Both the position numbers and the translations under genes were made by a program. 64,000 nt of DNA. It comes from Bacteroides sp. (GTDB lineage: Bacteria > Bacteroidota > Bacteroidia > Bacteroidales > Muribaculaceae). Shown here piece after piece: positions 1-64,000 of the stretch (positions are counted from its first letter, which is position 1; each line of letters begins with the position of its first letter). The notes under the pieces are model-generated. The model searched no databases and was not told where the DNA came from. It worked only from the letters and a program-made list of their open reading frames with translations. The DNA lies in contig JAAVCX010000007.1 of NCBI GenBank assembly GCA_014802105.1, positions 11,848 to 75,847 of the forward strand. Reading direction: 5' to 3'.

Positions 1-175
1 GTTACATGGTTTTATAGGGATTTCGAAATGATTACGGAAATTCCGCAATATTTCCGCACTGAAATTTTTGCTTTTTGCGACAATTGGATATATTTTTGTG
101 AATTAGATAAACTAACGGAGATTCAGATTTATAGCACTTTATAGCACCAAAATGTAATTTTATTCTTAAAGAAAA

Positions 176-1324
176 ATGCCGAAGAGTTTCGTTCGAATTG
201 CATATATTATTGTCTGGTCGCTCGTTTTAGTCAGTTGTAGTTCTGTAGCTACAGTGAGTGACTGTACTAATATTATTCTGAAAAAATCAGATAAATTGGG
301 GAAACTCGATCTATCCGATTTATCGGATACCTATACGGTATTTAAGCCTGAGACAACAGATGAATCTATAATTTCAAATATCTTACGGATTTGGCGCTAT
401 AAATCCTGTGTGTATGTTCTGGATAATAGAAATCAGATTTTGGTCTTTGATGAATCGGGGAAATATCTTTGGAAGCTCAACAATCGCGGAACCGGCCCGG
501 GTGAATACACTCATCTGATGGACTTTGCCATCGATCAAAAGCACGATAATATATTGCTGCTGGATTATGGTAGAATAATACGGTATGATCTCACAGGCAA
601 ATATTTAGATTTCATTAAGTCGGGCGACGGTGTTGAAATATCCACCGACGGACGGTATGCCTATATGAAGTGTTTCGACGAGGAGAATGGTAAAGCTAAC
701 CGATACTCGCTTAAAATCATTGATCTGGACACTTCAACGGTTACTGATGCTCTCCCGGTGACAGATGATTGGGCACCATCGTGTTCCCCGGGTTTTCAGA
801 CACTGACATTTTCAGATGGCAGAGTTTTATTCTCTCGGAAATTTGACAGTAGAATATATTTCCTATATGATAAGAATGCGAGCGCAACCTATGATATAGA
901 CTGGAGTACATATACTTTCCAAAATATCTCAGGTGAGAAATATGATTGTTCCGAGTTCTTTAGACTATGCAGAGAGAATGAATTTATCTACTCCATGGGA
1001 GATATGATATTGTCACACTCGCTATGTTTATTCAAGACTAATCTCAATTTGTATGGACTGATTTATAGAGCCGATGACACTATAAAATTAGCAAATAATC
1101 TCACAGATACACGGCTGTTTCCAAAGAGCTCTCCTCCCTTCAAGTCTATATCTGTGAACGGAGATACCCCGGAGATTGCGATAGTCTTTAACTCTGTAAA
1201 TTCTAATTTTTTCGCTACTCGATGTGTCGATCCGAAAATCGCATCAGTATTGAGCGGAATGAGAGATGAGGACAATCCTCTATTGCTACTGTATACACTC
1301 AAAAATGATGTGAAAAAGTTGTAA
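176..1324 (+). CDS. 6-bladed beta-propeller lipoprotein (DUF5128/PF17170-like)
   Basis: Lipobox-like N-terminus (LVLVSCSS) and propeller motifs such as VYVLDNRNQILVFDESGKYLWKLNNRGTGPGEY, typical of the Bacteroidales family. Confidence 0.75.
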   Translation: MPKSFVRIAYIIVWSLVLVSCSSVATVSDCTNIILKKSDKLGKLDLSDLSDTYTVFKPETTDESIISNILRIWRYKSCVYVLDNRNQILVFDESGKYLWKLNNRGTGPGEYTHLMDFAIDQKHDNILLLDYGRIIRYDLTGKYLDFIKSGDGVEISTDGRYAYMKCFDEENGKANRYSLKIIDLDTSTVTDALPVTDDWAPSCSPGFQTLTFSDGRVLFSRKFDSRIYFLYDKNASATYDIDWSTYTFQNISGEKYDCSEFFRLCRENEFIYSMGDMILSHSLCLFKTNLNLYGLIYRADDTIKLANNLTDTRLFPKSSPPFKSISVNGDTPEIAIVFNSVNSNFFATRCVDPKIASVLSGMRDEDNPLLLLYTLKNDVKKL

Positions 1325-1377
1325 ATAACTGCGCTTTAACACGACACATCCACATGTGGGGCACTGTATCTCAGTGT

Positions 1378-1932
1378 TTACCGGCGGCGTATGATGATGC
1401 GGTGAGACTCGGTGATCACCACATCCATCGGCACGTCGTGGGGATCGGCCTCGATCCCCTCCTCGATGAGCTGAAAGTCATAGCCCACGCCGATGCGTGT
1501 GGCTGAGGAGCGGGCGAGCAGGCGGTCGTAGTAGCCTTTGCCTCGGCCGACGCGGTTGCCCTGACGGTCGTAGGCCACAGCCGGCACCACGATTAGTTCG
1601 ATCTCATCGATGTCGGTAGTGTCATTGCCGGTGGGCTCCTCGATGTGGAACGATCCCAGTGCGAGGCGGCTCTCGTCGTAGGGGAGTATCTCGAGGTTCA
1701 GACCGTTGACGCGCGGCAGGTAGAAATGCTTGCGTGAGCTCCAGCGGTCTATGAACGAATGGGTCGAAAGCTCGTCGGGCAGTGAATGATACATCAGTAT
1801 GCGGTCGGCAAGCATGAAGGCGGCTGTCTGCTCAAGGGCTTCAAACACTTTGCCGGCGGCACGGGACTTATCACTGTCGTCGAGGAGAGCCTTGTGGGCT
1901 TTCACGCGGCGGCGTATATCGTCTTTTTTCAT
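1378..1932 (-). CDS. 5-formyltetrahydrofolate cyclo-ligase
   Basis: C-terminal GNRVGRGKGYYDRLLA motif characteristic of the family. Confidence 0.9.
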   Translation of the reverse strand: MKKDDIRRRVKAHKALLDDSDKSRAAGKVFEALEQTAAFMLADRILMYHSLPDELSTHSFIDRWSSRKHFYLPRVNGLNLEILPYDESRLALGSFHIEEPTGNDTTDIDEIELIVVPAVAYDRQGNRVGRGKGYYDRLLARSSATRIGVGYDFQLIEEGIEADPHDVPMDVVITESHRIIIRRR

Positions 1933-1974
1933 GAGGTGGAGAGTTTAGGTTGTGAGAGGCCGGTGGTCTCGGTT

Positions 1975-3603
1975 TTATTCGTTATTGTTAATAGGGAAAG
2001 CTGCCCGTCCCTCGCGCAGAGCGTTGAGGGCGGCATCGACAGTGGGATCGGTGAGGTTCCACACTTCGTAGTAGCCCTGCACTCCGTGGATGTTGCGTGC
2101 TATCAGTGCCTTCAGTTGATTAACAAGCAAGTCACGTGAAAGGTTTATATAGTACCAGCGAGGAGTGATGCCCCCCTCGTTACGAGTATATGCCACAAAT
2201 TCCGAGAGTAGAGTGTCGTCGTCGGGCAGGTAATTGTCGACAAGGTCGATGCCGTCGGAGCTGGCCGAAAGTTGGTCGCGGTTACGGTCGGTGTAGTCAA
2301 ACGTAAATTTCTGTATGAGACCTGCGTTAACTACATTTATATACCATGATGTTATACCCGACGAGTCGTTGGGTACAAAGAGGTCGGGGGTAATGCCGCC
2401 GCCGCCATAGACAGTGCGCCCGTGAACGGTCTCGTAGGCCAGGGATTTGTCCTGATGGATCGAGTCGGCGCTGTAAAGTTCACCGTGTTCGTAGCGGTTG
2501 AGCAGTTCGCGTTCATAGTCTACGCCGGGAGCGTAGGTTTTCTGTATGCACCTGCCCGAGGGGGTGTAATAGCGCGCGATGGTGAGCCTCAGAGCCGAGG
2601 AGTCGGGGAGTTGGAACTGGTTCTGCACGAGTCCTTTGCCAAATGACCGGCGTCCTACTATGAGGCCGCGGTCATTGTCCTGGAGCGCGCCTGCAAAAAT
2701 CTCGCTGGCCGAGGCCGAGATCTCGTCGATGAGCACCACTACCTGGGCATCCTTCAGGGATCCTGAGCCATCGGCCACGGTGAGACCTCCGCGCTTGGTG
2801 TGCTCGCCTTTCATCGACACTATGGGGCTTCCGGCCGGCAGAAACTCGTTGGCCATGAGCACGGCATGATCCATGAAGCCTCCGGTGTTACCGCGCAGGT
2901 CTATGATAAATCGTTTGGCTCCCTGAGCCTTGAGGGTTATCATGTTGGTGAGGAACTCACTGAAGGTCGTGGCTCCGAATTTGTTTATCTTAACCAGACC
3001 GGTATCGTCGTCGATGAAGTAGGCCGCGTCGATAGAGGTGACGGGGATGTCATCGCGAGTGACTTCAAAAGACAGCAGTTCGTCGGTGGTGTGGCGCTTG
3101 ACACCGAGATTTACAACCGTCCCTTTGGGGCCACGCAGATGTTTCATCACCTTTGAGTTGGGCCACTTCTGTCCGGCCACGATAGAGTCATCGATGGTGA
3201 CTATCCGGTCGCCTGGCAGCAGACCTGCACGCTCCGACGGGCCGCCCGAGATAATCTCGAGGATATTGATGGTGTCGCCCATCATGTTGAAAGATATACC
3301 GATGCCCGAGAAAGATCCTTCGAGCTCTTCGTTGACGCTCTGAAGATCTGATGCCGGGATATATACCGAGTGGGGGTCAAGTTGGCTGAGCAGAGAGGGG
3401 AGTGTGGCCTCGAGGATGCTGTCGGTATCTATCTCGTCGACATAATTGTCGGAGATCATGTCGAGAATGGTGTCGAGCTTGGTGCGCGAATCCCATCCTG
3501 CGCGTGAAGTGAGAACGGATTTTCCAATCCACATACCGGCTACGAGAGCCACGGCCAGAGCCAGGGGCATCCAGACAGCCGGAGATTTAAGACGTTTATT
3601 CAT
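1975..3603 (-). CDS. S41 family C-terminal processing peptidase with PDZ domain
   Basis: PDZ segment (GISFNMMGDTINILEIISGGPSERAGLLPGDRI) and catalytic SASASEIFAGALQDNDRGLIVGRRSFGKGLVQ. Confidence 0.92.
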   Translation of the reverse strand: MNKRLKSPAVWMPLALAVALVAGMWIGKSVLTSRAGWDSRTKLDTILDMISDNYVDEIDTDSILEATLPSLLSQLDPHSVYIPASDLQSVNEELEGSFSGIGISFNMMGDTINILEIISGGPSERAGLLPGDRIVTIDDSIVAGQKWPNSKVMKHLRGPKGTVVNLGVKRHTTDELLSFEVTRDDIPVTSIDAAYFIDDDTGLVKINKFGATTFSEFLTNMITLKAQGAKRFIIDLRGNTGGFMDHAVLMANEFLPAGSPIVSMKGEHTKRGGLTVADGSGSLKDAQVVVLIDEISASASEIFAGALQDNDRGLIVGRRSFGKGLVQNQFQLPDSSALRLTIARYYTPSGRCIQKTYAPGVDYERELLNRYEHGELYSADSIHQDKSLAYETVHGRTVYGGGGITPDLFVPNDSSGITSWYINVVNAGLIQKFTFDYTDRNRDQLSASSDGIDLVDNYLPDDDTLLSEFVAYTRNEGGITPRWYYINLSRDLLVNQLKALIARNIHGVQGYYEVWNLTDPTVDAALNALREGRAAFPINNNE

Positions 3604-3633
3604 TTATCAACCTGAATCAAAGGTAATAGGAGA

Positions 3634-4065
3634 TCAGTCGTTTTCTTCGAGTTGAGATACTTCCACTCCGGCGCGACGCAACAGATCGATACCGTCGGTG
3701 ATGCGGTAGAGATCGCTGAACACTACGCGGGTGATGCCGGCCTGGATAATGAGCTTCGCACAGTCGAGACACGGCGAAGCGGTGATGTAAAGGGTGGCTC
3801 CCTGGCTGGAGTTGCCCGAGCGGGCTACTTTGGTTATCGCATTGGCTTCGGCGTGGAGCACGTATGGTTTGGTGACGCCCGCCTCATCCTCGCAGACATT
3901 CTCAAATCCGGCCGGAGTGCCGTTATATCCGTCTGAAATGATTGTGCGCTCCTTGACCATCAGGGCCCCGACCTTGCGACGGTCGCAATAGGAATTTTCG
4001 GCCCAGATCCTTGCCATGCGCAGATAGCGGCGGTCGAGAAGCTCGCGTTTTCCTGTTGAATCCAT
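3634..4065 (-). CDS. dCMP deaminase family protein
   Basis: Zinc-binding HAEANAI ... PCLDC motif. Confidence 0.88.
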   Translation of the reverse strand: MDSTGKRELLDRRYLRMARIWAENSYCDRRKVGALMVKERTIISDGYNGTPAGFENVCEDEAGVTKPYVLHAEANAITKVARSGNSSQGATLYITASPCLDCAKLIIQAGITRVVFSDLYRITDGIDLLRRAGVEVSQLEEND

Positions 4066-4170
4066 AGTGTGTTTTAATTTTCCGCCGCAAAGGTAGCTAT
4101 TTATTTGTGTGTGTCAAAACGCTATCTGTCAAAAATAAGGTGTCAGAGGGTGAATAAGCGATTATTTTAT

Positions 4171-4178
4171 TATCTTTG
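4171..4178 (+). promoter_or_regulatory. Bacteroidetes -7 promoter element (TATCTTTG) upstream of GH28 gene
   Basis: Matches TAnnTTTG consensus about 67 bp upstream of the ATG. Confidence 0.6.
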
Positions 4179-4244
4179 CAGTCAGAAGAGTGGATTGCCG
4201 ATCTCTTCGCCTATGTCTAAATCTTTAAAATCAACGTATCAGCT

Positions 4245-5582
4245 ATGAGTTTATTCCATAAATTATCGGCCCTGGCACTGACGGCGATGTGTGCTTTGGG
4301 TGCTGACGCCGAGTTCAAGACTTTTCCCGACGGACAACCTGTCGACAAGTGGTTTAACGATACTGCCGTGAAGTCTCTCAGCGAGCAGGGACGACAGTAT
4401 GACATCACTGCTCACGGTGTGGTGAAGGGCGACACTGCTCTGATACAGACCGAGGCTATACAGAAGGTAATCGATCTCGCCGCCTCTCAGGGTGGAGGTG
4501 TGGTGGTGATCCCCGAGGGTACGTATCTCACGGGTTCGCTGTTCTTCCGTCCGGGCGTAAATCTCCATCTTGTCAAGGGGGCGCGACTCAAGGGCAGCGA
4601 CGCGATCACTCACTATCAGATCATCAAGACCCGTCTCGAGGGCCAGACTCTCGACTATTTCGCGGCTCTGGTCAATGCCATAGGTTGTGACGGCTTCACC
4701 ATCACCGGCGAGGGCACGATCGATGGTAACGGTCACCGTTTCTATGATGAGTTCTGGCTTCGCCGCAAGGTCAACCGCAAGTGTACCAATCTCGAGGCCC
4801 TGAGGCCCCGCATGCTTTATGTGGCCGACTCCAAGAATGTGACGGTAAGCGGTATCACTATGAAAAATTCGGGTTTCTGGACCAACCATATTTATCGTTG
4901 CGAGAGAGTGAAATATGTTGGTGTCACGATGCTTGCTCCGACCGAGGGTTATCCCAAGGGGCCCTCGACCGATGCTCTTGACCTTGATGTGTGTCGCGAT
5001 GTGCTCGTGAGCGGTTGCTACATGAGTGTCAATGATGATGCAGTGTGCCTCAAGGGTGGCAAAGGAACCTGGGTTGACACTATCGCCGGAAACGGCCCTG
5101 TGAGCAATGTGATTATCGACCGCTGTCATTTCCGCAACACCAATGCCGGAGTCACTTTCGGCTCGGAAGCCTGGGACTGCTCCAACGTGATACTCAACGA
5201 CTGCACTTTTGACAATCCCCATCATGTATTGCTCTTCAAGATGCGTCCCGATACTCCGCAGCGCTATCGTAATGTGTTGGTCTCGGGTGTCAAGGGCACA
5301 GTCAGATCGGCCGTGGAGGTTCAGCCCTGGCGACAGTTTTTCAACAAGACCGAGCGTGATCCGATGCCCGAGTCATCGGTCAGCAACGTGACATGTCGCG
5401 ACATGGATGTCACATGCAGCAAGGCATTCTTCTCCAAGGGTAAACTCGACGGGGCTTATAAACTGTCCGATTTCACTTTTGAGGATATTAAGGCAGTGGA
5501 GCCCGACGGAGTGGGTTTTGACACGACAGGTATCACCGACTGTGTGGTGAAAAATGTTGTGATCAACGGTGTAAAATATTGA
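4245..5582 (+). CDS. Glycoside hydrolase family 28 (polygalacturonase-like), secreted
   Basis: Signal peptide; right-handed beta-helix; NTDALDL-like ([32 protein letters not shown]) catalytic region. Confidence 0.88.
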
Positions 5583-5584
5583 AT

Positions 5585-6445
5585 ATGAGTAGCGAGGAAG
5601 CAATCTCAAGCCAAGAGGAGCAGTTTCTCGACCGAGAGCTTGACAGAGCTGAGGCCGAGCGCACTGATGTGCCTCACGGTACACCGGGCCACATGGTGCT
5701 TCGCACAGATAACCTTGTCAAGAAATATGGCAAGCGAACTGTGGCCAATCATGTCTCCATCAACGTCACTCAGGGAGAGATAGTGGGTCTGCTCGGCCCT
5801 AACGGAGCCGGCAAGACTACCACATTCTATATGACTGTCGGACTGATCACACCTAATGAAGGCCGCATATTTCTTAACGATAAGGATATTACGAAATATC
5901 CCGTGTATAAGCGTGCTCAGAACGGCATAGGGTATCTCGCCCAGGAAGCCAGCGTGTTTCGCAAGCTTACAGTCGAGGATAATATACGCGCCGTGTTGCA
6001 GATGACCAACACCTCGCCTCAGTATCAGAAGGAGAAGCTCGAGAGTCTCATCAAGGAGTTCAGTCTGGAGAAGGTGCGCCATAATCTGGGCGATCGTCTC
6101 TCGGGTGGCGAGCGCCGACGCACGGAGATAGCGCGCTGCCTGGCGATCGATCCTAAATTCATCATGCTTGACGAGCCCTTTGCCGGCGTAGACCCTATTG
6201 CCGTAGAGGATATTCAATCGGTGGTCTATCATCTTAAAGAGCGTAATATCGGTATTCTGATCACCGACCATAACGCTCAGGAGACATTGCGTATCACTGA
6301 CCGTGCCTATCTGCTATTTGAGGGCAGAATACTCTTCCAAGGTACCTCGGAGGAGCTGGCCGAGAACCCGGTGGTGCGCGAGAAGTATCTCGGACGCGAT
6401 TTCATGTTCTATCGCAAGAAGTTTGAGGAGCCTGTCAGAGAGTAG
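5585..6445 (+). CDS. lptB: LPS export ABC transporter ATP-binding protein (LptB-like)
   Basis: Walker [10 protein letters not shown], signature LSGGERRR, Walker [12 protein letters not shown]; start could also be the internal ATG at 5693. Confidence 0.88.
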
Positions 6446-6460
6446 GTAATACACATATTA

Positions 6461-6548
6461 ATATAAGCAGAGACGCACGTCCCGATGTCGGCCCCGCTAA
6501 GGATTGATCCTAAAGACGGGCACACGAGCCGTGCGTCTCTGTTTATAT
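6461..6548. repeat. Long imperfect inverted repeat (19-bp arms) downstream of lptB; structured intergenic element or terminator
   Basis: ATATAAGCAGAGACGCACG (6461-6479) pairs with CGTGCGTCTCTGTTTATAT (6530-6548) with one mismatch (G-T wobble in RNA); nested AGGATTGATCCT in loop. Confidence 0.75.
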
Positions 6549-6605
6549 GTGAAGAGTCCGGATAACGTCAATCCGCGACAGATTTGAAACACCGATAAGC
6601 TGAGG

Positions 6606-7154
6606 CTATAACCCTTCTGTCCCAAATTCCATGTGAAGCTTCATGAAGCGGTCGAGTGTAGACTGAGAGATGCGCTCCATCGAGGCTATGACTCGGGGTA
6701 GAGTCTTGCGTTTCATGTCGCCGCTCTTGGAGTAGAATTTATCGGCGTAACACACGAGACGTTCAAGCAGTGTCTCAGGCATGTATGAGCCATGGGGGAG
6801 GGGAAGATGCTGAGAATCTATATCCTCGTCGGTGATCCCGGCCCCGGTGTGACGTTCGGCCACTCTCGCCCATCGCTCCGGGAGACCTGCCTGACGTATC
6901 ATTGACGCGCCGAGCAGGCCGTGGCGCAGATAGTGTTCCGAGCCGTGACAGTCGATGTCGGGAGCATCAGTGAGGCAGATGCCAATGTCGTGGAGCATTG
7001 CCGCCGCTCGTATATCTTCGGGATCAAGCGGAAGAGCTTTGAGTCGTGCTATCTCAAGGGCCAGGTCGCTGACGGCGTTGCAATGAGATAAATATATTAC
7101 CCGCCGGGCACTACCCGGCGGGTAATTAAGATCAATCAGTTGCTGATAGGTCAT
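6606..7154 (-). CDS. HD domain-containing phosphohydrolase
   Basis: HDIGICLT and downstream H/D residues; 4-bp overlap with the upstream ilvE gene suggests coupling. Confidence 0.8.
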   Translation of the reverse strand: MTYQQLIDLNYPPGSARRVIYLSHCNAVSDLALEIARLKALPLDPEDIRAAAMLHDIGICLTDAPDIDCHGSEHYLRHGLLGASMIRQAGLPERWARVAERHTGAGITDEDIDSQHLPLPHGSYMPETLLERLVCYADKFYSKSGDMKRKTLPRVIASMERISQSTLDRFMKLHMEFGTEGL

Positions 7155-8173
7155 TCAACGATTGTGTTCCAGTTGTGAGTGTCTTCCATCTCTCCGAGGC
7201 GTATGGCGTTGAGGGTTTCGTAGAGACGGGTGGTGATGGGGCCTGGCTGTCCGTCCTTGGAGACTATATATTTCTTGCCTGTGTCAAGGTCATCGATCTC
7301 ACCTACGGGCGAGGCTACGGCGGCGGTGCCTACAGCGGCGGCCTCATCGATATCTTCGAGTTCGTCAACCGTGATGTGACGGCGCTCTACCTTGATGCCC
7401 ATGTCTTCGGCAAGTTCCATGAGGGACTTGTTGGTGATGGAGGGGAGTATCGAGTCAGATGCCGGTGTGATATAGACTCCATCCTTGATAGCCATGAAGT
7501 TGGCCGGGCCACACTCGTCGAGATATTTTTTCTCCTTGGGGTCGAGATAGAGTACGGCCGAGTAGCCGAGCTCATGAGCGTGCTCGCCGGCAGTGAGGGA
7601 GGCAGCATAGTTGCCACCAACTTTCCATCGGCCGGTGCCGAGAGGGGCTACACGGTCATAGCTACGGGAGATGCAGATATTGGTAGGCTTGAAGCCGGTC
7701 TTGAAATAGGGCCCGACCGGAGTCACAAGTATCATGAAGAGGTATTCGGTGGCGGGTTTTACGCCTACCTGGGCCGAGATACCGAGCTCGATGGGACGGA
7801 TATAGAGTGATGCACCGGAACCGTAAGGGGGGACAAAACGCTCGTTGAGCTTGACGGCTTTGATGACCATTTCCCGGAACAGGTCTTCGGGAAGGGGCTC
7901 CATGAGGATACCCTTGGCCGATTCGCGCAGACGACGTGCGTTTTCTTCGAGGCGGAAGATACGTATCTTGCCGTCTTTGCCACGGAAAGCTTTGAGGCCT
8001 TCAAAGATTTCCTGTCCGTAGTGAAGACAGGTAGCGGCTATGTGGAGGTTGACCTCCTGGCTCTGAGTTGCTTCTATTTCACCCCATTTGCCGTCACGAT
8101 AATAGCAACGCACATTGTAATCGGTTGGGATATAGCCAAATGACAGATTGCTCCAGTCTAATTCCTTTTCCAT
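7151..8173 (-). CDS. ilvE: Branched-chain amino acid aminotransferase
   Basis: HYGQEIFEGLKAFR, GTGRWKVGGNYAASL and ECGPANFMAI motifs of fold-type IV PLP enzymes. Confidence 0.92.
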   Translation of the reverse strand: MEKELDWSNLSFGYIPTDYNVRCYYRDGKWGEIEATQSQEVNLHIAATCLHYGQEIFEGLKAFRGKDGKIRIFRLEENARRLRESAKGILMEPLPEDLFREMVIKAVKLNERFVPPYGSGASLYIRPIELGISAQVGVKPATEYLFMILVTPVGPYFKTGFKPTNICISRSYDRVAPLGTGRWKVGGNYAASLTAGEHAHELGYSAVLYLDPKEKKYLDECGPANFMAIKDGVYITPASDSILPSITNKSLMELAEDMGIKVERRHITVDELEDIDEAAAVGTAAVASPVGEIDDLDTGKKYIVSKDGQPGPITTRLYETLNAIRLGEMEDTHNWNTIVE

Positions 8174-8284
8174 AGTAGTTAAAGAGTTTATTCTACAGAG
8201 TTTTGTTTGACCACAAATTTACGAATTTTTTTCGCCTATACTGACAAATCGTCGTAAAAAGATGAAAAGAATTTCATAGTCGGT

Positions 8285-9181
8285 TTACTTTGTGTGAGTC
8301 GAATTGACGTTACGGGAGAGATGATAGGCGGCGAGAGACGGGAGGGGGGTGGGGAGGATTGTGCCGAGGTGTAGTTGGCGGCGGCTGAGAGCCTCGGTGA
8401 GTTGCGGTGCGAAATGGTGGGCTATGGAGCCGACAAAATGGATGGGGAGAGACTCATACCCCGGATAGGAGGTGAGATTGTAATCGATGTAGCGCAGGAA
8501 CTCTTCTACGACAAAATCAATGACTTCGGGCGAGTCGAGACAGGAAGCGATGAATGGACATAAGGAGGCAAGAAAAGCATTGGGACGCGCTTGGCGATAG
8601 ATGCGTCTGACTGCTTCGTCGGGGGTCAGGGTCGGGTAGACGCGCTCAAACCGTTCGACAAGATGGCCGGAGAACTGACGCTTGAGCATACGTCCTAAAA
8701 ACAGACGTCCGAGTACGGCTCCACTCCCCTCGTCGCCAAGTATATATCCTAACGGCGAGACGTTGGAGACTATTTCGCTTCCATCATAGAGGCAGGAGTT
8801 TGACCCGGTGCCGAGGATGCCGACTATGCCGGGACGGTCGCCACACAGAGCCCGTGCGGCGGCGAGCATGTCGGAGTAGACCGCGATTGTGGCATGGGGA
8901 AAGTGGAGTTGTAGCTCGTCGGCTACTCTCTGACAACAATCTTTTCCGGCACAACCGGCTCCATAGAAATGTATCTCGCTCACCTGGTGAGCGATCTCGA
9001 GAAGACGGGTGGTCGAGCCAATGAGTTCGGAGAGGTGACCGTCGGGAGCCGAGGCGGCATTATGGCCGTGAGGCAGATCCGTGTAGTCGATGCGGGCTGT
9101 GTCAGGGGTGATGATTGCGGCCGTGGCACGTGTGCTTCCGCTTTCTAACACTACTGTGAGCGGACTTGTAGATTTGCTCAT
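8285..9181 (-). CDS. BadF/BagG-type ATPase, N-acetylhexosamine (GlcNAc/MurNAc) kinase-like
   Basis: ESGSTRATAAI phosphate-binding motif, GTGSNSCLYDG, GDEGSGAVLG; adjacent to NamZ and AmpG-like genes. Confidence 0.78.
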   Translation of the reverse strand: MSKSTSPLTVVLESGSTRATAAIITPDTARIDYTDLPHGHNAASAPDGHLSELIGSTTRLLEIAHQVSEIHFYGAGCAGKDCCQRVADELQLHFPHATIAVYSDMLAAARALCGDRPGIVGILGTGSNSCLYDGSEIVSNVSPLGYILGDEGSGAVLGRLFLGRMLKRQFSGHLVERFERVYPTLTPDEAVRRIYRQARPNAFLASLCPFIASCLDSPEVIDFVVEEFLRYIDYNLTSYPGYESLPIHFVGSIAHHFAPQLTEALSRRQLHLGTILPTPLPSLAAYHLSRNVNSTHTK

Positions 9182-9182
9182 C

Positions 9183-10466
9183 TTATTTATATAGGTGGTA
9201 GGGGATGGTGGCTGTGCGGAAGGAATCGGCCTGCTCGGTCCAGAGTTTCATTATATTGTCGACATTGTAGGATCTGGAGAAGTTGGCGCGGACAGCGCGC
9301 GAGCCACACACCTTGTCAAACATGTTTAATTTGGCTTGTGAAACTCCGGTAAATGCTTTGTGATCGGGATAGAGCCGGGCTATCTCCTGCATGATGTAGA
9401 ATTGAAGAAGCGAGAGCGGTGCCGTGGCCGGGGAGGTGACATAGATCTGGATACCGCCTAAGGTGAGGTCTTTGAACTTGGCGTAATAGGGGCGGTAGTA
9501 GATGGGACGGAATTCCAGCCCCGGGAGATTGAGCGCGGTCATTGCATCGGCAAGTGCGCGTGAGTCGATCCACGGAGCGCCTGTCAGAGAGAATGGGAGA
9601 GTGTAGCCTACACCGATCGATACATAGTCGAGTTCTCCCATTATGCCTGTGGCCGGATAGAGCAGAGCCGACTCGGGTGTAGGTATATGGGGTGAAGTGG
9701 GTACCCAGGGCATGCCGGTCATGACAAAGGTCATGTCGCGACGCCAACCGCGCATAGGAATGACCGTAAGATCGACTTTGCGGGATCCGAGCAGACCTGA
9801 GTCGTTGAGATAGACGGCAAGCTCGCCGGGGGTGAGTCCGTAGATATATGGTATAGGATATTGCGAGACAAACGAGGTGCATCCTTGATCGACAAGCGGG
9901 CCCTCGACGCGAAGACCGCCCAATGGGTTGGGTCGGTCAAGCACCATGAACTGTTTGCCGGCAGCGGCGGCGGCTTCCATGGCGAGCCCCATCGTTGAGA
10001 TAAAGGTGTAGCTCCGGCAACCGATGTCCTGAATATCATATACGAGTACATCTATATCGGCAAGCATCGCAGGGGAGGGTTTGCGGTTGGCTCCGTGGAG
10101 CGAGTAGACGGGAACTCCTGTCAGTGGATCGGTTTCATTGGCTACGGAGGCTCCGGCTGTGTAGTTGCCTCTGACTCCGTGTTCGGGCGCGAAGAGTGTG
10201 GTAAGCTTTACCTCTGGAGCGGCGGCGAGAATGTCGATGGTCGACTGCATGGAGTTGTCGATACCGGTGGGGTTGGTGATAAGACCTACACGCTTACCTT
10301 TCAGTTGCTCGAAACCTTCGAGCTTTAACACCTCTATGCCTGGCAGAACGGTGGGTGTCTCTTCGGGAACGGGTATTACGGAGGCGGAGGGTTGCTGGCC
10401 CGAGCAAGAGCCGGCGGTGAGCATCAGTGAAATAGAGAGGATGAAGCTGTGAAGTATCTTTGACAT
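9183..10466 (-). CDS. namZ: DUF1343 protein, NamZ-like exo-beta-N-acetylmuramidase lipoprotein
   Basis: Lipobox (LTAGSCSG); GLITNPTGID, LFAPEHGVRG, VYDIQDIGCRSYTFISTMG motifs of DUF1343. Confidence 0.85.
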   Translation of the reverse strand: MSKILHSFILSISLMLTAGSCSGQQPSASVIPVPEETPTVLPGIEVLKLEGFEQLKGKRVGLITNPTGIDNSMQSTIDILAAAPEVKLTTLFAPEHGVRGNYTAGASVANETDPLTGVPVYSLHGANRKPSPAMLADIDVLVYDIQDIGCRSYTFISTMGLAMEAAAAAGKQFMVLDRPNPLGGLRVEGPLVDQGCTSFVSQYPIPYIYGLTPGELAVYLNDSGLLGSRKVDLTVIPMRGWRRDMTFVMTGMPWVPTSPHIPTPESALLYPATGIMGELDYVSIGVGYTLPFSLTGAPWIDSRALADAMTALNLPGLEFRPIYYRPYYAKFKDLTLGGIQIYVTSPATAPLSLLQFYIMQEIARLYPDHKAFTGVSQAKLNMFDKVCGSRAVRANFSRSYNVDNIMKLWTEQADSFRTATIPYHLYK

Positions 10467-10521
10467 GGGAAATTTAAATTACGATGAAAAGTCATAGGAG
10501 GGGAACCGGTAGCTTGTGAGA

Positions 10522-11796
10522 TCAGGATTGCTTTCGACCAAATGAGGGATCGATCTTGAGTGTGTAGGTAACGGCGATAGTGGCTATACAGCAGATAATG
10601 GTCCAGATAAAGAAGTGCTGATAGCCGAGTGTCTCCTGTATCCATCCGGCAGCCATGCCGGGAAGCATCATGCCGAGAGCCATGAAACCGGTGGCTATGC
10701 TATAATGAGCAGTAGAGTATGGACCTTCGGCGAAGTAAATGAGATAGAGCATATAGGCTGTGAACCCGAAGCCGTAGCCGAACTGCTCGACAAAAACACA
10801 AATATTGATCGTGAGCAGGCTTGGAGCATCGGCGTAACTGAGATAGAGGAATGTGAGGCATGTCAGCGACATGCTCCAGGCCATGGGTCTGAGCCAGTAT
10901 CTGAGGCCTTGCCGGGCCGCCAGAAGTCCGCCGATGATGCCTCCGAGAGTGAGTCCGATGATGCCGATAGTGCCATAGACTATGCCTACCTGTGATGTGG
11001 AGAGTCCGAGCCCGCCGGCATCTGTACCGTCGAGAAGAAACGGATTGATGAGTTTGACAAGTTGAGCTTCGGGGAGGCGGTAGAGGAGCATGAAAAGAAT
11101 GGCTGACAGCGCGCGAGGTTTACGGAAGAAGGAGCCGAGAATTGTGGCGAAATCGCGGGTCACACGGCTAAAGGAGAGTTTTGAGCGGTCATTGACCGAA
11201 GTCTCGGCCTTAGGCAATACCCGGGTGTGGTAAATGGCAAAGAGGAGAAAAAGAACCGAGAGGATAGCAAAGACGATTGTCCAGGCCAATGGAATATTGC
11301 CTGTTGAGTCTTCGAAGTAGCCGGCTACGACCACGAGGGCACCCTGGCCGGCGATAGAGGCGATACGGTAGAATGTGGAGCGGATGCCGACATAGAAGGA
11401 TTGCTGATGGGGAGAGAGGGCGAGCATGTAGAAACCGTCGGCGGCAATGTCGTGGGTGGCTGAGACAAAGGCTACGATCCAGAAGGCAGCCAGAGAGAGC
11501 TGAAACCAGAGTGAGGCCTGGAGAGTGAAGGCTATTGCGCCGAAGGCTATCGCTACGAGCCATTGTGTGAGTATGACCCAGCGACGCTTGGTTGAGAGTA
11601 TGTCGACAAATGGACTCCAGAAGGGTTTGATGACCCAGGGGAGGTATAGCCAGCCGGTGTAGAGGGCTATGTCGGTATTGGAGATGCCGAGTCGTTTATA
11701 CATGATGACCGAGAGGGTCATGACGGCTATGTAGGGGAGACCTTGGGCAAAATATAGGGTGGGGATCCACCACCAGGGGGAACGGGATGAGAGCAT
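10522..11796 (-). CDS. MFS transporter, AmpG-like muropeptide/amino-sugar permease
   Basis: PTLYFAQGLPYIAVMTLSVIMYKRLGISNTDIALYTGWLYLPWVIKPFWSPFVD is AmpG-like; start assigned to internal ATG (ORF opens at 11892 but that overlaps the SpoIID-like gene). Confidence 0.8.
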   Translation of the reverse strand: MLSSRSPWWWIPTLYFAQGLPYIAVMTLSVIMYKRLGISNTDIALYTGWLYLPWVIKPFWSPFVDILSTKRRWVILTQWLVAIAFGAIAFTLQASLWFQLSLAAFWIVAFVSATHDIAADGFYMLALSPHQQSFYVGIRSTFYRIASIAGQGALVVVAGYFEDSTGNIPLAWTIVFAILSVLFLLFAIYHTRVLPKAETSVNDRSKLSFSRVTRDFATILGSFFRKPRALSAILFMLLYRLPEAQLVKLINPFLLDGTDAGGLGLSTSQVGIVYGTIGIIGLTLGGIIGGLLAARQGLRYWLRPMAWSMSLTCLTFLYLSYADAPSLLTINICVFVEQFGYGFGFTAYMLYLIYFAEGPYSTAHYSIATGFMALGMMLPGMAAGWIQETLGYQHFFIWTIICCIATIAVTYTLKIDPSFGRKQS

Positions 11797-11803
11797 GGAT
11801 GTG

Positions 11804-13123
11804 TCAGTAGAGGGATGTGAGGACCGAGGTAGGATAGTAATGGGAAAGGATGGTTGAGTAATCGTAACCTCTGTCGGCCATGACGGCTGCACCTATCTGG
11901 CAGAGACCTACGCCGTGGCCCCATCCGGCACCATGAAGGGTGAAGCCCGTGGGAATATGAGGGGTAGGGGATGACGGGTCGAAGTGTCGTTCCACCGTGA
12001 AAGCAGAGCTTAGAAGGTGGGAGGGCGAGAGGGTGCGTCGTATCATGAGTTCCTTACCGATAGTGACCTCGGAGTCGGTGCCTATGATGCGCAACATGAC
12101 TATGCGGCCTGAGGTGCCTCTTTGCAAGGGGATCATGTCGACTACCTTTCCTACCGAGATGGAGGATCGAGTGTCGAGCAGTTCCACGATTTCTTGTTGG
12201 GATATATATTGGGTCCAGCGGTAGGAGTCGGGGAGTTCACGGTCGTAACTGTTGAGCACTCTGGCGAGGGTCTCGGGGGAGACGTCGGAACAGAAGGCTT
12301 CGGGACGCGAGAGTATCCAGCGGGAGGCTGAGGCTTCGTCGGTAAGATCGGGACGGGTTTCCGACATCATATCATCGCGTCGGCCTTGCAGATAAGGGTG
12401 AGAGTCGGTGTCTTCCCAGCATGAGGAGAAGATTTCCATCATGCCGCCACAACATTTGGAGAAGCGGGTGTCGCAGAGGGTGTGGCCGTCAGAGGTCAGG
12501 ACTATTCCTTTGGTGTCGGCTACGGCTGAGGCCGCGGCTTCGTTGACACGCAGCAGTCCCTGGTAGCGTTGGCAGTGGTCGTCGGCACAGACGTCGAAGA
12601 GGGTGTGATCTTCATGATCCCACCAACGTATGAGGGCTGATTGCCCGTGGGACTGACGTTGTCGCCGGGTGTGGCGGTCACGTATGCGTGACATCAGCCA
12701 GGAGCGTGAGATGATGGCGTGGGCGCGCAGGAGATGGCGCGGGGACTCGGAACTCATCTCTGACGATATGACCGATGACAGGTAAGTCTCGACTGAGACA
12801 CGGTTGATGGCGACGATTTTGCCTGAGTCGACCATGAGTGTCAGAGCTCCGCGGAATTGCTGACACTCGCGGCGTTGCCAATGGAAGCCGATGCCTATGG
12901 TGACTCCGTCAAGGGTGAAGTGATCGGCCGAGTCTGACGATGGATTGAAGGTCAGGGAGGTGTAGTGGCGGCCGTTCCACTCGAGGGCGAGTCCTGACTC
13001 TGAGACGGTCACTGATTGTGGCCCGGTGATGACGGCTGTGTCGTCGGTGGAATAGATGCCGGTGAGAGAGAAGTTGACGGTAGTGGCCGAGAGAATGCCT
13101 ACCGAGACAGTTGGCTGAGACAT
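11804..13123 (-). CDS. SpoIID/LytB domain-containing protein
   Basis: VETYLSSVISSEMSSESPRHLLRAHAIISRSWLM and C-terminal HGAGWGHGVGLCQIGAAVMADRGYDYSTILSHYYP, both SpoIID hallmarks. Confidence 0.88.
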   Translation of the reverse strand: MSQPTVSVGILSATTVNFSLTGIYSTDDTAVITGPQSVTVSESGLALEWNGRHYTSLTFNPSSDSADHFTLDGVTIGIGFHWQRRECQQFRGALTLMVDSGKIVAINRVSVETYLSSVISSEMSSESPRHLLRAHAIISRSWLMSRIRDRHTRRQRQSHGQSALIRWWDHEDHTLFDVCADDHCQRYQGLLRVNEAAASAVADTKGIVLTSDGHTLCDTRFSKCCGGMMEIFSSCWEDTDSHPYLQGRRDDMMSETRPDLTDEASASRWILSRPEAFCSDVSPETLARVLNSYDRELPDSYRWTQYISQQEIVELLDTRSSISVGKVVDMIPLQRGTSGRIVMLRIIGTDSEVTIGKELMIRRTLSPSHLLSSAFTVERHFDPSSPTPHIPTGFTLHGAGWGHGVGLCQIGAAVMADRGYDYSTILSHYYPTSVLTSLY

Positions 13124-14037
13124 AGGCTGAGGATTTCAGAGTGGTTAAAGGCTACCTGAGAGTATATATCGTTGATTATAGATGGTGTGAGACGTGAGGT
13201 GTGGTCGGCTGAGGGGGTGACGAAGAGTCCGGCCATCTCGAGGGAGGCCGGGCTGACCAGGAGCTGACCGGGAGCGTCGCCATAGAATGTGGGTCGGTGT
13301 CGTCGACGTGGTATGACGTAGAGCCTTGGGGTGGGACTGTCAGGTAGTGATAGGGCAAAGAGGTTGAGAGGTGGCTCAGGATCGTCGTCGCTACGGGGCA
13401 GGAGTCCGAGGAGATCGAAAAATAATTCGGTCGTGAGATCGGGAGAGTCAGAGTCGATGGCCAGAAATGCGTAGGGAGCGTCGGCACCCGAGATTGATAT
13501 TGCGGGAAAGCCGTCAACCGGCATGAGAGGGGTAGAAAGAAGGTTGGTCGCAAGTGTGCGTCCGATAGCCTGGAAGTGGAAATGGTCTGGGGCGGAGGCT
13601 CCGCAGCGTGGGCCGTTGTAGAAGACCGCCTGAGAGGGTAGAAGCGCGGCCAAACGGAGCATGTCGGTGACTGAGGATCGGCTGAGAAGTTGTGGACGGT
13701 GAGAGAGTGAGGGTATGGTGAGGTGGAGAGGGCCGAGCGGATAGGGATTGACTAAGATTTCGTAGTCGTGCCAGGGGATCGGAAGCTGGGCTGATGGTCG
13801 TGCCGAACGACAGAGGAAGCAAGGACGAAGACCGGCTGCGATCTTGGTGAGATCTGCCGAGATTGAAGCCTTGCGGTAGGAGAGGGTGACCGCAGTGACC
13901 GACCAGTCGGAGACGGGTAAAGTGAAGACTGTCGACGTTGCCGAGGCTTGGCTGAGCGATAGTAGATTGTCGGCATAAAGCGGCCAAGTGCGGGTCTGGG
14001 AGTCTATGAGGTCGGTTGGACTGTCGGGGAAAAGCAT
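13099..14037 (-). CDS. DUF4922 domain protein, HIT-like/GDP-hexose phosphorylase-like
   Basis: HxHxQ motif (APDHFHFQAIGR) plus CFLCRSARP; overlaps start of SpoIID gene by 25 bp. Confidence 0.72.
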   Translation of the reverse strand: MLFPDSPTDLIDSQTRTWPLYADNLLSLSQASATSTVFTLPVSDWSVTAVTLSYRKASISADLTKIAAGLRPCFLCRSARPSAQLPIPWHDYEILVNPYPLGPLHLTIPSLSHRPQLLSRSSVTDMLRLAALLPSQAVFYNGPRCGASAPDHFHFQAIGRTLATNLLSTPLMPVDGFPAISISGADAPYAFLAIDSDSPDLTTELFFDLLGLLPRSDDDPEPPLNLFALSLPDSPTPRLYVIPRRRHRPTFYGDAPGQLLVSPASLEMAGLFVTPSADHTSRLTPSIINDIYSQVAFNHSEILSLCLSQLSR

Positions 14038-14082
14038 ATAGAACGGTGGTGGATAAGGGTCGTAGCCGGTGACAGGCGGTGG

Positions 14083-15420
14083 TCAATGGTTGTTGCGGCC
14101 GATGCGGGCTTGGAGCTCGATGGTGCGCAGTGTGTCTTTATATGTGTTGTTGGAGTTGACTCGTTCGGGAGAGAGGGCGTGGTCAGTGTTGTCCTCCCAG
14201 CGTCGGCATAGGTAGAGCGACTCATAGATGCGGCTAATGGGGTAGTCACGGCTGATAGCCAAGGCCATGGCATAGTCTTCGCCGTAGCATACGTCGGGAA
14301 AGCCTATAGCGCGAGCTATAGGAGTGAAGAAAGCTCGCGGCGCTCCGAGACCATTGATGCGCAAGGCATTGTTCGGGCCGTTGGAGTCGGTCCATTCGGC
14401 ATGATTGATAAGTCCTGGGGGCAGGATATTGCCGTGGAAGTCGGTGAGTGTGTAGGAGCCTATGACCATGGCGCAGTTGTCGGCCCGAAATCGCTCGACT
14501 ATGAGGCTAAGAGAATCGGGTCGGCTGTATAGATCGTCACTGTCAAGCTGTATGGCAAAACGTCCGCAATGTGGATCGGCAAGGGCTATATTCCAGCATC
14601 CACCGATCCCCGGGGCTGTCGGTGATGATATGGAAGATGTGTCGATGACTATGAGCCTGGGGTCAGAAGAGGCCATGTCGGCGAGTATCTCGGAGGTGCC
14701 GTCGGTAGACCGGTTGTCGACGACAATGACGTTGAACGGGAAATCGGTGATTTGGGAAAGGGCTGAATTGACGGCATCGGCGATTGTGAGCCGACGGTTG
14801 CGCACAGGTATGATGACTGAGGCTTCGACCGGGAAGGAGCCTGCGGTGAGATCGAGGCTTAGACGTGACGCCGGAGTGACCAGGGCTCCGAGGGCGGCAA
14901 GATGAGCGGTCACTACCTGTTCCATCTCGAGCTGAGAGGCACGGTTGCGCGGATCGACATACGAGAAATGAGATTTTTCATTGTCTGCTGAAAGGTCTGA
15001 CTCCGGGCCTACGGAGTAGAGGGCCTCGGGCAGATGAAGGGGGAGTCCGGCGAGACGTGTGAGGTGCAGGCGCAGGTCGTACCACCCGGCGGCAAGGTAG
15101 TTGACATCTATGGTCGAGAGACATTCTCTGACAAGTCGGGCAGAGGCCACCACACAGTGACCGAAGTCAAAGTCGTCGCGCAGAGAGCCTGATTGATAAG
15201 CGATAGTGTTGCGACGGGTCTCCCCGTCATAGTAATCGCAGTAGGCAAACGGGGTGCCTGACCACTTGAGCGCCTGGGATATTCTGCCGAGAGCTCCGGG
15301 ATGCCAGGCTATGGAGCGATCGGAGAGAGGGATGACGACGTAATCGTCTGAAGTCATGGAGGCTATCTCGCGCATAGCCGCAGTGGAGAGTCGGGAATAA
15401 CGTTGGTTGAACACGCTCAT
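14083..15420 (-). CDS. Glycosyltransferase family 2 with an additional N-terminal module
   Basis: [26 protein letters not shown] ... [11 protein letters not shown]-terminal half also looks GT-A-like ([12 protein letters not shown]); start assigned to MSVFNQ. Confidence 0.75.
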
Positions 15421-15555
15421 GTTAACGGTCGGTTGATTTATCACAAAGGTATATAATCTGAGCGAGATGACAAAGCTGAGGTCTGAGAAAATCAAGGCCC
15501 TGAAGATCTGTCTTAAAAATTTGAGTCGATAGAATTGTATGTTAAAAAAAATGTG

Positions 15556-15563
15556 TAATTTTG
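15556..15563 (+). promoter_or_regulatory. Candidate -7 element (TAATTTTG) of the polysaccharide operon promoter
   Basis: Matches TAnnTTTG; about 130 bp upstream of the antiterminator ATG, leaving a leader with a small hairpin (GTGAG 15598-15602 / CTCAC 15610-15614). Confidence 0.45.
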
Positions 15564-15691
15564 TGGAACGCATAATTCTGTGTTCACTTCGGTCGTGGTG
15601 AGGAGCAAGCTCACTATCAGCCTGAGTAAACGGAAGTTTTTGGAAGTTTAATTACTCACGTTTCTTTAATTGCTTAGAGGTTAGGGTTTTA

Positions 15692-16741
15692 ATGAGTATT
15701 AAGCTTAGTAGAAGTATGTCTTCTAATGATTTTATGAGCAGGCTCGGAAGTAATGACGAGGTCTCGCGCTGGTATATCCTCAATCATATCGGGGGAGTAG
15801 GTGGGCAAGGTATTGCCCATCGCGAGATAGAGCGATTTAACTGTCAATCAAAGAGTGAGATAGAGCTGTTTTCCCCATCTTATTTCCAGTTGGAGGTCAG
15901 AGAGGGCAAGCAACGGTTTCGCCGTGTCAGTCTGGCCTATCATTACGTCTTTGTCAAGGGTACTCTCAACGAGATCAAGAGTCTATGTGGACGAGACAAC
16001 GGATTTTCCTTTGTGCTCAACCGCGCCAGCGAGGAACGTTATGCTACAGTCAGCGATAACGAAATGGCAGCCTTCCGCATCATAGCGCGCAGTTATGAGA
16101 ACTCCATGCCGTTTTTCTCGCTCGAGGATATTGATCTCGAGGCCGGAGATATAGTTGAGGTAGTCAATGGTGATTTTGCAGGTCTGAAAGGAACTTTCGT
16201 GCCGCGAAGCAAGAGCAACACCGGCAAGATAGTTCTCGAGATAGCAATGGGTAGCGGTACCTGTGCCTACAATATAAACGTCAAGGATGTCAGAGTAATC
16301 GAGTTTGCAAAAAAAACAACGCGAGCCCATGATCAGATCGAAGCCTTTGTGCCTCATCTGTTAACCGGACTGCGACAGTATAGCCGAGGAGAGCAGCTTG
16401 ACCGATCTATCGCCTCCAAAGTCTCGGTGTTTGCCTCGAGAATGGAAATCGTTGAACTTCACTCGCAGAAACTCGATGCCAAACTTCAGGCACTCCTTCA
16501 CGGAGCCTACACCCTATTGGGCGATCCCGAGCGAGCCGTCCGAAGTAAACGACTCTACGAGAAGTATCATCATTCTGTGACAAATCCTTGGACTCAAGCG
16601 CTCTGTGAGCTTGTAATAGCAGAATCCTCCCACGATAACACTCGCCTGAAAAGCATCAGTGACATCATTTCACTTCTGTCCCCCACTTCAAAATCCCAAC
16701 GTTTGATAGAGGAAGAGCTCAGATTGCTATTTTGTAGGTAA
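15692..16741 (+). CDS. NusG/UpxY-like transcription antiterminator with long C-terminal extension
   Basis: NGN-like start (WYILNHIGGVGG), YHYVFVKG, and KOW-like VEVVNGDFAGLKGTF; first gene of the polysaccharide locus. Confidence 0.78.
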   Translation: MSIKLSRSMSSNDFMSRLGSNDEVSRWYILNHIGGVGGQGIAHREIERFNCQSKSEIELFSPSYFQLEVREGKQRFRRVSLAYHYVFVKGTLNEIKSLCGRDNGFSFVLNRASEERYATVSDNEMAAFRIIARSYENSMPFFSLEDIDLEAGDIVEVVNGDFAGLKGTFVPRSKSNTGKIVLEIAMGSGTCAYNINVKDVRVIEFAKKTTRAHDQIEAFVPHLLTGLRQYSRGEQLDRSIASKVSVFASRMEIVELHSQKLDAKLQALLHGAYTLLGDPERAVRSKRLYEKYHHSVTNPWTQALCELVIAESSHDNTRLKSISDIISLLSPTSKSQRLIEEELRLLFCR

Positions 16742-16751
16742 GTTTCGTTAT

Positions 16752-18104
16752 ATGGAGCATGAGTCAAAACATATACCGTCAAAGGTTGGCCAGTTTTGTG
16801 CCAGTCCGCTCGTATTGTCTCTATTCAGTTTATTTGTGCTGATAGTGATCTCATTTATTTTTAAGTGGAATAGGGATATAGACTCTGATCTTAAAGCCGA
16901 TACCGACGTGATCGGTACATTCGGAGATTTCTTCGGAGGTGTGATAGGAACCATTTTTGCTCTTGTGAGTGTCTATTGGATGGCAGAAGCATTCAAACAG
17001 CAGCGAGATGAGTCGAAAAGCAGCCGTAGACAGGTTGATGAAAACCATCGTCAGCTCGAAGTCCAGCGCTTCAATGAACTGTTTTTCGAGCTCTTGAGAA
17101 TGTATCAATACATAGTCTCGGATCTAAACGGGACGGTTTATAGAGTTTTGCCTGAAGAGGTCGGGAATGGAGGCAGGAAATTTACGGAAGAAGTATATGA
17201 TAATAAAGACTTCTTCGACGTGGAAAAAAGAAAGTTACAGAAGAAGTTTGTGCCTGATCCTAACTTGAAACAATCTCAGATTAACGCAACTTCAGAGTAT
17301 CTGGATTTTTATGCCAGAAATCCTAAACTGGGAGCATATTACAGAGTGCTCTTCCGTATTTTTGAGATGATCAATCGTCAGTCAGAAGCGATCAGGAATA
17401 AATCAAAAGATGTTTTTCTCACACGCTCAGATATTCGAGATTATATCAAGATTGTCAGAGCTCAGTTGACTGAGAGTGAGTTGTTCTTCTTACGTTACAA
17501 TGCTCTGACTCCTTACGGGACACGTTTTGCACCGTTGATCGACCGTTTCAATCTTCTCAAACATCTTGCACCATTTGATTTACTTGAGTATAAATCAATA
17601 TGGTCTAAACTCTCGACAGTGGAGGCCGGATATATGAATATTCATTACCGATTGTTGAAACGCGAGATAATGAGCACGCTTCACAACTTTGACAAAGATG
17701 AACAGAAAGGTGGAGATCATCCCCATCAGCGTCGCAGGTATAAAGGTCGAGGAGCGGTGAAATATAATATAATTGTTGACGCTCCATCCAAAACTGAAGT
17801 GTCGGTTTCTCTAATACAAAATAACGACATAGGTTTTACTGCACGGGAATTTGAGCCCTTTGATAAATTTGATATAAAAGAACTTACGGCAATATTAGGG
17901 CATTTCTGTTACGAAATCTTCATTCATTCTCATCTCAAGCGTGGTCATGAGCTAAGATTGAAAATCAGAAATGTACTTGAAACCGTGACTACCTATAAGG
18001 ATGGAGAGAAAATTGATAAATATACTATAAAGTTTCTGATAACCAGCAAAGATTCAACGCCACTGATCAATCGGTTCCCACATATAACATATTGGGATAA
18101 TTGA
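16752..18104 (+). CDS. Putative phage abortive infection protein (AbiC-like, PF16872-like) membrane protein
   Basis: Two N-terminal TM helices with FGDFFGGVIGTIFALVSVYWMAEAF, then QRFNELFFELLRMYQ, a signature arrangement of this family. Confidence 0.65.
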   Translation: MEHESKHIPSKVGQFCASPLVLSLFSLFVLIVISFIFKWNRDIDSDLKADTDVIGTFGDFFGGVIGTIFALVSVYWMAEAFKQQRDESKSSRRQVDENHRQLEVQRFNELFFELLRMYQYIVSDLNGTVYRVLPEEVGNGGRKFTEEVYDNKDFFDVEKRKLQKKFVPDPNLKQSQINATSEYLDFYARNPKLGAYYRVLFRIFEMINRQSEAIRNKSKDVFLTRSDIRDYIKIVRAQLTESELFFLRYNALTPYGTRFAPLIDRFNLLKHLAPFDLLEYKSIWSKLSTVEAGYMNIHYRLLKREIMSTLHNFDKDEQKGGDHPHQRRRYKGRGAVKYNIIVDAPSKTEVSVSLIQNNDIGFTAREFEPFDKFDIKELTAILGHFCYEIFIHSHLKRGHELRLKIRNVLETVTTYKDGEKIDKYTIKFLITSKDSTPLINRFPHITYWDN

Positions 18105-18161
18105 TGAGACTATGTCTCTATCCAAGCGTAGAAGAACTCTTGACAAGGATAACGATGATAT

Positions 18162-19691
18162 ATGACATCCACAGCAGAAAACAATAAACGTATCGCCAAA
18201 AACACCCTGATGCTTTATTTCAGGATGTTTATTATAATGGGAGTTACGTTATATACATCACGTATAGTCCTTGAACAACTTGGAGTCGAAGATTATGGAG
18301 TTTATAATCTTGTAGCAGGAATAATCGTTTTATTTTCATTCATAACCAATTCATTACAATTAGCTTCGCAACGATTTTTTTCGTATGAGCTTGAGAACTC
18401 TGAGACTAAAGATATAACGTCAATCTTTAAATCGTCGGTTAAATTATATTTTATATTTTCAATCATATTTGTTATTGCATGTCAAACGGTTGGGTATTGG
18501 TTATTAATTACAAAATTAAACATACCGATCGAACGCAAGAGTGTTGCGATATGGGTATATGAAATATCAATTCTTACTGGTGTCATATCAATATTCAGAG
18601 TCCCGTACAATGCTCTTATAATAGCATATGAGGAGATTGCTATATATGCGAAATATAGTATATATGAAGTGATTTTAAAGGTAGGATCAATAGTCCTATT
18701 AATATTAATCGATTTAGATAAGTTGATATTGTATACTATTTTAGTTGCTGTATCAACTGTTCTCACAAATCTAATATATATATATTATTGTCACAGAAAA
18801 TTACTGACCAATTATTTCTCAGTTCAGCCTCATAGGGAAGTAATGAGGAAGATGTTGTCTTTTTCTGGTTGGATGTTAATGTTGGGTGTGGCAAATGTGT
18901 CGGCAACTCAAGGAGTTAATTTTATACTGAATATAGCTTACGGTGTTGTCGTAAATGCTGCTATAGGCGTTGCCAATCAGGTAAATTCGGCTGTCAATCA
19001 ATTTGTCTCTAATTTCCAGACATCACTAACTCCACAGCTGATAAAATCCTATGCAGCTAATAACTTTCAACAGTTATATTATCTATTGTTCACAGGTAGT
19101 AGGTTATCATTCTATTTATTGCTGATCTTGTGTTGGCCCATTATTTTAAATATAGATATTATACTGTCCTTATGGCTTAAAATTGTACCGCCTTATACTT
19201 CATCAATTGTTATATGGGTATTAGTTTATGCACTGGTTGATACGTTTGTTAATCCAATAGCAATAGTTGTTCATGCTACGGGCAATATAAAAAAATATCA
19301 ATTCATAGCCACAATATTTATTATATCGATAATCCCTATATGCTATGGATGTATTAATTTGGATATGGCTCCATGGATTGTCTTTATGATGCGTGCCGCT
19401 ATAAATGTGTTTTCACTGATCTGGCGTATTTACTATATGCACGACACAATACAAATGTCTATCAGGGATTATTGTAAATTCGTCATGCTCCCATGTGTTA
19501 AAATTCTATTATTATCCGGACTACTTTTTCTTATAATATATAATGGTTGTGATGAAATTACACGTCTGATCATATCCATCTGTTGTCTTATCGTAGTGTT
19601 AATGCCCATGGTTTATTTTGTAGGATTGAATAGATCCGAGCAGATGTTTATAAAAAAGACGGTTTTAAAAATATTACATAAAAATGGATAG
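18162..19691 (+). CDS. Oligosaccharide flippase (Wzx/MATE-like)
   Basis: Multiple TM segments; NTLMLYFRMFIIMGVTLYTSRIVLEQLGVEDYGVYNLVAGIIVLF is typical of Bacteroidetes flippases. Confidence 0.88.
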   Translation: MTSTAENNKRIAKNTLMLYFRMFIIMGVTLYTSRIVLEQLGVEDYGVYNLVAGIIVLFSFITNSLQLASQRFFSYELENSETKDITSIFKSSVKLYFIFSIIFVIACQTVGYWLLITKLNIPIERKSVAIWVYEISILTGVISIFRVPYNALIIAYEEIAIYAKYSIYEVILKVGSIVLLILIDLDKLILYTILVAVSTVLTNLIYIYYCHRKLLTNYFSVQPHREVMRKMLSFSGWMLMLGVANVSATQGVNFILNIAYGVVVNAAIGVANQVNSAVNQFVSNFQTSLTPQLIKSYAANNFQQLYYLLFTGSRLSFYLLLILCWPIILNIDIILSLWLKIVPPYTSSIVIWVLVYALVDTFVNPIAIVVHATGNIKKYQFIATIFIISIIPICYGCINLDMAPWIVFMMRAAINVFSLIWRIYYMHDTIQMSIRDYCKFVMLPCVKILLLSGLLFLIIYNGCDEITRLIISICCLIVVLMPMVYFVGLNRSEQMFIKKTVLKILHKNG

Positions 19692-20787
19692 ATATTTTAG
19701 GTTTATAGAGGCTTCTGTCAGAGGTTCTGCCTGTAACATGAAGTGTAACTATTGTTATGTTGCTCAAAGGTATGATCCTGATATGAAAGATGTCGGGGTT
19801 TTTAAATATCCACCAGAGGTAATAGGAAAAGCTCTCCGTAAGGAAAGGATAGGAGGAACAGCCTATGTAAATATTTGTGGAGAAGGTGAAACTCTTCTTG
19901 CAAAAGAGGTGCCTGAAGTGATAAAACATATACTTTTACAAGGACACTTTGTCAATGTATATACAAATGGCACATTAACACAACGTTTTAATGAGATTCT
20001 CGATGTTGTTCCTAAAGAATTATTATCGCATTTATCGTTTGCGTTCTCATTCCATTATTTAGAACTTAAGAGACTAAATAAACTCGAAGTATATTTTGAG
20101 AATTTCAATAAGATGAAAAAGGCTGGATGTTCAGTCGTTTCAAACATGGTTTTAGATGATAAGTATTTACCATACGTTGAGGAAATAAAGAATGTAACAA
20201 AAGCCAATATCGGAGCATATCCCCAGATCAGTTTCCCAAAGAAGCATAATGATAATTCTAATTGGACTGCATTAACTGACGACGAAGAAACGTTAAAAAA
20301 AATCGGAGAGGGTTTTCATTCCAATTATTTGGATTTTACAGAAAAATATTTCGATTATGATCGAAAACAATTCTGTTATGCGGGTAAATGGAGCTTTACA
20401 TTAGAGCTAACGACAGGAGATATAGCCAGATGTTATAATTATAGGCCACATCAGAATATATTTGAAAATACGGATAGTAAAATTAAATTATTTCCAATTG
20501 GTAACACATGCTCATGCAAGGCATGTGGAGGAGGCCTTTTCTTACCACAGGGTGTAGTGCCATCGTTAGGTGCCCCTTCTTATATCTATGTAAAAAACAG
20601 AGAAGAGGCTAATTGGTATACACCCATATATAAACAATTTCTTGAACAACAGTTAATACTGAACAACAAACAGTATGGACAGCTGAAAAAGACACTGATT
20701 AATGCTCTAAACCCAATTGTTAATTTCGCAGGTTTGTTAAGAGCCGGAAAACGAAGGATTTGTAATAGGCTTAAAAATGGAAAATAA
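19684..20787 (+). CDS. Radical SAM protein in polysaccharide locus
   Basis: CNMKCNYC (CxxxCxxC) cluster motif; additional C-terminal cysteines (FCYAGKW, ARCYNY, CSCKAC) suggest an auxiliary Fe-S site. Confidence 0.88.
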   Translation: MDRYFRFIEASVRGSACNMKCNYCYVAQRYDPDMKDVGVFKYPPEVIGKALRKERIGGTAYVNICGEGETLLAKEVPEVIKHILLQGHFVNVYTNGTLTQRFNEILDVVPKELLSHLSFAFSFHYLELKRLNKLEVYFENFNKMKKAGCSVVSNMVLDDKYLPYVEEIKNVTKANIGAYPQISFPKKHNDNSNWTALTDDEETLKKIGEGFHSNYLDFTEKYFDYDRKQFCYAGKWSFTLELTTGDIARCYNYRPHQNIFENTDSKIKLFPIGNTCSCKACGGGLFLPQGVVPSLGAPSYIYVKNREEANWYTPIYKQFLEQQLILNNKQYGQLKKTLINALNPIVNFAGLLRAGKRRICNRLKNGK

Positions 20788-21745
20788 TAAGATTGTATCC
20801 TCTCTGAGAAATAATATCTTTGATACACTTTCGCCATTGCTTTCCAGGCGAGTTTTATTGACCGATCTTCCCTACCACGATAATTTGGGTGATGTGTTGA
20901 TCTGGAAGGGTGAAATTGATTTCTTGAAAAAGAATAAAACAGACTTGTTGGAATCATCTTCAGTTTTTACATTTACTTTTCCTGATGTTGACAAAGATGT
21001 GACAATTCTTCTACATGGGGGAGGAAATTTTGGAGACTTATATGGCGATTTTCATAGTTTCAAAAAGAAAGTAATAGCTCATTATCCTAACAATCGCATT
21101 GTGATGTTCCCACAGTCGGTATGGTATGAGAATGAGTCGCTTATAGAAGAGGATGCCAGGGCTTTTGCACAGCATAAAGATTTATATCTTTGCGCAAGAG
21201 ATCAGTGGAGCTACAATTTTTTTAAAGCGCATTTTGGGGCCAATAATATATTGCTTGTACCTGATATGGCTTTCTGCATCAGTGATGAGATATTGGCACC
21301 TTACAGAGGAAAGGAGATCGGAAAAAATCTTTTTTTCAGAAGACTCGATAAGGAACTGACTAACTCAACTCCTCAGAGTCTGGGACAGGAATGTGAGGTG
21401 CGTGACTGGCCTACTGTTGAGGAAAAGCCCCGCAGATTTTACTATTTCGACAAGGCTTACAGTGTTGCCCGCCGACTTAAAAGATTTAAGCATGTCAATC
21501 ATGCCGTAAACCATTGTATAGATTGGCTTGCCGACATTCTGATAAGAGATAAGCTTGTAAGGACAGGGTGTGAGTTTCTATCTCCTTATTCGTTGATTAT
21601 CACTACCCGGTTGCATGCAATGATATTGTCGGTATTACTTTATAAGAAAGTAGAATATATCGATAACTCCACCGGCAAACTCTCGGCTTTCGCCGAGACA
21701 TGGCTTCAGGAGCTTGACTCGGTAAAAAAATTCCAGAATGACTAA
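20777..21745 (+). CDS. Polysaccharide pyruvyl transferase family protein
   Basis: DNLGDVLIWKGEIDFL, LLHGGGNFGDLYGD, TTRLHAMILSVLL motifs (PF04230). Confidence 0.88.
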   Translation: MENNKIVSSLRNNIFDTLSPLLSRRVLLTDLPYHDNLGDVLIWKGEIDFLKKNKTDLLESSSVFTFTFPDVDKDVTILLHGGGNFGDLYGDFHSFKKKVIAHYPNNRIVMFPQSVWYENESLIEEDARAFAQHKDLYLCARDQWSYNFFKAHFGANNILLVPDMAFCISDEILAPYRGKEIGKNLFFRRLDKELTNSTPQSLGQECEVRDWPTVEEKPRRFYYFDKAYSVARRLKRFKHVNHAVNHCIDWLADILIRDKLVRTGCEFLSPYSLIITTRLHAMILSVLLYKKVEYIDNSTGKLSAFAETWLQELDSVKKFQND

Positions 21746-22774
21746 ATCAAATAGGATCATACCCCTTGAAGCATTACGGTTTTTAATAATGTTTCAGATC
21801 TGTCTGTGGCATTTTGATGATTGCCTTGACAACATGGAGGCAGGATATCTTGGTGTAGAATTTTTCTTCATTCTGTCGGGTATATTTATTTATAAGAGCG
21901 TGCTCGGTGGCAATAGTGACGGTGTAATTTCATTTACGATCAATCGTGTGAAAAAATTCTATCCGGCTTATGTCACAGCAGTAGTGCTGGCATACGGTTT
22001 ATTTTTTCATAGCCAGATTCGTGAGCTGTTTATGATCAACCCTATTCATGAGTGCTTGAGGTTTTGTTCGCAACTACTTATGATACAGAACGTTGGAATT
22101 GTTCAAGGGGGGGGGTAAATCTGCCACTTTGGTTCTTCTCTGTCTATGTATATGGAGGAGCATTTGTATATGCACTGACAAAGTATTACACCAACATAAG
22201 CATCCGAATTGTGTTTCCGATCATCTCTGCTCTGTTTTTCTCGTATGTTTTTAAATTTCAGACAGGCCCGGGTTTGGAATTATGGAGTATGGTTGGCCCT
22301 TTCCCGATGCCGTTGATGAGAGGTGTCGTTGAGATTGCTTTCGGAGTAATGACAGGTTATATCTTATTTAATTATCAGGAAAAGATTTTTTCCAGATCAA
22401 AGCTATTGGATCTGTTGTCGGTCGTTTCAATGGTCGCATATTTTTCAATAGTTTTCGGTAGCGATCTGGATGCCCCTTACTCATTACTGCTGATTCCCGT
22501 AATGATAGCAGGAGTCATGAACCCGGTGTCAAAGATTGGCCGACTGTTGAGTCAGAGACTCTGGTTGAAATTAGGCTCATTGACGTTTGATATGTTCCTT
22601 ATTCATTGGCTACTTGTCATGACAATCAAGCCGTTGGGAATAAGATTGGATGTGAGCCTTGAGACACAGTTGGTGGTATATATATTGATATTGATACCTG
22701 TTTCAATAGGATTCAGGTATTTTGTAAAAATGTTAAATTCAATAGTCGCGTTTATTGGAAATGTCATCAGATAA
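21738..22774 (+). pseudogene. Acyltransferase family 3-like membrane protein, frame-disrupted at a G9 tract (candidate phase-OFF allele)
   Basis: ORF 21738-22118 (IPLEALRFLIMFQICLWHF...YLGVEFFFILSGIFI) stops immediately after GGGGGGGGG; the continuation NLPLWFFSVYVYGGAFVYALTKYY... is in another frame to 22774; adding one G gives a 345-aa ORF. Confidence 0.88.
22109..22117 (+). repeat. Poly-G simple sequence repeat (G9) followed by TAAATCT
   Basis: Sequence gttcaaGGGGGGGGGtaaatctgcc read directly; sits inside coding sequence (start/end approximate to 1-2 nt). Confidence 0.9.
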
Positions 22775-23726
22775 TAGAGTGAAAGTATCGGTTCTTGTCC
22801 CGGTCTATGGAGTGGAAAAGTATATAGAGCGTTGTGCGCGCTCACTTTTCGAGCAGACCATGAAGGATGGTATTGAATTTATTTTCACCGATGATTGTAC
22901 TCGAGATAGAAGTATAGAGATACTTGAGAAGGTACTGGAAGAGTATCCTGAAAGGAAATCTCAGGTAAAGATCATACATCATGAAAAAAACCAGGGTCTC
23001 GTGTCGGCACGCGTGACGGGACTTAAAGAAGCTGTCGGTGAATACGTGATACACTGCGACAGTGACGACTGGGTCGAGAGAGAGATGTATGAGATAATGT
23101 ATCGTCAGGCCAAGGATACTGACAGCGATATAGTGGTCTGTGATTTCTTGGAGGGTGATGATACTCTTGAGGTATACAGGCATCAGAATATTCCTGAATC
23201 AAGAATCAGTATATTCAAGTCAATCCTTGATGGAACTCTCCACGCCGCTATGTGGAACAAGATGCTGTCACACCGGCTGATAGATAGGCTCGGTGTAAAG
23301 GTAAATCCTGAAATCAATATGTGGGAGGATATGGCCTATATGACTCCTCATCTTCTATCGGGATGTAGAATGACAAAGGTGGACAAGGCTTTATATCACT
23401 ATGTGTGTGTGCAGGCTTCAATGTCAAGGACATTTTCTCTGCGTTCTGTAAACTCTCAGATCAAGGCTGTCGATAATATATCGGGATATGTAGAAGCTGA
23501 TCCGGAGTTAAGCACAATACTCTCACTCTTAAAGTTGAAATCCAAGGATTATTTTCTGCTGAGAGGAGAATCCTATAATCCGGCCCTCTGGAGACAGACA
23601 TTCCCCGAGGCTAATAAAGAGATCCTGAATGAAAACATACCACCTGTAAAGAGGTTGCTTTATTACTTGTGTGAAAAGCATCTTGATTTTGCGGTAAAGC
23701 TACTTGCCGGCTTACGGAAAAAGTAA
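22761..23726 (+). CDS. Glycosyltransferase family 2
   Basis: VSVLVPVYGVEKYIERCARSLFEQT, FIFTDDCTRDRS, HCDSDDWVE. Confidence 0.9.
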   Translation: MSSDNRVKVSVLVPVYGVEKYIERCARSLFEQTMKDGIEFIFTDDCTRDRSIEILEKVLEEYPERKSQVKIIHHEKNQGLVSARVTGLKEAVGEYVIHCDSDDWVEREMYEIMYRQAKDTDSDIVVCDFLEGDDTLEVYRHQNIPESRISIFKSILDGTLHAAMWNKMLSHRLIDRLGVKVNPEINMWEDMAYMTPHLLSGCRMTKVDKALYHYVCVQASMSRTFSLRSVNSQIKAVDNISGYVEADPELSTILSLLKLKSKDYFLLRGESYNPALWRQTFPEANKEILNENIPPVKRLLYYLCEKHLDFAVKLLAGLRKK

Positions 23727-23747
23727 TTATTCATCCAGCCACACGGA

Positions 23748-24833
23748 ATGTTACCATATTATATCATTACGGCTCTGTTGCTTATTGCCGGAGTTGTGTC
23801 ATTGGATCAAAAGACCAGAAAATATGATTTTGTGGTTCTTCTGTTCCTATGTGTCATAGTGACGATCTTCAGCGGATGTCGTGCGTGTGGATGGGATTAT
23901 GATTCTTATCTGGCGCATTTCAAGAGTCTACCTGATATTCTGAATTTCTCGAGAACTCAGAATACGATGGAGGCAGGCTATGAGGTATTTGCAAGTTTTT
24001 GTAAAAGTGTTTTCCACAATTATAATGCGTTCTTATTTATATTTGCTGCGATAAATGTTTTTGTTATAGGATGTCTTTGCAGGAAATATTCCCCTAATCC
24101 GGTGCTGTCGTTTGTATTGTTCTGCGGGTTCTCACTATTTGGACAATTGATGGGACAGATGCGTCAGCCTCAGGCTATTTGTCTGACTTATCTGATCACC
24201 CTTCCGCTACTGATCAGAAATATGCGCTGGAGAGTCGCAATATGGACAATAGTGATAGGGGTGTTACTTCATAAGTCGTCGTTGCTGATGGCTATTTTGT
24301 TGCCATTCGCGAATATCAGGTATTCTGACAAGACGTGTGCAATTGCCGCAATAGTCTGTATAGTTTCAGTTGTAACATCAAGCATGTTGACAAATCTGCT
24401 ATATATTGTGGTTCCAAAAGGTTTTTACCTCTATGATACGATGGTTGCATATATGACCTACCTGTCCCAGAAAGTTTCCTTTACGTTCGGCATGCTCGAG
24501 CGAGTCGGTCTTCTTGTCCTCTGCTGGTATTATGGCCGGAAGTACAAGTTATATGATAGGAATATCTTTTTTAGGATAATGATGAATTTATTTGCGATGG
24601 GTGTGCTGATCTATTTCTCTTTTATGCAGATAGCACCCGAATTTGCTTCCCGTGGTACAAAAGGCCTATATTTCTGTATAATTTTCATACTGCCGATTTT
24701 AATCAAAAACGCTAAGAGGAGAGATAAGAGTTTTCTCTCGATATTCACGATACTTTGGATCTCATATCTGTATATTACTTTCCTTATTAATCCGCCGGAA
24801 CTATATAATCCTTATCTATCGGTTTTGGATTAA
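23748..24833 (+). CDS. EpsG family protein, candidate polysaccharide polymerase
   Basis: Polytopic membrane protein; GCRACGWDYDSYLAHF and LMGQMRQPQAICLTYLI resemble EpsG/Wzy. Confidence 0.8.
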   Translation: MLPYYIITALLLIAGVVSLDQKTRKYDFVVLLFLCVIVTIFSGCRACGWDYDSYLAHFKSLPDILNFSRTQNTMEAGYEVFASFCKSVFHNYNAFLFIFAAINVFVIGCLCRKYSPNPVLSFVLFCGFSLFGQLMGQMRQPQAICLTYLITLPLLIRNMRWRVAIWTIVIGVLLHKSSLLMAILLPFANIRYSDKTCAIAAIVCIVSVVTSSMLTNLLYIVVPKGFYLYDTMVAYMTYLSQKVSFTFGMLERVGLLVLCWYYGRKYKLYDRNIFFRIMMNLFAMGVLIYFSFMQIAPEFASRGTKGLYFCIIFILPILIKNAKRRDKSFLSIFTILWISYLYITFLINPPELYNPYLSVLD

Positions 24834-24851
24834 GAAAAAGAATTGTTACTT

Positions 24852-25967
24852 ATGAAAATCGCATATACAATCTCCGGATTATATAATTCGGGGGGCATGG
24901 AGAACATACTTCTTCAGAAGGCCAATTATCTTGCTGAAGTGTATGGTCATGATGTCACTATAATCACTACTGATCAGAAAGATAAATCCATATTCTTCAA
25001 GATTTCGCCAAAGGTCAGAGTAATTGACCTTAATATCAACTATAATGATGCGGTCAGTTCAAGATTCTGGCTTCTTAAGAAGCCAAGGTTGGTGAAAAAA
25101 CATAAGGAACGGCTCTCTGATCTGTTGTGTCGTGAAAAGTTTGATGTCTGCATCTCGCTGATGGATTTTGATTTTGAGTTTCTCACTTCAATCAAGGACG
25201 GGAGTAAAAAAGTAGCGGAGTATCATTTTTCAAGGTATGCTAAAGTTTTGTCTTCAAAAAATATCGTCGCGAAATTATTGCAACGATACAGGACGGATTA
25301 TTGGAAATCCATATTGAGAGGATTTGATAAATTCATAGTCTTGACAGAACAGGATAAAGACCAATGGGGAGACATGTCAAATATTGAGGTGATCCCCAAC
25401 TTTATAAATTTTTTCCCTGACATTTCATGCAATCCCGAATCATGTAAGATAATATCTGTCGGACGTATGGAGTATCAGAAAGGGTATGATATGCTGATCG
25501 AAGCATGGAAGATTGCAAAAGATGAGCTGCCGGGATGGACTCTGTCGGTTTATGGAGGTGGAGACCGATCCTTATATGAACAAAAAATTAAAGAAGACAA
25601 TGTTGATAGAATTACGTTCAATCCTCCGGTCTCGTCGATAGGTGAAGTGTATAGCGAAAGTTCGTTATATGTGATGAGCTCCCGATATGAAGGATTGCCA
25701 CTGGTGCTTTTGGAGGCTATGAGTTACGGCTTGCCGATTGTCTCTTTTGAATGTCCGTGTGGGCCGAGAGATATTTTGCGTCCCGATTTCGGTAGATTGG
25801 TCAAACCAGATGATGTCAAGGCTTTGGCTCAAACTATTGTTGAGAGTGCCAAAGATCTGACTTGGAGACAGAATGCTGTCACAGAGGCTAAACGCCGGAG
25901 CAGGATGTTTTCTAAAGATATTATTATGGAAAAGTGGAATAATCTTTTTATTTCGTTGGAAAAATGA
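24852..25967 (+). CDS. Glycosyltransferase family 4
   Basis: SGGMENILLQKANYLAE N-terminus; SVGRMEYQKGYDMLIEAW; SSRYEGLPLVLLEAMSYGLPIVSFECPCGPRDI. Confidence 0.92.
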   Translation: MKIAYTISGLYNSGGMENILLQKANYLAEVYGHDVTIITTDQKDKSIFFKISPKVRVIDLNINYNDAVSSRFWLLKKPRLVKKHKERLSDLLCREKFDVCISLMDFDFEFLTSIKDGSKKVAEYHFSRYAKVLSSKNIVAKLLQRYRTDYWKSILRGFDKFIVLTEQDKDQWGDMSNIEVIPNFINFFPDISCNPESCKIISVGRMEYQKGYDMLIEAWKIAKDELPGWTLSVYGGGDRSLYEQKIKEDNVDRITFNPPVSSIGEVYSESSLYVMSSRYEGLPLVLLEAMSYGLPIVSFECPCGPRDILRPDFGRLVKPDDVKALAQTIVESAKDLTWRQNAVTEAKRRSRMFSKDIIMEKWNNLFISLEK

Positions 25968-26872
25968 TTAGTGTTATTATACCTGTATATAATGGTGTCA
26001 GATTTATCAGGCAATGCTACGAATCACTGATTAAACAGACTATTGAGGAATGGGAGGCTGTTTTTATCGATGATGGTAGCTCTGATGACTCTTTTGATGA
26101 ATTAAAAAAACTATCTGAATCAGATCCAAGGGTAAAAATTATCCATAAAAACAACGAGGGAGTAGCCGTTGCAAGAGAAGTCGGCATAAGGGAGGCAAAG
26201 GGAGAATATGTTACTTTTCTTGATGTTGATGATACTCTCGTAGACTCGGCGCTCGAACAGTTTGTCGTGCATTTTGACCATGAAGATACCGACATGGTTG
26301 TTGCCGGTATCAATATGGTTTCCGAAAATAGCGTCCTGCTTCGTAAGATATATTACAGGAACATGGTTATTTCGGGGAGTGAGTGTGTGGATCTGATGTG
26401 TATAGGATTGTTAAGATGGCAATTGTGTGGAAAAGCATTTAGAACCACGGTGATAAAGACAGCTCTGACTCCTCGAGGATTGAGGAGCGCTGAGGATATG
26501 GCGGTATGTGTGCAGGCTGCTCTGAAGTCGCGAGTGGTGAATGTGTTGAACACATGTCTCTACAATTATGTTCAGGTGGCAACATCCGTGACTCATTCCA
26601 AAGCTCTTGAGATCTCAAAGGATGCCCTTGAGGCAGCGAGATTTGTAAAAAGAACTGTTGGTGCCGAAATGAATCCTATATCACTCGATTGTCTCTTCCT
26701 GTTGATTACTTCAACGGCTCTGAGAGCCGGTATATCGGTTGATGATGAGAATTTCAGAGAGACCGTCGATGAGCATGGTCGCTTGAAATCAATTCGTCAG
26801 TTGCCATTGCTGAAGGCTGTTAGCGTCGGTCTGTATCGGTTCTTCAATATAAATCTGGCAAGATTCTTATGA
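25964..26872 (+). CDS. Glycosyltransferase family 2
   Basis: ISVIIPVYNGVRFIRQCYESLIKQT, FIDDGSSDDS, FLDVDDTL. Confidence 0.9.
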   Translation: MISVIIPVYNGVRFIRQCYESLIKQTIEEWEAVFIDDGSSDDSFDELKKLSESDPRVKIIHKNNEGVAVAREVGIREAKGEYVTFLDVDDTLVDSALEQFVVHFDHEDTDMVVAGINMVSENSVLLRKIYYRNMVISGSECVDLMCIGLLRWQLCGKAFRTTVIKTALTPRGLRSAEDMAVCVQAALKSRVVNVLNTCLYNYVQVATSVTHSKALEISKDALEAARFVKRTVGAEMNPISLDCLFLLITSTALRAGISVDDENFRETVDEHGRLKSIRQLPLLKAVSVGLYRFFNINLARFL

Positions 26873-27824
26873 AAAAGCTTTGTTATTTGATTTTGGCTCA
26901 TAACAATCTTGATTATGTAGCAGACCTGATAGAATCGCTTTCGTCTGATAATGTGGGTTTTATTGTGCATATAGATTCAAAATGCAGTGAATCGCGGAAG
27001 CCTGTTGAAGAGATAAGCAATAGAAGGAATGTAAAATTATTGGAGGATAGGAAAGATATTCTTTGGGGAGGGAAATCTATGGTTGACATTGTTAATCAGA
27101 TGAGTAGATTGGCTCTTGACGATAATTTGAAATATGATTATTTTATATTGTTGTCAGGTCAGGATATGCCGGTCAAATCTTCTGAATATATTTTAAACTA
27201 TTTAGAAACCAATGGCTATAAGAATTATTTGGCAGCCGGTCGAATGATGACTGCTGAGTGTGTGTGGCAGGAACAGGGTCGACGCAGGTTGGAGTGTTAT
27301 GCTGTCAGATTAGGACAGAGAGAAATAGCTACGATTGAACCGGGATGCTTGAATTATAATAACTTAAGGCAGATATTTAAAACTTTTTTATATGGTGATA
27401 GGGCTTCAATATTAAGTATGGTAAAAGCCCTGTTTTCAGCAAGAAGATCAGGTTTGGGTATTGTGCCTTATGGAGGAGAGTTTTGGTGGAGAATGAATCG
27501 CAAATCTTTGAAGACAATAATAGATTACTATGATTCACATCCTGAACTTGACAAGGAACTGTCTTATACTTCAAATCCGGATGAGATTGTATATAATACG
27601 TTAGCATATAATCTTTGCGATAATATTGAAAACAATCTGTTAACCTATGTTAAATGGGGGGGGGTAAATCTCCCGATTGGATAACTAAAAGTGATAAATC
27701 ACTGGTAACAGATCTTATTTTGCAGGAAAATATCCTGTTCTGTAGGAAAGTGAAGGATCGGGAGTTATTAGGGAATGTTATGGATTATCTCAGAAATCAA
27801 AAATCAGTACCAAAAATTAATTGA
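26869..27824 (+). pseudogene. Beta-1,6-N-acetylglucosaminyltransferase-like (GT14, core-2/I-branching family), frame-disrupted at a G9 tract (candidate phase-OFF allele)
   Basis: ORF 26869-27684 (LCYLILAHNNLDYVADLIESL, YFILLSGQDMPVKS) ends VKWGGVNLPIG*; the +1-base frame continues GKSPDWITKSDKSLVTDLILQENILFCRKVKDRELLGNVMDYLRNQKSVPKIN* to 27824, a plausible family C-terminus. Confidence 0.87.
27656..27664 (+). repeat. Poly-G simple sequence repeat (G9) followed by TAAATCT
   Basis: Sequence gttaaatGGGGGGGGGtaaatctccc read directly; inside the GT14-like gene. Confidence 0.92.
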
Positions 27825-27829
27825 GAATT

Positions 27830-28648
27830 ATGCCGTTTTCTGTCTTGATGTCGCTCTATATAAAAGAGAACCCTGACTATCTGCGCCAGAGTCTTGACAG
27901 CGTTTTTAACCAGACTTTACCGCCCGATGAAGTTATATTGGTAGAGGATGGGCCGCTTACAGAGGATTTATATTCGGTATTGGATATATACGAGCAGAAA
28001 TATCCTCAGTTCAAACGTGTCAGGATCCCGGTCAATGGCGGTCTTGGCAAGGCATTGAACGAGGGACTGAAGCATTGTTCGAATGAGCTGGTCGCACGAA
28101 TGGATACTGACGATGTTTGTTTCCATGACCGTTTCGAGAAACAAATCGATTATATGAATTCTCATCCCGAAATAGCAGTGTCGAGCGGATGGATTGAGGA
28201 ATTTGAGAATGATATTGACAATGTGCGGTCTGTTAAGCGTGTTCCGGAGACTCCGGATGAAGTAAAAAGATATGGTGTCAAGAGATGTCCTTTGAATCAT
28301 CCTGCTGTGATACTTAGAAAAAGTGTTGTTGAATCGGTCGGAGGATACATACATTTTCCGCTTTTCGAAGATTGGTATCTCTGGGCGAGGTTGATGTCTC
28401 ATGGTTATAAACTCGGGAATATTCAGGCCCCTGTATTATATTTTAGGGTCAGCCCTGAAATGTATAGGAGAAGAGGCGGTCTCAAATATGCCAAAGACAG
28501 TTTTAGATTTCAGCGCAAACTCAAGGAACTTGGTCTTATATCAGGCTTTCAGGTAGTGAAATATGGTGTTATTAGAGGGCTGGTATATATGATGCCTAAC
28601 TTCATGAGACGTTTCGTATACAGGAACTTTTTGAGAAGACAGCACTAA
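27830..28648 (+). CDS. Glycosyltransferase family 2
   Basis: FSVLMSLYIKENPDYLRQSLDSVFNQTLPPDEVILVEDGPLT; ARMDTDDVC; start at ATG 27830 (listed ORF opens with TTG). Confidence 0.9.
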   Translation: MPFSVLMSLYIKENPDYLRQSLDSVFNQTLPPDEVILVEDGPLTEDLYSVLDIYEQKYPQFKRVRIPVNGGLGKALNEGLKHCSNELVARMDTDDVCFHDRFEKQIDYMNSHPEIAVSSGWIEEFENDIDNVRSVKRVPETPDEVKRYGVKRCPLNHPAVILRKSVVESVGGYIHFPLFEDWYLWARLMSHGYKLGNIQAPVLYFRVSPEMYRRRGGLKYAKDSFRFQRKLKELGLISGFQVVKYGVIRGLVYMMPNFMRRFVYRNFLRRQH

Positions 28649-28696
28649 AGTATCTGCTTGACGCGTTTATTATAAAATAATACCATTGCTTCGGAC

Positions 28697-29593
28697 ATGA
28701 AAGGAATAGTTCTCGCCGGGGGGTCCGGCACACGGTTGTATCCCATAACCAAGGGGGTTAGCAAGCAGTTGCTCCCGATTTATGACAAACCGATGGTCTA
28801 TTATCCCATTTCGACGCTGATGCTGGCGGGTATCAGGGATATTTTGATCATCTCCACCCCCTCCGATCTCCCCGGGTTCAAGCGTCTGCTTGGCGACGGT
28901 AGCGACTACGGTGTTCACTTCACTTATGCCGAGCAGCCTTCGCCCGATGGTCTTGCCCAGGCTTTTATAATTGGTCGCGACTTCATTGGCGACGATGCGG
29001 CATGTCTCGTCCTCGGTGACAATATTTTCCATGGAGCCGGCTTCTCGGGGGTGCTCAAGGAGGCGGTCAGGACTGCTCAGGAGCAATCCAAAGCCACAGT
29101 CTTCGGCTATTGGGTCAACGACCCCGAGCGCTACGGCGTGGCTGAATTTGACACTGCCGGCAACTGTCTCTCTATCGAAGAAAAGCCCGAGCATCCCAAG
29201 AGCAACTACGCCGTGGTCGGTCTCTATTTCTATCCCAACAAGGTGGTCGATGTCGCCGCATCCATTAAGCCCTCCGCCCGCGGAGAGCTTGAGATCACCA
29301 CAGTCAATCAGGAGTTCCTCAAAGACGGTGAGCTCAAAGTCCAGACTCTCCCACGAGGATTTGCGTGGCTCGATACCGGCACTCACGACTCTCTGGCCGA
29401 AGCCTCTATCTATGTCGAAGTGCTTGAGAAGCGTCAGGGTCTCAAGATAGCCTGTCTCGAGGGTATAGCTTATGCCAACGGCTGGATTACCGCCGACAAG
29501 CTCCGTGAGCTCGCCGGGCCGATGCTTAAAAACCAATATGGACAGTATCTCATGAAGATAGCCGACGAAGGTTGCCTCCAGAAGTTTGATTGA
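28697..29593 (+). CDS. rmlA: Glucose-1-phosphate thymidylyltransferase
   Basis: [37 protein letters not shown]. Confidence 0.97.
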
Positions 29594-29620
29594 TTTCCAC
29601 TATCTCACCAATCGATCATC

Positions 29621-30169
29621 ATGAATGTCATTTCTACTGATATAGAAGGGGTGTTTATCATCGAACCCCGTATCTTCCGCGACGCCCGCGGCTATTTCTT
29701 TGAGAGCTACTCCAAGCGAGATTTTGACGAGAAGGTTGGCTCTGTCGACTTTGTTCAGGACAACGAGTCCTGCTCCTCTCGCGGTGTCATGCGCGGTCTC
29801 CACTTCCAATGCCCTCCTTACGCTCAGGCTAAACTCGTGCGCTGTGTCAAAGGTTCAGTACTCGACGTCGCAGTCGACCTTCGCACCGGTTCCCCAACTT
29901 ATGGTAAGCATGTCGCCGTCGAACTCTCCGAGCACAACCATCGCCAGTTCTTTATCCCTCGCGGGTTCGCTCACGGTTTTGCCGTGCTTTCCGACATAGC
30001 CGTCTTCCAGTATAAGTGTGACAACTATTATCATCCGGAAGCCGACGGAGGTATCTCCATCACCGATCCCTCTCTCGGCATAGACTGGTGCATAGACCTT
30101 TCCGAAGCCATCCTCTCCGATAAAGACCTGCGTCATCCACTACTCAAAGACTTCACTTCGCCCTTCTGA
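29621..30169 (+). CDS. rmlC: dTDP-4-dehydrorhamnose 3,5-epimerase
   Basis: EPRIFRDARGYFFESY, RGVMRGLHFQ, FIPRGFAHGF. Confidence 0.97.
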   Translation: MNVISTDIEGVFIIEPRIFRDARGYFFESYSKRDFDEKVGSVDFVQDNESCSSRGVMRGLHFQCPPYAQAKLVRCVKGSVLDVAVDLRTGSPTYGKHVAVELSEHNHRQFFIPRGFAHGFAVLSDIAVFQYKCDNYYHPEADGGISITDPSLGIDWCIDLSEAILSDKDLRHPLLKDFTSPF

Positions 30170-30179
30170 ACACCCTGCC

Positions 30180-31052
30180 ATGAGAATACTTGTCACCGGA
30201 GCCAACGGACAGCTTGGCCGCTCCATCCGCGATGCCGCCGCCGGCTCCCCCAATGAATATATTTTCACTGATGTCGATGACATCGACATCACCGATCCCG
30301 AGGCGGTCAGTCTTGCCGTCAGTGTCAACTCTTTTGATGCGATAGTCAATTGTGCCGCCTATACCGATGTCGAACGGGCTGAGTCTCAGCCCGAGATAGC
30401 CCGGCTCATCAATGCTACCGCCGTTGGCTATCTCGCTCAGGCTGCTGCCAAGGCCGGAATACCGCTCATTCACGTCTCTACCGACTACGTCTTTGGCGGA
30501 AATCTCAACAATACTCCCTGCTCCGAGGATCAGACACCCAACCCTACAGGCGTCTACGGTGTCACAAAGCTCCAGGGCGAGCAAGCCATCATCGAGAGCG
30601 GATGTCGCTATCTGATCTTCCGCACGGCATGGTTATATTCCGAATATGGCAAAAACTTCGTCAAGACCATGTTCGATCTCACATCATCCAAGCCGCGGCT
30701 CAATGTCGTCTTCGACCAGTGTGGCACTCCCACCTACGCCGCAGATCTCGCCCGAGCCATAGTCTCTGTCATCGACGGAGGACTTATTGATGGAAACGAA
30801 GGTATCTACAACTATTCCGACGAGGGAGTCTGCTCCTGGTATGACTTCACCAAGGCAATTGCCCGGATGGCCGGAAACGATAGTTGTGACATTCAGCCCT
30901 GCCATAGTGATGAATTTCCATCAAAGGTAGTGCGTCCTGCCTACTCGGTGCTCGACAAGACCAAGTTCAAGGATACCTTCCATCTCCCCGTTCCTTATTG
31001 GTCCGACTCACTTCTCACCTGTATCATCAATCTGAAATCCAATGAAGCGTAA
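30180..31052 (+). CDS. rmlD: dTDP-4-dehydrorhamnose reductase
   Basis: MRILVTGANGQLGRSI, STDYVFGG, YGVTKLQGEQA. Confidence 0.96.
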   Translation: MRILVTGANGQLGRSIRDAAAGSPNEYIFTDVDDIDITDPEAVSLAVSVNSFDAIVNCAAYTDVERAESQPEIARLINATAVGYLAQAAAKAGIPLIHVSTDYVFGGNLNNTPCSEDQTPNPTGVYGVTKLQGEQAIIESGCRYLIFRTAWLYSEYGKNFVKTMFDLTSSKPRLNVVFDQCGTPTYAADLARAIVSVIDGGLIDGNEGIYNYSDEGVCSWYDFTKAIARMAGNDSCDIQPCHSDEFPSKVVRPAYSVLDKTKFKDTFHLPVPYWSDSLLTCIINLKSNEA

Positions 31053-32175
31053 CATACTAATCACCGGTGGTGCCGGCTTTATAGGAAGCCATGTGGTACG
31101 CCTTTTTGTAAATAAATACCCTGACTATCATATAGTCAATCTTGATAAACTCACCTATGCCGGCAACCTTGCCAACCTCAAGGATATCGAGGATTGTCCC
31201 AACTACACTTTCGTACGTGCCGACATAGCCGAACTCGACGAGATGCGTCGCATCATAAAGGAGTATGAGATCTCCGGCATAATCCATCTCGCGGCCGAGA
31301 GTCATGTCGACCGTTCCATCAAGGATCCATTTACCTTCGCCCGCACCAATGTCATGGGCACTCTCGCTCTCCTTCAGGCAGCTAAGGAATACTGGGAGTC
31401 TCTCCCCGAAAAGTATGAAGGTAAGCTCTTCTACCACATCTCTACCGACGAGGTCTACGGTGCTCTCGAACTCACTCATCCCGAGGGAGTTCCAGCTCCC
31501 TTTACCACCAAAGCCTCCTCTGACAACGATATGGCCTATGGCACCGAGTTTTTTCTCGAGACCACCAAATACAATCCTCATTCACCCTATTCGGCATCAA
31601 AGGCCTCGAGCGACCACTTCGTGCGTGCCTATCACGACACTTACGGAATGCCTACACTTGTGACCAATTGCTCCAACAACTATGGGCCCTATCAGTTCCC
31701 TGAAAAGCTGATACCCCTGTTTATCAATAATATCCGTCAAGGCAAACCGCTCCCTGTCTATGGCAAGGGCGAAAACGTTCGCGACTGGCTTTTCGTTGAA
31801 GATCATGCGCGTGCCATAGACTTGATTTTCCATAAAGGCAAAGTTGCCGAGACCTATAACATCGGAGGTTTCAACGAGTGGAAAAATATCGACCTTATCA
31901 AGGTTATCATCAGCACGGTAGACCGTTTGCTCGGCAACCCTGAGGGGCAAAGCGAAAAACTCATCACCTTTGTTACCGATCGTCTCGGCCACGACATGCG
32001 CTATGCTATCGATTCGCGTAAACTCCAGAGCGAACTCGGATGGGAACCATCTCTTCAGTTTGAGGAAGGCATTGAAAAGACTGTCAGATGGTATCTCGAC
32101 CATCAGGAATGGATGGACAACATCACTTCGGGTGACTATGAGCGCTACTACGACGACATGTATAAAAACCGTTGA
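31042..32175 (+). CDS. rmlB: dTDP-glucose 4,6-dehydratase
   Basis: ILITGGAGFIGSHVVRLFVNKYPDYHIVNLDKLTYAGNL, HLAAESHVDRSI, YSASKASSDH. Confidence 0.97.
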   Translation: MKRNILITGGAGFIGSHVVRLFVNKYPDYHIVNLDKLTYAGNLANLKDIEDCPNYTFVRADIAELDEMRRIIKEYEISGIIHLAAESHVDRSIKDPFTFARTNVMGTLALLQAAKEYWESLPEKYEGKLFYHISTDEVYGALELTHPEGVPAPFTTKASSDNDMAYGTEFFLETTKYNPHSPYSASKASSDHFVRAYHDTYGMPTLVTNCSNNYGPYQFPEKLIPLFINNIRQGKPLPVYGKGENVRDWLFVEDHARAIDLIFHKGKVAETYNIGGFNEWKNIDLIKVIISTVDRLLGNPEGQSEKLITFVTDRLGHDMRYAIDSRKLQSELGWEPSLQFEEGIEKTVRWYLDHQEWMDNITSGDYERYYDDMYKNR

Positions 32176-32325
32176 CGACTACTTCATATAAGACTCTGAT
32201 ACGAGCGTTGAGTCAATAAAATTCCGGGACACTAATCGGTGACCGGATTTTTTTATATACTCTATGCGTAATTTTTAGTTCCCGGTTGTTAATATTATAT
32301 AACTAACAATTTGCCACCCAGAGTT

Positions 32326-32589
32326 ATGAATATCCCTGTTATTACCTGGAGCCTGATTGTAGCTCTTTTTGTCTCGGTCTTGATTTTCAGACTGGTAGTA
32401 CATCTGCGTAACACCTATCATTTCAACACTCGTCAGAGTGCACCCACTCATCACCAACTCCGTCGCCACTGGCTGAGCATCGGCTCCGAACGAGAGGAAC
32501 TCTTTATCCCGGGCGACCCTACAGGTCGTGAGAAGTATCCACCTTATGCCCGTTCGGAGAAAATAGATTATGATGAAGACTCCTTCTGA
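32326..32589 (+). CDS. Small single-TM hypothetical protein
   Basis: One hydrophobic helix (ITWSLIVALFVSVLIFRLVVHL) then polar tail; overlaps thrE start. Confidence 0.5.
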   Translation: MNIPVITWSLIVALFVSVLIFRLVVHLRNTYHFNTRQSAPTHHQLRRHWLSIGSEREELFIPGDPTGREKYPPYARSEKIDYDEDSF

Positions 32590-33418
32590 TTCATTTATCC
32601 CACCCACCGTCGTCAGCGAAGATGTCAACGTGTGTGATCCCCCTCGCTCGGCCGGGCGCACCCCGACGGCGTGTGAGCTCTGCTTGTTTCTCGCCGATTA
32701 TTGTGCCCATTTGCTCGGTTGTGGAGCTACATGCCTGCGTCTTGAAAAAAATCTCAACCGCATCGCCGCAACCTACGGCCACAAGGTCGAGATCACCATC
32801 ATGCCACGTCATATCCATCTCAGCATCATCGGGCATGACGCTGAGGCCGTCACTTCGATCGCTTCAGTCAAGGGGTGCATAAGTTTCAACATCAACACCC
32901 TTCTCAGTCAGCTCAGTTGGGAGATAGCCGACGGAAAGATCGACTTTGACTCCGCCCGCGACAAGATGAGATATATCGTCTCCCACGACCCGCGCAACAA
33001 ATGGATCGAACTTCTTCTGGTGGCAGTGGCTAATGCTTCTTTCTGCCGTCTTTTTGGTGGAGATCCAGCGGCAATGGCGGTGGTCGGATTAGCTACTATG
33101 GCCGGATACTATCTCAAGATGCTCATGCTCTCCTATGACATAGACCTCAGGGTCACCGTTATCGTGTGTGCATTTGTCTCGACAGTATTGGCTGCCACCG
33201 ACGTTCTGTTCTCTCTGGGCCACACCCCCCTGATAGCTATCGGCTCCAGTGTCCTCTATCTCGTGCCGGGCATACCATTTCTCAACTCATTCAGCGACAT
33301 GCTCAATCGTCATTACATCTGTGCTTTCTCCCGATTTGTCGATGCGGTAGTGCTCACCTGCTGTCTCAGTTTCGGCCTGTGTGCAGGTATGATGCTCATG
33401 AATGTCGGTATGTTCTGA
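32570..33418 (+). CDS. Threonine/serine exporter ThrE family, larger subunit (DUF1212)
   Basis: LFLADYCAHLLGCGATCLRLEKNLNRIA; AVANASFCRLFGGDPAAMAVV; IPGIPFLNSFSDM-like motif. Confidence 0.82.
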   Translation: MMKTPSDSFIPPTVVSEDVNVCDPPRSAGRTPTACELCLFLADYCAHLLGCGATCLRLEKNLNRIAATYGHKVEITIMPRHIHLSIIGHDAEAVTSIASVKGCISFNINTLLSQLSWEIADGKIDFDSARDKMRYIVSHDPRNKWIELLLVAVANASFCRLFGGDPAAMAVVGLATMAGYYLKMLMLSYDIDLRVTVIVCAFVSTVLAATDVLFSLGHTPLIAIGSSVLYLVPGIPFLNSFSDMLNRHYICAFSRFVDAVVLTCCLSFGLCAGMMLMNVGMF

Positions 33419-33435
33419 TCGTCACTCTTCTGCCT

Positions 33436-33921
33436 ATGTTACTATCTATCTTACAGGATGCTTTCTTTGCCGCGCTTGCCGCTATCGGTTTTGCCGCGGT
33501 CTCGCGTCCCCCTCGGCAGGCCTATCTATATTGTGGTCTCATAGCAGCCGCAGGCCATTCAGCCCGCTTTGCGCTGATGTCGCCGTCACTCGGCACAGGC
33601 CTGTCAATCATCACGGCTACATTTCTGGCCGCCATGCTTGTCGGAGTGCTCGCCGTGTTCCTGTCTCCCTTGGCCCACACCCCGGCCGAGACTTGTCTTT
33701 TTCCGTCATTGCTGCCGATGATCCCCGGCATGTATGCCTACAAGGCTTTCGGTGGACTCGCCCTCTGTCTTATGAGCACCGGGCGCGAAGTTTTCGACAA
33801 CAGTTTCTATCTCTTTGCGAGCAACTCCATGACCTGTGGATGTATTCTTCTCGGCATGGTGGTCGGTGCTACGATACCCATCTTTATTTTCAAGAAAGTC
33901 TCTTTTACCGCCACGCGTTGA
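33436..33921 (+). CDS. Threonine/serine exporter family, smaller subunit (ThrE_2/DUF3815)
   Basis: AALAAIGFAAVSRPPRQAYLYCGLIAAAGHSAR, PMIPGMYAYKAF; adjacent to the partner subunit. Confidence 0.8.
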   Translation: MLLSILQDAFFAALAAIGFAAVSRPPRQAYLYCGLIAAAGHSARFALMSPSLGTGLSIITATFLAAMLVGVLAVFLSPLAHTPAETCLFPSLLPMIPGMYAYKAFGGLALCLMSTGREVFDNSFYLFASNSMTCGCILLGMVVGATIPIFIFKKVSFTATR

Positions 33922-33970
33922 ACTGATCTTTAAGATTTCGAGTTTATTCTGAGCCAATTTTGAGATTTAC

Positions 33971-34013
33971 ACATACAAAAAAAGCATCGGCAACCCGATG
34001 CTTTTTTGTATGT
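33971..34013. terminator. Bidirectional intrinsic terminator between convergent genes
   Basis: acatacaaaaaaagcatcgg-caac-ccgatgcttttttgtatgt: near-perfect stem with A/T tracts on both sides. Confidence 0.9.
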
Positions 34014-34032
34014 ATATGTATGGTTTAAATTA

Positions 34033-34629
34033 TCAGAAGAGATAAGCTACCGAGATAGTCCAATAGCGGTTCTTACCGCTGATCTGACTGTCGGCATTAA
34101 GACCGCGAACAGCTTTTGTGAGGCCGAGACCATAGCGGGCATTGACATCGAGATGGCTCATAAGCTGGCAGCCGATACCGAAGTTAAGTGCCCAGTCTAC
34201 CGACTTGTTTTCAAATGCTTCAAGACTCTTGCGGCTTGTCAGCACCGACACACTGGGACCGACAGCAAGATAGGGGACAGCGACGCGGCTGATAACGGGG
34301 AAAGAGAAGTTGTAGCGGAGGTTGAGGGGGATTTCGATGTAGTCGCGGTTGTTGTCAGCTATCTCGTTCTCTTCCATGAAGCGGGCATTGCGACGCACAT
34401 ACATGAGTGAAAGGTCGGCTCCAACACCGATCACGGGCACCTTGAACTCGGTCATGAGACCGGCTGTCCAACCTGCTCGGTTCTTGCCGTCTATCACACT
34501 CTTGTTGAAGTGCATATTGTTGACGGTCATACCTACTTTGGGGCCAAACTTGAAGATGTCACCGGCCGAGGCGGTCATGGCTGAGGCGGCAATTGCTACT
34601 GCGGCCACAATTAACTTGAGTGATTTCAT
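34033..34629 (-). CDS. Outer membrane beta-barrel protein (PorT-like)
   Basis: Signal peptide, alternating beta-strand pattern, C-terminal aromatic (YWTISVAYLF). Confidence 0.8.
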   Translation of the reverse strand: MKSLKLIVAAVAIAASAMTASAGDIFKFGPKVGMTVNNMHFNKSVIDGKNRAGWTAGLMTEFKVPVIGVGADLSLMYVRRNARFMEENEIADNNRDYIEIPLNLRYNFSFPVISRVAVPYLAVGPSVSVLTSRKSLEAFENKSVDWALNFGIGCQLMSHLDVNARYGLGLTKAVRGLNADSQISGKNRYWTISVAYLF

Positions 34630-34741
34630 ACTGAATAGAACAATATAAGTTGTTAAAACGTGATTTAAATAGTCGTGAATGTGTGAACTGTGAGTATAAC
34701 ATCTGAGTCAGTCAGATTGTTCACCGGTTTATCAGATTTTT

Positions 34742-35830
34742 TCAGTGAATGTTACGTCGGTTGAGCTCGGCCTGATAACGACGGGCATTGGCCTGATGGG
34801 TAGCATAGTCGGTGGCGAAGTTGTGATAGCCTGAGAAGTCTTCGCGTGCACACATATATATATATGGATGTTTTGGAGCGTTGAGCACTGCATCCATAGT
34901 GGTGGCGGCAGGGATCCTGATCGGACCGGGTGGCAGACCGGCCACACGATAGGTGTTGTAGGGCGACTCTACGCTCAGATGATTGCCGCGTATACGCTTC
35001 AGAGCAAAGTCTCCTACTGCAAACTTTACTGTCGGATCGGCCTGAAGTTTGATCCCACGGTCAAGCCGGTTGAGATAGAGACGTGCCACCTTGGGCCGCT
35101 CGTCAGCTTTGGCGGTCTCTTCTTCGACAATCGATGCCAATGTCGCTACATCCACTTTGCTCAACCCGAGAGCTTTGGCTTTATTGACACGATCTTCATT
35201 CCAGAATTTGTCACGATAGTCGAGCAGCCGCTTCACTACATTTTCGGGCGATGCGCTCCAATAAAACTCGTATGTGTCAGGAATAAAGGCTGCCGGAAAA
35301 GCCTCTCGTCTGAAGCCATGGTCGGGCAAGACTTCCAGACAAGCCTCCATAAATTCTTCGGGACTACACTCGAGCTGTCCGGCTATCCTGTCGACCAGTT
35401 GAGTGAATGTGCGGGTTCCGTTAAAGGTGACGCTTACGGGTGTCTGGCGTCCTGTAGTCATGCGTCGGGCGGTGCCAAGAGCCGTCTGACCGTTAGGAAC
35501 AAGGTAGGCACCCTCGCTTCTGGCTGGATTTCCACCCATAAGTTTCCACATTATATATACTCTTGTACCCATCGATGAGCCCAGATGTGTCTTGAGGCTG
35601 TCTTTTACCTGATAAGTGGTAGCATCCTTGGGTACATAGATCCACTCTCCGTCGCCGTCAGAGCCGGAGTAGGGGATAAAGGCAAACGCAAATATTGCGC
35701 CGACAAAGACCAGCAGGCTCAGCACAGCTATCATCACTCCCAACGAGTGACGATATATCCAACTGTCAGCTTGTCGCTTGGTGGCCGTTTTCTTACGTGT
35801 CGTTTTCTTGCGTGTAGTAGTCTGATCCAA
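34742..35830 (-). CDS. mltG: Endolytic transglycosylase MltG (YceG-like)
   Basis: LASIVEEETAKADERPKVARLYLNRLDRGIKLQADPTVKFAVG, SPYNTYRVAGLPPGPI; start uncertain (ORF opens at 35944, TTG at 35830 avoids overlap with merR). Confidence 0.88.
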   Translation of the reverse strand: MDQTTTRKKTTRKKTATKRQADSWIYRHSLGVMIAVLSLLVFVGAIFAFAFIPYSGSDGDGEWIYVPKDATTYQVKDSLKTHLGSSMGTRVYIMWKLMGGNPARSEGAYLVPNGQTALGTARRMTTGRQTPVSVTFNGTRTFTQLVDRIAGQLECSPEEFMEACLEVLPDHGFRREAFPAAFIPDTYEFYWSASPENVVKRLLDYRDKFWNEDRVNKAKALGLSKVDVATLASIVEEETAKADERPKVARLYLNRLDRGIKLQADPTVKFAVGDFALKRIRGNHLSVESPYNTYRVAGLPPGPIRIPAATTMDAVLNAPKHPYIYMCAREDFSGYHNFATDYATHQANARRYQAELNRRNIH

Positions 35831-35870
35831 TTTCTTAGCTGTTGAGTAGAACTTATTTCCCTGACCCTCT

Positions 35871-36239
35871 TTATCGGCGGGAATGTAGTGAATCGATAAG
35901 ATGCTGAAGTTGTTCGCGCACCTCTTTGAGACGGCGTATCGCATCGGCTTTCTTGGCCACTCCGTCGCGATTGAGTTTCAGCTCAGCCTGAGCAGCCTCC
36001 ATTTTCAAGCCCCGGTCATGAACCAGAAACTTGATCATGCGTATATTTTCTATGTCGGCCGGGGTGTAACGCCGTGTACCACCTCCGCTTCTGCCGGCCC
36101 TGATGGATGGAAACTGAGTCTCCCAATATCTCAGAGTCGACTGTGGCACGTTGACCATTTCGGCCACTTCGCTTATCTTATAATATAGTTTGTCGGTGTT
36201 CTCCTGCATGGGTTGTTTTATCTCTACAAAGATACACAA
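35871..36239 (-). CDS. MerR family transcriptional regulator
   Basis: YYKISEVAEMVNVPQSTLRYWETQFPSIRAGRSGGGTRRYTPADIENI. Confidence 0.9.
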   Translation of the reverse strand: MCIFVEIKQPMQENTDKLYYKISEVAEMVNVPQSTLRYWETQFPSIRAGRSGGGTRRYTPADIENIRMIKFLVHDRGLKMEAAQAELKLNRDGVAKKADAIRRLKEVREQLQHLIDSLHSRR

Positions 36240-36444
36240 AATCCAAGAATTTAACCTTCCATGATTAATAATTCCCCAATTATGATGACCGATGTGAGAG
36301 CATGCATCTGGTTTTTGCGTCCTTCTTTGTCTGCGTATTTTTTGGAAAAATGCCCTTATTTGTTAAATTTTGTCAATGTGTTTTACTATTTTTCATATAT
36401 TTTTACTTAATATCGCGTCTTCGCCAAAAAAATCCTAAAAATTA

Positions 36445-36475
36445 TTTGCAATGTCAGAAATTTGCCTTAACTTTG
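36445..36475 (+). promoter_or_regulatory. Bacteroidetes promoter: -33 TTTG (36445-36448) and -7 TAACTTTG (36468-36475)
   Basis: Both boxes present with 19-nt spacing, upstream of the small lipoprotein gene. Confidence 0.75.
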
Positions 36476-36527
36476 CATCGTTTTTGAAGCTTAAATATTG
36501 TTCAATAATTTAACGAGAAAAAAGAAA

Positions 36528-36728
36528 ATGAAAAAGTTATTTTTCGTAGCCGCTGTTGCTCTCTGCGCAACTATGGTATCTTGCGGTTCTTCTGACAAGG
36601 CCGCTCAGGAAACTGCTGAGCCCGCTGTAGAAGAGGTAGCAGTAGAGGAAGTTGCTGTTGCCGTTGACAGCGTAGTTGCTGATAGCGCTGCTGCTGTTGT
36701 TGACAGCGCCGCTGTTGTAGCTGAGTAA
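36528..36728 (+). CDS. Small Val/Ala/Glu/Asp-rich lipoprotein
   Basis: Lipobox (ATMVSCGSS) then low-complexity AVEEVAVEEVAVAVDSVVADSAAAVVDSAAVVAE; strong promoter upstream and terminator downstream. Confidence 0.7.
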   Translation: MKKLFFVAAVALCATMVSCGSSDKAAQETAEPAVEEVAVEEVAVAVDSVVADSAAAVVDSAAVVAE

Positions 36729-36795
36729 TTCAGGCTACGTCTGCTTAAGAAGTCCCGTGGCTATTTTAGCCTCGGAGACTTCCATCTACGAGTCT

Positions 36796-36832
36796 AAGCT
36801 GATTGCTGTTCAAAAGCGACCAGCTTTTTTTT
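36796..36832 (+). terminator. Intrinsic terminator of the small lipoprotein gene
   Basis: AAGCTGATTGCT-loop-AGCGACCAGCTT followed by a T run. Confidence 0.8.
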
Positions 36833-36872
36833 ATGCCCTTCAGCTTAGATATGTGGTTGGAACTATAAAACA

Positions 36873-36942
36873 AGAGACACATATCTCGTGACTCATCGTT
36901 GAGAATAAATCTCATGAGGCTCGAGAAATGTGTCTCTGTTTT
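36873..36942. terminator. Inverted repeat/terminator between convergent genes (end of fucose operon)
   Basis: AGAGACACATATCTCG (36873-36888) pairs with CGAGAAATGTGTCTCT (36922-36937), one mismatch, followed by GTTTTT. Confidence 0.7.
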
Positions 36943-36991
36943 TGGGGGATGTGATATTTTTCGGTTGTATGAATGAATGATTACAGGGAGT

Positions 36992-38293
36992 TCAGCCTCT
37001 GATACGTCTCAGTCCGTAGCAGGCCACGACAACAAAGCAGATCAGTGGCAATACAAACGACACGTTGACCGACGGGAGAGACATCACGCAGTCTCCGCTG
37101 TCGATGATAGCTGCTTGAAGAGGGGGTAATATAGAGCCTCCAAGTATAGCCATGATCAGACCTGCGGCTCCAAACTTGGCATCGTCGCCCAGGCCTTCAA
37201 GAGCGATTCCATAAATTGTGGGAAACATCAGTGACATGCAGCCCGACACTCCAACAAGGCAATAGAGGCCCGGGCGCCCGTCAATAAATATCACCCCGAT
37301 AGTCAGGAGAGTGGCGGCAGTCGCGAGTAATGAGAGCAGACGCCCGGCATTGACCCAGCGGAGCATCATTGTACACACAAATCGGCTGCAACAGAATATC
37401 ACCATTGCAATGATATTGTAGCGTTGGGAGAGTACCTCGGCACTCTTCTCGTCCATTCCCTCGAGCATGAATAAGCGTGTGCCATACTGGATTATGAAAG
37501 TCCAGCACATGATCTGAGCACCTACATAAAAGAACTGAGCGATCACTCCCTCTCTGTAACGTGGAAGCGAAAATATGCGCTTGAGTGTCGGGACGAAGTC
37601 TATCGAGTGACTCTTGTCTCCGTTGTGGGGCATCTTGACCAGTGCGATCAGTATGAACATAGCGACCACTACCAGACCAATAAAAACGTAAGGGGTGATA
37701 AGAGTGAGAAGATCTGCATCTCTCACCGCTTCAAACTCCTCTTCGCTCAGCAGAGCGCGCTCGCTTGTCTCGAGCGGTGAGAGCCGGGCCTGGATGAAGT
37801 TCATGGCCACCCACATACCCATCAGAGAACCTACCGGATTGAACGACTGAGCCATATTAAGTCGACGGGTAGCCGTCTCCTCCGAGCCCATAGAGAGGAT
37901 ATAAGGATTACAGCTTGTTTCAAGAAAAGACAGGCCGCAGGTGAGGATAAAGTATGCGATCAGAAAAGGATAATAGGCTCCCGTAAGCATGGCCGGATAG
38001 AACAGAAACGCTCCAATAGCATAGAGACCCAGCCCGAGAAGCACGCCCGATTTATAAGTATATCGTCTGATAAACATGGCAGCCGGAAATGCCATGGCGA
38101 AATAACCGCCATAGAAAGCGACCTGAACCAGCGTACCGTCGGTTACGCTCATGCGGAAGATTTTGGAGAATGCTTTCACCATCGGGTTGGTGATGTCGTT
38201 GGCAAACCCCCACAGGGCAAAACAGGATGTGATCAGTACGAACGGCACCAGATAGCTGACACCGTTGTATTTCAGTAATGATTTAGATGACAT
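36992..38293 (-). CDS. fucP: L-fucose:H+ symporter permease
   Basis: FALWGFANDITNPMVKAFSKIF, GGYFAMAFPAAMF, SFLETSCNPYIL. Confidence 0.9.
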   Translation of the reverse strand: MSSKSLLKYNGVSYLVPFVLITSCFALWGFANDITNPMVKAFSKIFRMSVTDGTLVQVAFYGGYFAMAFPAAMFIRRYTYKSGVLLGLGLYAIGAFLFYPAMLTGAYYPFLIAYFILTCGLSFLETSCNPYILSMGSEETATRRLNMAQSFNPVGSLMGMWVAMNFIQARLSPLETSERALLSEEEFEAVRDADLLTLITPYVFIGLVVVAMFILIALVKMPHNGDKSHSIDFVPTLKRIFSLPRYREGVIAQFFYVGAQIMCWTFIIQYGTRLFMLEGMDEKSAEVLSQRYNIIAMVIFCCSRFVCTMMLRWVNAGRLLSLLATAATLLTIGVIFIDGRPGLYCLVGVSGCMSLMFPTIYGIALEGLGDDAKFGAAGLIMAILGGSILPPLQAAIIDSGDCVMSLPSVNVSFVLPLICFVVVACYGLRRIRG

Positions 38294-38331
38294 AAGTTGA
38301 TGTGAGTTAGGCGAACACTATCGGGGCTTTG

Positions 38332-38739
38332 TCATTGCCCGGGCTCGGCTGTATTATATAGGTGAAAGACTCGCTCCATCGGTTGCCATTTCTCAGCCGA
38401 CGAGGCCCCCGGTTTCGTGAGTTGAAATACCGACATATAGTCTTCCCATTCCTGCTGACGGGGCAGAGTGGCCAGACGCTCCATAGCCGCCTCAAGATCG
38501 AGATCGGCAGGTGTCTCCAGTATCATGAACAGTCGGGTGTCACGCAGATATATCTCCATCTCGAGTATGCCGACCTGACGTATTCCCGCGAGTATTTCAG
38601 GCCAGATGCGGTCGGCCGAGTGGCGCAGACGGTATTCGGCAATAAGAGCCTGATCATCGCGCAGATCGAGAGTGCGGCAATAGCGGCGGCGTGAGGTAGG
38701 CTGGGGGTCTATCAGATAGCCCTGATCGTTAGGATTCAT
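38332..38739 (-). CDS. L-rhamnose mutarotase family protein (RhaM/PF05336-like)
   Basis: YCRTLDLRDDQALIAEYRLRHSADRIWPEILAGIRQVGILEMEIYL; start at MNPND rather than the listed 38850. Confidence 0.82.
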   Translation of the reverse strand: MNPNDQGYLIDPQPTSRRRYCRTLDLRDDQALIAEYRLRHSADRIWPEILAGIRQVGILEMEIYLRDTRLFMILETPADLDLEAAMERLATLPRQQEWEDYMSVFQLTKPGASSAEKWQPMERVFHLYNTAEPGQ

Positions 38740-38787
38740 GGTGATTGGAAAATAAGGAAAAAAGCAAAGCTTGTCAATAAGGAAATA

Positions 38788-38910
38788 AGGCTGTGTCATA
38801 AATGCTCTTGTAGGGGCACACGGCCGTGTGTCTTCGGCTATGTGATACACAGAGGGGATGCACGATCCGTGTGTCCCTACAAGATTAAATTACAGATTAT
38901 GACACAGCTT
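38788..38910. repeat. Nested inverted-repeat element (MITE/REP-like) inside the fucose operon
   Basis: Outer arms CTGTGTCATAA / TTATGACACAG (perfect 11 bp core), inner arms TCTTGTAGGGGCACACGG (38806-38823) / CCGTGTGTCCCTACAAGA (38867-38884), one mismatch. Confidence 0.75.
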
Positions 38911-38937
38911 ATCCGTTATTTTGATACGTTCAGGCGA

Positions 38938-40716
38938 TTATTTATAGATAGGCCCGAAATTAGAGCATGCGCGGTAGTCGGCACCCTCCTTGTCCATTCC
39001 GAAAGCGTTCCACACAGCGGGTCGGAAGATACGGGAGTCCTCTACATTGTGCATGCAAACGGGGATGCGCAGTATCGAGGCCAGGGTGATCAGGTCGGCT
39101 CCGATATGGCCGTATGAGATAGCTCCGTGGTTGGCTCCCCAATTGTTCATGACCGAATAAACGTCTTTGAAAGCATCGCGATCGGGACACAGACGGGGCA
39201 CAAACCAGGTGGTAGGCCAGGTGGGATCGGTGCGCATATCGAGTGTCTTGTTGATCTCGGGATCGATCTCCACAGTCCAACCCTCGGCTATCTGGAGTAC
39301 GGGGCCGAGACCCTTCACGAGATTGAGTCGAGACATGGTGACGGGCATACCGCCTCGGGTGAGGAAGTTGCTCGAGAAACCTCCGCCGCGGAAGTAGTCG
39401 CGGTCGGCCGGATACCAGGTGGTGGCAGCCAGACAGGCGTTCATGTCCTCCTCGGTCATCTCCCACGAGGGTTTCATACAGGGTTCGCCCTGAGAATTGA
39501 TGCTGGCACCGGTGGCATCGAGAGTCGTGGCTCCTGAGTTAATGAGGTGGATTATACCGTCCTTGGCGCGGCCGGTGAGTTCCTTGCCGGTCACACGCTT
39601 CACAGCCTCGGGGCTCCAGTAGGTGCGAACGTCTGAGAACATCTGGCCACAACCGGTCAGCAGATGGCCGAAGAGCATGGCCACACCGTTGCAAGCATCG
39701 TTCTCGGTAGCAAGCACAAAGGCTTCGCGTATACCGTTCCAATCAAAAGAGGTGTTCATCAGGGCTTCGGTGTAATCTCCGTTGGGCTTCCAATCAGTCC
39801 ACTGACGCTGACCTTGGAAACCGCCGGCGATAGCATTGTGACCCAAGGCTTCCTCCTTAAATCCGAGCTCTTTCAGGCGTGGGTTACCTTTCATGAGATC
39901 GCGCACGATAAGTGTCATCTTGACGATAAACTCCCAGTCGGCATCCTTCTGCTCGCGGGTCTTCTTTTTCTCGGGACGGTTCTTGAAGTCTTCCCCTTCG
40001 TTCACCTTGCAGTATTTCTCGGTCCAGGCCATAGCCTTGGCAAACTCTTCTTGATCATAAATACCCTCATCCATGCGGCGGAGTATCTCGGTCTCGTCAA
40101 CGCTCTCGTTGCGCATACCAAGATATTCCTGGAAGAAGTTCGGGTCGACGATCGAGCCGGCGATGCCCATACACATGCTACCGATAGAGAGATAGCTCTT
40201 TCCGCGCATGATAGCTACAGCCATGGCCGAGCGGGTGAATCGTAATAGCTTCTCAGCCACATCGGCCGGGATGGTATTGTCGTCGAGATCCTGCACGTCG
40301 TGTCCATAGATACCGAAGGCGGGAAGGCCTTTCTGAGCGTGACCGGCGAGAACTGCGGCAAGATACACGGCACCGGGACGCTCGGTGCCATTGAAGCCCC
40401 ACACTGCCTTAGGCCAATGGGGGTGCATGTCCATAGTCTCCGAGCCGTAACACCAGCAGGAGGTCACGGTGATGGTGGCACCTACGCCCTCGCGTTCAAA
40501 TTTCTCGGCACAGGCTGCTGCCTCGGCTACTCGCCCTATGGTGCTGTCAGCCACGACACACTCAATGGGAGTGCCGTCGGGATAACGCAGATTGCTTGAG
40601 ATAAGATCAGCCACGGCTTTGGCAAGATTCATAGTCTTGTCCTCGAGGCTCTCGCGGACACCGCCTTGGCGACCGTCGATGGTAGGACGAATACCGATTT
40701 TGGGATAGTTGCTCAT
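38938..40716 (-). CDS. fucI: L-fucose isomerase
   Basis: [29 protein letters not shown] and [20 protein letters not shown]; about 590 aa. Confidence 0.95.
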
Positions 40717-40890
40717 GGTAATAGTGAGTTATGGTTGTTCTATTAATTTTAGTTTAGGTGATGCTTTGCATCCTCCCCCAAAATTACTTATAATATCTCA
40801 AATCACCAAAACAAAAATTCTTGCTCTTTTTCTATGGCGTAGAGATGGCCAGGGTGTTTTTGGGTGAAGATTTTTTCGTAACTTTGCAAT

Positions 40891-41295
40891 GTGAAACCAT
40901 GCCATCGTAAATACATAGCTGTGTTTCTTCTGGGTGTTTTCGTGAGTTTTGTCGGCGGAACCACTCTTTTTCTTCACACCCATATTCTTGAAGGGGCGGT
41001 CATTACCCATTCCCATCCATATCTGCCCTCGGTCCCTCATTCCCATACCACACAATCTTTTCAGTTCATAGCCTCGGCTATGTCGGCGGCACAGCAGGTG
41101 CTCCCCTCCGATGAGCTCTATCTCTCCACTTCTTTTGTCTTGGTTTCTGTTATTGACAATGTGGGTGAGATTTTCTTTATTTCAGTCGAGTCAGCGACCT
41201 CCTTTTTGCGTGCCCCTCCGGTCGACCTGTTTTTTATTCAGTTTCCCGTTTTATTTCATTATTTTTCCGACGTTACTGACAGCAGGTCTATCTGA
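40891..41295 (+). CDS. Small His-rich exported/membrane-anchored protein upstream of TonB receptor
   Basis: N-terminal hydrophobic segment then HTHILEGAVITHSHPYLPSVPHSHTTQSF; start codon uncertain (GTG). Confidence 0.6.
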   Translation: MKPCHRKYIAVFLLGVFVSFVGGTTLFLHTHILEGAVITHSHPYLPSVPHSHTTQSFQFIASAMSAAQQVLPSDELYLSTSFVLVSVIDNVGEIFFISVESATSFLRAPPVDLFFIQFPVLFHYFSDVTDSRSI

Positions 41296-41375
41296 TTGGA
41301 CAGCTCGACAATCTTGAGTTGCCATGTGTTTTATGGGCCTCGTTGTCTGGTCCATAAATTTGCATAATCCAATCA

Positions 41376-43682
41376 ATGTCTTTCAGAATATTTGTCTCGG
41401 CGGTTATCGCACTGGTGGCCTCTGTCTGTAATCTTTCCAATGCTCAGTCTCTCTCCGACGCTAATATCGTAGGCCACGTCATAGACTCTTCTACCGGAGA
41501 GCACCTTCCGTTCCACACCATTGCGCTCCGCGGCACTTCTATCGGTACTGTCAGTGATGCTTCGGGTCACTTCGCTCTACGCAACATCCCCCCGGGCGAC
41601 TATGTCATCGAAGCCTCGGCCATAGGTTATACTACCAAATCACATAAAGTAAATGTTGTGAAAGGTAAGACTATCGAAGTTAATTTCGAGGTCGATCCCG
41701 ACGCGATGCTTCTCGACCAGGTTGTTGTGACCGGTAGCAAGAGCGAACAGAAGCGTCGCGAGAGTTCATCGCTGGTCAATGTGGTGACTGCCAAACTGTT
41801 TGAAAATGTATCGGCCTGTTCGCTGGCCGACGGTCTCAATTTTCAACCCGGAGTCAGGGTTGAGAACGATTGTCAGAACTGTGGCTTCACCCAGGTGAGA
41901 GTCAACGGTCTTGACGGTCATTATTCCCAGATACTCATGAACTCCCGTCCGGTGTTCTCGGCTCTCACGGGCGTTTACGGTCTTGAACAGATTCCTGCCA
42001 ATATGATCGACCGTGTCGAGGTGATGCGCGGAGGCGGATCGGCTCTCTTTGGCTCTTCGGCTATCGGTGGCACTATTAATATTATCACCAAAGACCCGGT
42101 GGTCAACTATGCCGAGGTGAGTCACAGACTCATGTCGGTGGGATGTAGCGGTGCGCTCGACAACAATACAACCCTCAATGCTTCGGTGGTCGGCAACAAC
42201 GGCCGTCTCGGACTTACTGTCTATGGACAGAGTCGCCACCGCGACGGTTACGATCATGATGGCGACGGCTTCACCGAGATAGCCACTCTTTCGTCGCGCA
42301 CTCTCGGCACCCGAGCTTTCATGCGCCCGTCGGCCAATTCGCGTCTCACGGCCGAGTGGCACACCACCCACGAGTATCGACGGGGAGGCGATGCGCTCGA
42401 GCTGCCCCCTCACATGGCTCTCGTCGCCGAGGAGGTCGATCATAACATCAATGCCGGTGAAGTCTCCTATGATCTCTGGAACTCTTCGCGCTCCAATCGT
42501 CTCGGTGTCTTTGTCGCCCTCCAGAACACCCGTCGCAAAAGCTACTATGGCAGCGATATGGATCCCAATGCCTATGGTCGCACCCACGATCTTGTCACTA
42601 CTGCCGGAGCGCAGTGGACTCACTCATTCTCCCGTCTCCTCTTCATGCCTTCTGAACTTATAGCCGGCCTCGAGTATAACTATAACTATCTTCGGGACAT
42701 AACGGTCGGCTATGACCACGACGTCACCCAGCGGGTACATATTTATAGCGCTTATCTGCAGAACGAATGGCGCACCTCTCGTTGGGGCTTCCTGATAGGG
42801 GCACGTGTAGACCGTCACTCGCTCATTCACAATCCTATCATCTCTCCGAGAGCCAATATCCGTTTTAATCCGTCCGACAACCTTAACTTCCGTCTTTCCT
42901 ATTCGACCGGCTTCCGTTCACCCCAGGCCTATGACGAGGATTTCCATGTGGCTGTCGTTGGCGGCGACCGTCTTGTCACCGTGCTTGCCCACGATCTCAA
43001 GCAGGAGAGCAGCAATTCGTTCAGCGCATCGGCCGACCTGTACCGACGTTTCGGTTCAGTGCAGGCCAATCTGTTGGTCGAAGGTTTCTATACCGACCTG
43101 CGCGATGTCTTTGCCCTGCGCCAGCTTCCCGATCCTGACGATGCCGGCAATGCCGTGCTCGAGCGTTACAACGGCAGTGGTGCCCGTGTGGCCGGACTCA
43201 ATGTGGAGACCCGATTTGTTTTCTCGTCGCGCACTCAGTTGCAGGCCGGCGCCACATTTCAGCGTAGCCGTTACAAAAAGCCCGAGCAGTGGAGCGATAA
43301 TCCTGACGTAGCTCCCGTGAAAAGAATGTTCCGCACCCCCGATGCCTACGGTTATTTCACATTCTCCCATAAATTCACCCGCGCTCTGGGGTCATCGGTT
43401 TCAGGCACTTGGTCGGGCCCGATGCTCGTACAGCACCTCGAAGGATCAGGCACTCCGGTCGATGTTGCCGAGACCACCCCTTCGTTCTTTGACCTCGGCC
43501 TTAAGCTTTCCTACGAGTTCAAGATTCTCTCCGATTCCTGTCTGGAGTTTGATGCCGGCATTTCCAATATCTTTAATTCCTATCAGAAGACCTTCGACAA
43601 AGGTCACCTGCGTGATTCAGGCTATATCTATGGCCCCGGACTTCCTCGCTCTGTCTATGTATCGGCTAAGGTTCATATCTGA
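41376..43682 (+). CDS. TonB-dependent receptor with N-terminal carboxypeptidase-regulatory-like domain
   Basis: IVGHVIDSSTGEHLPFHTIALRGTSIGTVSDASGHF; plug region RVEVMRGGGSALFGSSAIGGTINIITK; C-terminal beta-barrel. Confidence 0.93.
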   Translation: MSFRIFVSAVIALVASVCNLSNAQSLSDANIVGHVIDSSTGEHLPFHTIALRGTSIGTVSDASGHFALRNIPPGDYVIEASAIGYTTKSHKVNVVKGKTIEVNFEVDPDAMLLDQVVVTGSKSEQKRRESSSLVNVVTAKLFENVSACSLADGLNFQPGVRVENDCQNCGFTQVRVNGLDGHYSQILMNSRPVFSALTGVYGLEQIPANMIDRVEVMRGGGSALFGSSAIGGTINIITKDPVVNYAEVSHRLMSVGCSGALDNNTTLNASVVGNNGRLGLTVYGQSRHRDGYDHDGDGFTEIATLSSRTLGTRAFMRPSANSRLTAEWHTTHEYRRGGDALELPPHMALVAEEVDHNINAGEVSYDLWNSSRSNRLGVFVALQNTRRKSYYGSDMDPNAYGRTHDLVTTAGAQWTHSFSRLLFMPSELIAGLEYNYNYLRDITVGYDHDVTQRVHIYSAYLQNEWRTSRWGFLIGARVDRHSLIHNPIISPRANIRFNPSDNLNFRLSYSTGFRSPQAYDEDFHVAVVGGDRLVTVLAHDLKQESSNSFSASADLYRRFGSVQANLLVEGFYTDLRDVFALRQLPDPDDAGNAVLERYNGSGARVAGLNVETRFVFSSRTQLQAGATFQRSRYKKPEQWSDNPDVAPVKRMFRTPDAYGYFTFSHKFTRALGSSVSGTWSGPMLVQHLEGSGTPVDVAETTPSFFDLGLKLSYEFKILSDSCLEFDAGISNIFNSYQKTFDKGHLRDSGYIYGPGLPRSVYVSAKVHI

Positions 43683-43720
43683 TTGTAGGTATCGGGAGTG
43701 AGATTTCACGGAATTTTGAT

Positions 43721-43728
43721 TATCTTTG
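43721..43728 (+). promoter_or_regulatory. -7 element TATCTTTG upstream of SGNH esterase-GH115 pair
   Basis: Matches TAnnTTTG 20 bp upstream of ATG. Confidence 0.55.
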
Positions 43729-43748
43729 CAAAACTACTGTTTTAACCC

Positions 43749-44990
43749 ATGAAAAAACTTGCTTTCCTGATAGCCGCGATCATTATGACCGGCAATACAG
43801 CCATAGGTCGTGCCGAGACCTATCAGATGGACTACTCGACACGCTACGACTCTGTGTCGGGCCATGGTTATGATATAGTCGCTACTCCTTCGCGTGGCAG
43901 TGACACTCCCTACTATTACTCTGTGAAAGTGCCCGACGGCAACTATCGGGTTACTCTCGAGCTTGGTGATGACCGTCGGGCAGGTGTGACCACAGTGCGT
44001 GCCGAGTCGAGACGTCTGCTCGTTGAGAACTGTCCTACGCGACGTGGCGAGAAACTGGTCAGGACTTTCACCGTAAATAAGCGTTCACCATATATCTCGG
44101 ATAAGGAGAATGTGAGGCTCAAGAAGCGGGAGGTGGGCAAGCTCGATTGGGACGACCGTCTCACCTTTGAGATCAATGGCTCGGCTCCGGCTCTGCGCAG
44201 TATCACTGTCGAGCCAGCCGACTCAGCTGTCACCACTACCGTCTATCTCTGTGGCAACTCTACCGTAGTGGATCAGGAGTATGAGCCCTGGGCAAGCTGG
44301 GGACAGATGATACCCCGTTTCTTCGACGAGAATGTGGCAGTAGCCAATTATGCCGAGAGCGGAGAGAGTGCAGCCAGTTTCATCGGAGCGCGTCGCCTCA
44401 AAAGAGCCTTGCGCGATGCCCGTCCCGGCGATTGGTTTTTTGTTGAGTTCGGACATAACGACCAAAAACGCAAGGGGGTGGGCGACGGAGCTTTTTACTC
44501 CTATATGACCAACCTCAAGATTTTCCTCGACGAGGTCAGAAAGAAGGGTTGTAACCTGGTGTTTGTCACTCCTACGCGTCGACGGGTCTTCGATGCCTAT
44601 GGTTCTACAGTCAATACCCATGAGGATTATCCCGAGGCCATGAGATTTATAGCCTCTCGCGAGGGAGTGCCGGTGATTGAGCTCAACGAGATGACGGCCG
44701 ATCTCTACGAGGCCCTTGGCCCCGACCGTTCACGCAAAGCTTTCGTGCATTATCCGGCCGGCAGTTTCCCCGGCCAGGATACAGCTCTCGAGGACAATAC
44801 CCACTTCAATCCCTATGGTGCCTATCAGGTGGCCAAATGTGTTATCAGCGGTATGCGCGAAGCGGCTCCCGCTCTTTATCTCCATGTCAGAGATTTTGAC
44901 GGTTACGATCCTTCGCGTCCTGATGTCCCCGAGGCTTTCATCTGGGCCCCCGCTCCTCTGAGCGAAGTCGCAAAGCCCGACGGTAATTGA
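43749..44990 (+). CDS. Rhamnogalacturonan acetylesterase-like SGNH hydrolase
   Basis: VYLCGNSTVVDQEYEPWASWGQMIPRFF, FVEFGHNDQKRKG, DNTHFNPYGAYQ (SGNH blocks). Confidence 0.87.
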   Translation: MKKLAFLIAAIIMTGNTAIGRAETYQMDYSTRYDSVSGHGYDIVATPSRGSDTPYYYSVKVPDGNYRVTLELGDDRRAGVTTVRAESRRLLVENCPTRRGEKLVRTFTVNKRSPYISDKENVRLKKREVGKLDWDDRLTFEINGSAPALRSITVEPADSAVTTTVYLCGNSTVVDQEYEPWASWGQMIPRFFDENVAVANYAESGESAASFIGARRLKRALRDARPGDWFFVEFGHNDQKRKGVGDGAFYSYMTNLKIFLDEVRKKGCNLVFVTPTRRRVFDAYGSTVNTHEDYPEAMRFIASREGVPVIELNEMTADLYEALGPDRSRKAFVHYPAGSFPGQDTALEDNTHFNPYGAYQVAKCVISGMREAAPALYLHVRDFDGYDPSRPDVPEAFIWAPAPLSEVAKPDGN

Positions 44991-45014
44991 TTTCTGTAAG
45001 CTTGTCAGGCCTCT

Positions 45015-47591
45015 ATGAAGTCGCTTCGTCTTTTTGCCGTATTGCTGACCCTTGTAGGGGGCACATTGTTATCCCGGGCCGATGAGCGGCTGACACTCTG
45101 GAGTCAGCGGCAGCCGCTCACTTATTCGTTACCCGAGGTGACAGAGATGCAGCGCGACCGTCATGGTGTAAATCCGGCTGTCATCTCTCTGGCCGAGAGC
45201 ATGATGGTCGATGATATAACGAGGGTCAGCTCGCACAGGCCTCAGAGGGTGAGTCCCGGCGAGGCTGTCGTCAGGGTGATCGATCTCGCGTCGGCCGATA
45301 GTCTCACGCTCAGACTGCTTGAAGCAGCAGGTTTAGATATTACCGGCCTGGCGGGACGACGTGACGGTTTTTCACTCGTCGTCAACGATGGTCGGCTGTT
45401 GGCTGTAGGGGCTGATCACCGGGGCACGGCCTATGCTTTGCTGGAACTTTCACGTCTGGCCGGTGTTTCACCATGGGAGTGGTGGAATGACTCCCATCCG
45501 TTTGCACGGGAGTCATTGTCTCTTGCAGGCGATTTCAATGTCACTCGTTCTCCGGGTGTGGAATATCGCGGAGTCTTTCTCAATGATGAGGACTGGAGTC
45601 TGCGCCCCTGGAGCAATCTCACTCATGAACCGGGCCTGCCTCAAGGCACGATTGGCCCTAAGACCTATCTCGAAGTTTTCAAACTGCTGTTGCGCCTCAG
45701 GGCCAATACTCTCTGGCCCGCTATGCACGAGGGTACCGTGGCGTTCTTTAATGTCGATGGTCTCGGAGCACTCGCCGACTCGTGTGGTATAACCCTTGGT
45801 TCGTCCCATTGTGAACCGCTTTTGCGCAATAATGTTGGCGAGTGGGACTCGGCCCGTCGCGGACGTTATAATTTCATCACTAACCGTCAGGCGGTGCTCG
45901 ACTATTGGGGCGAGCGGCTCCATCAGATAGGAAGTGGCGACAATCTGCTCACTCTCGGTATGCGGGGTATTCATGACGGAAGCATGGAGGGTGTAAAGAC
46001 TATGGCTGAGAAACAGGCGGCCCTTCAGGATGTCATAGAGGCTCAACGTCAACTGATCAGCGAGTGTACCGGGCGCGAGGTCTCCTCCATGCCTCAGGTC
46101 TTTATTCCTTATAAAGAAGTGCTTGACATCATGGATCGTGGCCTTGAAGTGCCCGACGACGTGACTCTGATATGGTGTGACGACAATTATGGTCATCTCA
46201 CCCGTCTGAGCGACTCAATACAGCAGACCCGTAGCGGAGGAGCGGGTGTCTACTATCATCTGAGCTACTGGGGGCGCCCCCACGACTATCTGTGGCTCGG
46301 CACCACTCAACCGGGTCTCATTTATCATGAACTGTCTACGGCATGGCTCAATAATGCCAGGCGTGTATGGATAGTCAATATCCATGATCCCAAGACCTCC
46401 TCCTATGGGCTTGAGCTTTTCCTCGACATGGCCTGGGGGCCTGACTCTGTGGCTGGAATTGGCCCCGAAGCTCATCTGGGGCATTGGCTTGAAAGGGAGT
46501 ATGGACGGAGGGCCGGGGAGCGGTTGCTTCCGGCTATGAAGGAATTTTATCGTCTCACCAATATCCGTCGTCCCGAACACATGGGGTGGAGTCAGGTAGA
46601 GTTGTCAGATCGCCGCGCCTATCCGCGGGGCAGATCCCATGTGGGTGATACTGAGTTTAGTTTCAGTGAGTTTGGCGGAGAGGCCCAACGCTATCTCAGC
46701 GACTATGCGCGGGTGGCGTCGGTCGTCAGGGAAATCGCCCGTGATGTGCCCCTCGAACGGTTTGATTCATATTTTGCTCAGATACTCTATCCGGTGCTCT
46801 CGGCCGAGGCTATGGCCCGTAAGATGCTGCTTTCTCAGCTCGCCCGTTCCTATGCTATGGGGCAGGGGAACGATTTTGCACGACGGGATTCTCTCATGAA
46901 CCTTGCCGGAGCTGCGGCTATGAATGCCTATCGTGATATAGTGGCTCTGACAAAATTCTATAACGACTCGCTCGCTTCGGGTAAGTGGCGCCATCTCATG
47001 AGGATGAATCCACGTGATCTCTATGTTTTCAATCCTCCTTGGCTTCCGACTCTACCCGATGTTTCTGACAGTGAGCTTCCGCTTGACTCTCTTGGTGGCA
47101 ACGGTGTACTTCTTCCCGACGGGTGGGCTGCCTGTGATGCCGCCGACTACACTCAGGCATCTTTTACTCCGGCACCTGTCGGTCTGCTCGGTCACTCCAT
47201 GAGGGCGGTTCCTCTGCCGCGGGGAGAGACATTGACCTATAACCTTGCGCTTGACCATTCAGGCGAGGCTAAGTTGATTACCGCTCTTATTCCAACCCAA
47301 CCGGCGATCGACAGCCCTCTGCGCGTCGAGATCAGTGTAGATGGAGACACCCCTTGTGTCGTCGACTTCCGTGAGAAGGGTCGCACTGACCGATGGAAGG
47401 AAAATGTGCTCCGCAATCAGGTAAGGCTCATTACCAACCATCACCTTGGGCCGACACGCGCAGTCACTCCTGAAGGGATCCCTCTGCACACAGTCACAGT
47501 CAAGGCTCTCGACGACCGTGTTGTGCTCGATCAGCTCATGCTCGACTCGTCTCCTCGCCGTTCTCACTATATTATCCCCACTTTTCAGTAG
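45015..47591 (+). CDS. Glycoside hydrolase family 115 (alpha-glucuronidase-like)
   Basis: RGVFLNDEDWSLRPWSN, LRLRANTLWPAMHEGTVAFF, YYHLSYWGRPHDYLWLGTTQPGLIYHEL, all GH115 signatures. Confidence 0.88.
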   Translation: MKSLRLFAVLLTLVGGTLLSRADERLTLWSQRQPLTYSLPEVTEMQRDRHGVNPAVISLAESMMVDDITRVSSHRPQRVSPGEAVVRVIDLASADSLTLRLLEAAGLDITGLAGRRDGFSLVVNDGRLLAVGADHRGTAYALLELSRLAGVSPWEWWNDSHPFARESLSLAGDFNVTRSPGVEYRGVFLNDEDWSLRPWSNLTHEPGLPQGTIGPKTYLEVFKLLLRLRANTLWPAMHEGTVAFFNVDGLGALADSCGITLGSSHCEPLLRNNVGEWDSARRGRYNFITNRQAVLDYWGERLHQIGSGDNLLTLGMRGIHDGSMEGVKTMAEKQAALQDVIEAQRQLISECTGREVSSMPQVFIPYKEVLDIMDRGLEVPDDVTLIWCDDNYGHLTRLSDSIQQTRSGGAGVYYHLSYWGRPHDYLWLGTTQPGLIYHELSTAWLNNARRVWIVNIHDPKTSSYGLELFLDMAWGPDSVAGIGPEAHLGHWLEREYGRRAGERLLPAMKEFYRLTNIRRPEHMGWSQVELSDRRAYPRGRSHVGDTEFSFSEFGGEAQRYLSDYARVASVVREIARDVPLERFDSYFAQILYPVLSAEAMARKMLLSQLARSYAMGQGNDFARRDSLMNLAGAAAMNAYRDIVALTKFYNDSLASGKWRHLMRMNPRDLYVFNPPWLPTLPDVSDSELPLDSLGGNGVLLPDGWAACDAADYTQASFTPAPVGLLGHSMRAVPLPRGETLTYNLALDHSGEAKLITALIPTQPAIDSPLRVEISVDGDTPCVVDFREKGRTDRWKENVLRNQVRLITNHHLGPTRAVTPEGIPLHTVTVKALDDRVVLDQLMLDSSPRRSHYIIPTFQ

Positions 47592-47616
47592 TATTTTATT
47601 TTCAGCTACGTAACTT

Positions 47617-50097
47617 ATGTCTCAGCTCTATGCCGAAGTGCTCCTGCCGGTACCTATCCCCGGCACATTTACTTACAGCATCCCCACGGAAATGGTCGGT
47701 GCGCTGAGCGTCGGTCATAGGGTGATAGTGCCCTTCGGTCGCCGTAAATCCTATACAGGCATAGTCACGGCTATCTCACCTGTCGCGCCCAAAGATTTTG
47801 AGGTCAAGAAAATAGCTACTCTCATCGATACCGAGCCGATAGTGCATTATCCTCAGGTGAAATTCTGGCACTGGATAGCCGACTATTATCTTTGTACCCC
47901 CGGCGAGGTCTACAAGGCGGCTGTGCCTGCCGGACTCAAGATCGAGAGCGAGACCTTCGTGTCGGCGGCAGTAGGATGGGAAGAGGATCCCGACGACCGT
48001 CTGTCCCCGCGCGAGCTCGCAATCCTGGAGACGCTCTATGCTTCAGGCGAGAAACGCATGTCGCTTGACACTCTTGGACGCAAAAGCGGGATGACCACGG
48101 TCGGGCCGGCCGTTAATTCGCTTCTCAGACGCGGTGCCGTAGTCATAGCTGAAAACCTTGTCGAGAGATACCATTCGCGTAAGGAGACATACGTGCGTCT
48201 CTCTGTCGCGCGTGGTGATGACGAGGCTCTGCATAGTGCGTTTGACTCGGTCAGAAAAGGCAGTCTTCAGGAGCGTGCCTTGCTGGCTCTGATAGATCTG
48301 TCGGGTTTTATGCGTCGTGACAAGCCGGAGCTTGAAGAGGTGACCCGTGCCTCCTTGATGGACAGGGCCGGAATCACTTCGGCTATAGTGACTGCTCTTG
48401 CCAAGAAGGGCCTTGTCGAGATCTATACACGCAAGGTGAGCCGTTTTGACTTCTCAGGCCGTGTGGCAGGTCAGCTGCCGGTACTCACCCCGGCACAGTC
48501 GGCCGCTCTCGACTTGATCCATAAGTCATGGTTTGAAAAGGATATTACTTTGCTCCATGGCGTCACTTCGAGCGGGAAGACCGAGCTCTACATTCATCTT
48601 ATCGACTATGTGTTACGCGAGGGACGTCAGGTGCTTTATCTGGTGCCTGAGATTGCGCTCACTACCCAGCTCACGTCGCGCCTCCAGGCTGTCTTCGGAG
48701 ACAAGGTATTGATCTATCACTCAAAATTCTCCGACAACGAGCGAGTGGAATTGTGGCAACGTATGCTCGACGATAACTCCCCGAGAGTTGTCATAGGTGC
48801 CCGCTCGTCAGTATTTCTGCCCTTTGGCTCGCTCGGCCTGGTGATAGTCGACGAGGAGCATGAGCCTGCCTATAAGCAGCAGGATCCAGCTCCGCGCTAC
48901 AATGCACGCGATGCTGCGATAGTGCTCGCGAGGATGCACGGTGCCAAGACGCTGCTCGGCAGTGCCACACCCTCGATCGAGACCTACTGGAAGGCTTGCT
49001 CCGGACGGTACGGGCTGGTGGAACTCTCAGAGCGTTACGAGGGTGTGAGCCTTCCCGAAATGCAACTTGTCGACATGACCGCCGCGCGTCGTAAGGGTGA
49101 AGTCAAGGGTATTTTCTCCAAAGATCTTAAAGAGGAGGTCAGCCGGGCTGTCAGTGACGGAGAGCAGGCTATACTCTTTCTTAACCGTCGCGGCTATGCT
49201 CCTGTAGCACGTTGCAGTATGTGTGGCTACGTGCCTAAGTGTGACCATTGTGACGTCTCCCTGACCTATCATCGGCGCATTGATAAATTGCTGTGTCACT
49301 ATTGCGGCACCCCCTATGCGGTGCCTGAAGTGTGTCCCGCCTGTAAGGAGCCGGCTATCGAGGTGCTTGGTTATGGCACGGAGCGTATCGAGGAGGAGGT
49401 TGACGAGACTTTCCCGGGAGTGACAATTGCCCGTATGGATCTCGACACCACTCGCAATAAGGATGGCTATGAGAATATCATCAGGGACTTTTCAAAGGGT
49501 AAGGCAAGTATATTGGTCGGCACTCAGATGGTTACCAAGGGTCTCGATTTCGGTAACGTGAGTGTGGTCGGAGTGGTAAATGCTGACGCAATCATTAATT
49601 TCCCCGATTTCCGCTCGGCCGAGCGGGCTTTCAATATGCTCGAACAAGTGGCCGGCCGAGCCGGGCGCAAGAGCGGTAACGGTAAGGTTACAGTCCAGAC
49701 CTATTCGCCTGCTCATCCCATCTTTAGCTTTTTGCTTGCCCACGACTACAAGGGCTTCTATAATTTTGAGCTCGAGGAGCGGCGCAAATATATCTACCCT
49801 CCGTTTTCGCGTGTGATATATATATATGTGAAACATCGCGATCAGGTAGCTGTCGGCACTATGGCCACAGAGCTTGCCACACGTCTACGCGAATTGCTCG
49901 GCAATCGTGTCACAGGGCCCGAAGAACCCACCGTGGGTCGTATTCAGATGATGTATATACGGCGCATCATGCTTAAGATCGAGACCAATGCCTCGCTTGT
50001 CAAGGTTAAGGAACTGTTGCAGCGTGTGAGGATAGATATGATCAATGCGGGGCGTCTCTCGGGGGCTACTGTCTATTATGATGTCGACCCTGTGTGA
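47617..50097 (+). CDS. priA: Primosomal protein N' (replication restart helicase)
   Basis: Helicase motifs GVTSSGKTE, VDEEHEPAYKQQDPAPRYNARD, zinc cysteines CSMCGYVPKCDHCDVSLTYH. Confidence 0.96.
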   Translation: MSQLYAEVLLPVPIPGTFTYSIPTEMVGALSVGHRVIVPFGRRKSYTGIVTAISPVAPKDFEVKKIATLIDTEPIVHYPQVKFWHWIADYYLCTPGEVYKAAVPAGLKIESETFVSAAVGWEEDPDDRLSPRELAILETLYASGEKRMSLDTLGRKSGMTTVGPAVNSLLRRGAVVIAENLVERYHSRKETYVRLSVARGDDEALHSAFDSVRKGSLQERALLALIDLSGFMRRDKPELEEVTRASLMDRAGITSAIVTALAKKGLVEIYTRKVSRFDFSGRVAGQLPVLTPAQSAALDLIHKSWFEKDITLLHGVTSSGKTELYIHLIDYVLREGRQVLYLVPEIALTTQLTSRLQAVFGDKVLIYHSKFSDNERVELWQRMLDDNSPRVVIGARSSVFLPFGSLGLVIVDEEHEPAYKQQDPAPRYNARDAAIVLARMHGAKTLLGSATPSIETYWKACSGRYGLVELSERYEGVSLPEMQLVDMTAARRKGEVKGIFSKDLKEEVSRAVSDGEQAILFLNRRGYAPVARCSMCGYVPKCDHCDVSLTYHRRIDKLLCHYCGTPYAVPEVCPACKEPAIEVLGYGTERIEEEVDETFPGVTIARMDLDTTRNKDGYENIIRDFSKGKASILVGTQMVTKGLDFGNVSVVGVVNADAIINFPDFRSAERAFNMLEQVAGRAGRKSGNGKVTVQTYSPAHPIFSFLLAHDYKGFYNFELEERRKYIYPPFSRVIYIYVKHRDQVAVGTMATELATRLRELLGNRVTGPEEPTVGRIQMMYIRRIMLKIETNASLVKVKELLQRVRIDMINAGRLSGATVYYDVDPV

Positions 50098-50477
50098 CGC
50101 AACCACCCGAGTCTGTCGCACACCGGCACTGCCAGAAAAGCACCGAGAGCATTGGCTGCGGCATCGAGCGGATCGTTGCCTGTGCGCCCCAGTTCCATAT
50201 AGTTCTGCAACAGCTCTATCACTCCTCCCGTGATTGCCGAGGCTAAGGCAATAATAAGTGCCGTTTTCAAGCCGACGGCCCTGTCATAACGCCACCGGTC
50301 ATAGATGAACGATCCTGTCAGGGTGCCGAACATAATGAAGTGTACCACTTTATCAGCACCCGGAAATAACTCAGGTTGCTCCTCTCCTAAGGGCTGAGGT
50401 GCAAGTGTGAGGTAGAGTATGAGTGCCAATACAAGTATCCAAGGCAGGTTAGCCGGCATCCATTTCAGTTTCAACAT
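50076..50477 (-). CDS. VanZ family protein
   Basis: GADKVVHFIMFGTLTGSFIYD and GGVIELLQNYMELGRTGNDPLDAAANALGAFLA. Confidence 0.85.
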   Translation of the reverse strand: MLKLKWMPANLPWILVLALILYLTLAPQPLGEEQPELFPGADKVVHFIMFGTLTGSFIYDRWRYDRAVGLKTALIIALASAITGGVIELLQNYMELGRTGNDPLDAAANALGAFLAVPVCDRLGWLRHTGSTS

Positions 50478-50555
50478 TGTCGGTCAGTGTTTATATTCGA
50501 GACTTACGAGACTTGTAAGAGTTCCACGAAAGGAAGTGAGTCGGGAGTATCGAGA

Positions 50556-50636
50556 AGGGACATGGCGTGACATGTCGGTCTATTTTGGCTATGGTGTTAT
50601 CGTCATTGCCTTACTGACATCTCACGCCATGTCCCT
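50556..50636. repeat. Long inverted repeat (24-bp arms, 2 mismatches)
   Basis: AGGGACATGGCGTGACATGTCGGT near 50556-50579 pairs with ACTGACATCTCACGCCATGTCCCT 50613-50636. Confidence 0.75.
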
Positions 50637-50682
50637 GCTTGAGGCATAGCGCCAGTGGTTTAGTCCTGTATATTCTTTTTAC

Positions 50683-51228
50683 TTATCTGGCGGCCCAGAG
50701 GGTTGCGTCGGCTGCAGCACGATAGGCCAGCAGGCCCTCGTCGGTCAGGTCGACTTTGGTCATTTTACCGTCGGCACCGGGGAGCATCACATGAGTATCG
50801 TCCACGTATGTCATGAACTCAATCTCTTTGCCGTCGGGCATCACCATTGACCAGGTCTGATCCTCGGAGTCAAAGTTAAGACGTACTACCGAGTTGTCGT
50901 TTTCAGAGGTAATAGTGTAGCCTTTACCGTCACACTCCACAAGGTAGCGTCCGTCCTGGCCGTCGATAATTTTCTTGCCCGAAGCCATGGGGTTGTCTCC
51001 GCTCCAGAACTCGATGGAGTTGATCACCAGTATATCGGCGAGGGCCGAGACTTCATAGACAGGAAGTATCCAGAACGCTATGAATACCAACTCGTTGACC
51101 ACCTTGTTGCCGACAGTGCGGTTCCAGGCAAGGAGTTTGTTTGTGAGGGCGAAACTTCCGATACAGGAGGTGAACATCGGGATCGACATGGCTGCGATGA
51201 GCACCACGGGGATAAGTCTTTTTTTCAT
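50683..51228 (-). CDS. DUF3332 domain-containing lipoprotein
   Basis: SCIGSFALTNKLLAWNRTVGNKVVNELVFIAFWILPVYEVSALADILVINSIEFWSG. Confidence 0.85.
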   Translation of the reverse strand: MKKRLIPVVLIAAMSIPMFTSCIGSFALTNKLLAWNRTVGNKVVNELVFIAFWILPVYEVSALADILVINSIEFWSGDNPMASGKKIIDGQDGRYLVECDGKGYTITSENDNSVVRLNFDSEDQTWSMVMPDGKEIEFMTYVDDTHVMLPGADGKMTKVDLTDEGLLAYRAAADATLWAAR

Positions 51229-51325
51229 TATGCGAGGGGAATAGTTGAAGTTGAACTGATAGGGGTGTGTTGGCTCAAGTTGTAACGCTTACAGCCATTA
51301 GGGATTTTTAGCGGTAAAGCGAGGC

Positions 51326-52726
51326 TCAGGCTTTGACCTTTGACTTGGCATAGTAGTCGTAGACGCGGTTGACATAGTCGTAGGTCTCGCGTCCGCGAGA
51401 ATAGCCAAACTTCACCACTGGGTCACGGAAATATTTCGGATTGCTTTTCCAGAGTATTGCCTTGGCTACGTTGTCGTCCCATTTCTGAGGATCAAGGCCA
51501 TACTTACGGGCCAGAGCTATGGCGTCGAGCACATGGGCAAGCCCTGAGTTATAGGAGGCAATGACAAACTTCTTACGTTCGTCGTCATCAGGCACGTAGG
51601 GTAGCAGAGACCGGTCGAGATCGCGCAGAAGTCTGAGCGAAGTGTCGATGGCTGTCTCTTTGTTCATCACTGTCTTGGCTGTCTGTCCATAACCACGGGC
51701 GGTGCGGGGCATGATCTGCATGAGTCCTCTCGCTCCGGCCCACGACACTGCCGTAGAGTCAAATTTGCTCTCGACATAGGCTTGAGAAGCAAGAAGCTTC
51801 CAATCCCAGTCATACTCTTGGGCAGCCGAGCGGAACAATTCGTCAAATGGCGACACACGGCCTGCCGTGGAGACATAGCCGCTTCCGGGCTCATTCTTGC
51901 TGAGCTCAAAGTAGCGTTTGAGCAGTCGGGCTTGCTGGCCGCGGGTGATGTCGGTATTGATCCAGGCGTTAATGCTGTCGGCGAGCCAGGCTCTGTCGGG
52001 AGCGACTCCCCAGGCTGAGCGTTGCTCGAGACTCAATTGGAGCCCGACATCAAGATCGCTGTAATAGGTCTTGTTAATGTTGGCGATATCGCTGTCGACA
52101 ACCGTGAGGGGTATCTTGCCCTCGCTCACCATCGTGATGAGGTCTTCGGTGATCATGGTGTCACGGCTCACGGGGTGGATGCGTATCCCGCCGCCGAGTT
52201 CGTGGTTGAGGTTGTTCATGCGTGCCTCGTATTTCGACTCAGCTTCCACATACACGTCCCTGCCCACAAGATCGGTCACATCGGTGATGAGCGTGGTCTC
52301 TCCGTTGCGCGGCTGGACAAGTACTTGGGTAGTGATATTCTCAGGGCCACAAGGGATTACCTTCTCGCGATATTCGGCGGTCACAGGCACTTCGTAGGCT
52401 ATCAGGTCGACTTTACCCGAGTCGAGCATCTCTACAGCCCGCTGAAGCGACGGAGCCACGTCGACCTTTAAGATCAGGTCTTTATCGACGGCAAGTGCCG
52501 TCACCAGCTCATAGTCGTAGCCCATCTCCTGACCGCGATAGATGAAGTAGGAGGCCGGGCTGTAAAGCGTGACTACCCGCAGTGTGTCAGGCATAGCGTG
52601 ACTCCCGGTCTCTGAGACAGTCTCGCGGTTGCCGGAGCGTCCACATGAGATGGTGGCTATCGCCGGCAACAAGACCGATAGGGTCAGCAGACCGGTGAGT
52701 CGTCTCAGCATAGCCATGACGATCAA
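51326..52726 (-). CDS. MltF-like membrane-bound lytic transglycosylase (substrate-binding domain + SLT)
   Basis: Periplasmic binding-like N-terminal half; LASQAYVESKFDSTAVSWAGARGLMQIMPRTA SLT motif. Confidence 0.88.
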   Translation of the reverse strand: MIVMAMLRRLTGLLTLSVLLPAIATISCGRSGNRETVSETGSHAMPDTLRVVTLYSPASYFIYRGQEMGYDYELVTALAVDKDLILKVDVAPSLQRAVEMLDSGKVDLIAYEVPVTAEYREKVIPCGPENITTQVLVQPRNGETTLITDVTDLVGRDVYVEAESKYEARMNNLNHELGGGIRIHPVSRDTMITEDLITMVSEGKIPLTVVDSDIANINKTYYSDLDVGLQLSLEQRSAWGVAPDRAWLADSINAWINTDITRGQQARLLKRYFELSKNEPGSGYVSTAGRVSPFDELFRSAAQEYDWDWKLLASQAYVESKFDSTAVSWAGARGLMQIMPRTARGYGQTAKTVMNKETAIDTSLRLLRDLDRSLLPYVPDDDERKKFVIASYNSGLAHVLDAIALARKYGLDPQKWDDNVAKAILWKSNPKYFRDPVVKFGYSRGRETYDYVNRVYDYYAKSKVKA

Positions 52727-53889
52727 TATTCAAATACCCCCTCGGAGGTAGTGATGGTAAGTTTATTGGCGGGAGCGTCCTCTACGCGGCCTACTATGCG
52801 CGAGTCGATGCCAAACGATGAGGCTATATCCATTACCTCCTGAGCGTGGTCGGGCGACACGTAGATCTCCATGCGGTGACCCATGTTGAACACCTTATAC
52901 ATCTCGGCCCAGGGAGTACCGCTCTCGCGACGTATCAGGTCAAACAGCGGGGGAACGGGGAAGAGATTGTCTTTGATCACGTGCTTACCCTCGACAAAGT
53001 GCATCACTTTGGTCTGGGCGCCGCCGGTGCAATGGATCATACCGTCGATGGCAGGACGCATCTCGGAGAGAAGTTTCTTGATGACGGGCGCATAGGTGCG
53101 GGTGGGTGAGAGCACGAGCTGTCCGGCTGTCAGGGGTGAACCCTCTACGGGACTGTCGAGACGGCAGGAGCCTGAGTAGACCAGGTCTTCAGGCACGGCC
53201 GCGTCGAAGGTCTCGGGATATTTCTCGGCGAGATATTTGGCAAACACATCATGACGGGCCGAGGTGAGACCGTTGCTGCCCATGCCGCCGTTATAACGGT
53301 CTTCGTAGGTAGCCTGGCCGAAAGAGGCGAGTCCGACGATCACATCGCCGGCTTTGATATTGGCATTGTTGATCACGTCGGCTCTGCGCATGCGGCAGGT
53401 CACTGTCGAGTCGACTATGATTGTGCGCACCAGGTCGCCTACATCGGCAGTCTCGCCACCGGTTGAGTAGATGCCTACACCCATGTCGCGAAGGCGCTGG
53501 AGCAGTTCCTCGGTGCCGTTGATGATGGCCGAGATCACTTCGCCGGGGATGAGGTTCTTGTTACGTCCGATTGTCGACGACACCAGGATATTGTCGGTGG
53601 CACCTATGCAGAGGAGGTCGTCGGTGTTCATCACCAGAGCATCCTGAGCGATGCCTCGCCACACGCTCAGATCGCCTGTCTCGCGCCAATAGGCGTAGGC
53701 GAGCGATGATTTGGTACCTGCGCCGTCGGCGTGCATGATGTTACACCACTCGGGGTCTCCGCCCAGAATATCGGGGATGATTTTGCAGAATGCCTTGGGA
53801 AAAATGCCTTTATCGACATTTTTTATAGCGGCGTGGACATCTTCTTTGGAAGCCGAGACACCACGCAGATTGTAACGCTGATCGCTCAT
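52723..53889 (-). CDS. purM: Phosphoribosylformylglycinamidine cyclo-ligase/AIR synthase-related protein
   Basis: MHADGAGTKSSLAYAYW, MNTDDLLCIGATDNILVSSTIGRN, STGGETADVGDLV. Confidence 0.88.
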   Translation of the reverse strand: MSDQRYNLRGVSASKEDVHAAIKNVDKGIFPKAFCKIIPDILGGDPEWCNIMHADGAGTKSSLAYAYWRETGDLSVWRGIAQDALVMNTDDLLCIGATDNILVSSTIGRNKNLIPGEVISAIINGTEELLQRLRDMGVGIYSTGGETADVGDLVRTIIVDSTVTCRMRRADVINNANIKAGDVIVGLASFGQATYEDRYNGGMGSNGLTSARHDVFAKYLAEKYPETFDAAVPEDLVYSGSCRLDSPVEGSPLTAGQLVLSPTRTYAPVIKKLLSEMRPAIDGMIHCTGGAQTKVMHFVEGKHVIKDNLFPVPPLFDLIRRESGTPWAEMYKVFNMGHRMEIYVSPDHAQEVMDIASSFGIDSRIVGRVEDAPANKLTITTSEGVFEY

Positions 53890-54076
53890 ATTTAGTGATT
53901 TAAAAGAGGTCGCTCTCAGAGAGGCCCACTGTGTTGAAACTTTACCGCAAAGTTATAAAAAAATGCCTGATAAGACAAGTCTCCGCGCTAAATCATCGGT
54001 CATCTCAGCTGAGGCTTTCCGTGACTCATTCCGTGACTTCAGGGGAGATGGACTCTATGGCCGGCTGATTGTCTTG

Positions 54077-55225
54077 TCATTTGCCGGTGGTTATGGAGAG
54101 AAGGGGGATGTCGGTGTGAAAGAGCAGACGGTGGGCGAGGGTAGGGTTGAACAGACGCGAAAAGATGTTGCGGCGGCGGTTGCTCACGAGTATCATGTCG
54201 GGAGTCTGGGCACCGGCCGAGGAGAGCCGGTCTATATCAGCGAGCGGATCGCTCTCAGAGAGGGTGTTGAGTCTGAACGAATATGCCGGATAGGTTCCGC
54301 GGCAGTATCTGAGGAGACCCTGCATCTCCCGGTCATGACGGCGCGCTATCTTTGTAGATGAGAGGGCTATCGTGATATGTAGGGCAGTGTCGGGGAAGAG
54401 ATGGTAGAGCGTGTCGAGCGTGATGATGTCGTCCTGGGTGGCGGTAGCGAAGAAGAGTACATTTGATGGCAGATCGCGACTCATTCTTTTGGCTCCGGCC
54501 GGAATTGAGAGCACCGAGGTGGCGGAGTTGTCTAGCACTTCGGCCGTGATGCTTCCCATGATGTCGCGCGAGGCTGACTGATGGCCTTTGCTACCCATGA
54601 CCGTGAGTATATTGTTGTGAGTGGCGCTGAATTTGTCGATAGCATCCTCAGGCAGACCTTCGGTGATCTCAGAGGTAAATCTCACTCCGGGCACCACTCC
54701 GCTCCTGATCTTCTCTCTGAGTTTTTCCTCAAACTCCCTCATGCCTTTGAGGGCTATTTCCGAGAGGTCGTGACGTTCCTTTGATTCGGCTATCAGTTCG
54801 TCAGGAGTGTCAAACGTGGCCGATGGGCTCAGGGGCATCACGGAGACCGACGGATAGGTCGGATCAATGAAAGCGTGAAGCAGATGCACCCCGACCTTGA
54901 GCGCGGCCGCCATCCTGAAGGCTGTCATTGCAGCGTTTAGAGATTTTTCGCTGAAGTCGGTCGGCACGAGTATTGTTCCTCCGTGTCGTCCGGGCGAGTG
55001 GGGCGAGAGGTGGGGATTGAGTATCTCGATATTCTCGATGATACGCAGAGCTTGTGGCAGATCGCTCTCTTTGATCCTGACTCTCACCCCGGCCGAAATG
55101 GATGGATTGGTGAGATTGACGTTGCCGAGAGTGACACCTATGCCGTCGGCTTCGAGGATCTCCTTGAGTTGGTGGGCACGTTCAAAGGTGTGGATAGCTA
55201 CTGTGATGAGTCGGTCGGTAAGCAT
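54077..55225 (-). CDS. Universal stress protein (tandem USP) with N-terminal DUF2007-like domain
   Basis: GTILVPTDFSEKSLNAAMTAFRMAAALKVGVHLLHAF; GSKGHQSASRDIMGSITAEVLDNSATSVLSIP; N-terminus LITVAIHTFERAHQLKEILEADGIGVTL. Confidence 0.78.
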   Translation of the reverse strand: MLTDRLITVAIHTFERAHQLKEILEADGIGVTLGNVNLTNPSISAGVRVRIKESDLPQALRIIENIEILNPHLSPHSPGRHGGTILVPTDFSEKSLNAAMTAFRMAAALKVGVHLLHAFIDPTYPSVSVMPLSPSATFDTPDELIAESKERHDLSEIALKGMREFEEKLREKIRSGVVPGVRFTSEITEGLPEDAIDKFSATHNNILTVMGSKGHQSASRDIMGSITAEVLDNSATSVLSIPAGAKRMSRDLPSNVLFFATATQDDIITLDTLYHLFPDTALHITIALSSTKIARRHDREMQGLLRYCRGTYPAYSFRLNTLSESDPLADIDRLSSAGAQTPDMILVSNRRRNIFSRLFNPTLAHRLLFHTDIPLLSITTGK

Positions 55226-55366
55226 TATGGCAGGGCTATATAACGGCAAAACTGTAGTGTGGGCTCCCGGGGAGCACACACTTACAGTTCTGTCATTTTG
55301 TCGGTAAGAGGTTGTTTAAACAAGTGAGAGACGTATCTCCCGGTCTGTTGCACACAGTCGTGAAGT

Positions 55367-55627
55367 TCACGCCTCTTTGTTGAGGCTCTGGAGTATCTCG
55401 AGAGCCATGTCATAGATTGTAGTGTCGTCGAGCACCACGATTCCTCCGTCGGGGCCCGGCTCGATGTGTACACCGAGGTTCTTGCCAAACTCGTAGTTGG
55501 TACCTCCGAAATAGTTGCGGACTGTCTGAGGGGTGACGTTGAGACGGTCGGCTATCATTGTGATCGAGCCATCGGGCAGACTGTCTTTGATGCGTCGCAG
55601 GTCGTTGAAGGTGATTGTCTTTGTCAT
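55367..55627 (-). CDS. Small HTH DNA-binding protein
   Basis: GSITMIADRLNVTPQTVRNYFGG helix-turn-helix-like. Confidence 0.65.
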   Translation of the reverse strand: MTKTITFNDLRRIKDSLPDGSITMIADRLNVTPQTVRNYFGGTNYEFGKNLGVHIEPGPDGGIVVLDDTTIYDMALEILQSLNKEA

Positions 55628-55704
55628 AGCTTATCGAGTTTAGTTAGTGTATGCGATGTTGATAGTAGTCGCGTTTTTTATACGTCACTAAGTTACCATT
55701 AACT

Positions 55705-55781
55705 ATTGACAATAACAAATTATAAGCCCCATAAATGAGTATGTTTTACAACATATCCCGATTATGGGGCTTATAGTCAAT
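55705..55781. repeat. Nested inverted repeat between batE and the HTH gene
   Basis: ATTGAC...TATAAGCCCCATAA (55721-55734) pairs with TTATGGGGCTTATA (55762-55775)...GTCAAT; 14-bp perfect core. Confidence 0.75.
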
Positions 55782-55798
55782 ATGTTCTAATGACGGGG

Positions 55799-56683
55799 TC
55801 AGATTTTCCTAACGGCACGGGCGTTGATCCAGGCGCGGTGGGCGTTGTCGACCTCTACGTCATACCAGACACTGTTGATCGAGTCGGTGGTAGAGCGCAC
55901 TGAGTCGAGTATGCTGACTTTGGTGCCTTCGTGGAGCAGCATAGCTTCCTGGTTGCGATCCTGTGGCACTCGAGGCACAGTGCTGAGAATGGTGGACGGC
56001 ACTGTGACCACCGCGATATTGTCGGCCGAGGCTATAGAGGCCGAGCGGAAGGCCAGAAAGAGACATGCGGCACTGAGAGCCAGAGCGGCCAATCCTCCGA
56101 AAAAGCCGGTCTTTCTCACAGGCACTGACGAGGAGAGCATGTAGGCGAGCACTCCGCCGAGGGTGAGAAGAATGCAGATCATTCCGGCCCATGCCCATGT
56201 GTTGGATGGAGCCGAAGTGGCTGCGGCGTCGAGAGCGTTGCCGAGGAAAGTGCCTCTCTCGCCGGGGCGATCGGTGATGCGTGCGTTGACAAAGGCAAGA
56301 TTTTCACGGGTGTCGTGGTCAGAAGGGTCGAGACGCAGGGCGCGTTCATAAGCTATGATAGCGTTACCCGACTCACCCATGCGGTAGTAGGTGTTGCCGA
56401 GATTATAGTAGAGAGTGGCCGAAGAGCCGTAGTTGTCGATCGCGAGATTGTAAAGGTCGGCGGCTTCACTGAAGTTGTCGGCGTTGTAGGCCGAGTCGGC
56501 TCGTGCGATCAGAGTGGTCGCGTCGGGCAGAGCGGGGGCCGTCATGTCTTCGTCTGTAGCGACCGTGGTCTCGGTTGCAGGTGTCGATTCGTTGACCGGT
56601 TGGTTATGGTCGGCATCGGTTCGGGCCGAGAGGTTATATGAAGTGCCGAGCATTAGAGCTGCGACAAGAAGTATCTGTTTCAT
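55799..56683 (-). CDS. batE: BatE-like tetratricopeptide + SH3-like protein
   Basis: TPR segment (AADLYNLAIDNYGSSATLYYNLGNTYYRMGESGNAIIAYERALRLDPSDHDTRENL); position in bat operon. Confidence 0.85.
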   Translation of the reverse strand: MKQILLVAALMLGTSYNLSARTDADHNQPVNESTPATETTVATDEDMTAPALPDATTLIARADSAYNADNFSEAADLYNLAIDNYGSSATLYYNLGNTYYRMGESGNAIIAYERALRLDPSDHDTRENLAFVNARITDRPGERGTFLGNALDAAATSAPSNTWAWAGMICILLTLGGVLAYMLSSSVPVRKTGFFGGLAALALSAACLFLAFRSASIASADNIAVVTVPSTILSTVPRVPQDRNQEAMLLHEGTKVSILDSVRSTTDSINSVWYDVEVDNAHRAWINARAVRKI

Positions 56684-56718
56684 TGTAGGATGAATGATGG
56701 GGTGTTACTGTCGGTTAC

Positions 56719-58518
56719 TCAGCGTTTCTCGAGATTGTTGATAGCGGCGACTCCCTTGTCATAGAGCTGATCCATGTGAGAGGAGCTGTCGGGGGTGTAA
56801 CGGGCCATTTCGGCCTGGTCGAGAACGTCGACTGTCGCGTCGATGGTTTCGGCAGGGTAGCCTTTTGACTTGAGTTGTTCCACAATTGTGTCGCGCGAGA
56901 GCTGCGATAGAGGTATGGCAAGTTTGTCGGACAGGTATCCCCAGATTGCGCGGAGCATTTCCTCGTGGAATTTGTCGGCCTGACCCTCGCGCAGGAACTG
57001 TCCAGCTTTCTTTAGTCGTCGTGTGGCCACTTTGCTTGCCTTGGCAGTGCGTACGCGGTTGATGTCGGCATTGCGTGAAATGCGTGCGCGGTTGAAAGCT
57101 ATGATGCCTGCGGTGATGATCACCATAGCGAGTATTATCAGCCAATACCAAGCGGTGTTGACGATCAGTGAATGATCCTTTGAGGGTGATTTGTCGCCGA
57201 GATGTATGTGGCGTATGTCGGAGTTCTTGTTCTGGATGGCTTTCTGATCTTCAGTAGGAGCAGGAGAGGAGAGGCCTTTGGCTACCTTGATGGGATAGGT
57301 CGGGGTAGAGAGTGTGACATACTCGCGACGCGAGGGATCGAAGTAGACGAAGTGGTCGCTGCCGATGGTGAACTCTCCGACACTCTGAGGCACGAAAGTG
57401 TAGTCGACCGTCATGGTGCCGGTCACTTCGTTGCCTGTCACGCGGGTGTCGATGTCGCTCTTTGGAGTGTAAAGCTCAAACTCCGAGGGGAAATCGATCT
57501 GTGGCTCCTTGAGGTATTTGATGTTGCCGGTGCCTGAGATCGTGTAGATGAGAGTGGCGGGATCGTTGGTGCGGAAAGAGTTGCCTACCAGACGGGAATC
57601 GACCTTAAACTGACCTACGGCACCGCTGAAGTCGGCCGGTCGGGGCGAGGGGAGCGGCAGGATATCGATATTGCCGGTGTTGGAGCTTACTTTGATTTTG
57701 GTCTCACGTGGCTGACGCACCTGGAACATGCCCATGTTGACATTGTCATATTGCACCACCGAGATGTCATAGTTGCCTGAATTGATAGTGAGACGGCCAC
57801 TCTTCTGGGGGAAGATGATGCAACGCTTGAGAATGGCTGTCATGTAGTCCTGGCCGCGATAGTTTTCGATCTCGTTGAGTGAAGGCTGAACATCCAGTTC
57901 CTGAATGAGGAAGCCGTCAAACGAAGGTTGACGTGTAGGGAGGAAAGAAGAGATTGAGTATTTGGTGTAGAGTTTGATGGTGCAGGCGATAGCTTCCTGC
58001 TCGTAGGCCGATGAGCGAGACAGTATGATGCGCACGAACACATCGTCGGAGCCTACCTTGCGTCCGGCTGTCTGAGTGTCTACATCGTCGACGGCTACCG
58101 GTCGTTGTGAGGCCGGACGGTCTTTCTCGGCTTTCTCGTGGATTGTAAACTGCACAGGCTTGGTCGACAGGCGCTTGCCGTTGGCCAAGATTGAAGCCGA
58201 GGGGATAGTGATCGTGCCCGCTTTGTCAGCACGGAAGTAGTAGGTAAAGTCGATCGTCGACGACGACTCGGCACGACCGTTGATCACCGTATAGTTCTGA
58301 GAGCGTGATGTCGAGGGCCCGTATAGCAGAGTGCATCCCTCGATACCTGAAACTTTAAGATCAGAGCCGTCGGCATTTGTCAGACGGAAAGTGATAGGAA
58401 ATCTATCTCCTTCCCACACTCGTCCCGGGGTCTTGACGGTAAAATTGATGTCCTGGGCCATGAGTGCTGAGCTCATGGCTATCAATGACAACAGGATATA
58501 TGAGATGAAACGTTTCAT
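56719..58518 (-). CDS. batD: BatD family protein (oxygen tolerance)
   Basis: INFTVKTPGRVWEGDRFPITFRLTNADGSDLK; repeated Ig-like segments; operon context. Confidence 0.9.
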   Translation of the reverse strand: MKRFISYILLSLIAMSSALMAQDINFTVKTPGRVWEGDRFPITFRLTNADGSDLKVSGIEGCTLLYGPSTSRSQNYTVINGRAESSSTIDFTYYFRADKAGTITIPSASILANGKRLSTKPVQFTIHEKAEKDRPASQRPVAVDDVDTQTAGRKVGSDDVFVRIILSRSSAYEQEAIACTIKLYTKYSISSFLPTRQPSFDGFLIQELDVQPSLNEIENYRGQDYMTAILKRCIIFPQKSGRLTINSGNYDISVVQYDNVNMGMFQVRQPRETKIKVSSNTGNIDILPLPSPRPADFSGAVGQFKVDSRLVGNSFRTNDPATLIYTISGTGNIKYLKEPQIDFPSEFELYTPKSDIDTRVTGNEVTGTMTVDYTFVPQSVGEFTIGSDHFVYFDPSRREYVTLSTPTYPIKVAKGLSSPAPTEDQKAIQNKNSDIRHIHLGDKSPSKDHSLIVNTAWYWLIILAMVIITAGIIAFNRARISRNADINRVRTAKASKVATRRLKKAGQFLREGQADKFHEEMLRAIWGYLSDKLAIPLSQLSRDTIVEQLKSKGYPAETIDATVDVLDQAEMARYTPDSSSHMDQLYDKGVAAINNLEKR

Positions 58519-58561
58519 TACTCTTGGATGAATTTATATATAATAGGTGTCGAGGGGTGTA

Positions 58562-59407
58562 TTACCATGGATTGGTGACCTGACGGCGCGAGGGCGCACC
58601 ATTCTTCTTGCGCTCGGCGTTGATGCGCTGTCGGGTGGCATTCTCCTCGTTTTCCATAGCCTTGAGGATCTTTTCGGCATTTTCCTTACTGATGCCTGAT
58701 TGCTGTTGTTGCTGTTGTTGCTGCTGCTGATCCTGAGGCTGTTGCTGTTGGTTCTGGTTCTGATCCTGGTTCTGGTCTTTGTTTTGATCCTGATTCTGGT
58801 CTTGGTTCTGGTCTTGATTCTGATCCTTGTTCTGGTCCTTGTTCTGATCTTTGTTTTGGTCTTGATCCTTATTCTGATCCTGATCCTGGTTCTGATTCTG
58901 ATTTTGTTGTTCCTGCTGTTTCTTCTGGGCCAGTCGCAGGTTCTCACGGGCCTTGTCGTTGTCGGGGTTGCGACGGAGCGACTGCTTGTAACATTCGATG
59001 GCGCGTGAATAGTCCTGTCCGTTATAAGCGATGTTGCCAAGATTGAAAGCAGCGAGTTCGGCCACGGTAGCATCCTGGGCTTCTGTGGCCAGGCTTGTCA
59101 GTATCTGTGAAGCGTTTTTCTGATTTTCGCCTGAGGCACTCCCTTGTCTCAGCAGAGAGGCTGCGAGATTGTAGCGGGCAATCTCGCTCATGGCATCAAG
59201 TTCGAGAGCCTTGCGGTAGGCCACTTCAGCGTCGGCATAGCGTTCCTTACGGTATAGACGGTTGCCATCTACGATATAATTGCGCTCGCGACGTGTCGAG
59301 TTGTCGCCCGTAGAGGTCTTGCTGTCGCCGGTTGCATCAGCCTTGGCGTTCAGACCTGAAAGGGAGATTATAATTGTGGCCGCAAGTGTAGCGAATAGTC
59401 TGTTCAT
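58562..59407 (-). CDS. batC: BatC-like TPR protein with Q/N/D/K low-complexity tract
   Basis: NRLYRKERYADAEVAYRKALELDAMSEIARYNLAASLL; QNQDQNKDQ repeat; operon context. Confidence 0.88.
   Translation of the reverse strand: MNRLFATLAATIIISLSGLNAKADATGDSKTSTGDNSTRRERNYIVDGNRLYRKERYADAEVAYRKALELDAMSEIARYNLAASLLRQGSASGENQKNASQILTSLATEAQDATVAELAAFNLGNIAYNGQDYSRAIECYKQSLRRNPDNDKARENLRLAQKKQQEQQNQNQNQDQDQNKDQDQNKDQNKDQNKDQNQDQNQDQNQDQNKDQNQDQNQNQQQQPQDQQQQQQQQQQSGISKENAEKILKAMENEENATRQRINAERKKNGAPSRRQVTNPW
58690..58912 (-). repeat. Short tandem repeats encoding QNQDQNKD/polyQ low-complexity region
   Basis: Repeated cagaaccaggatcagaac-type 6/12-nt units (minus strand). Confidence 0.85.
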
Positions 59408-60471
59408 TTTTTGCCTCCTTCCTCGTCTTTAGTGAAGAATTTGTATTGCTTGAGCCAGGAAATCTTACGTGTCACCACAAAGACATCGGCACAAAGAAGT
59501 ATGAGCGCGAGCCATGCGACTATGGGGAATTGCTCGCTCTGGGGGGAGAATGATTTGCGTTCAAACTCGGCCTGCTTCAGTTCGTCCATTTTGGTGTCGA
59601 TGGCACTGATGGCCGATGAAGATGCTCCGTTGACATAGATGCCGTGGCCGGCACGAGCTATCATGGCCCCGGTCTCTTCGTCATGACGTGTCACAACTTC
59701 CTCGCCGGTCATGGGATTGATCATGTAACGGCCGTCGGAGGTAGGTATCCGGGCCCCTTTGGAGGTGCCGAGTCCTATCACATCGATCTGAATATCGGCA
59801 CCGGCGGCACGTTTGGCAGCCTCCTCGGCGTTGTCCTCAAAGTTTTCGGCATCGGTGATCAGGACGATAGCTTTGCCTATGTCGTCGTTGGGCGTAAATG
59901 AGTTCATGGCCATTTCGAGAGCCGAACCTATGGCAGTACCCTGAGTGGGAACCATGTCGGTGGAGATAGAATTGACAAACATTTTGGCGGAAATGTAGTC
60001 GGAGGTGATGGGGAGCTGAGTGTAAGCATCGCCGGCAAAGACTATCAGGCCGATCTTGTCATTGCTCATTTTGTCAATGAGTTTTTCAAGAATGAATTTG
60101 GCTCTCTGGAGTCGGCTCACTCCACGCTCATCGTCGGTCGAAGATGCAAGCATAGAGTTGGAGACGTCGAGACACACCATTACTTCAATGCCCCGCGAGG
60201 TCTCGGAGCTTGCCGAGTCGGTGTCAACGCCTGAGAGTGCGCGCGGACGGGCCAGTAATATAACGAGCAAACCCATGATCACCAGAGTGACCGAGAGCTT
60301 GACCCAGGGCATATAGCGTGATACTTCGGGCATGAGCTGCATGAGCACGGCCGGATTGCCGAAACGCTGGAGCTTGCGCTTGCGGCTGATGCGCGACCAC
60401 ACGAATAGCAATGCTACCGCCGGGAGCAACAGCAGAAGATATAGAAGGTGAGGGTGAGCAAAAGTTATCAT
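59404..60471 (-). CDS. batB: BatB, von Willebrand factor A domain protein
   Basis: VMVCLDVSNSMLA MIDAS motif; VFAGDAYTQLPIT. Confidence 0.92.
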   Translation of the reverse strand: MITFAHPHLLYLLLLLPAVALLFVWSRISRKRKLQRFGNPAVLMQLMPEVSRYMPWVKLSVTLVIMGLLVILLARPRALSGVDTDSASSETSRGIEVMVCLDVSNSMLASSTDDERGVSRLQRAKFILEKLIDKMSNDKIGLIVFAGDAYTQLPITSDYISAKMFVNSISTDMVPTQGTAIGSALEMAMNSFTPNDDIGKAIVLITDAENFEDNAEEAAKRAAGADIQIDVIGLGTSKGARIPTSDGRYMINPMTGEEVVTRHDEETGAMIARAGHGIYVNGASSSAISAIDTKMDELKQAEFERKSFSPQSEQFPIVAWLALILLCADVFVVTRKISWLKQYKFFTKDEEGGKK

Positions 60472-60521
60472 GATCGATGTCTGTAACTTGGGAAATAAAA
60501 GAGATCAAGAGAGCGCCGGGC

Positions 60522-61508
60522 TCAGGGGGTGTGACGCAATAAAGTGTAGCGTAGCAACACTGCGACACCGAAAAGCAACATGGCAGCCACAGCCCATGGC
60601 ATGTAGTCGTCCTCGACTGACGAGAAGTTGCGCAGATCCATGTGAGTCTTTTCGAGTTGATCGATTTCGGCGAAAATCTCTTTGAGTACATTGTTATCGG
60701 TGGCACGGAAATACTTGCCTCCGGTGTTTGACGCGATTGTGCGCAGGGTGGCTTCATCGATCACCACAGGCATTGGAGTATAGACTATGCGTCCAAACTC
60801 ATTTTCCTGGGGGTAGGGGGCTGTGCCGTTTGTGCCGATACCGATAGTGTAGACCTTGATACCGAGCTGACGGGCTATTTCAGAGGCCGTCACCGGAGCT
60901 ACGTTGCCGGTGTTGTTGGATCCGTCGGTGAGCAGGATGATGCTCTTGGACTTGGCTTTGCCCTCCTTGATACGGTTGATCGAGGTGGCCAGTCCGTCGC
61001 CTATGGCAGTACCGTCCTGAAGCATACCCATCTTTATGTCGTTGATGTAATTGGCGATCATGGATCGGTCGGTAGTCATGGGTAGCGAAGTAAAACTCTC
61101 GGCTGCAAAGATGACCAGACCGATATTGTCGCCTTCGCGACCGGCCACAAATTTGGCGGCCACGTCCTTGGCGGCTTCGAAACGGTCGGGCTTGAAATCG
61201 CGGGCAAGCATCGAGGTGGAGATGTCGAGCGCGAGCACTATGTCAGTACCCTCGACACTCGAGGTGTTCCACGAGTCGCGGGTCTGGGGACGGGCGAGGA
61301 TGACGATGACACAGCCTATGGCTCCGAGCTGCATTATAAACAGCAGGTGCATGAGCCATGCACGCCACGGTGTGCGCTGTCCGGCAAAGGGCCGAGTCGA
61401 CGAGATGCCCATCGAGGCATGGAGGGTAGGGCTCTTGTAGACATACCACGCTATGAGCGGGATGAGTGTGAGCAGAAGCCAGAGTATATGTGGATGAGCC
61501 AACTGCAT
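60522..61508 (-). CDS. batA: BatA, von Willebrand factor A domain protein
   Basis: IVLALDISTSMLARDFKPDRFEAAKDVAAKFV; LLTDGSNNTG. Confidence 0.92.
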   Translation of the reverse strand: MQLAHPHILWLLLTLIPLIAWYVYKSPTLHASMGISSTRPFAGQRTPWRAWLMHLLFIMQLGAIGCVIVILARPQTRDSWNTSSVEGTDIVLALDISTSMLARDFKPDRFEAAKDVAAKFVAGREGDNIGLVIFAAESFTSLPMTTDRSMIANYINDIKMGMLQDGTAIGDGLATSINRIKEGKAKSKSIILLTDGSNNTGNVAPVTASEIARQLGIKVYTIGIGTNGTAPYPQENEFGRIVYTPMPVVIDEATLRTIASNTGGKYFRATDNNVLKEIFAEIDQLEKTHMDLRNFSSVEDDYMPWAVAAMLLFGVAVLLRYTLLRHTP

Positions 61509-61516
61509 AGGGAGGA

Positions 61517-62533
61517 TCAGTCTTTGGTTGCTTTAGTTGAGTTATTACTGTCAGTCGGGGAGTCGGTCGGAGAGTCGGTAGTATCAGGCTCTTCGGTAGT
61601 CTGAGGTCTTGGACGGGTGTCTTCGACAAACTGCTGGGCCGAGCGGAAAGATCGGGTGTTGTCGTCGGGAAGAGGTCTCACCTTGGCAAATTTCACAAAG
61701 TCGGCGGTCTCGAGCACCTGCTCCATGTTGCGGCGCGTCAGACGTGTCTCTTCGCTTTGAGCCAAGATGCTGCGTATCTGGGTGGTGGTCATCTCCATGG
61801 CGTTGATGCCGAAACGTCCCTGTAGATAGCGGCGCAGGATGTCGGTCAGGCGCGTGTAGAACTCTTTCTCATGTCCCTGTTCACAGAGGTGGTCGTTCTT
61901 GAGGGCCTCAAGCTCCTGCATGGCGAGCTCGTAGGGCGGAATGACCACCGCTTTCTTTTCGGTTATAACCTCGCGACGCATATATCGGCGAGCCAGGAAG
62001 TAACCTATCGCAAGCACGGCGAGCAAAGCCAGTATCCACACTCCATAGTCGGCCAGAAAGTCGGGCAGATAGTCAACGAGTCTGCGCGAAGGGTCGACCA
62101 CGTCGGCATAGTCGTGGATGGTGGTGAGCGAATCGACGTCGACCGGGATTACCTTCAGAACTAACCGGTTGGAGGCGATAGTCTCTGATCCGCTGACATA
62201 TTTCACAGGATTGAGCAGATATGTGCCCGAGTCAAACGACTGAAGAAGTATCTCGCGAGTCACCTGTATGCGGTCGCCGGGGAGTTCGGTCGTGTCGGCC
62301 GGGAGCATGCGCAGCACTTCGACAGCCTGGCTGAGAGTGTCCTCGGGAATGATGAGACTACCCTCGGGCGAGGCCGGAGCTTGGAGTTCGACATGGAGAG
62401 GAGTAGCCTTACCCATGAGCACGTATGCCGAGTCGAGCTTCACGGAGAGTTTGACGTCTCCGGCGCTCATGCCGACAGATCCTGCCAGTGTCACGATGGT
62501 TAATATCAGGAAAGAGAGTATGCGTCTTGACAT
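61517..62533 (-). CDS. Membrane protein of bat operon (BatD-like N-terminal, TM, cytoplasmic tail)
   Basis: Signal peptide, beta-rich ectodomain, TM (YGVWILALLAVLAIGYFLA), located between DUF58 and BatA. Confidence 0.75.
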   Translation of the reverse strand: MSRRILSFLILTIVTLAGSVGMSAGDVKLSVKLDSAYVLMGKATPLHVELQAPASPEGSLIIPEDTLSQAVEVLRMLPADTTELPGDRIQVTREILLQSFDSGTYLLNPVKYVSGSETIASNRLVLKVIPVDVDSLTTIHDYADVVDPSRRLVDYLPDFLADYGVWILALLAVLAIGYFLARRYMRREVITEKKAVVIPPYELAMQELEALKNDHLCEQGHEKEFYTRLTDILRRYLQGRFGINAMEMTTTQIRSILAQSEETRLTRRNMEQVLETADFVKFAKVRPLPDDNTRSFRSAQQFVEDTRPRPQTTEEPDTTDSPTDSPTDSNNSTKATKD

Positions 62534-62568
62534 ATTTAATGTGTATAGGGGTCGGTGGATAGAGCGTG

Positions 62569-63444
62569 CTATCTCACGCCACGGTTCTTGAAAAGAGTCA
62601 TCAGTGCCCGGGCGAAGTCTTCGTCGGTGGCTATCGATGCCAGATCGACGCGCGATCGGGTGAGGGCCTCGGTCATCTGCTGCTGACGCTCATACCACCA
62701 CTTGCTGTAAGCCTGACGAGTGGAGCGCGAGGAGGTGTCGATCCATCCGCTTGCTCCGGTCTCGAGGTCGTTGACACGCATCAGTCCTATGTCGGGCAGG
62801 GAGGTGTCGCGCTTGTCATAGACCTGGATGGCTATGATGTCATGCTTACCTGAGGCTACGCTGAGCTCGCGGGTATAGTCGTGACGGTCGATGAAGTCGG
62901 AGATGACAAAGGTGGTACAACGCTTTTTCAGGGCATCGGTCATATAACGGAGTGCGACTCCGATATTTGTTCCCTGATTTTCGGGAGTGAAGTCGAGGAG
63001 CTCGCGAATGATCAGCAGTATATGTTTCTTGCCCTTTTTCGGGGGGATGAACTTCTCGATTTTGTCAGAGAAGAAGATCACGCCGATCTTGTCGTTGTTG
63101 GTGATTGCCGAATAGGCTATGGTTGCGGCTATCTCGGCTATCATCTCGCGCTTCTCCTCGCCTACAGCTCCGAAAAGGCGGCTTCTCGACACATCGACCA
63201 GTAACATCACTGTGAGCTCGCGCTCCTCTTCATAGACCTTGACGTAGGGGCGGTTGTGGCGGGCGGTGACATTCCAGTCTATATCTCGGATGTCGTCGCC
63301 ATACTGATATTCGCGCACCTCGGCAAAAGTCATGCCTCGGCCCTTGAACGCGGTGTGATATTCTCCCGCAAAGATATTCTGAGAGAGACCGCGTGTCTTG
63401 ATGTCTATTTTCCTTACTTTTCTGAGGAGTTCGTTTGCTTCCAT
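62569..63444 (-). CDS. DUF58 domain-containing protein
   Basis: GRGMTFAEVREYQYGDDIRDIDWNVTARHNRPYVKVYEEERE. Confidence 0.92.
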   Translation of the reverse strand: MEANELLRKVRKIDIKTRGLSQNIFAGEYHTAFKGRGMTFAEVREYQYGDDIRDIDWNVTARHNRPYVKVYEEERELTVMLLVDVSRSRLFGAVGEEKREMIAEIAATIAYSAITNNDKIGVIFFSDKIEKFIPPKKGKKHILLIIRELLDFTPENQGTNIGVALRYMTDALKKRCTTFVISDFIDRHDYTRELSVASGKHDIIAIQVYDKRDTSLPDIGLMRVNDLETGASGWIDTSSRSTRQAYSKWWYERQQQMTEALTRSRVDLASIATDEDFARALMTLFKNRGVR

Positions 63445-63474
63445 AGTGGCTTAAGTTCCTGAAAAGGGTTGGTG

Positions 63475-64000
63475 TCAGGGCACCTCAACCTTGTCGAGTA
63501 TCTCAGAGATGATCTGGTCGGTGGTGATATTGTTGGCCTCGGCTTCGTAGGTGAGACCGATACGATGGCGCAGCACGTCGTGACACACGGCTCTCACATC
63601 TTCGGGGATTACGTAGCCGCGGCCTTTCAGGAAGGCGTAGGCACGCGATGCACGGGCCAGACCTATGGAGGCTCGGGGCGAGGCTCCGAAGCTGATCATG
63701 CCGGCCAGATCCTTGAGTCCATACTCCGAGGGGGTGCGGGTAGCGAAAACAATATCTACGATATAGCGCTCGATCTTCTCGTCGAGATAGATCTTCTCAA
63801 CGATTTTCTGCACTTCGAGGATCTCGGAGGGATGGAGCAGGGGCTGTACTTTGGTGTGGGTTCCCGAGATGTTCTGGCGTATGATGATTTTCTCTTCCTC
63901 CTTGGTAGGATAGCCGATGATGACCTTGAGCAGGAAACGGTCTACCTGGGCTTCGGGCAGAGGGTAGGTGCCTTCCTGTTCGATGGGGTTCTGGGTAGCC
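63475..64000 (-). CDS. MoxR family AAA ATPase (5' part lies outside the window)
   Basis: Reading frame is open to the window edge: [35 protein letters not shown] ... [30 protein letters not shown]. Confidence 0.93.

Follow-up and report, generated by a model that had tools for sequence, protein, structure and literature searches.

Polysaccharide cluster and the interrupted acyltransferase gene

The window, i.e., the whole stretch of 64,000 nucleotides that was analysed, comes from a gut-dwelling member of the Muribaculaceae and carries a polysaccharide cluster on its forward strand (Table 1). The cluster encodes an UpxY-like antiterminator (a match under the curated cut-off of the UpxY family), a putative flippase named by sequence features alone, a radical SAM protein, a pyruvyl transferase, an acyltransferase, an EpsG-type polymerase, several more glycosyltransferases, and RmlA, RmlC, RmlD and RmlB. 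Apart from two genes broken at G tracts, its reading frames are open. The gene at 16752-18104, which separates the UpxY-like gene from the polysaccharide genes, encodes a putative phage abortive infection protein (PF16872, E=6e-18).

As assembled, the acyltransferase gene is OFF: its acyltransferase-3 reading frame runs into nine consecutive Gs (switch 1) that are followed directly by an in-frame TAA (...GGAATTGTTCAA GGGGGGGGG TAA ATCTGCCACTTTGG...). Frame computation gives 126 codons before this stop, whereas a tract of 7 or 10 would extend the frame to 344 or 345 codons, respectively, with its end at 22774. An earlier note on this DNA had the gene stopping right after nine Gs, which we confirmed, and had the frame restored by one added or two removed Gs, with 346 codons for one added G; the arithmetic is right, the count being 345 codons plus the stop. 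Its view that both sides are intact also holds, as the 219 downstream codons are open and the two PF01757 matches adjoin in the profile across the tract (positions 4-97 upstream and 113-318 of 326 downstream; the upstream half scores 27.5 bits, under the 31-bit cut-off on its own, and the downstream half 34.8 bits).

Members of the acyltransferase-3 family (PF01757) possess an R/K-X10-H motif near the N terminus, and an R-X10-H motif is present here (RFLIMFQICLWH at residue 14). Intact relatives, 334-346 residues long, can be aligned to both halves. At a tract length of 7 the alignment to a relative is gapless (QNVGIVQ-GG-VNLPLWFFS against QNIGPFYGGINTPLWFFS), and at a length of 10 the protein has one glycine more than in the ungapped alignment. 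The product of the G9 state is a truncated membrane enzyme, presumably inactive. Judging by its protein family, the full-length enzyme would transfer an acyl group to the polysaccharide, a modification that would be lost in the OFF state.

Table 1. Features of the two tract-bearing genes and their host cluster (window positions)
Feature	Position	Strand	Basis
Host polysaccharide cluster	15692..32175	+	gene content, Pfam matches
Acyltransferase-3, upstream part, 123 codons, R-X10-H at residue 14	21738..22106	+	PF01757 4-97, E=2e-6
Switch 1, G9 tract	22107..22115	+	sequence
OFF-state stop, TAA abutting the tract, in frame at G9	22116..22118	+	sequence
Acyltransferase remainder, 219 codons + stop, other frame, without internal stops	22115..22774	+	PF01757 113-318, E=1e-8; 41-43% identity to intact relatives
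Core-2/I-branching-type glycosyltransferase, upstream part	26869..27655	+	PF02485 E=2e-19; 53% identity to G043 homologue
Switch 2, G9 tract; consensus frame ends a few codons on, at 27684	27656..27664	+	sequence
Branching glycosyltransferase, conserved C-terminal part, another frame	27663..27824	+	conserved in G043 homologue

A second G9 tract in the same cluster

The sole other run of at least seven Gs in the window, absent from the earlier note, is likewise a G9 and lies in the same cluster, within a core-2/I-branching glycosyltransferase gene. This tract shifts reading out of the frame of the conserved C-terminal part (GKSPDWI...ILFCRKVKD), which is conserved in the homologue from genome G043, a related species of another genus. 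From the protein family, loss of branching would be predicted when this gene is OFF. Beyond the frame break at the tract, neither the acyltransferase nor the branching glycosyltransferase contains a second lesion. We considered an internal promoter at this tract, where GTTAAC-N4-GTTAA precedes the G9, and rejected it for want of a TAnnTTTG box at the usual distance.

Tract frequency in the window and the genome

Synonymous shuffling of 41 window genes (50 kb) gave an expectation of 0.010 G/C runs of at least nine, whereas two were observed (Poisson p ~5e-5). The intact window genes contain zero runs of 7 or 8 G/C, and GGG accounts for 12.5% of glycine codons in the cluster. A shuffle based on G7 words gave 6.05 expected and 6 observed; with overlapping words counted, it says little about run length. 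Genome-wide, pattern searches recovered three tracts of G9 or longer, two of them in this cluster, after exclusion of an artefactual run at the end of a contig; the clustering of both tracts (p ~2e-4) is an optimistic estimate, as the cluster bounds were set after the tracts had been seen. At the end of contig C25 of genome G000, near 84560, C/G runs reach up to 32, probably a sequencing or assembly artefact.

Tract lengths at matching sites in related genes

A search of the GTDB genome collection with the acyltransferase returned just three relatives (42-44% identity), all of them encoded in MAGs of Muribaculaceae or Bacteroidales; one, from a Duncaniella MAG, matches a genome in the window's genus. 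None of these three known relatives has a tract at the switch-1 codon, so no length variant of this site is available among them. No copy of the locus was found in viral contigs.

Length differences were recovered at other sites. The G043 homologue of the branching enzyme is OFF too, where a G8 occupies the same codon and gives a different wrong frame, and the G043 acyltransferase homologue has a G8 further along the gene, in frame (ON). Within the polysaccharide clusters of G043, two paralogues of an unnamed gene differ at one site, with C9 in one (ON, 426 aa) and C8 in the other (OFF), and the C tract contains the one single-base gap of their alignment. Two polysaccharide regions of ~28 kb in that genome hold five tracts (p = 1e-4, assuming an estimated 55 tracts in G043). 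In a further genome, G215, two copies on contigs C2 and C5 (L159 and L161) are identical over flanks of 1171 + 1259 bp (2.4 kb) and differ only in G9 vs G10. The G043 length differences are the strongest evidence for slippage, whose occurrence in living cells is suggested by same-site differences in related genes.

Poly-G/C tracts across the Muribaculaceae

We surveyed tracts of at least 8 in six Muribaculaceae genomes. Among the 41 intragenic tracts outside the window, 29 leave the gene ON and 12 OFF, the OFF share being 8/13 for 9-mers and 4/28 for 8-mers. The higher OFF share of longer tracts fits slippage, but would also be expected if longer runs were misassembled more often.

The OFF genes include a Pfam-confirmed TonB-dependent SusC-type receptor with a G9 within its signal peptide (L148, genome G130) and a type I restriction HsdS gene split by a G9 between its two recognition domains (L113, G043 contig C11), which is a candidate for phase-variable specificity. 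Tract-bearing genes in the ON state include those for a cytidylyltransferase, a hexapeptide acetyltransferase and secreted proteins, the last with the tract in the region that encodes the signal peptide. The targets (surface glycan enzymes, receptors, secreted proteins, HsdS) belong to the classes of gene that usually phase-vary.

Several other tract-bearing genes were recorded. Two SusC-like genes of G130 with C8 tracts (L146 and L076), one OFF and one ON, were judged by reading only. Tandemly arranged genes (L135, L155) whose products look like phage tail or fibre proteins carry G8 or G9 in several members; the one tail-like gene scanned gave no family match, the relatives of a tract-bearing one had no run of at least seven Gs, and phage records yielded two weak matches. 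A lipoamide dehydrogenase gene of G215 (L136) is OFF at a G9 and is more likely to be misassembled, or a spare copy in decay, than to be a switch, and because of this case some length calls are suspected to be errors.

Sequences following the tracts

A TAA directly follows 1-2% of G3-G6 runs and 45-51% of runs of 8-9, in a sample partly chosen by a TAA-containing pattern. With pattern-chosen tracts left out, TAA follows 16/31 tracts on the coding strand vs 1/19 on the antisense strand of an ORF (p = 7e-4). A purely mutational origin of G8-TAA was rejected on the absence of the bias from these antisense tracts. The bias, a post hoc observation on a small sample, would fit selection for an instant stop after slippage.

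The flank G9-TAAATCT(G/C)CC recurs in the family, with 16 matches vs 6 when the pattern is reversed; most occurrences of the flank are at intergenic sites that resemble promoters. We dismissed a mobile or recombination element as the source of this shared flank; within ORFs it reads Gly-Gly-Val-Asn/Lys or Gly-Gly-Lys, and no element is needed. The intergenic promoter-like class comprises 29 sites (e.g., L071, L077, L083, L087, L090) with two TTAA boxes, G8-10, TA(A/G)TTT and TAnnTTTG. The TAnnTTTG box most often lies 19 bp past the tract, which places the poly-G at the -33 position.

Proposed slippage switching and alternative explanations

All tract lengths were taken from assemblies, and a miscalled length at the acyltransferase is possible. 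Errors are frequent in homopolymers, the draft genome (39 contigs) shows an artefactual run at the end of one contig, and in another genome the lipoamide dehydrogenase is OFF at its tract, all of which would favour an assembly or base-calling error, with the true length in frame and the gene simply ON in the population. We nevertheless consider such an error unlikely. The A8 runs at 16309 and 20295 sit within genes that remain open, the tracts are improbable at whatever called length, and the paralogue and homologue differences stem from a separate genome; even with one length miscalled, a run so long would be expected to slip. Less probable still is ordinary decay, in which the acyltransferase and the branching enzyme would be pseudogenes, each broken once by a one-base indel. 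The broken ORFs and the intact state of the tract-free acyltransferase relatives agree with decay. It would, however, require two separate breaking events that each fell on an improbable G9 run of the same cluster, in genes free of any other lesion. Differences also remain biased by codon position downstream of each tract, although at such divergence this bias reflects mostly long history, not recent constraint.

Long homopolymers can provoke polymerase slippage, and programmed transcriptional or ribosomal slippage could let a gene with a fixed G9 still make some enzyme of full length. This explanation is compatible with all results of the analysis, yet we assign it only a very small probability: a programmed site should hold its length, whereas G043 has a G8 in its branching enzyme and tracts of unequal length in its paralogues, and in-frame versions of such genes exist.

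In our assessment, the switch-1 G9 tract is probably a poly-G contingency locus. Candidate poly-G phase variation had been proposed in the earlier note, and the proposal gains support from the second switch of the cluster, from length differences in another genus and between paralogues, and from the family tracts. Slipped-strand mispairing in replication would add or remove Gs. The acyltransferase is in frame only at tract lengths of 3k+1, and in the assembled G9 state translation stops at the abutting TAA, giving a truncated enzyme. The branching glycosyltransferase tract follows the same arithmetic, so that up to four coats (acylated or not, branched or not) could arise in one lineage, presumably to the benefit of the cell.

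We conclude that the switch-1 locus is probably one of a family-wide set. A wider proposal, which we put forward as a possibility short of probable, is that the Muribaculaceae possess a large, unreported set of genes switchable by poly-G/C tracts (glycan enzymes, SusC-type receptors, secreted proteins and a restriction specificity gene), in which coding-strand tracts are selected for a following TAA, together with separate promoters bearing poly-G at -33 that are perhaps also length-variable. If true, some assembled glycan and receptor genes that resemble pseudogenes are really switchable, and single-enzyme coat changes arise in each population, which is possibly relevant to phage and antibody escape.

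Comparison with known phase-variable systems

Slippage switching is known from Neisseria as well as from Campylobacter. In Campylobacter, glycan genes are routinely switched by poly-G tracts (PMC4965091, PMC6437147), with cgtB as one example (PMC6437147), and C. jejuni NCTC11168 carries 29 poly-G/poly-C tracts of 7 or more (PMC4965091). The loci described here resemble those of C. jejuni in having G/C runs of 8-11 in surface-glycan ORFs, a one-base change of frame between ON and OFF, and several switches per genome. They differ in belonging to a Bacteroidota lineage, in being known from assemblies alone, and in that coding-strand tracts often abut a TAA (16/31).

Acyltransferase-3 genes are also known to phase-vary, as in Haemophilus influenzae oafA and Salmonella oafB, the latter switching epigenetically according to a review (PMC9558356). 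These enzymes share the PF01757 family, the modification of a surface polysaccharide and ON/OFF expression with the gene studied here, for which both properties are predicted from sequence; unlike in Salmonella oafB, we propose that tract length sets the state.

A search of open-access titles and abstracts found no report of homopolymer switching in Muribaculaceae or other Bacteroidetes. A 2025 review describes Bacteroides capsule switching as DNA inversion (PMC11868660). For the cluster promoter, a search for exact inverted repeats in 15300-16000 recovered only one chance-like 10-nt pair, 448 nt apart. The invertible capsule promoters of Bacteroides fragilis (PMC11868660) belong to the same taxonomic order and, like the switching proposed here, bring random polysaccharide variation in clusters headed by an UpxY-type gene; there, whole loci are flipped by inversion, whereas here single enzymes within one locus would be switched by tract length. 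Overall, the mechanism and the target class are established elsewhere, and the lineage appears to be new for slippage switching.
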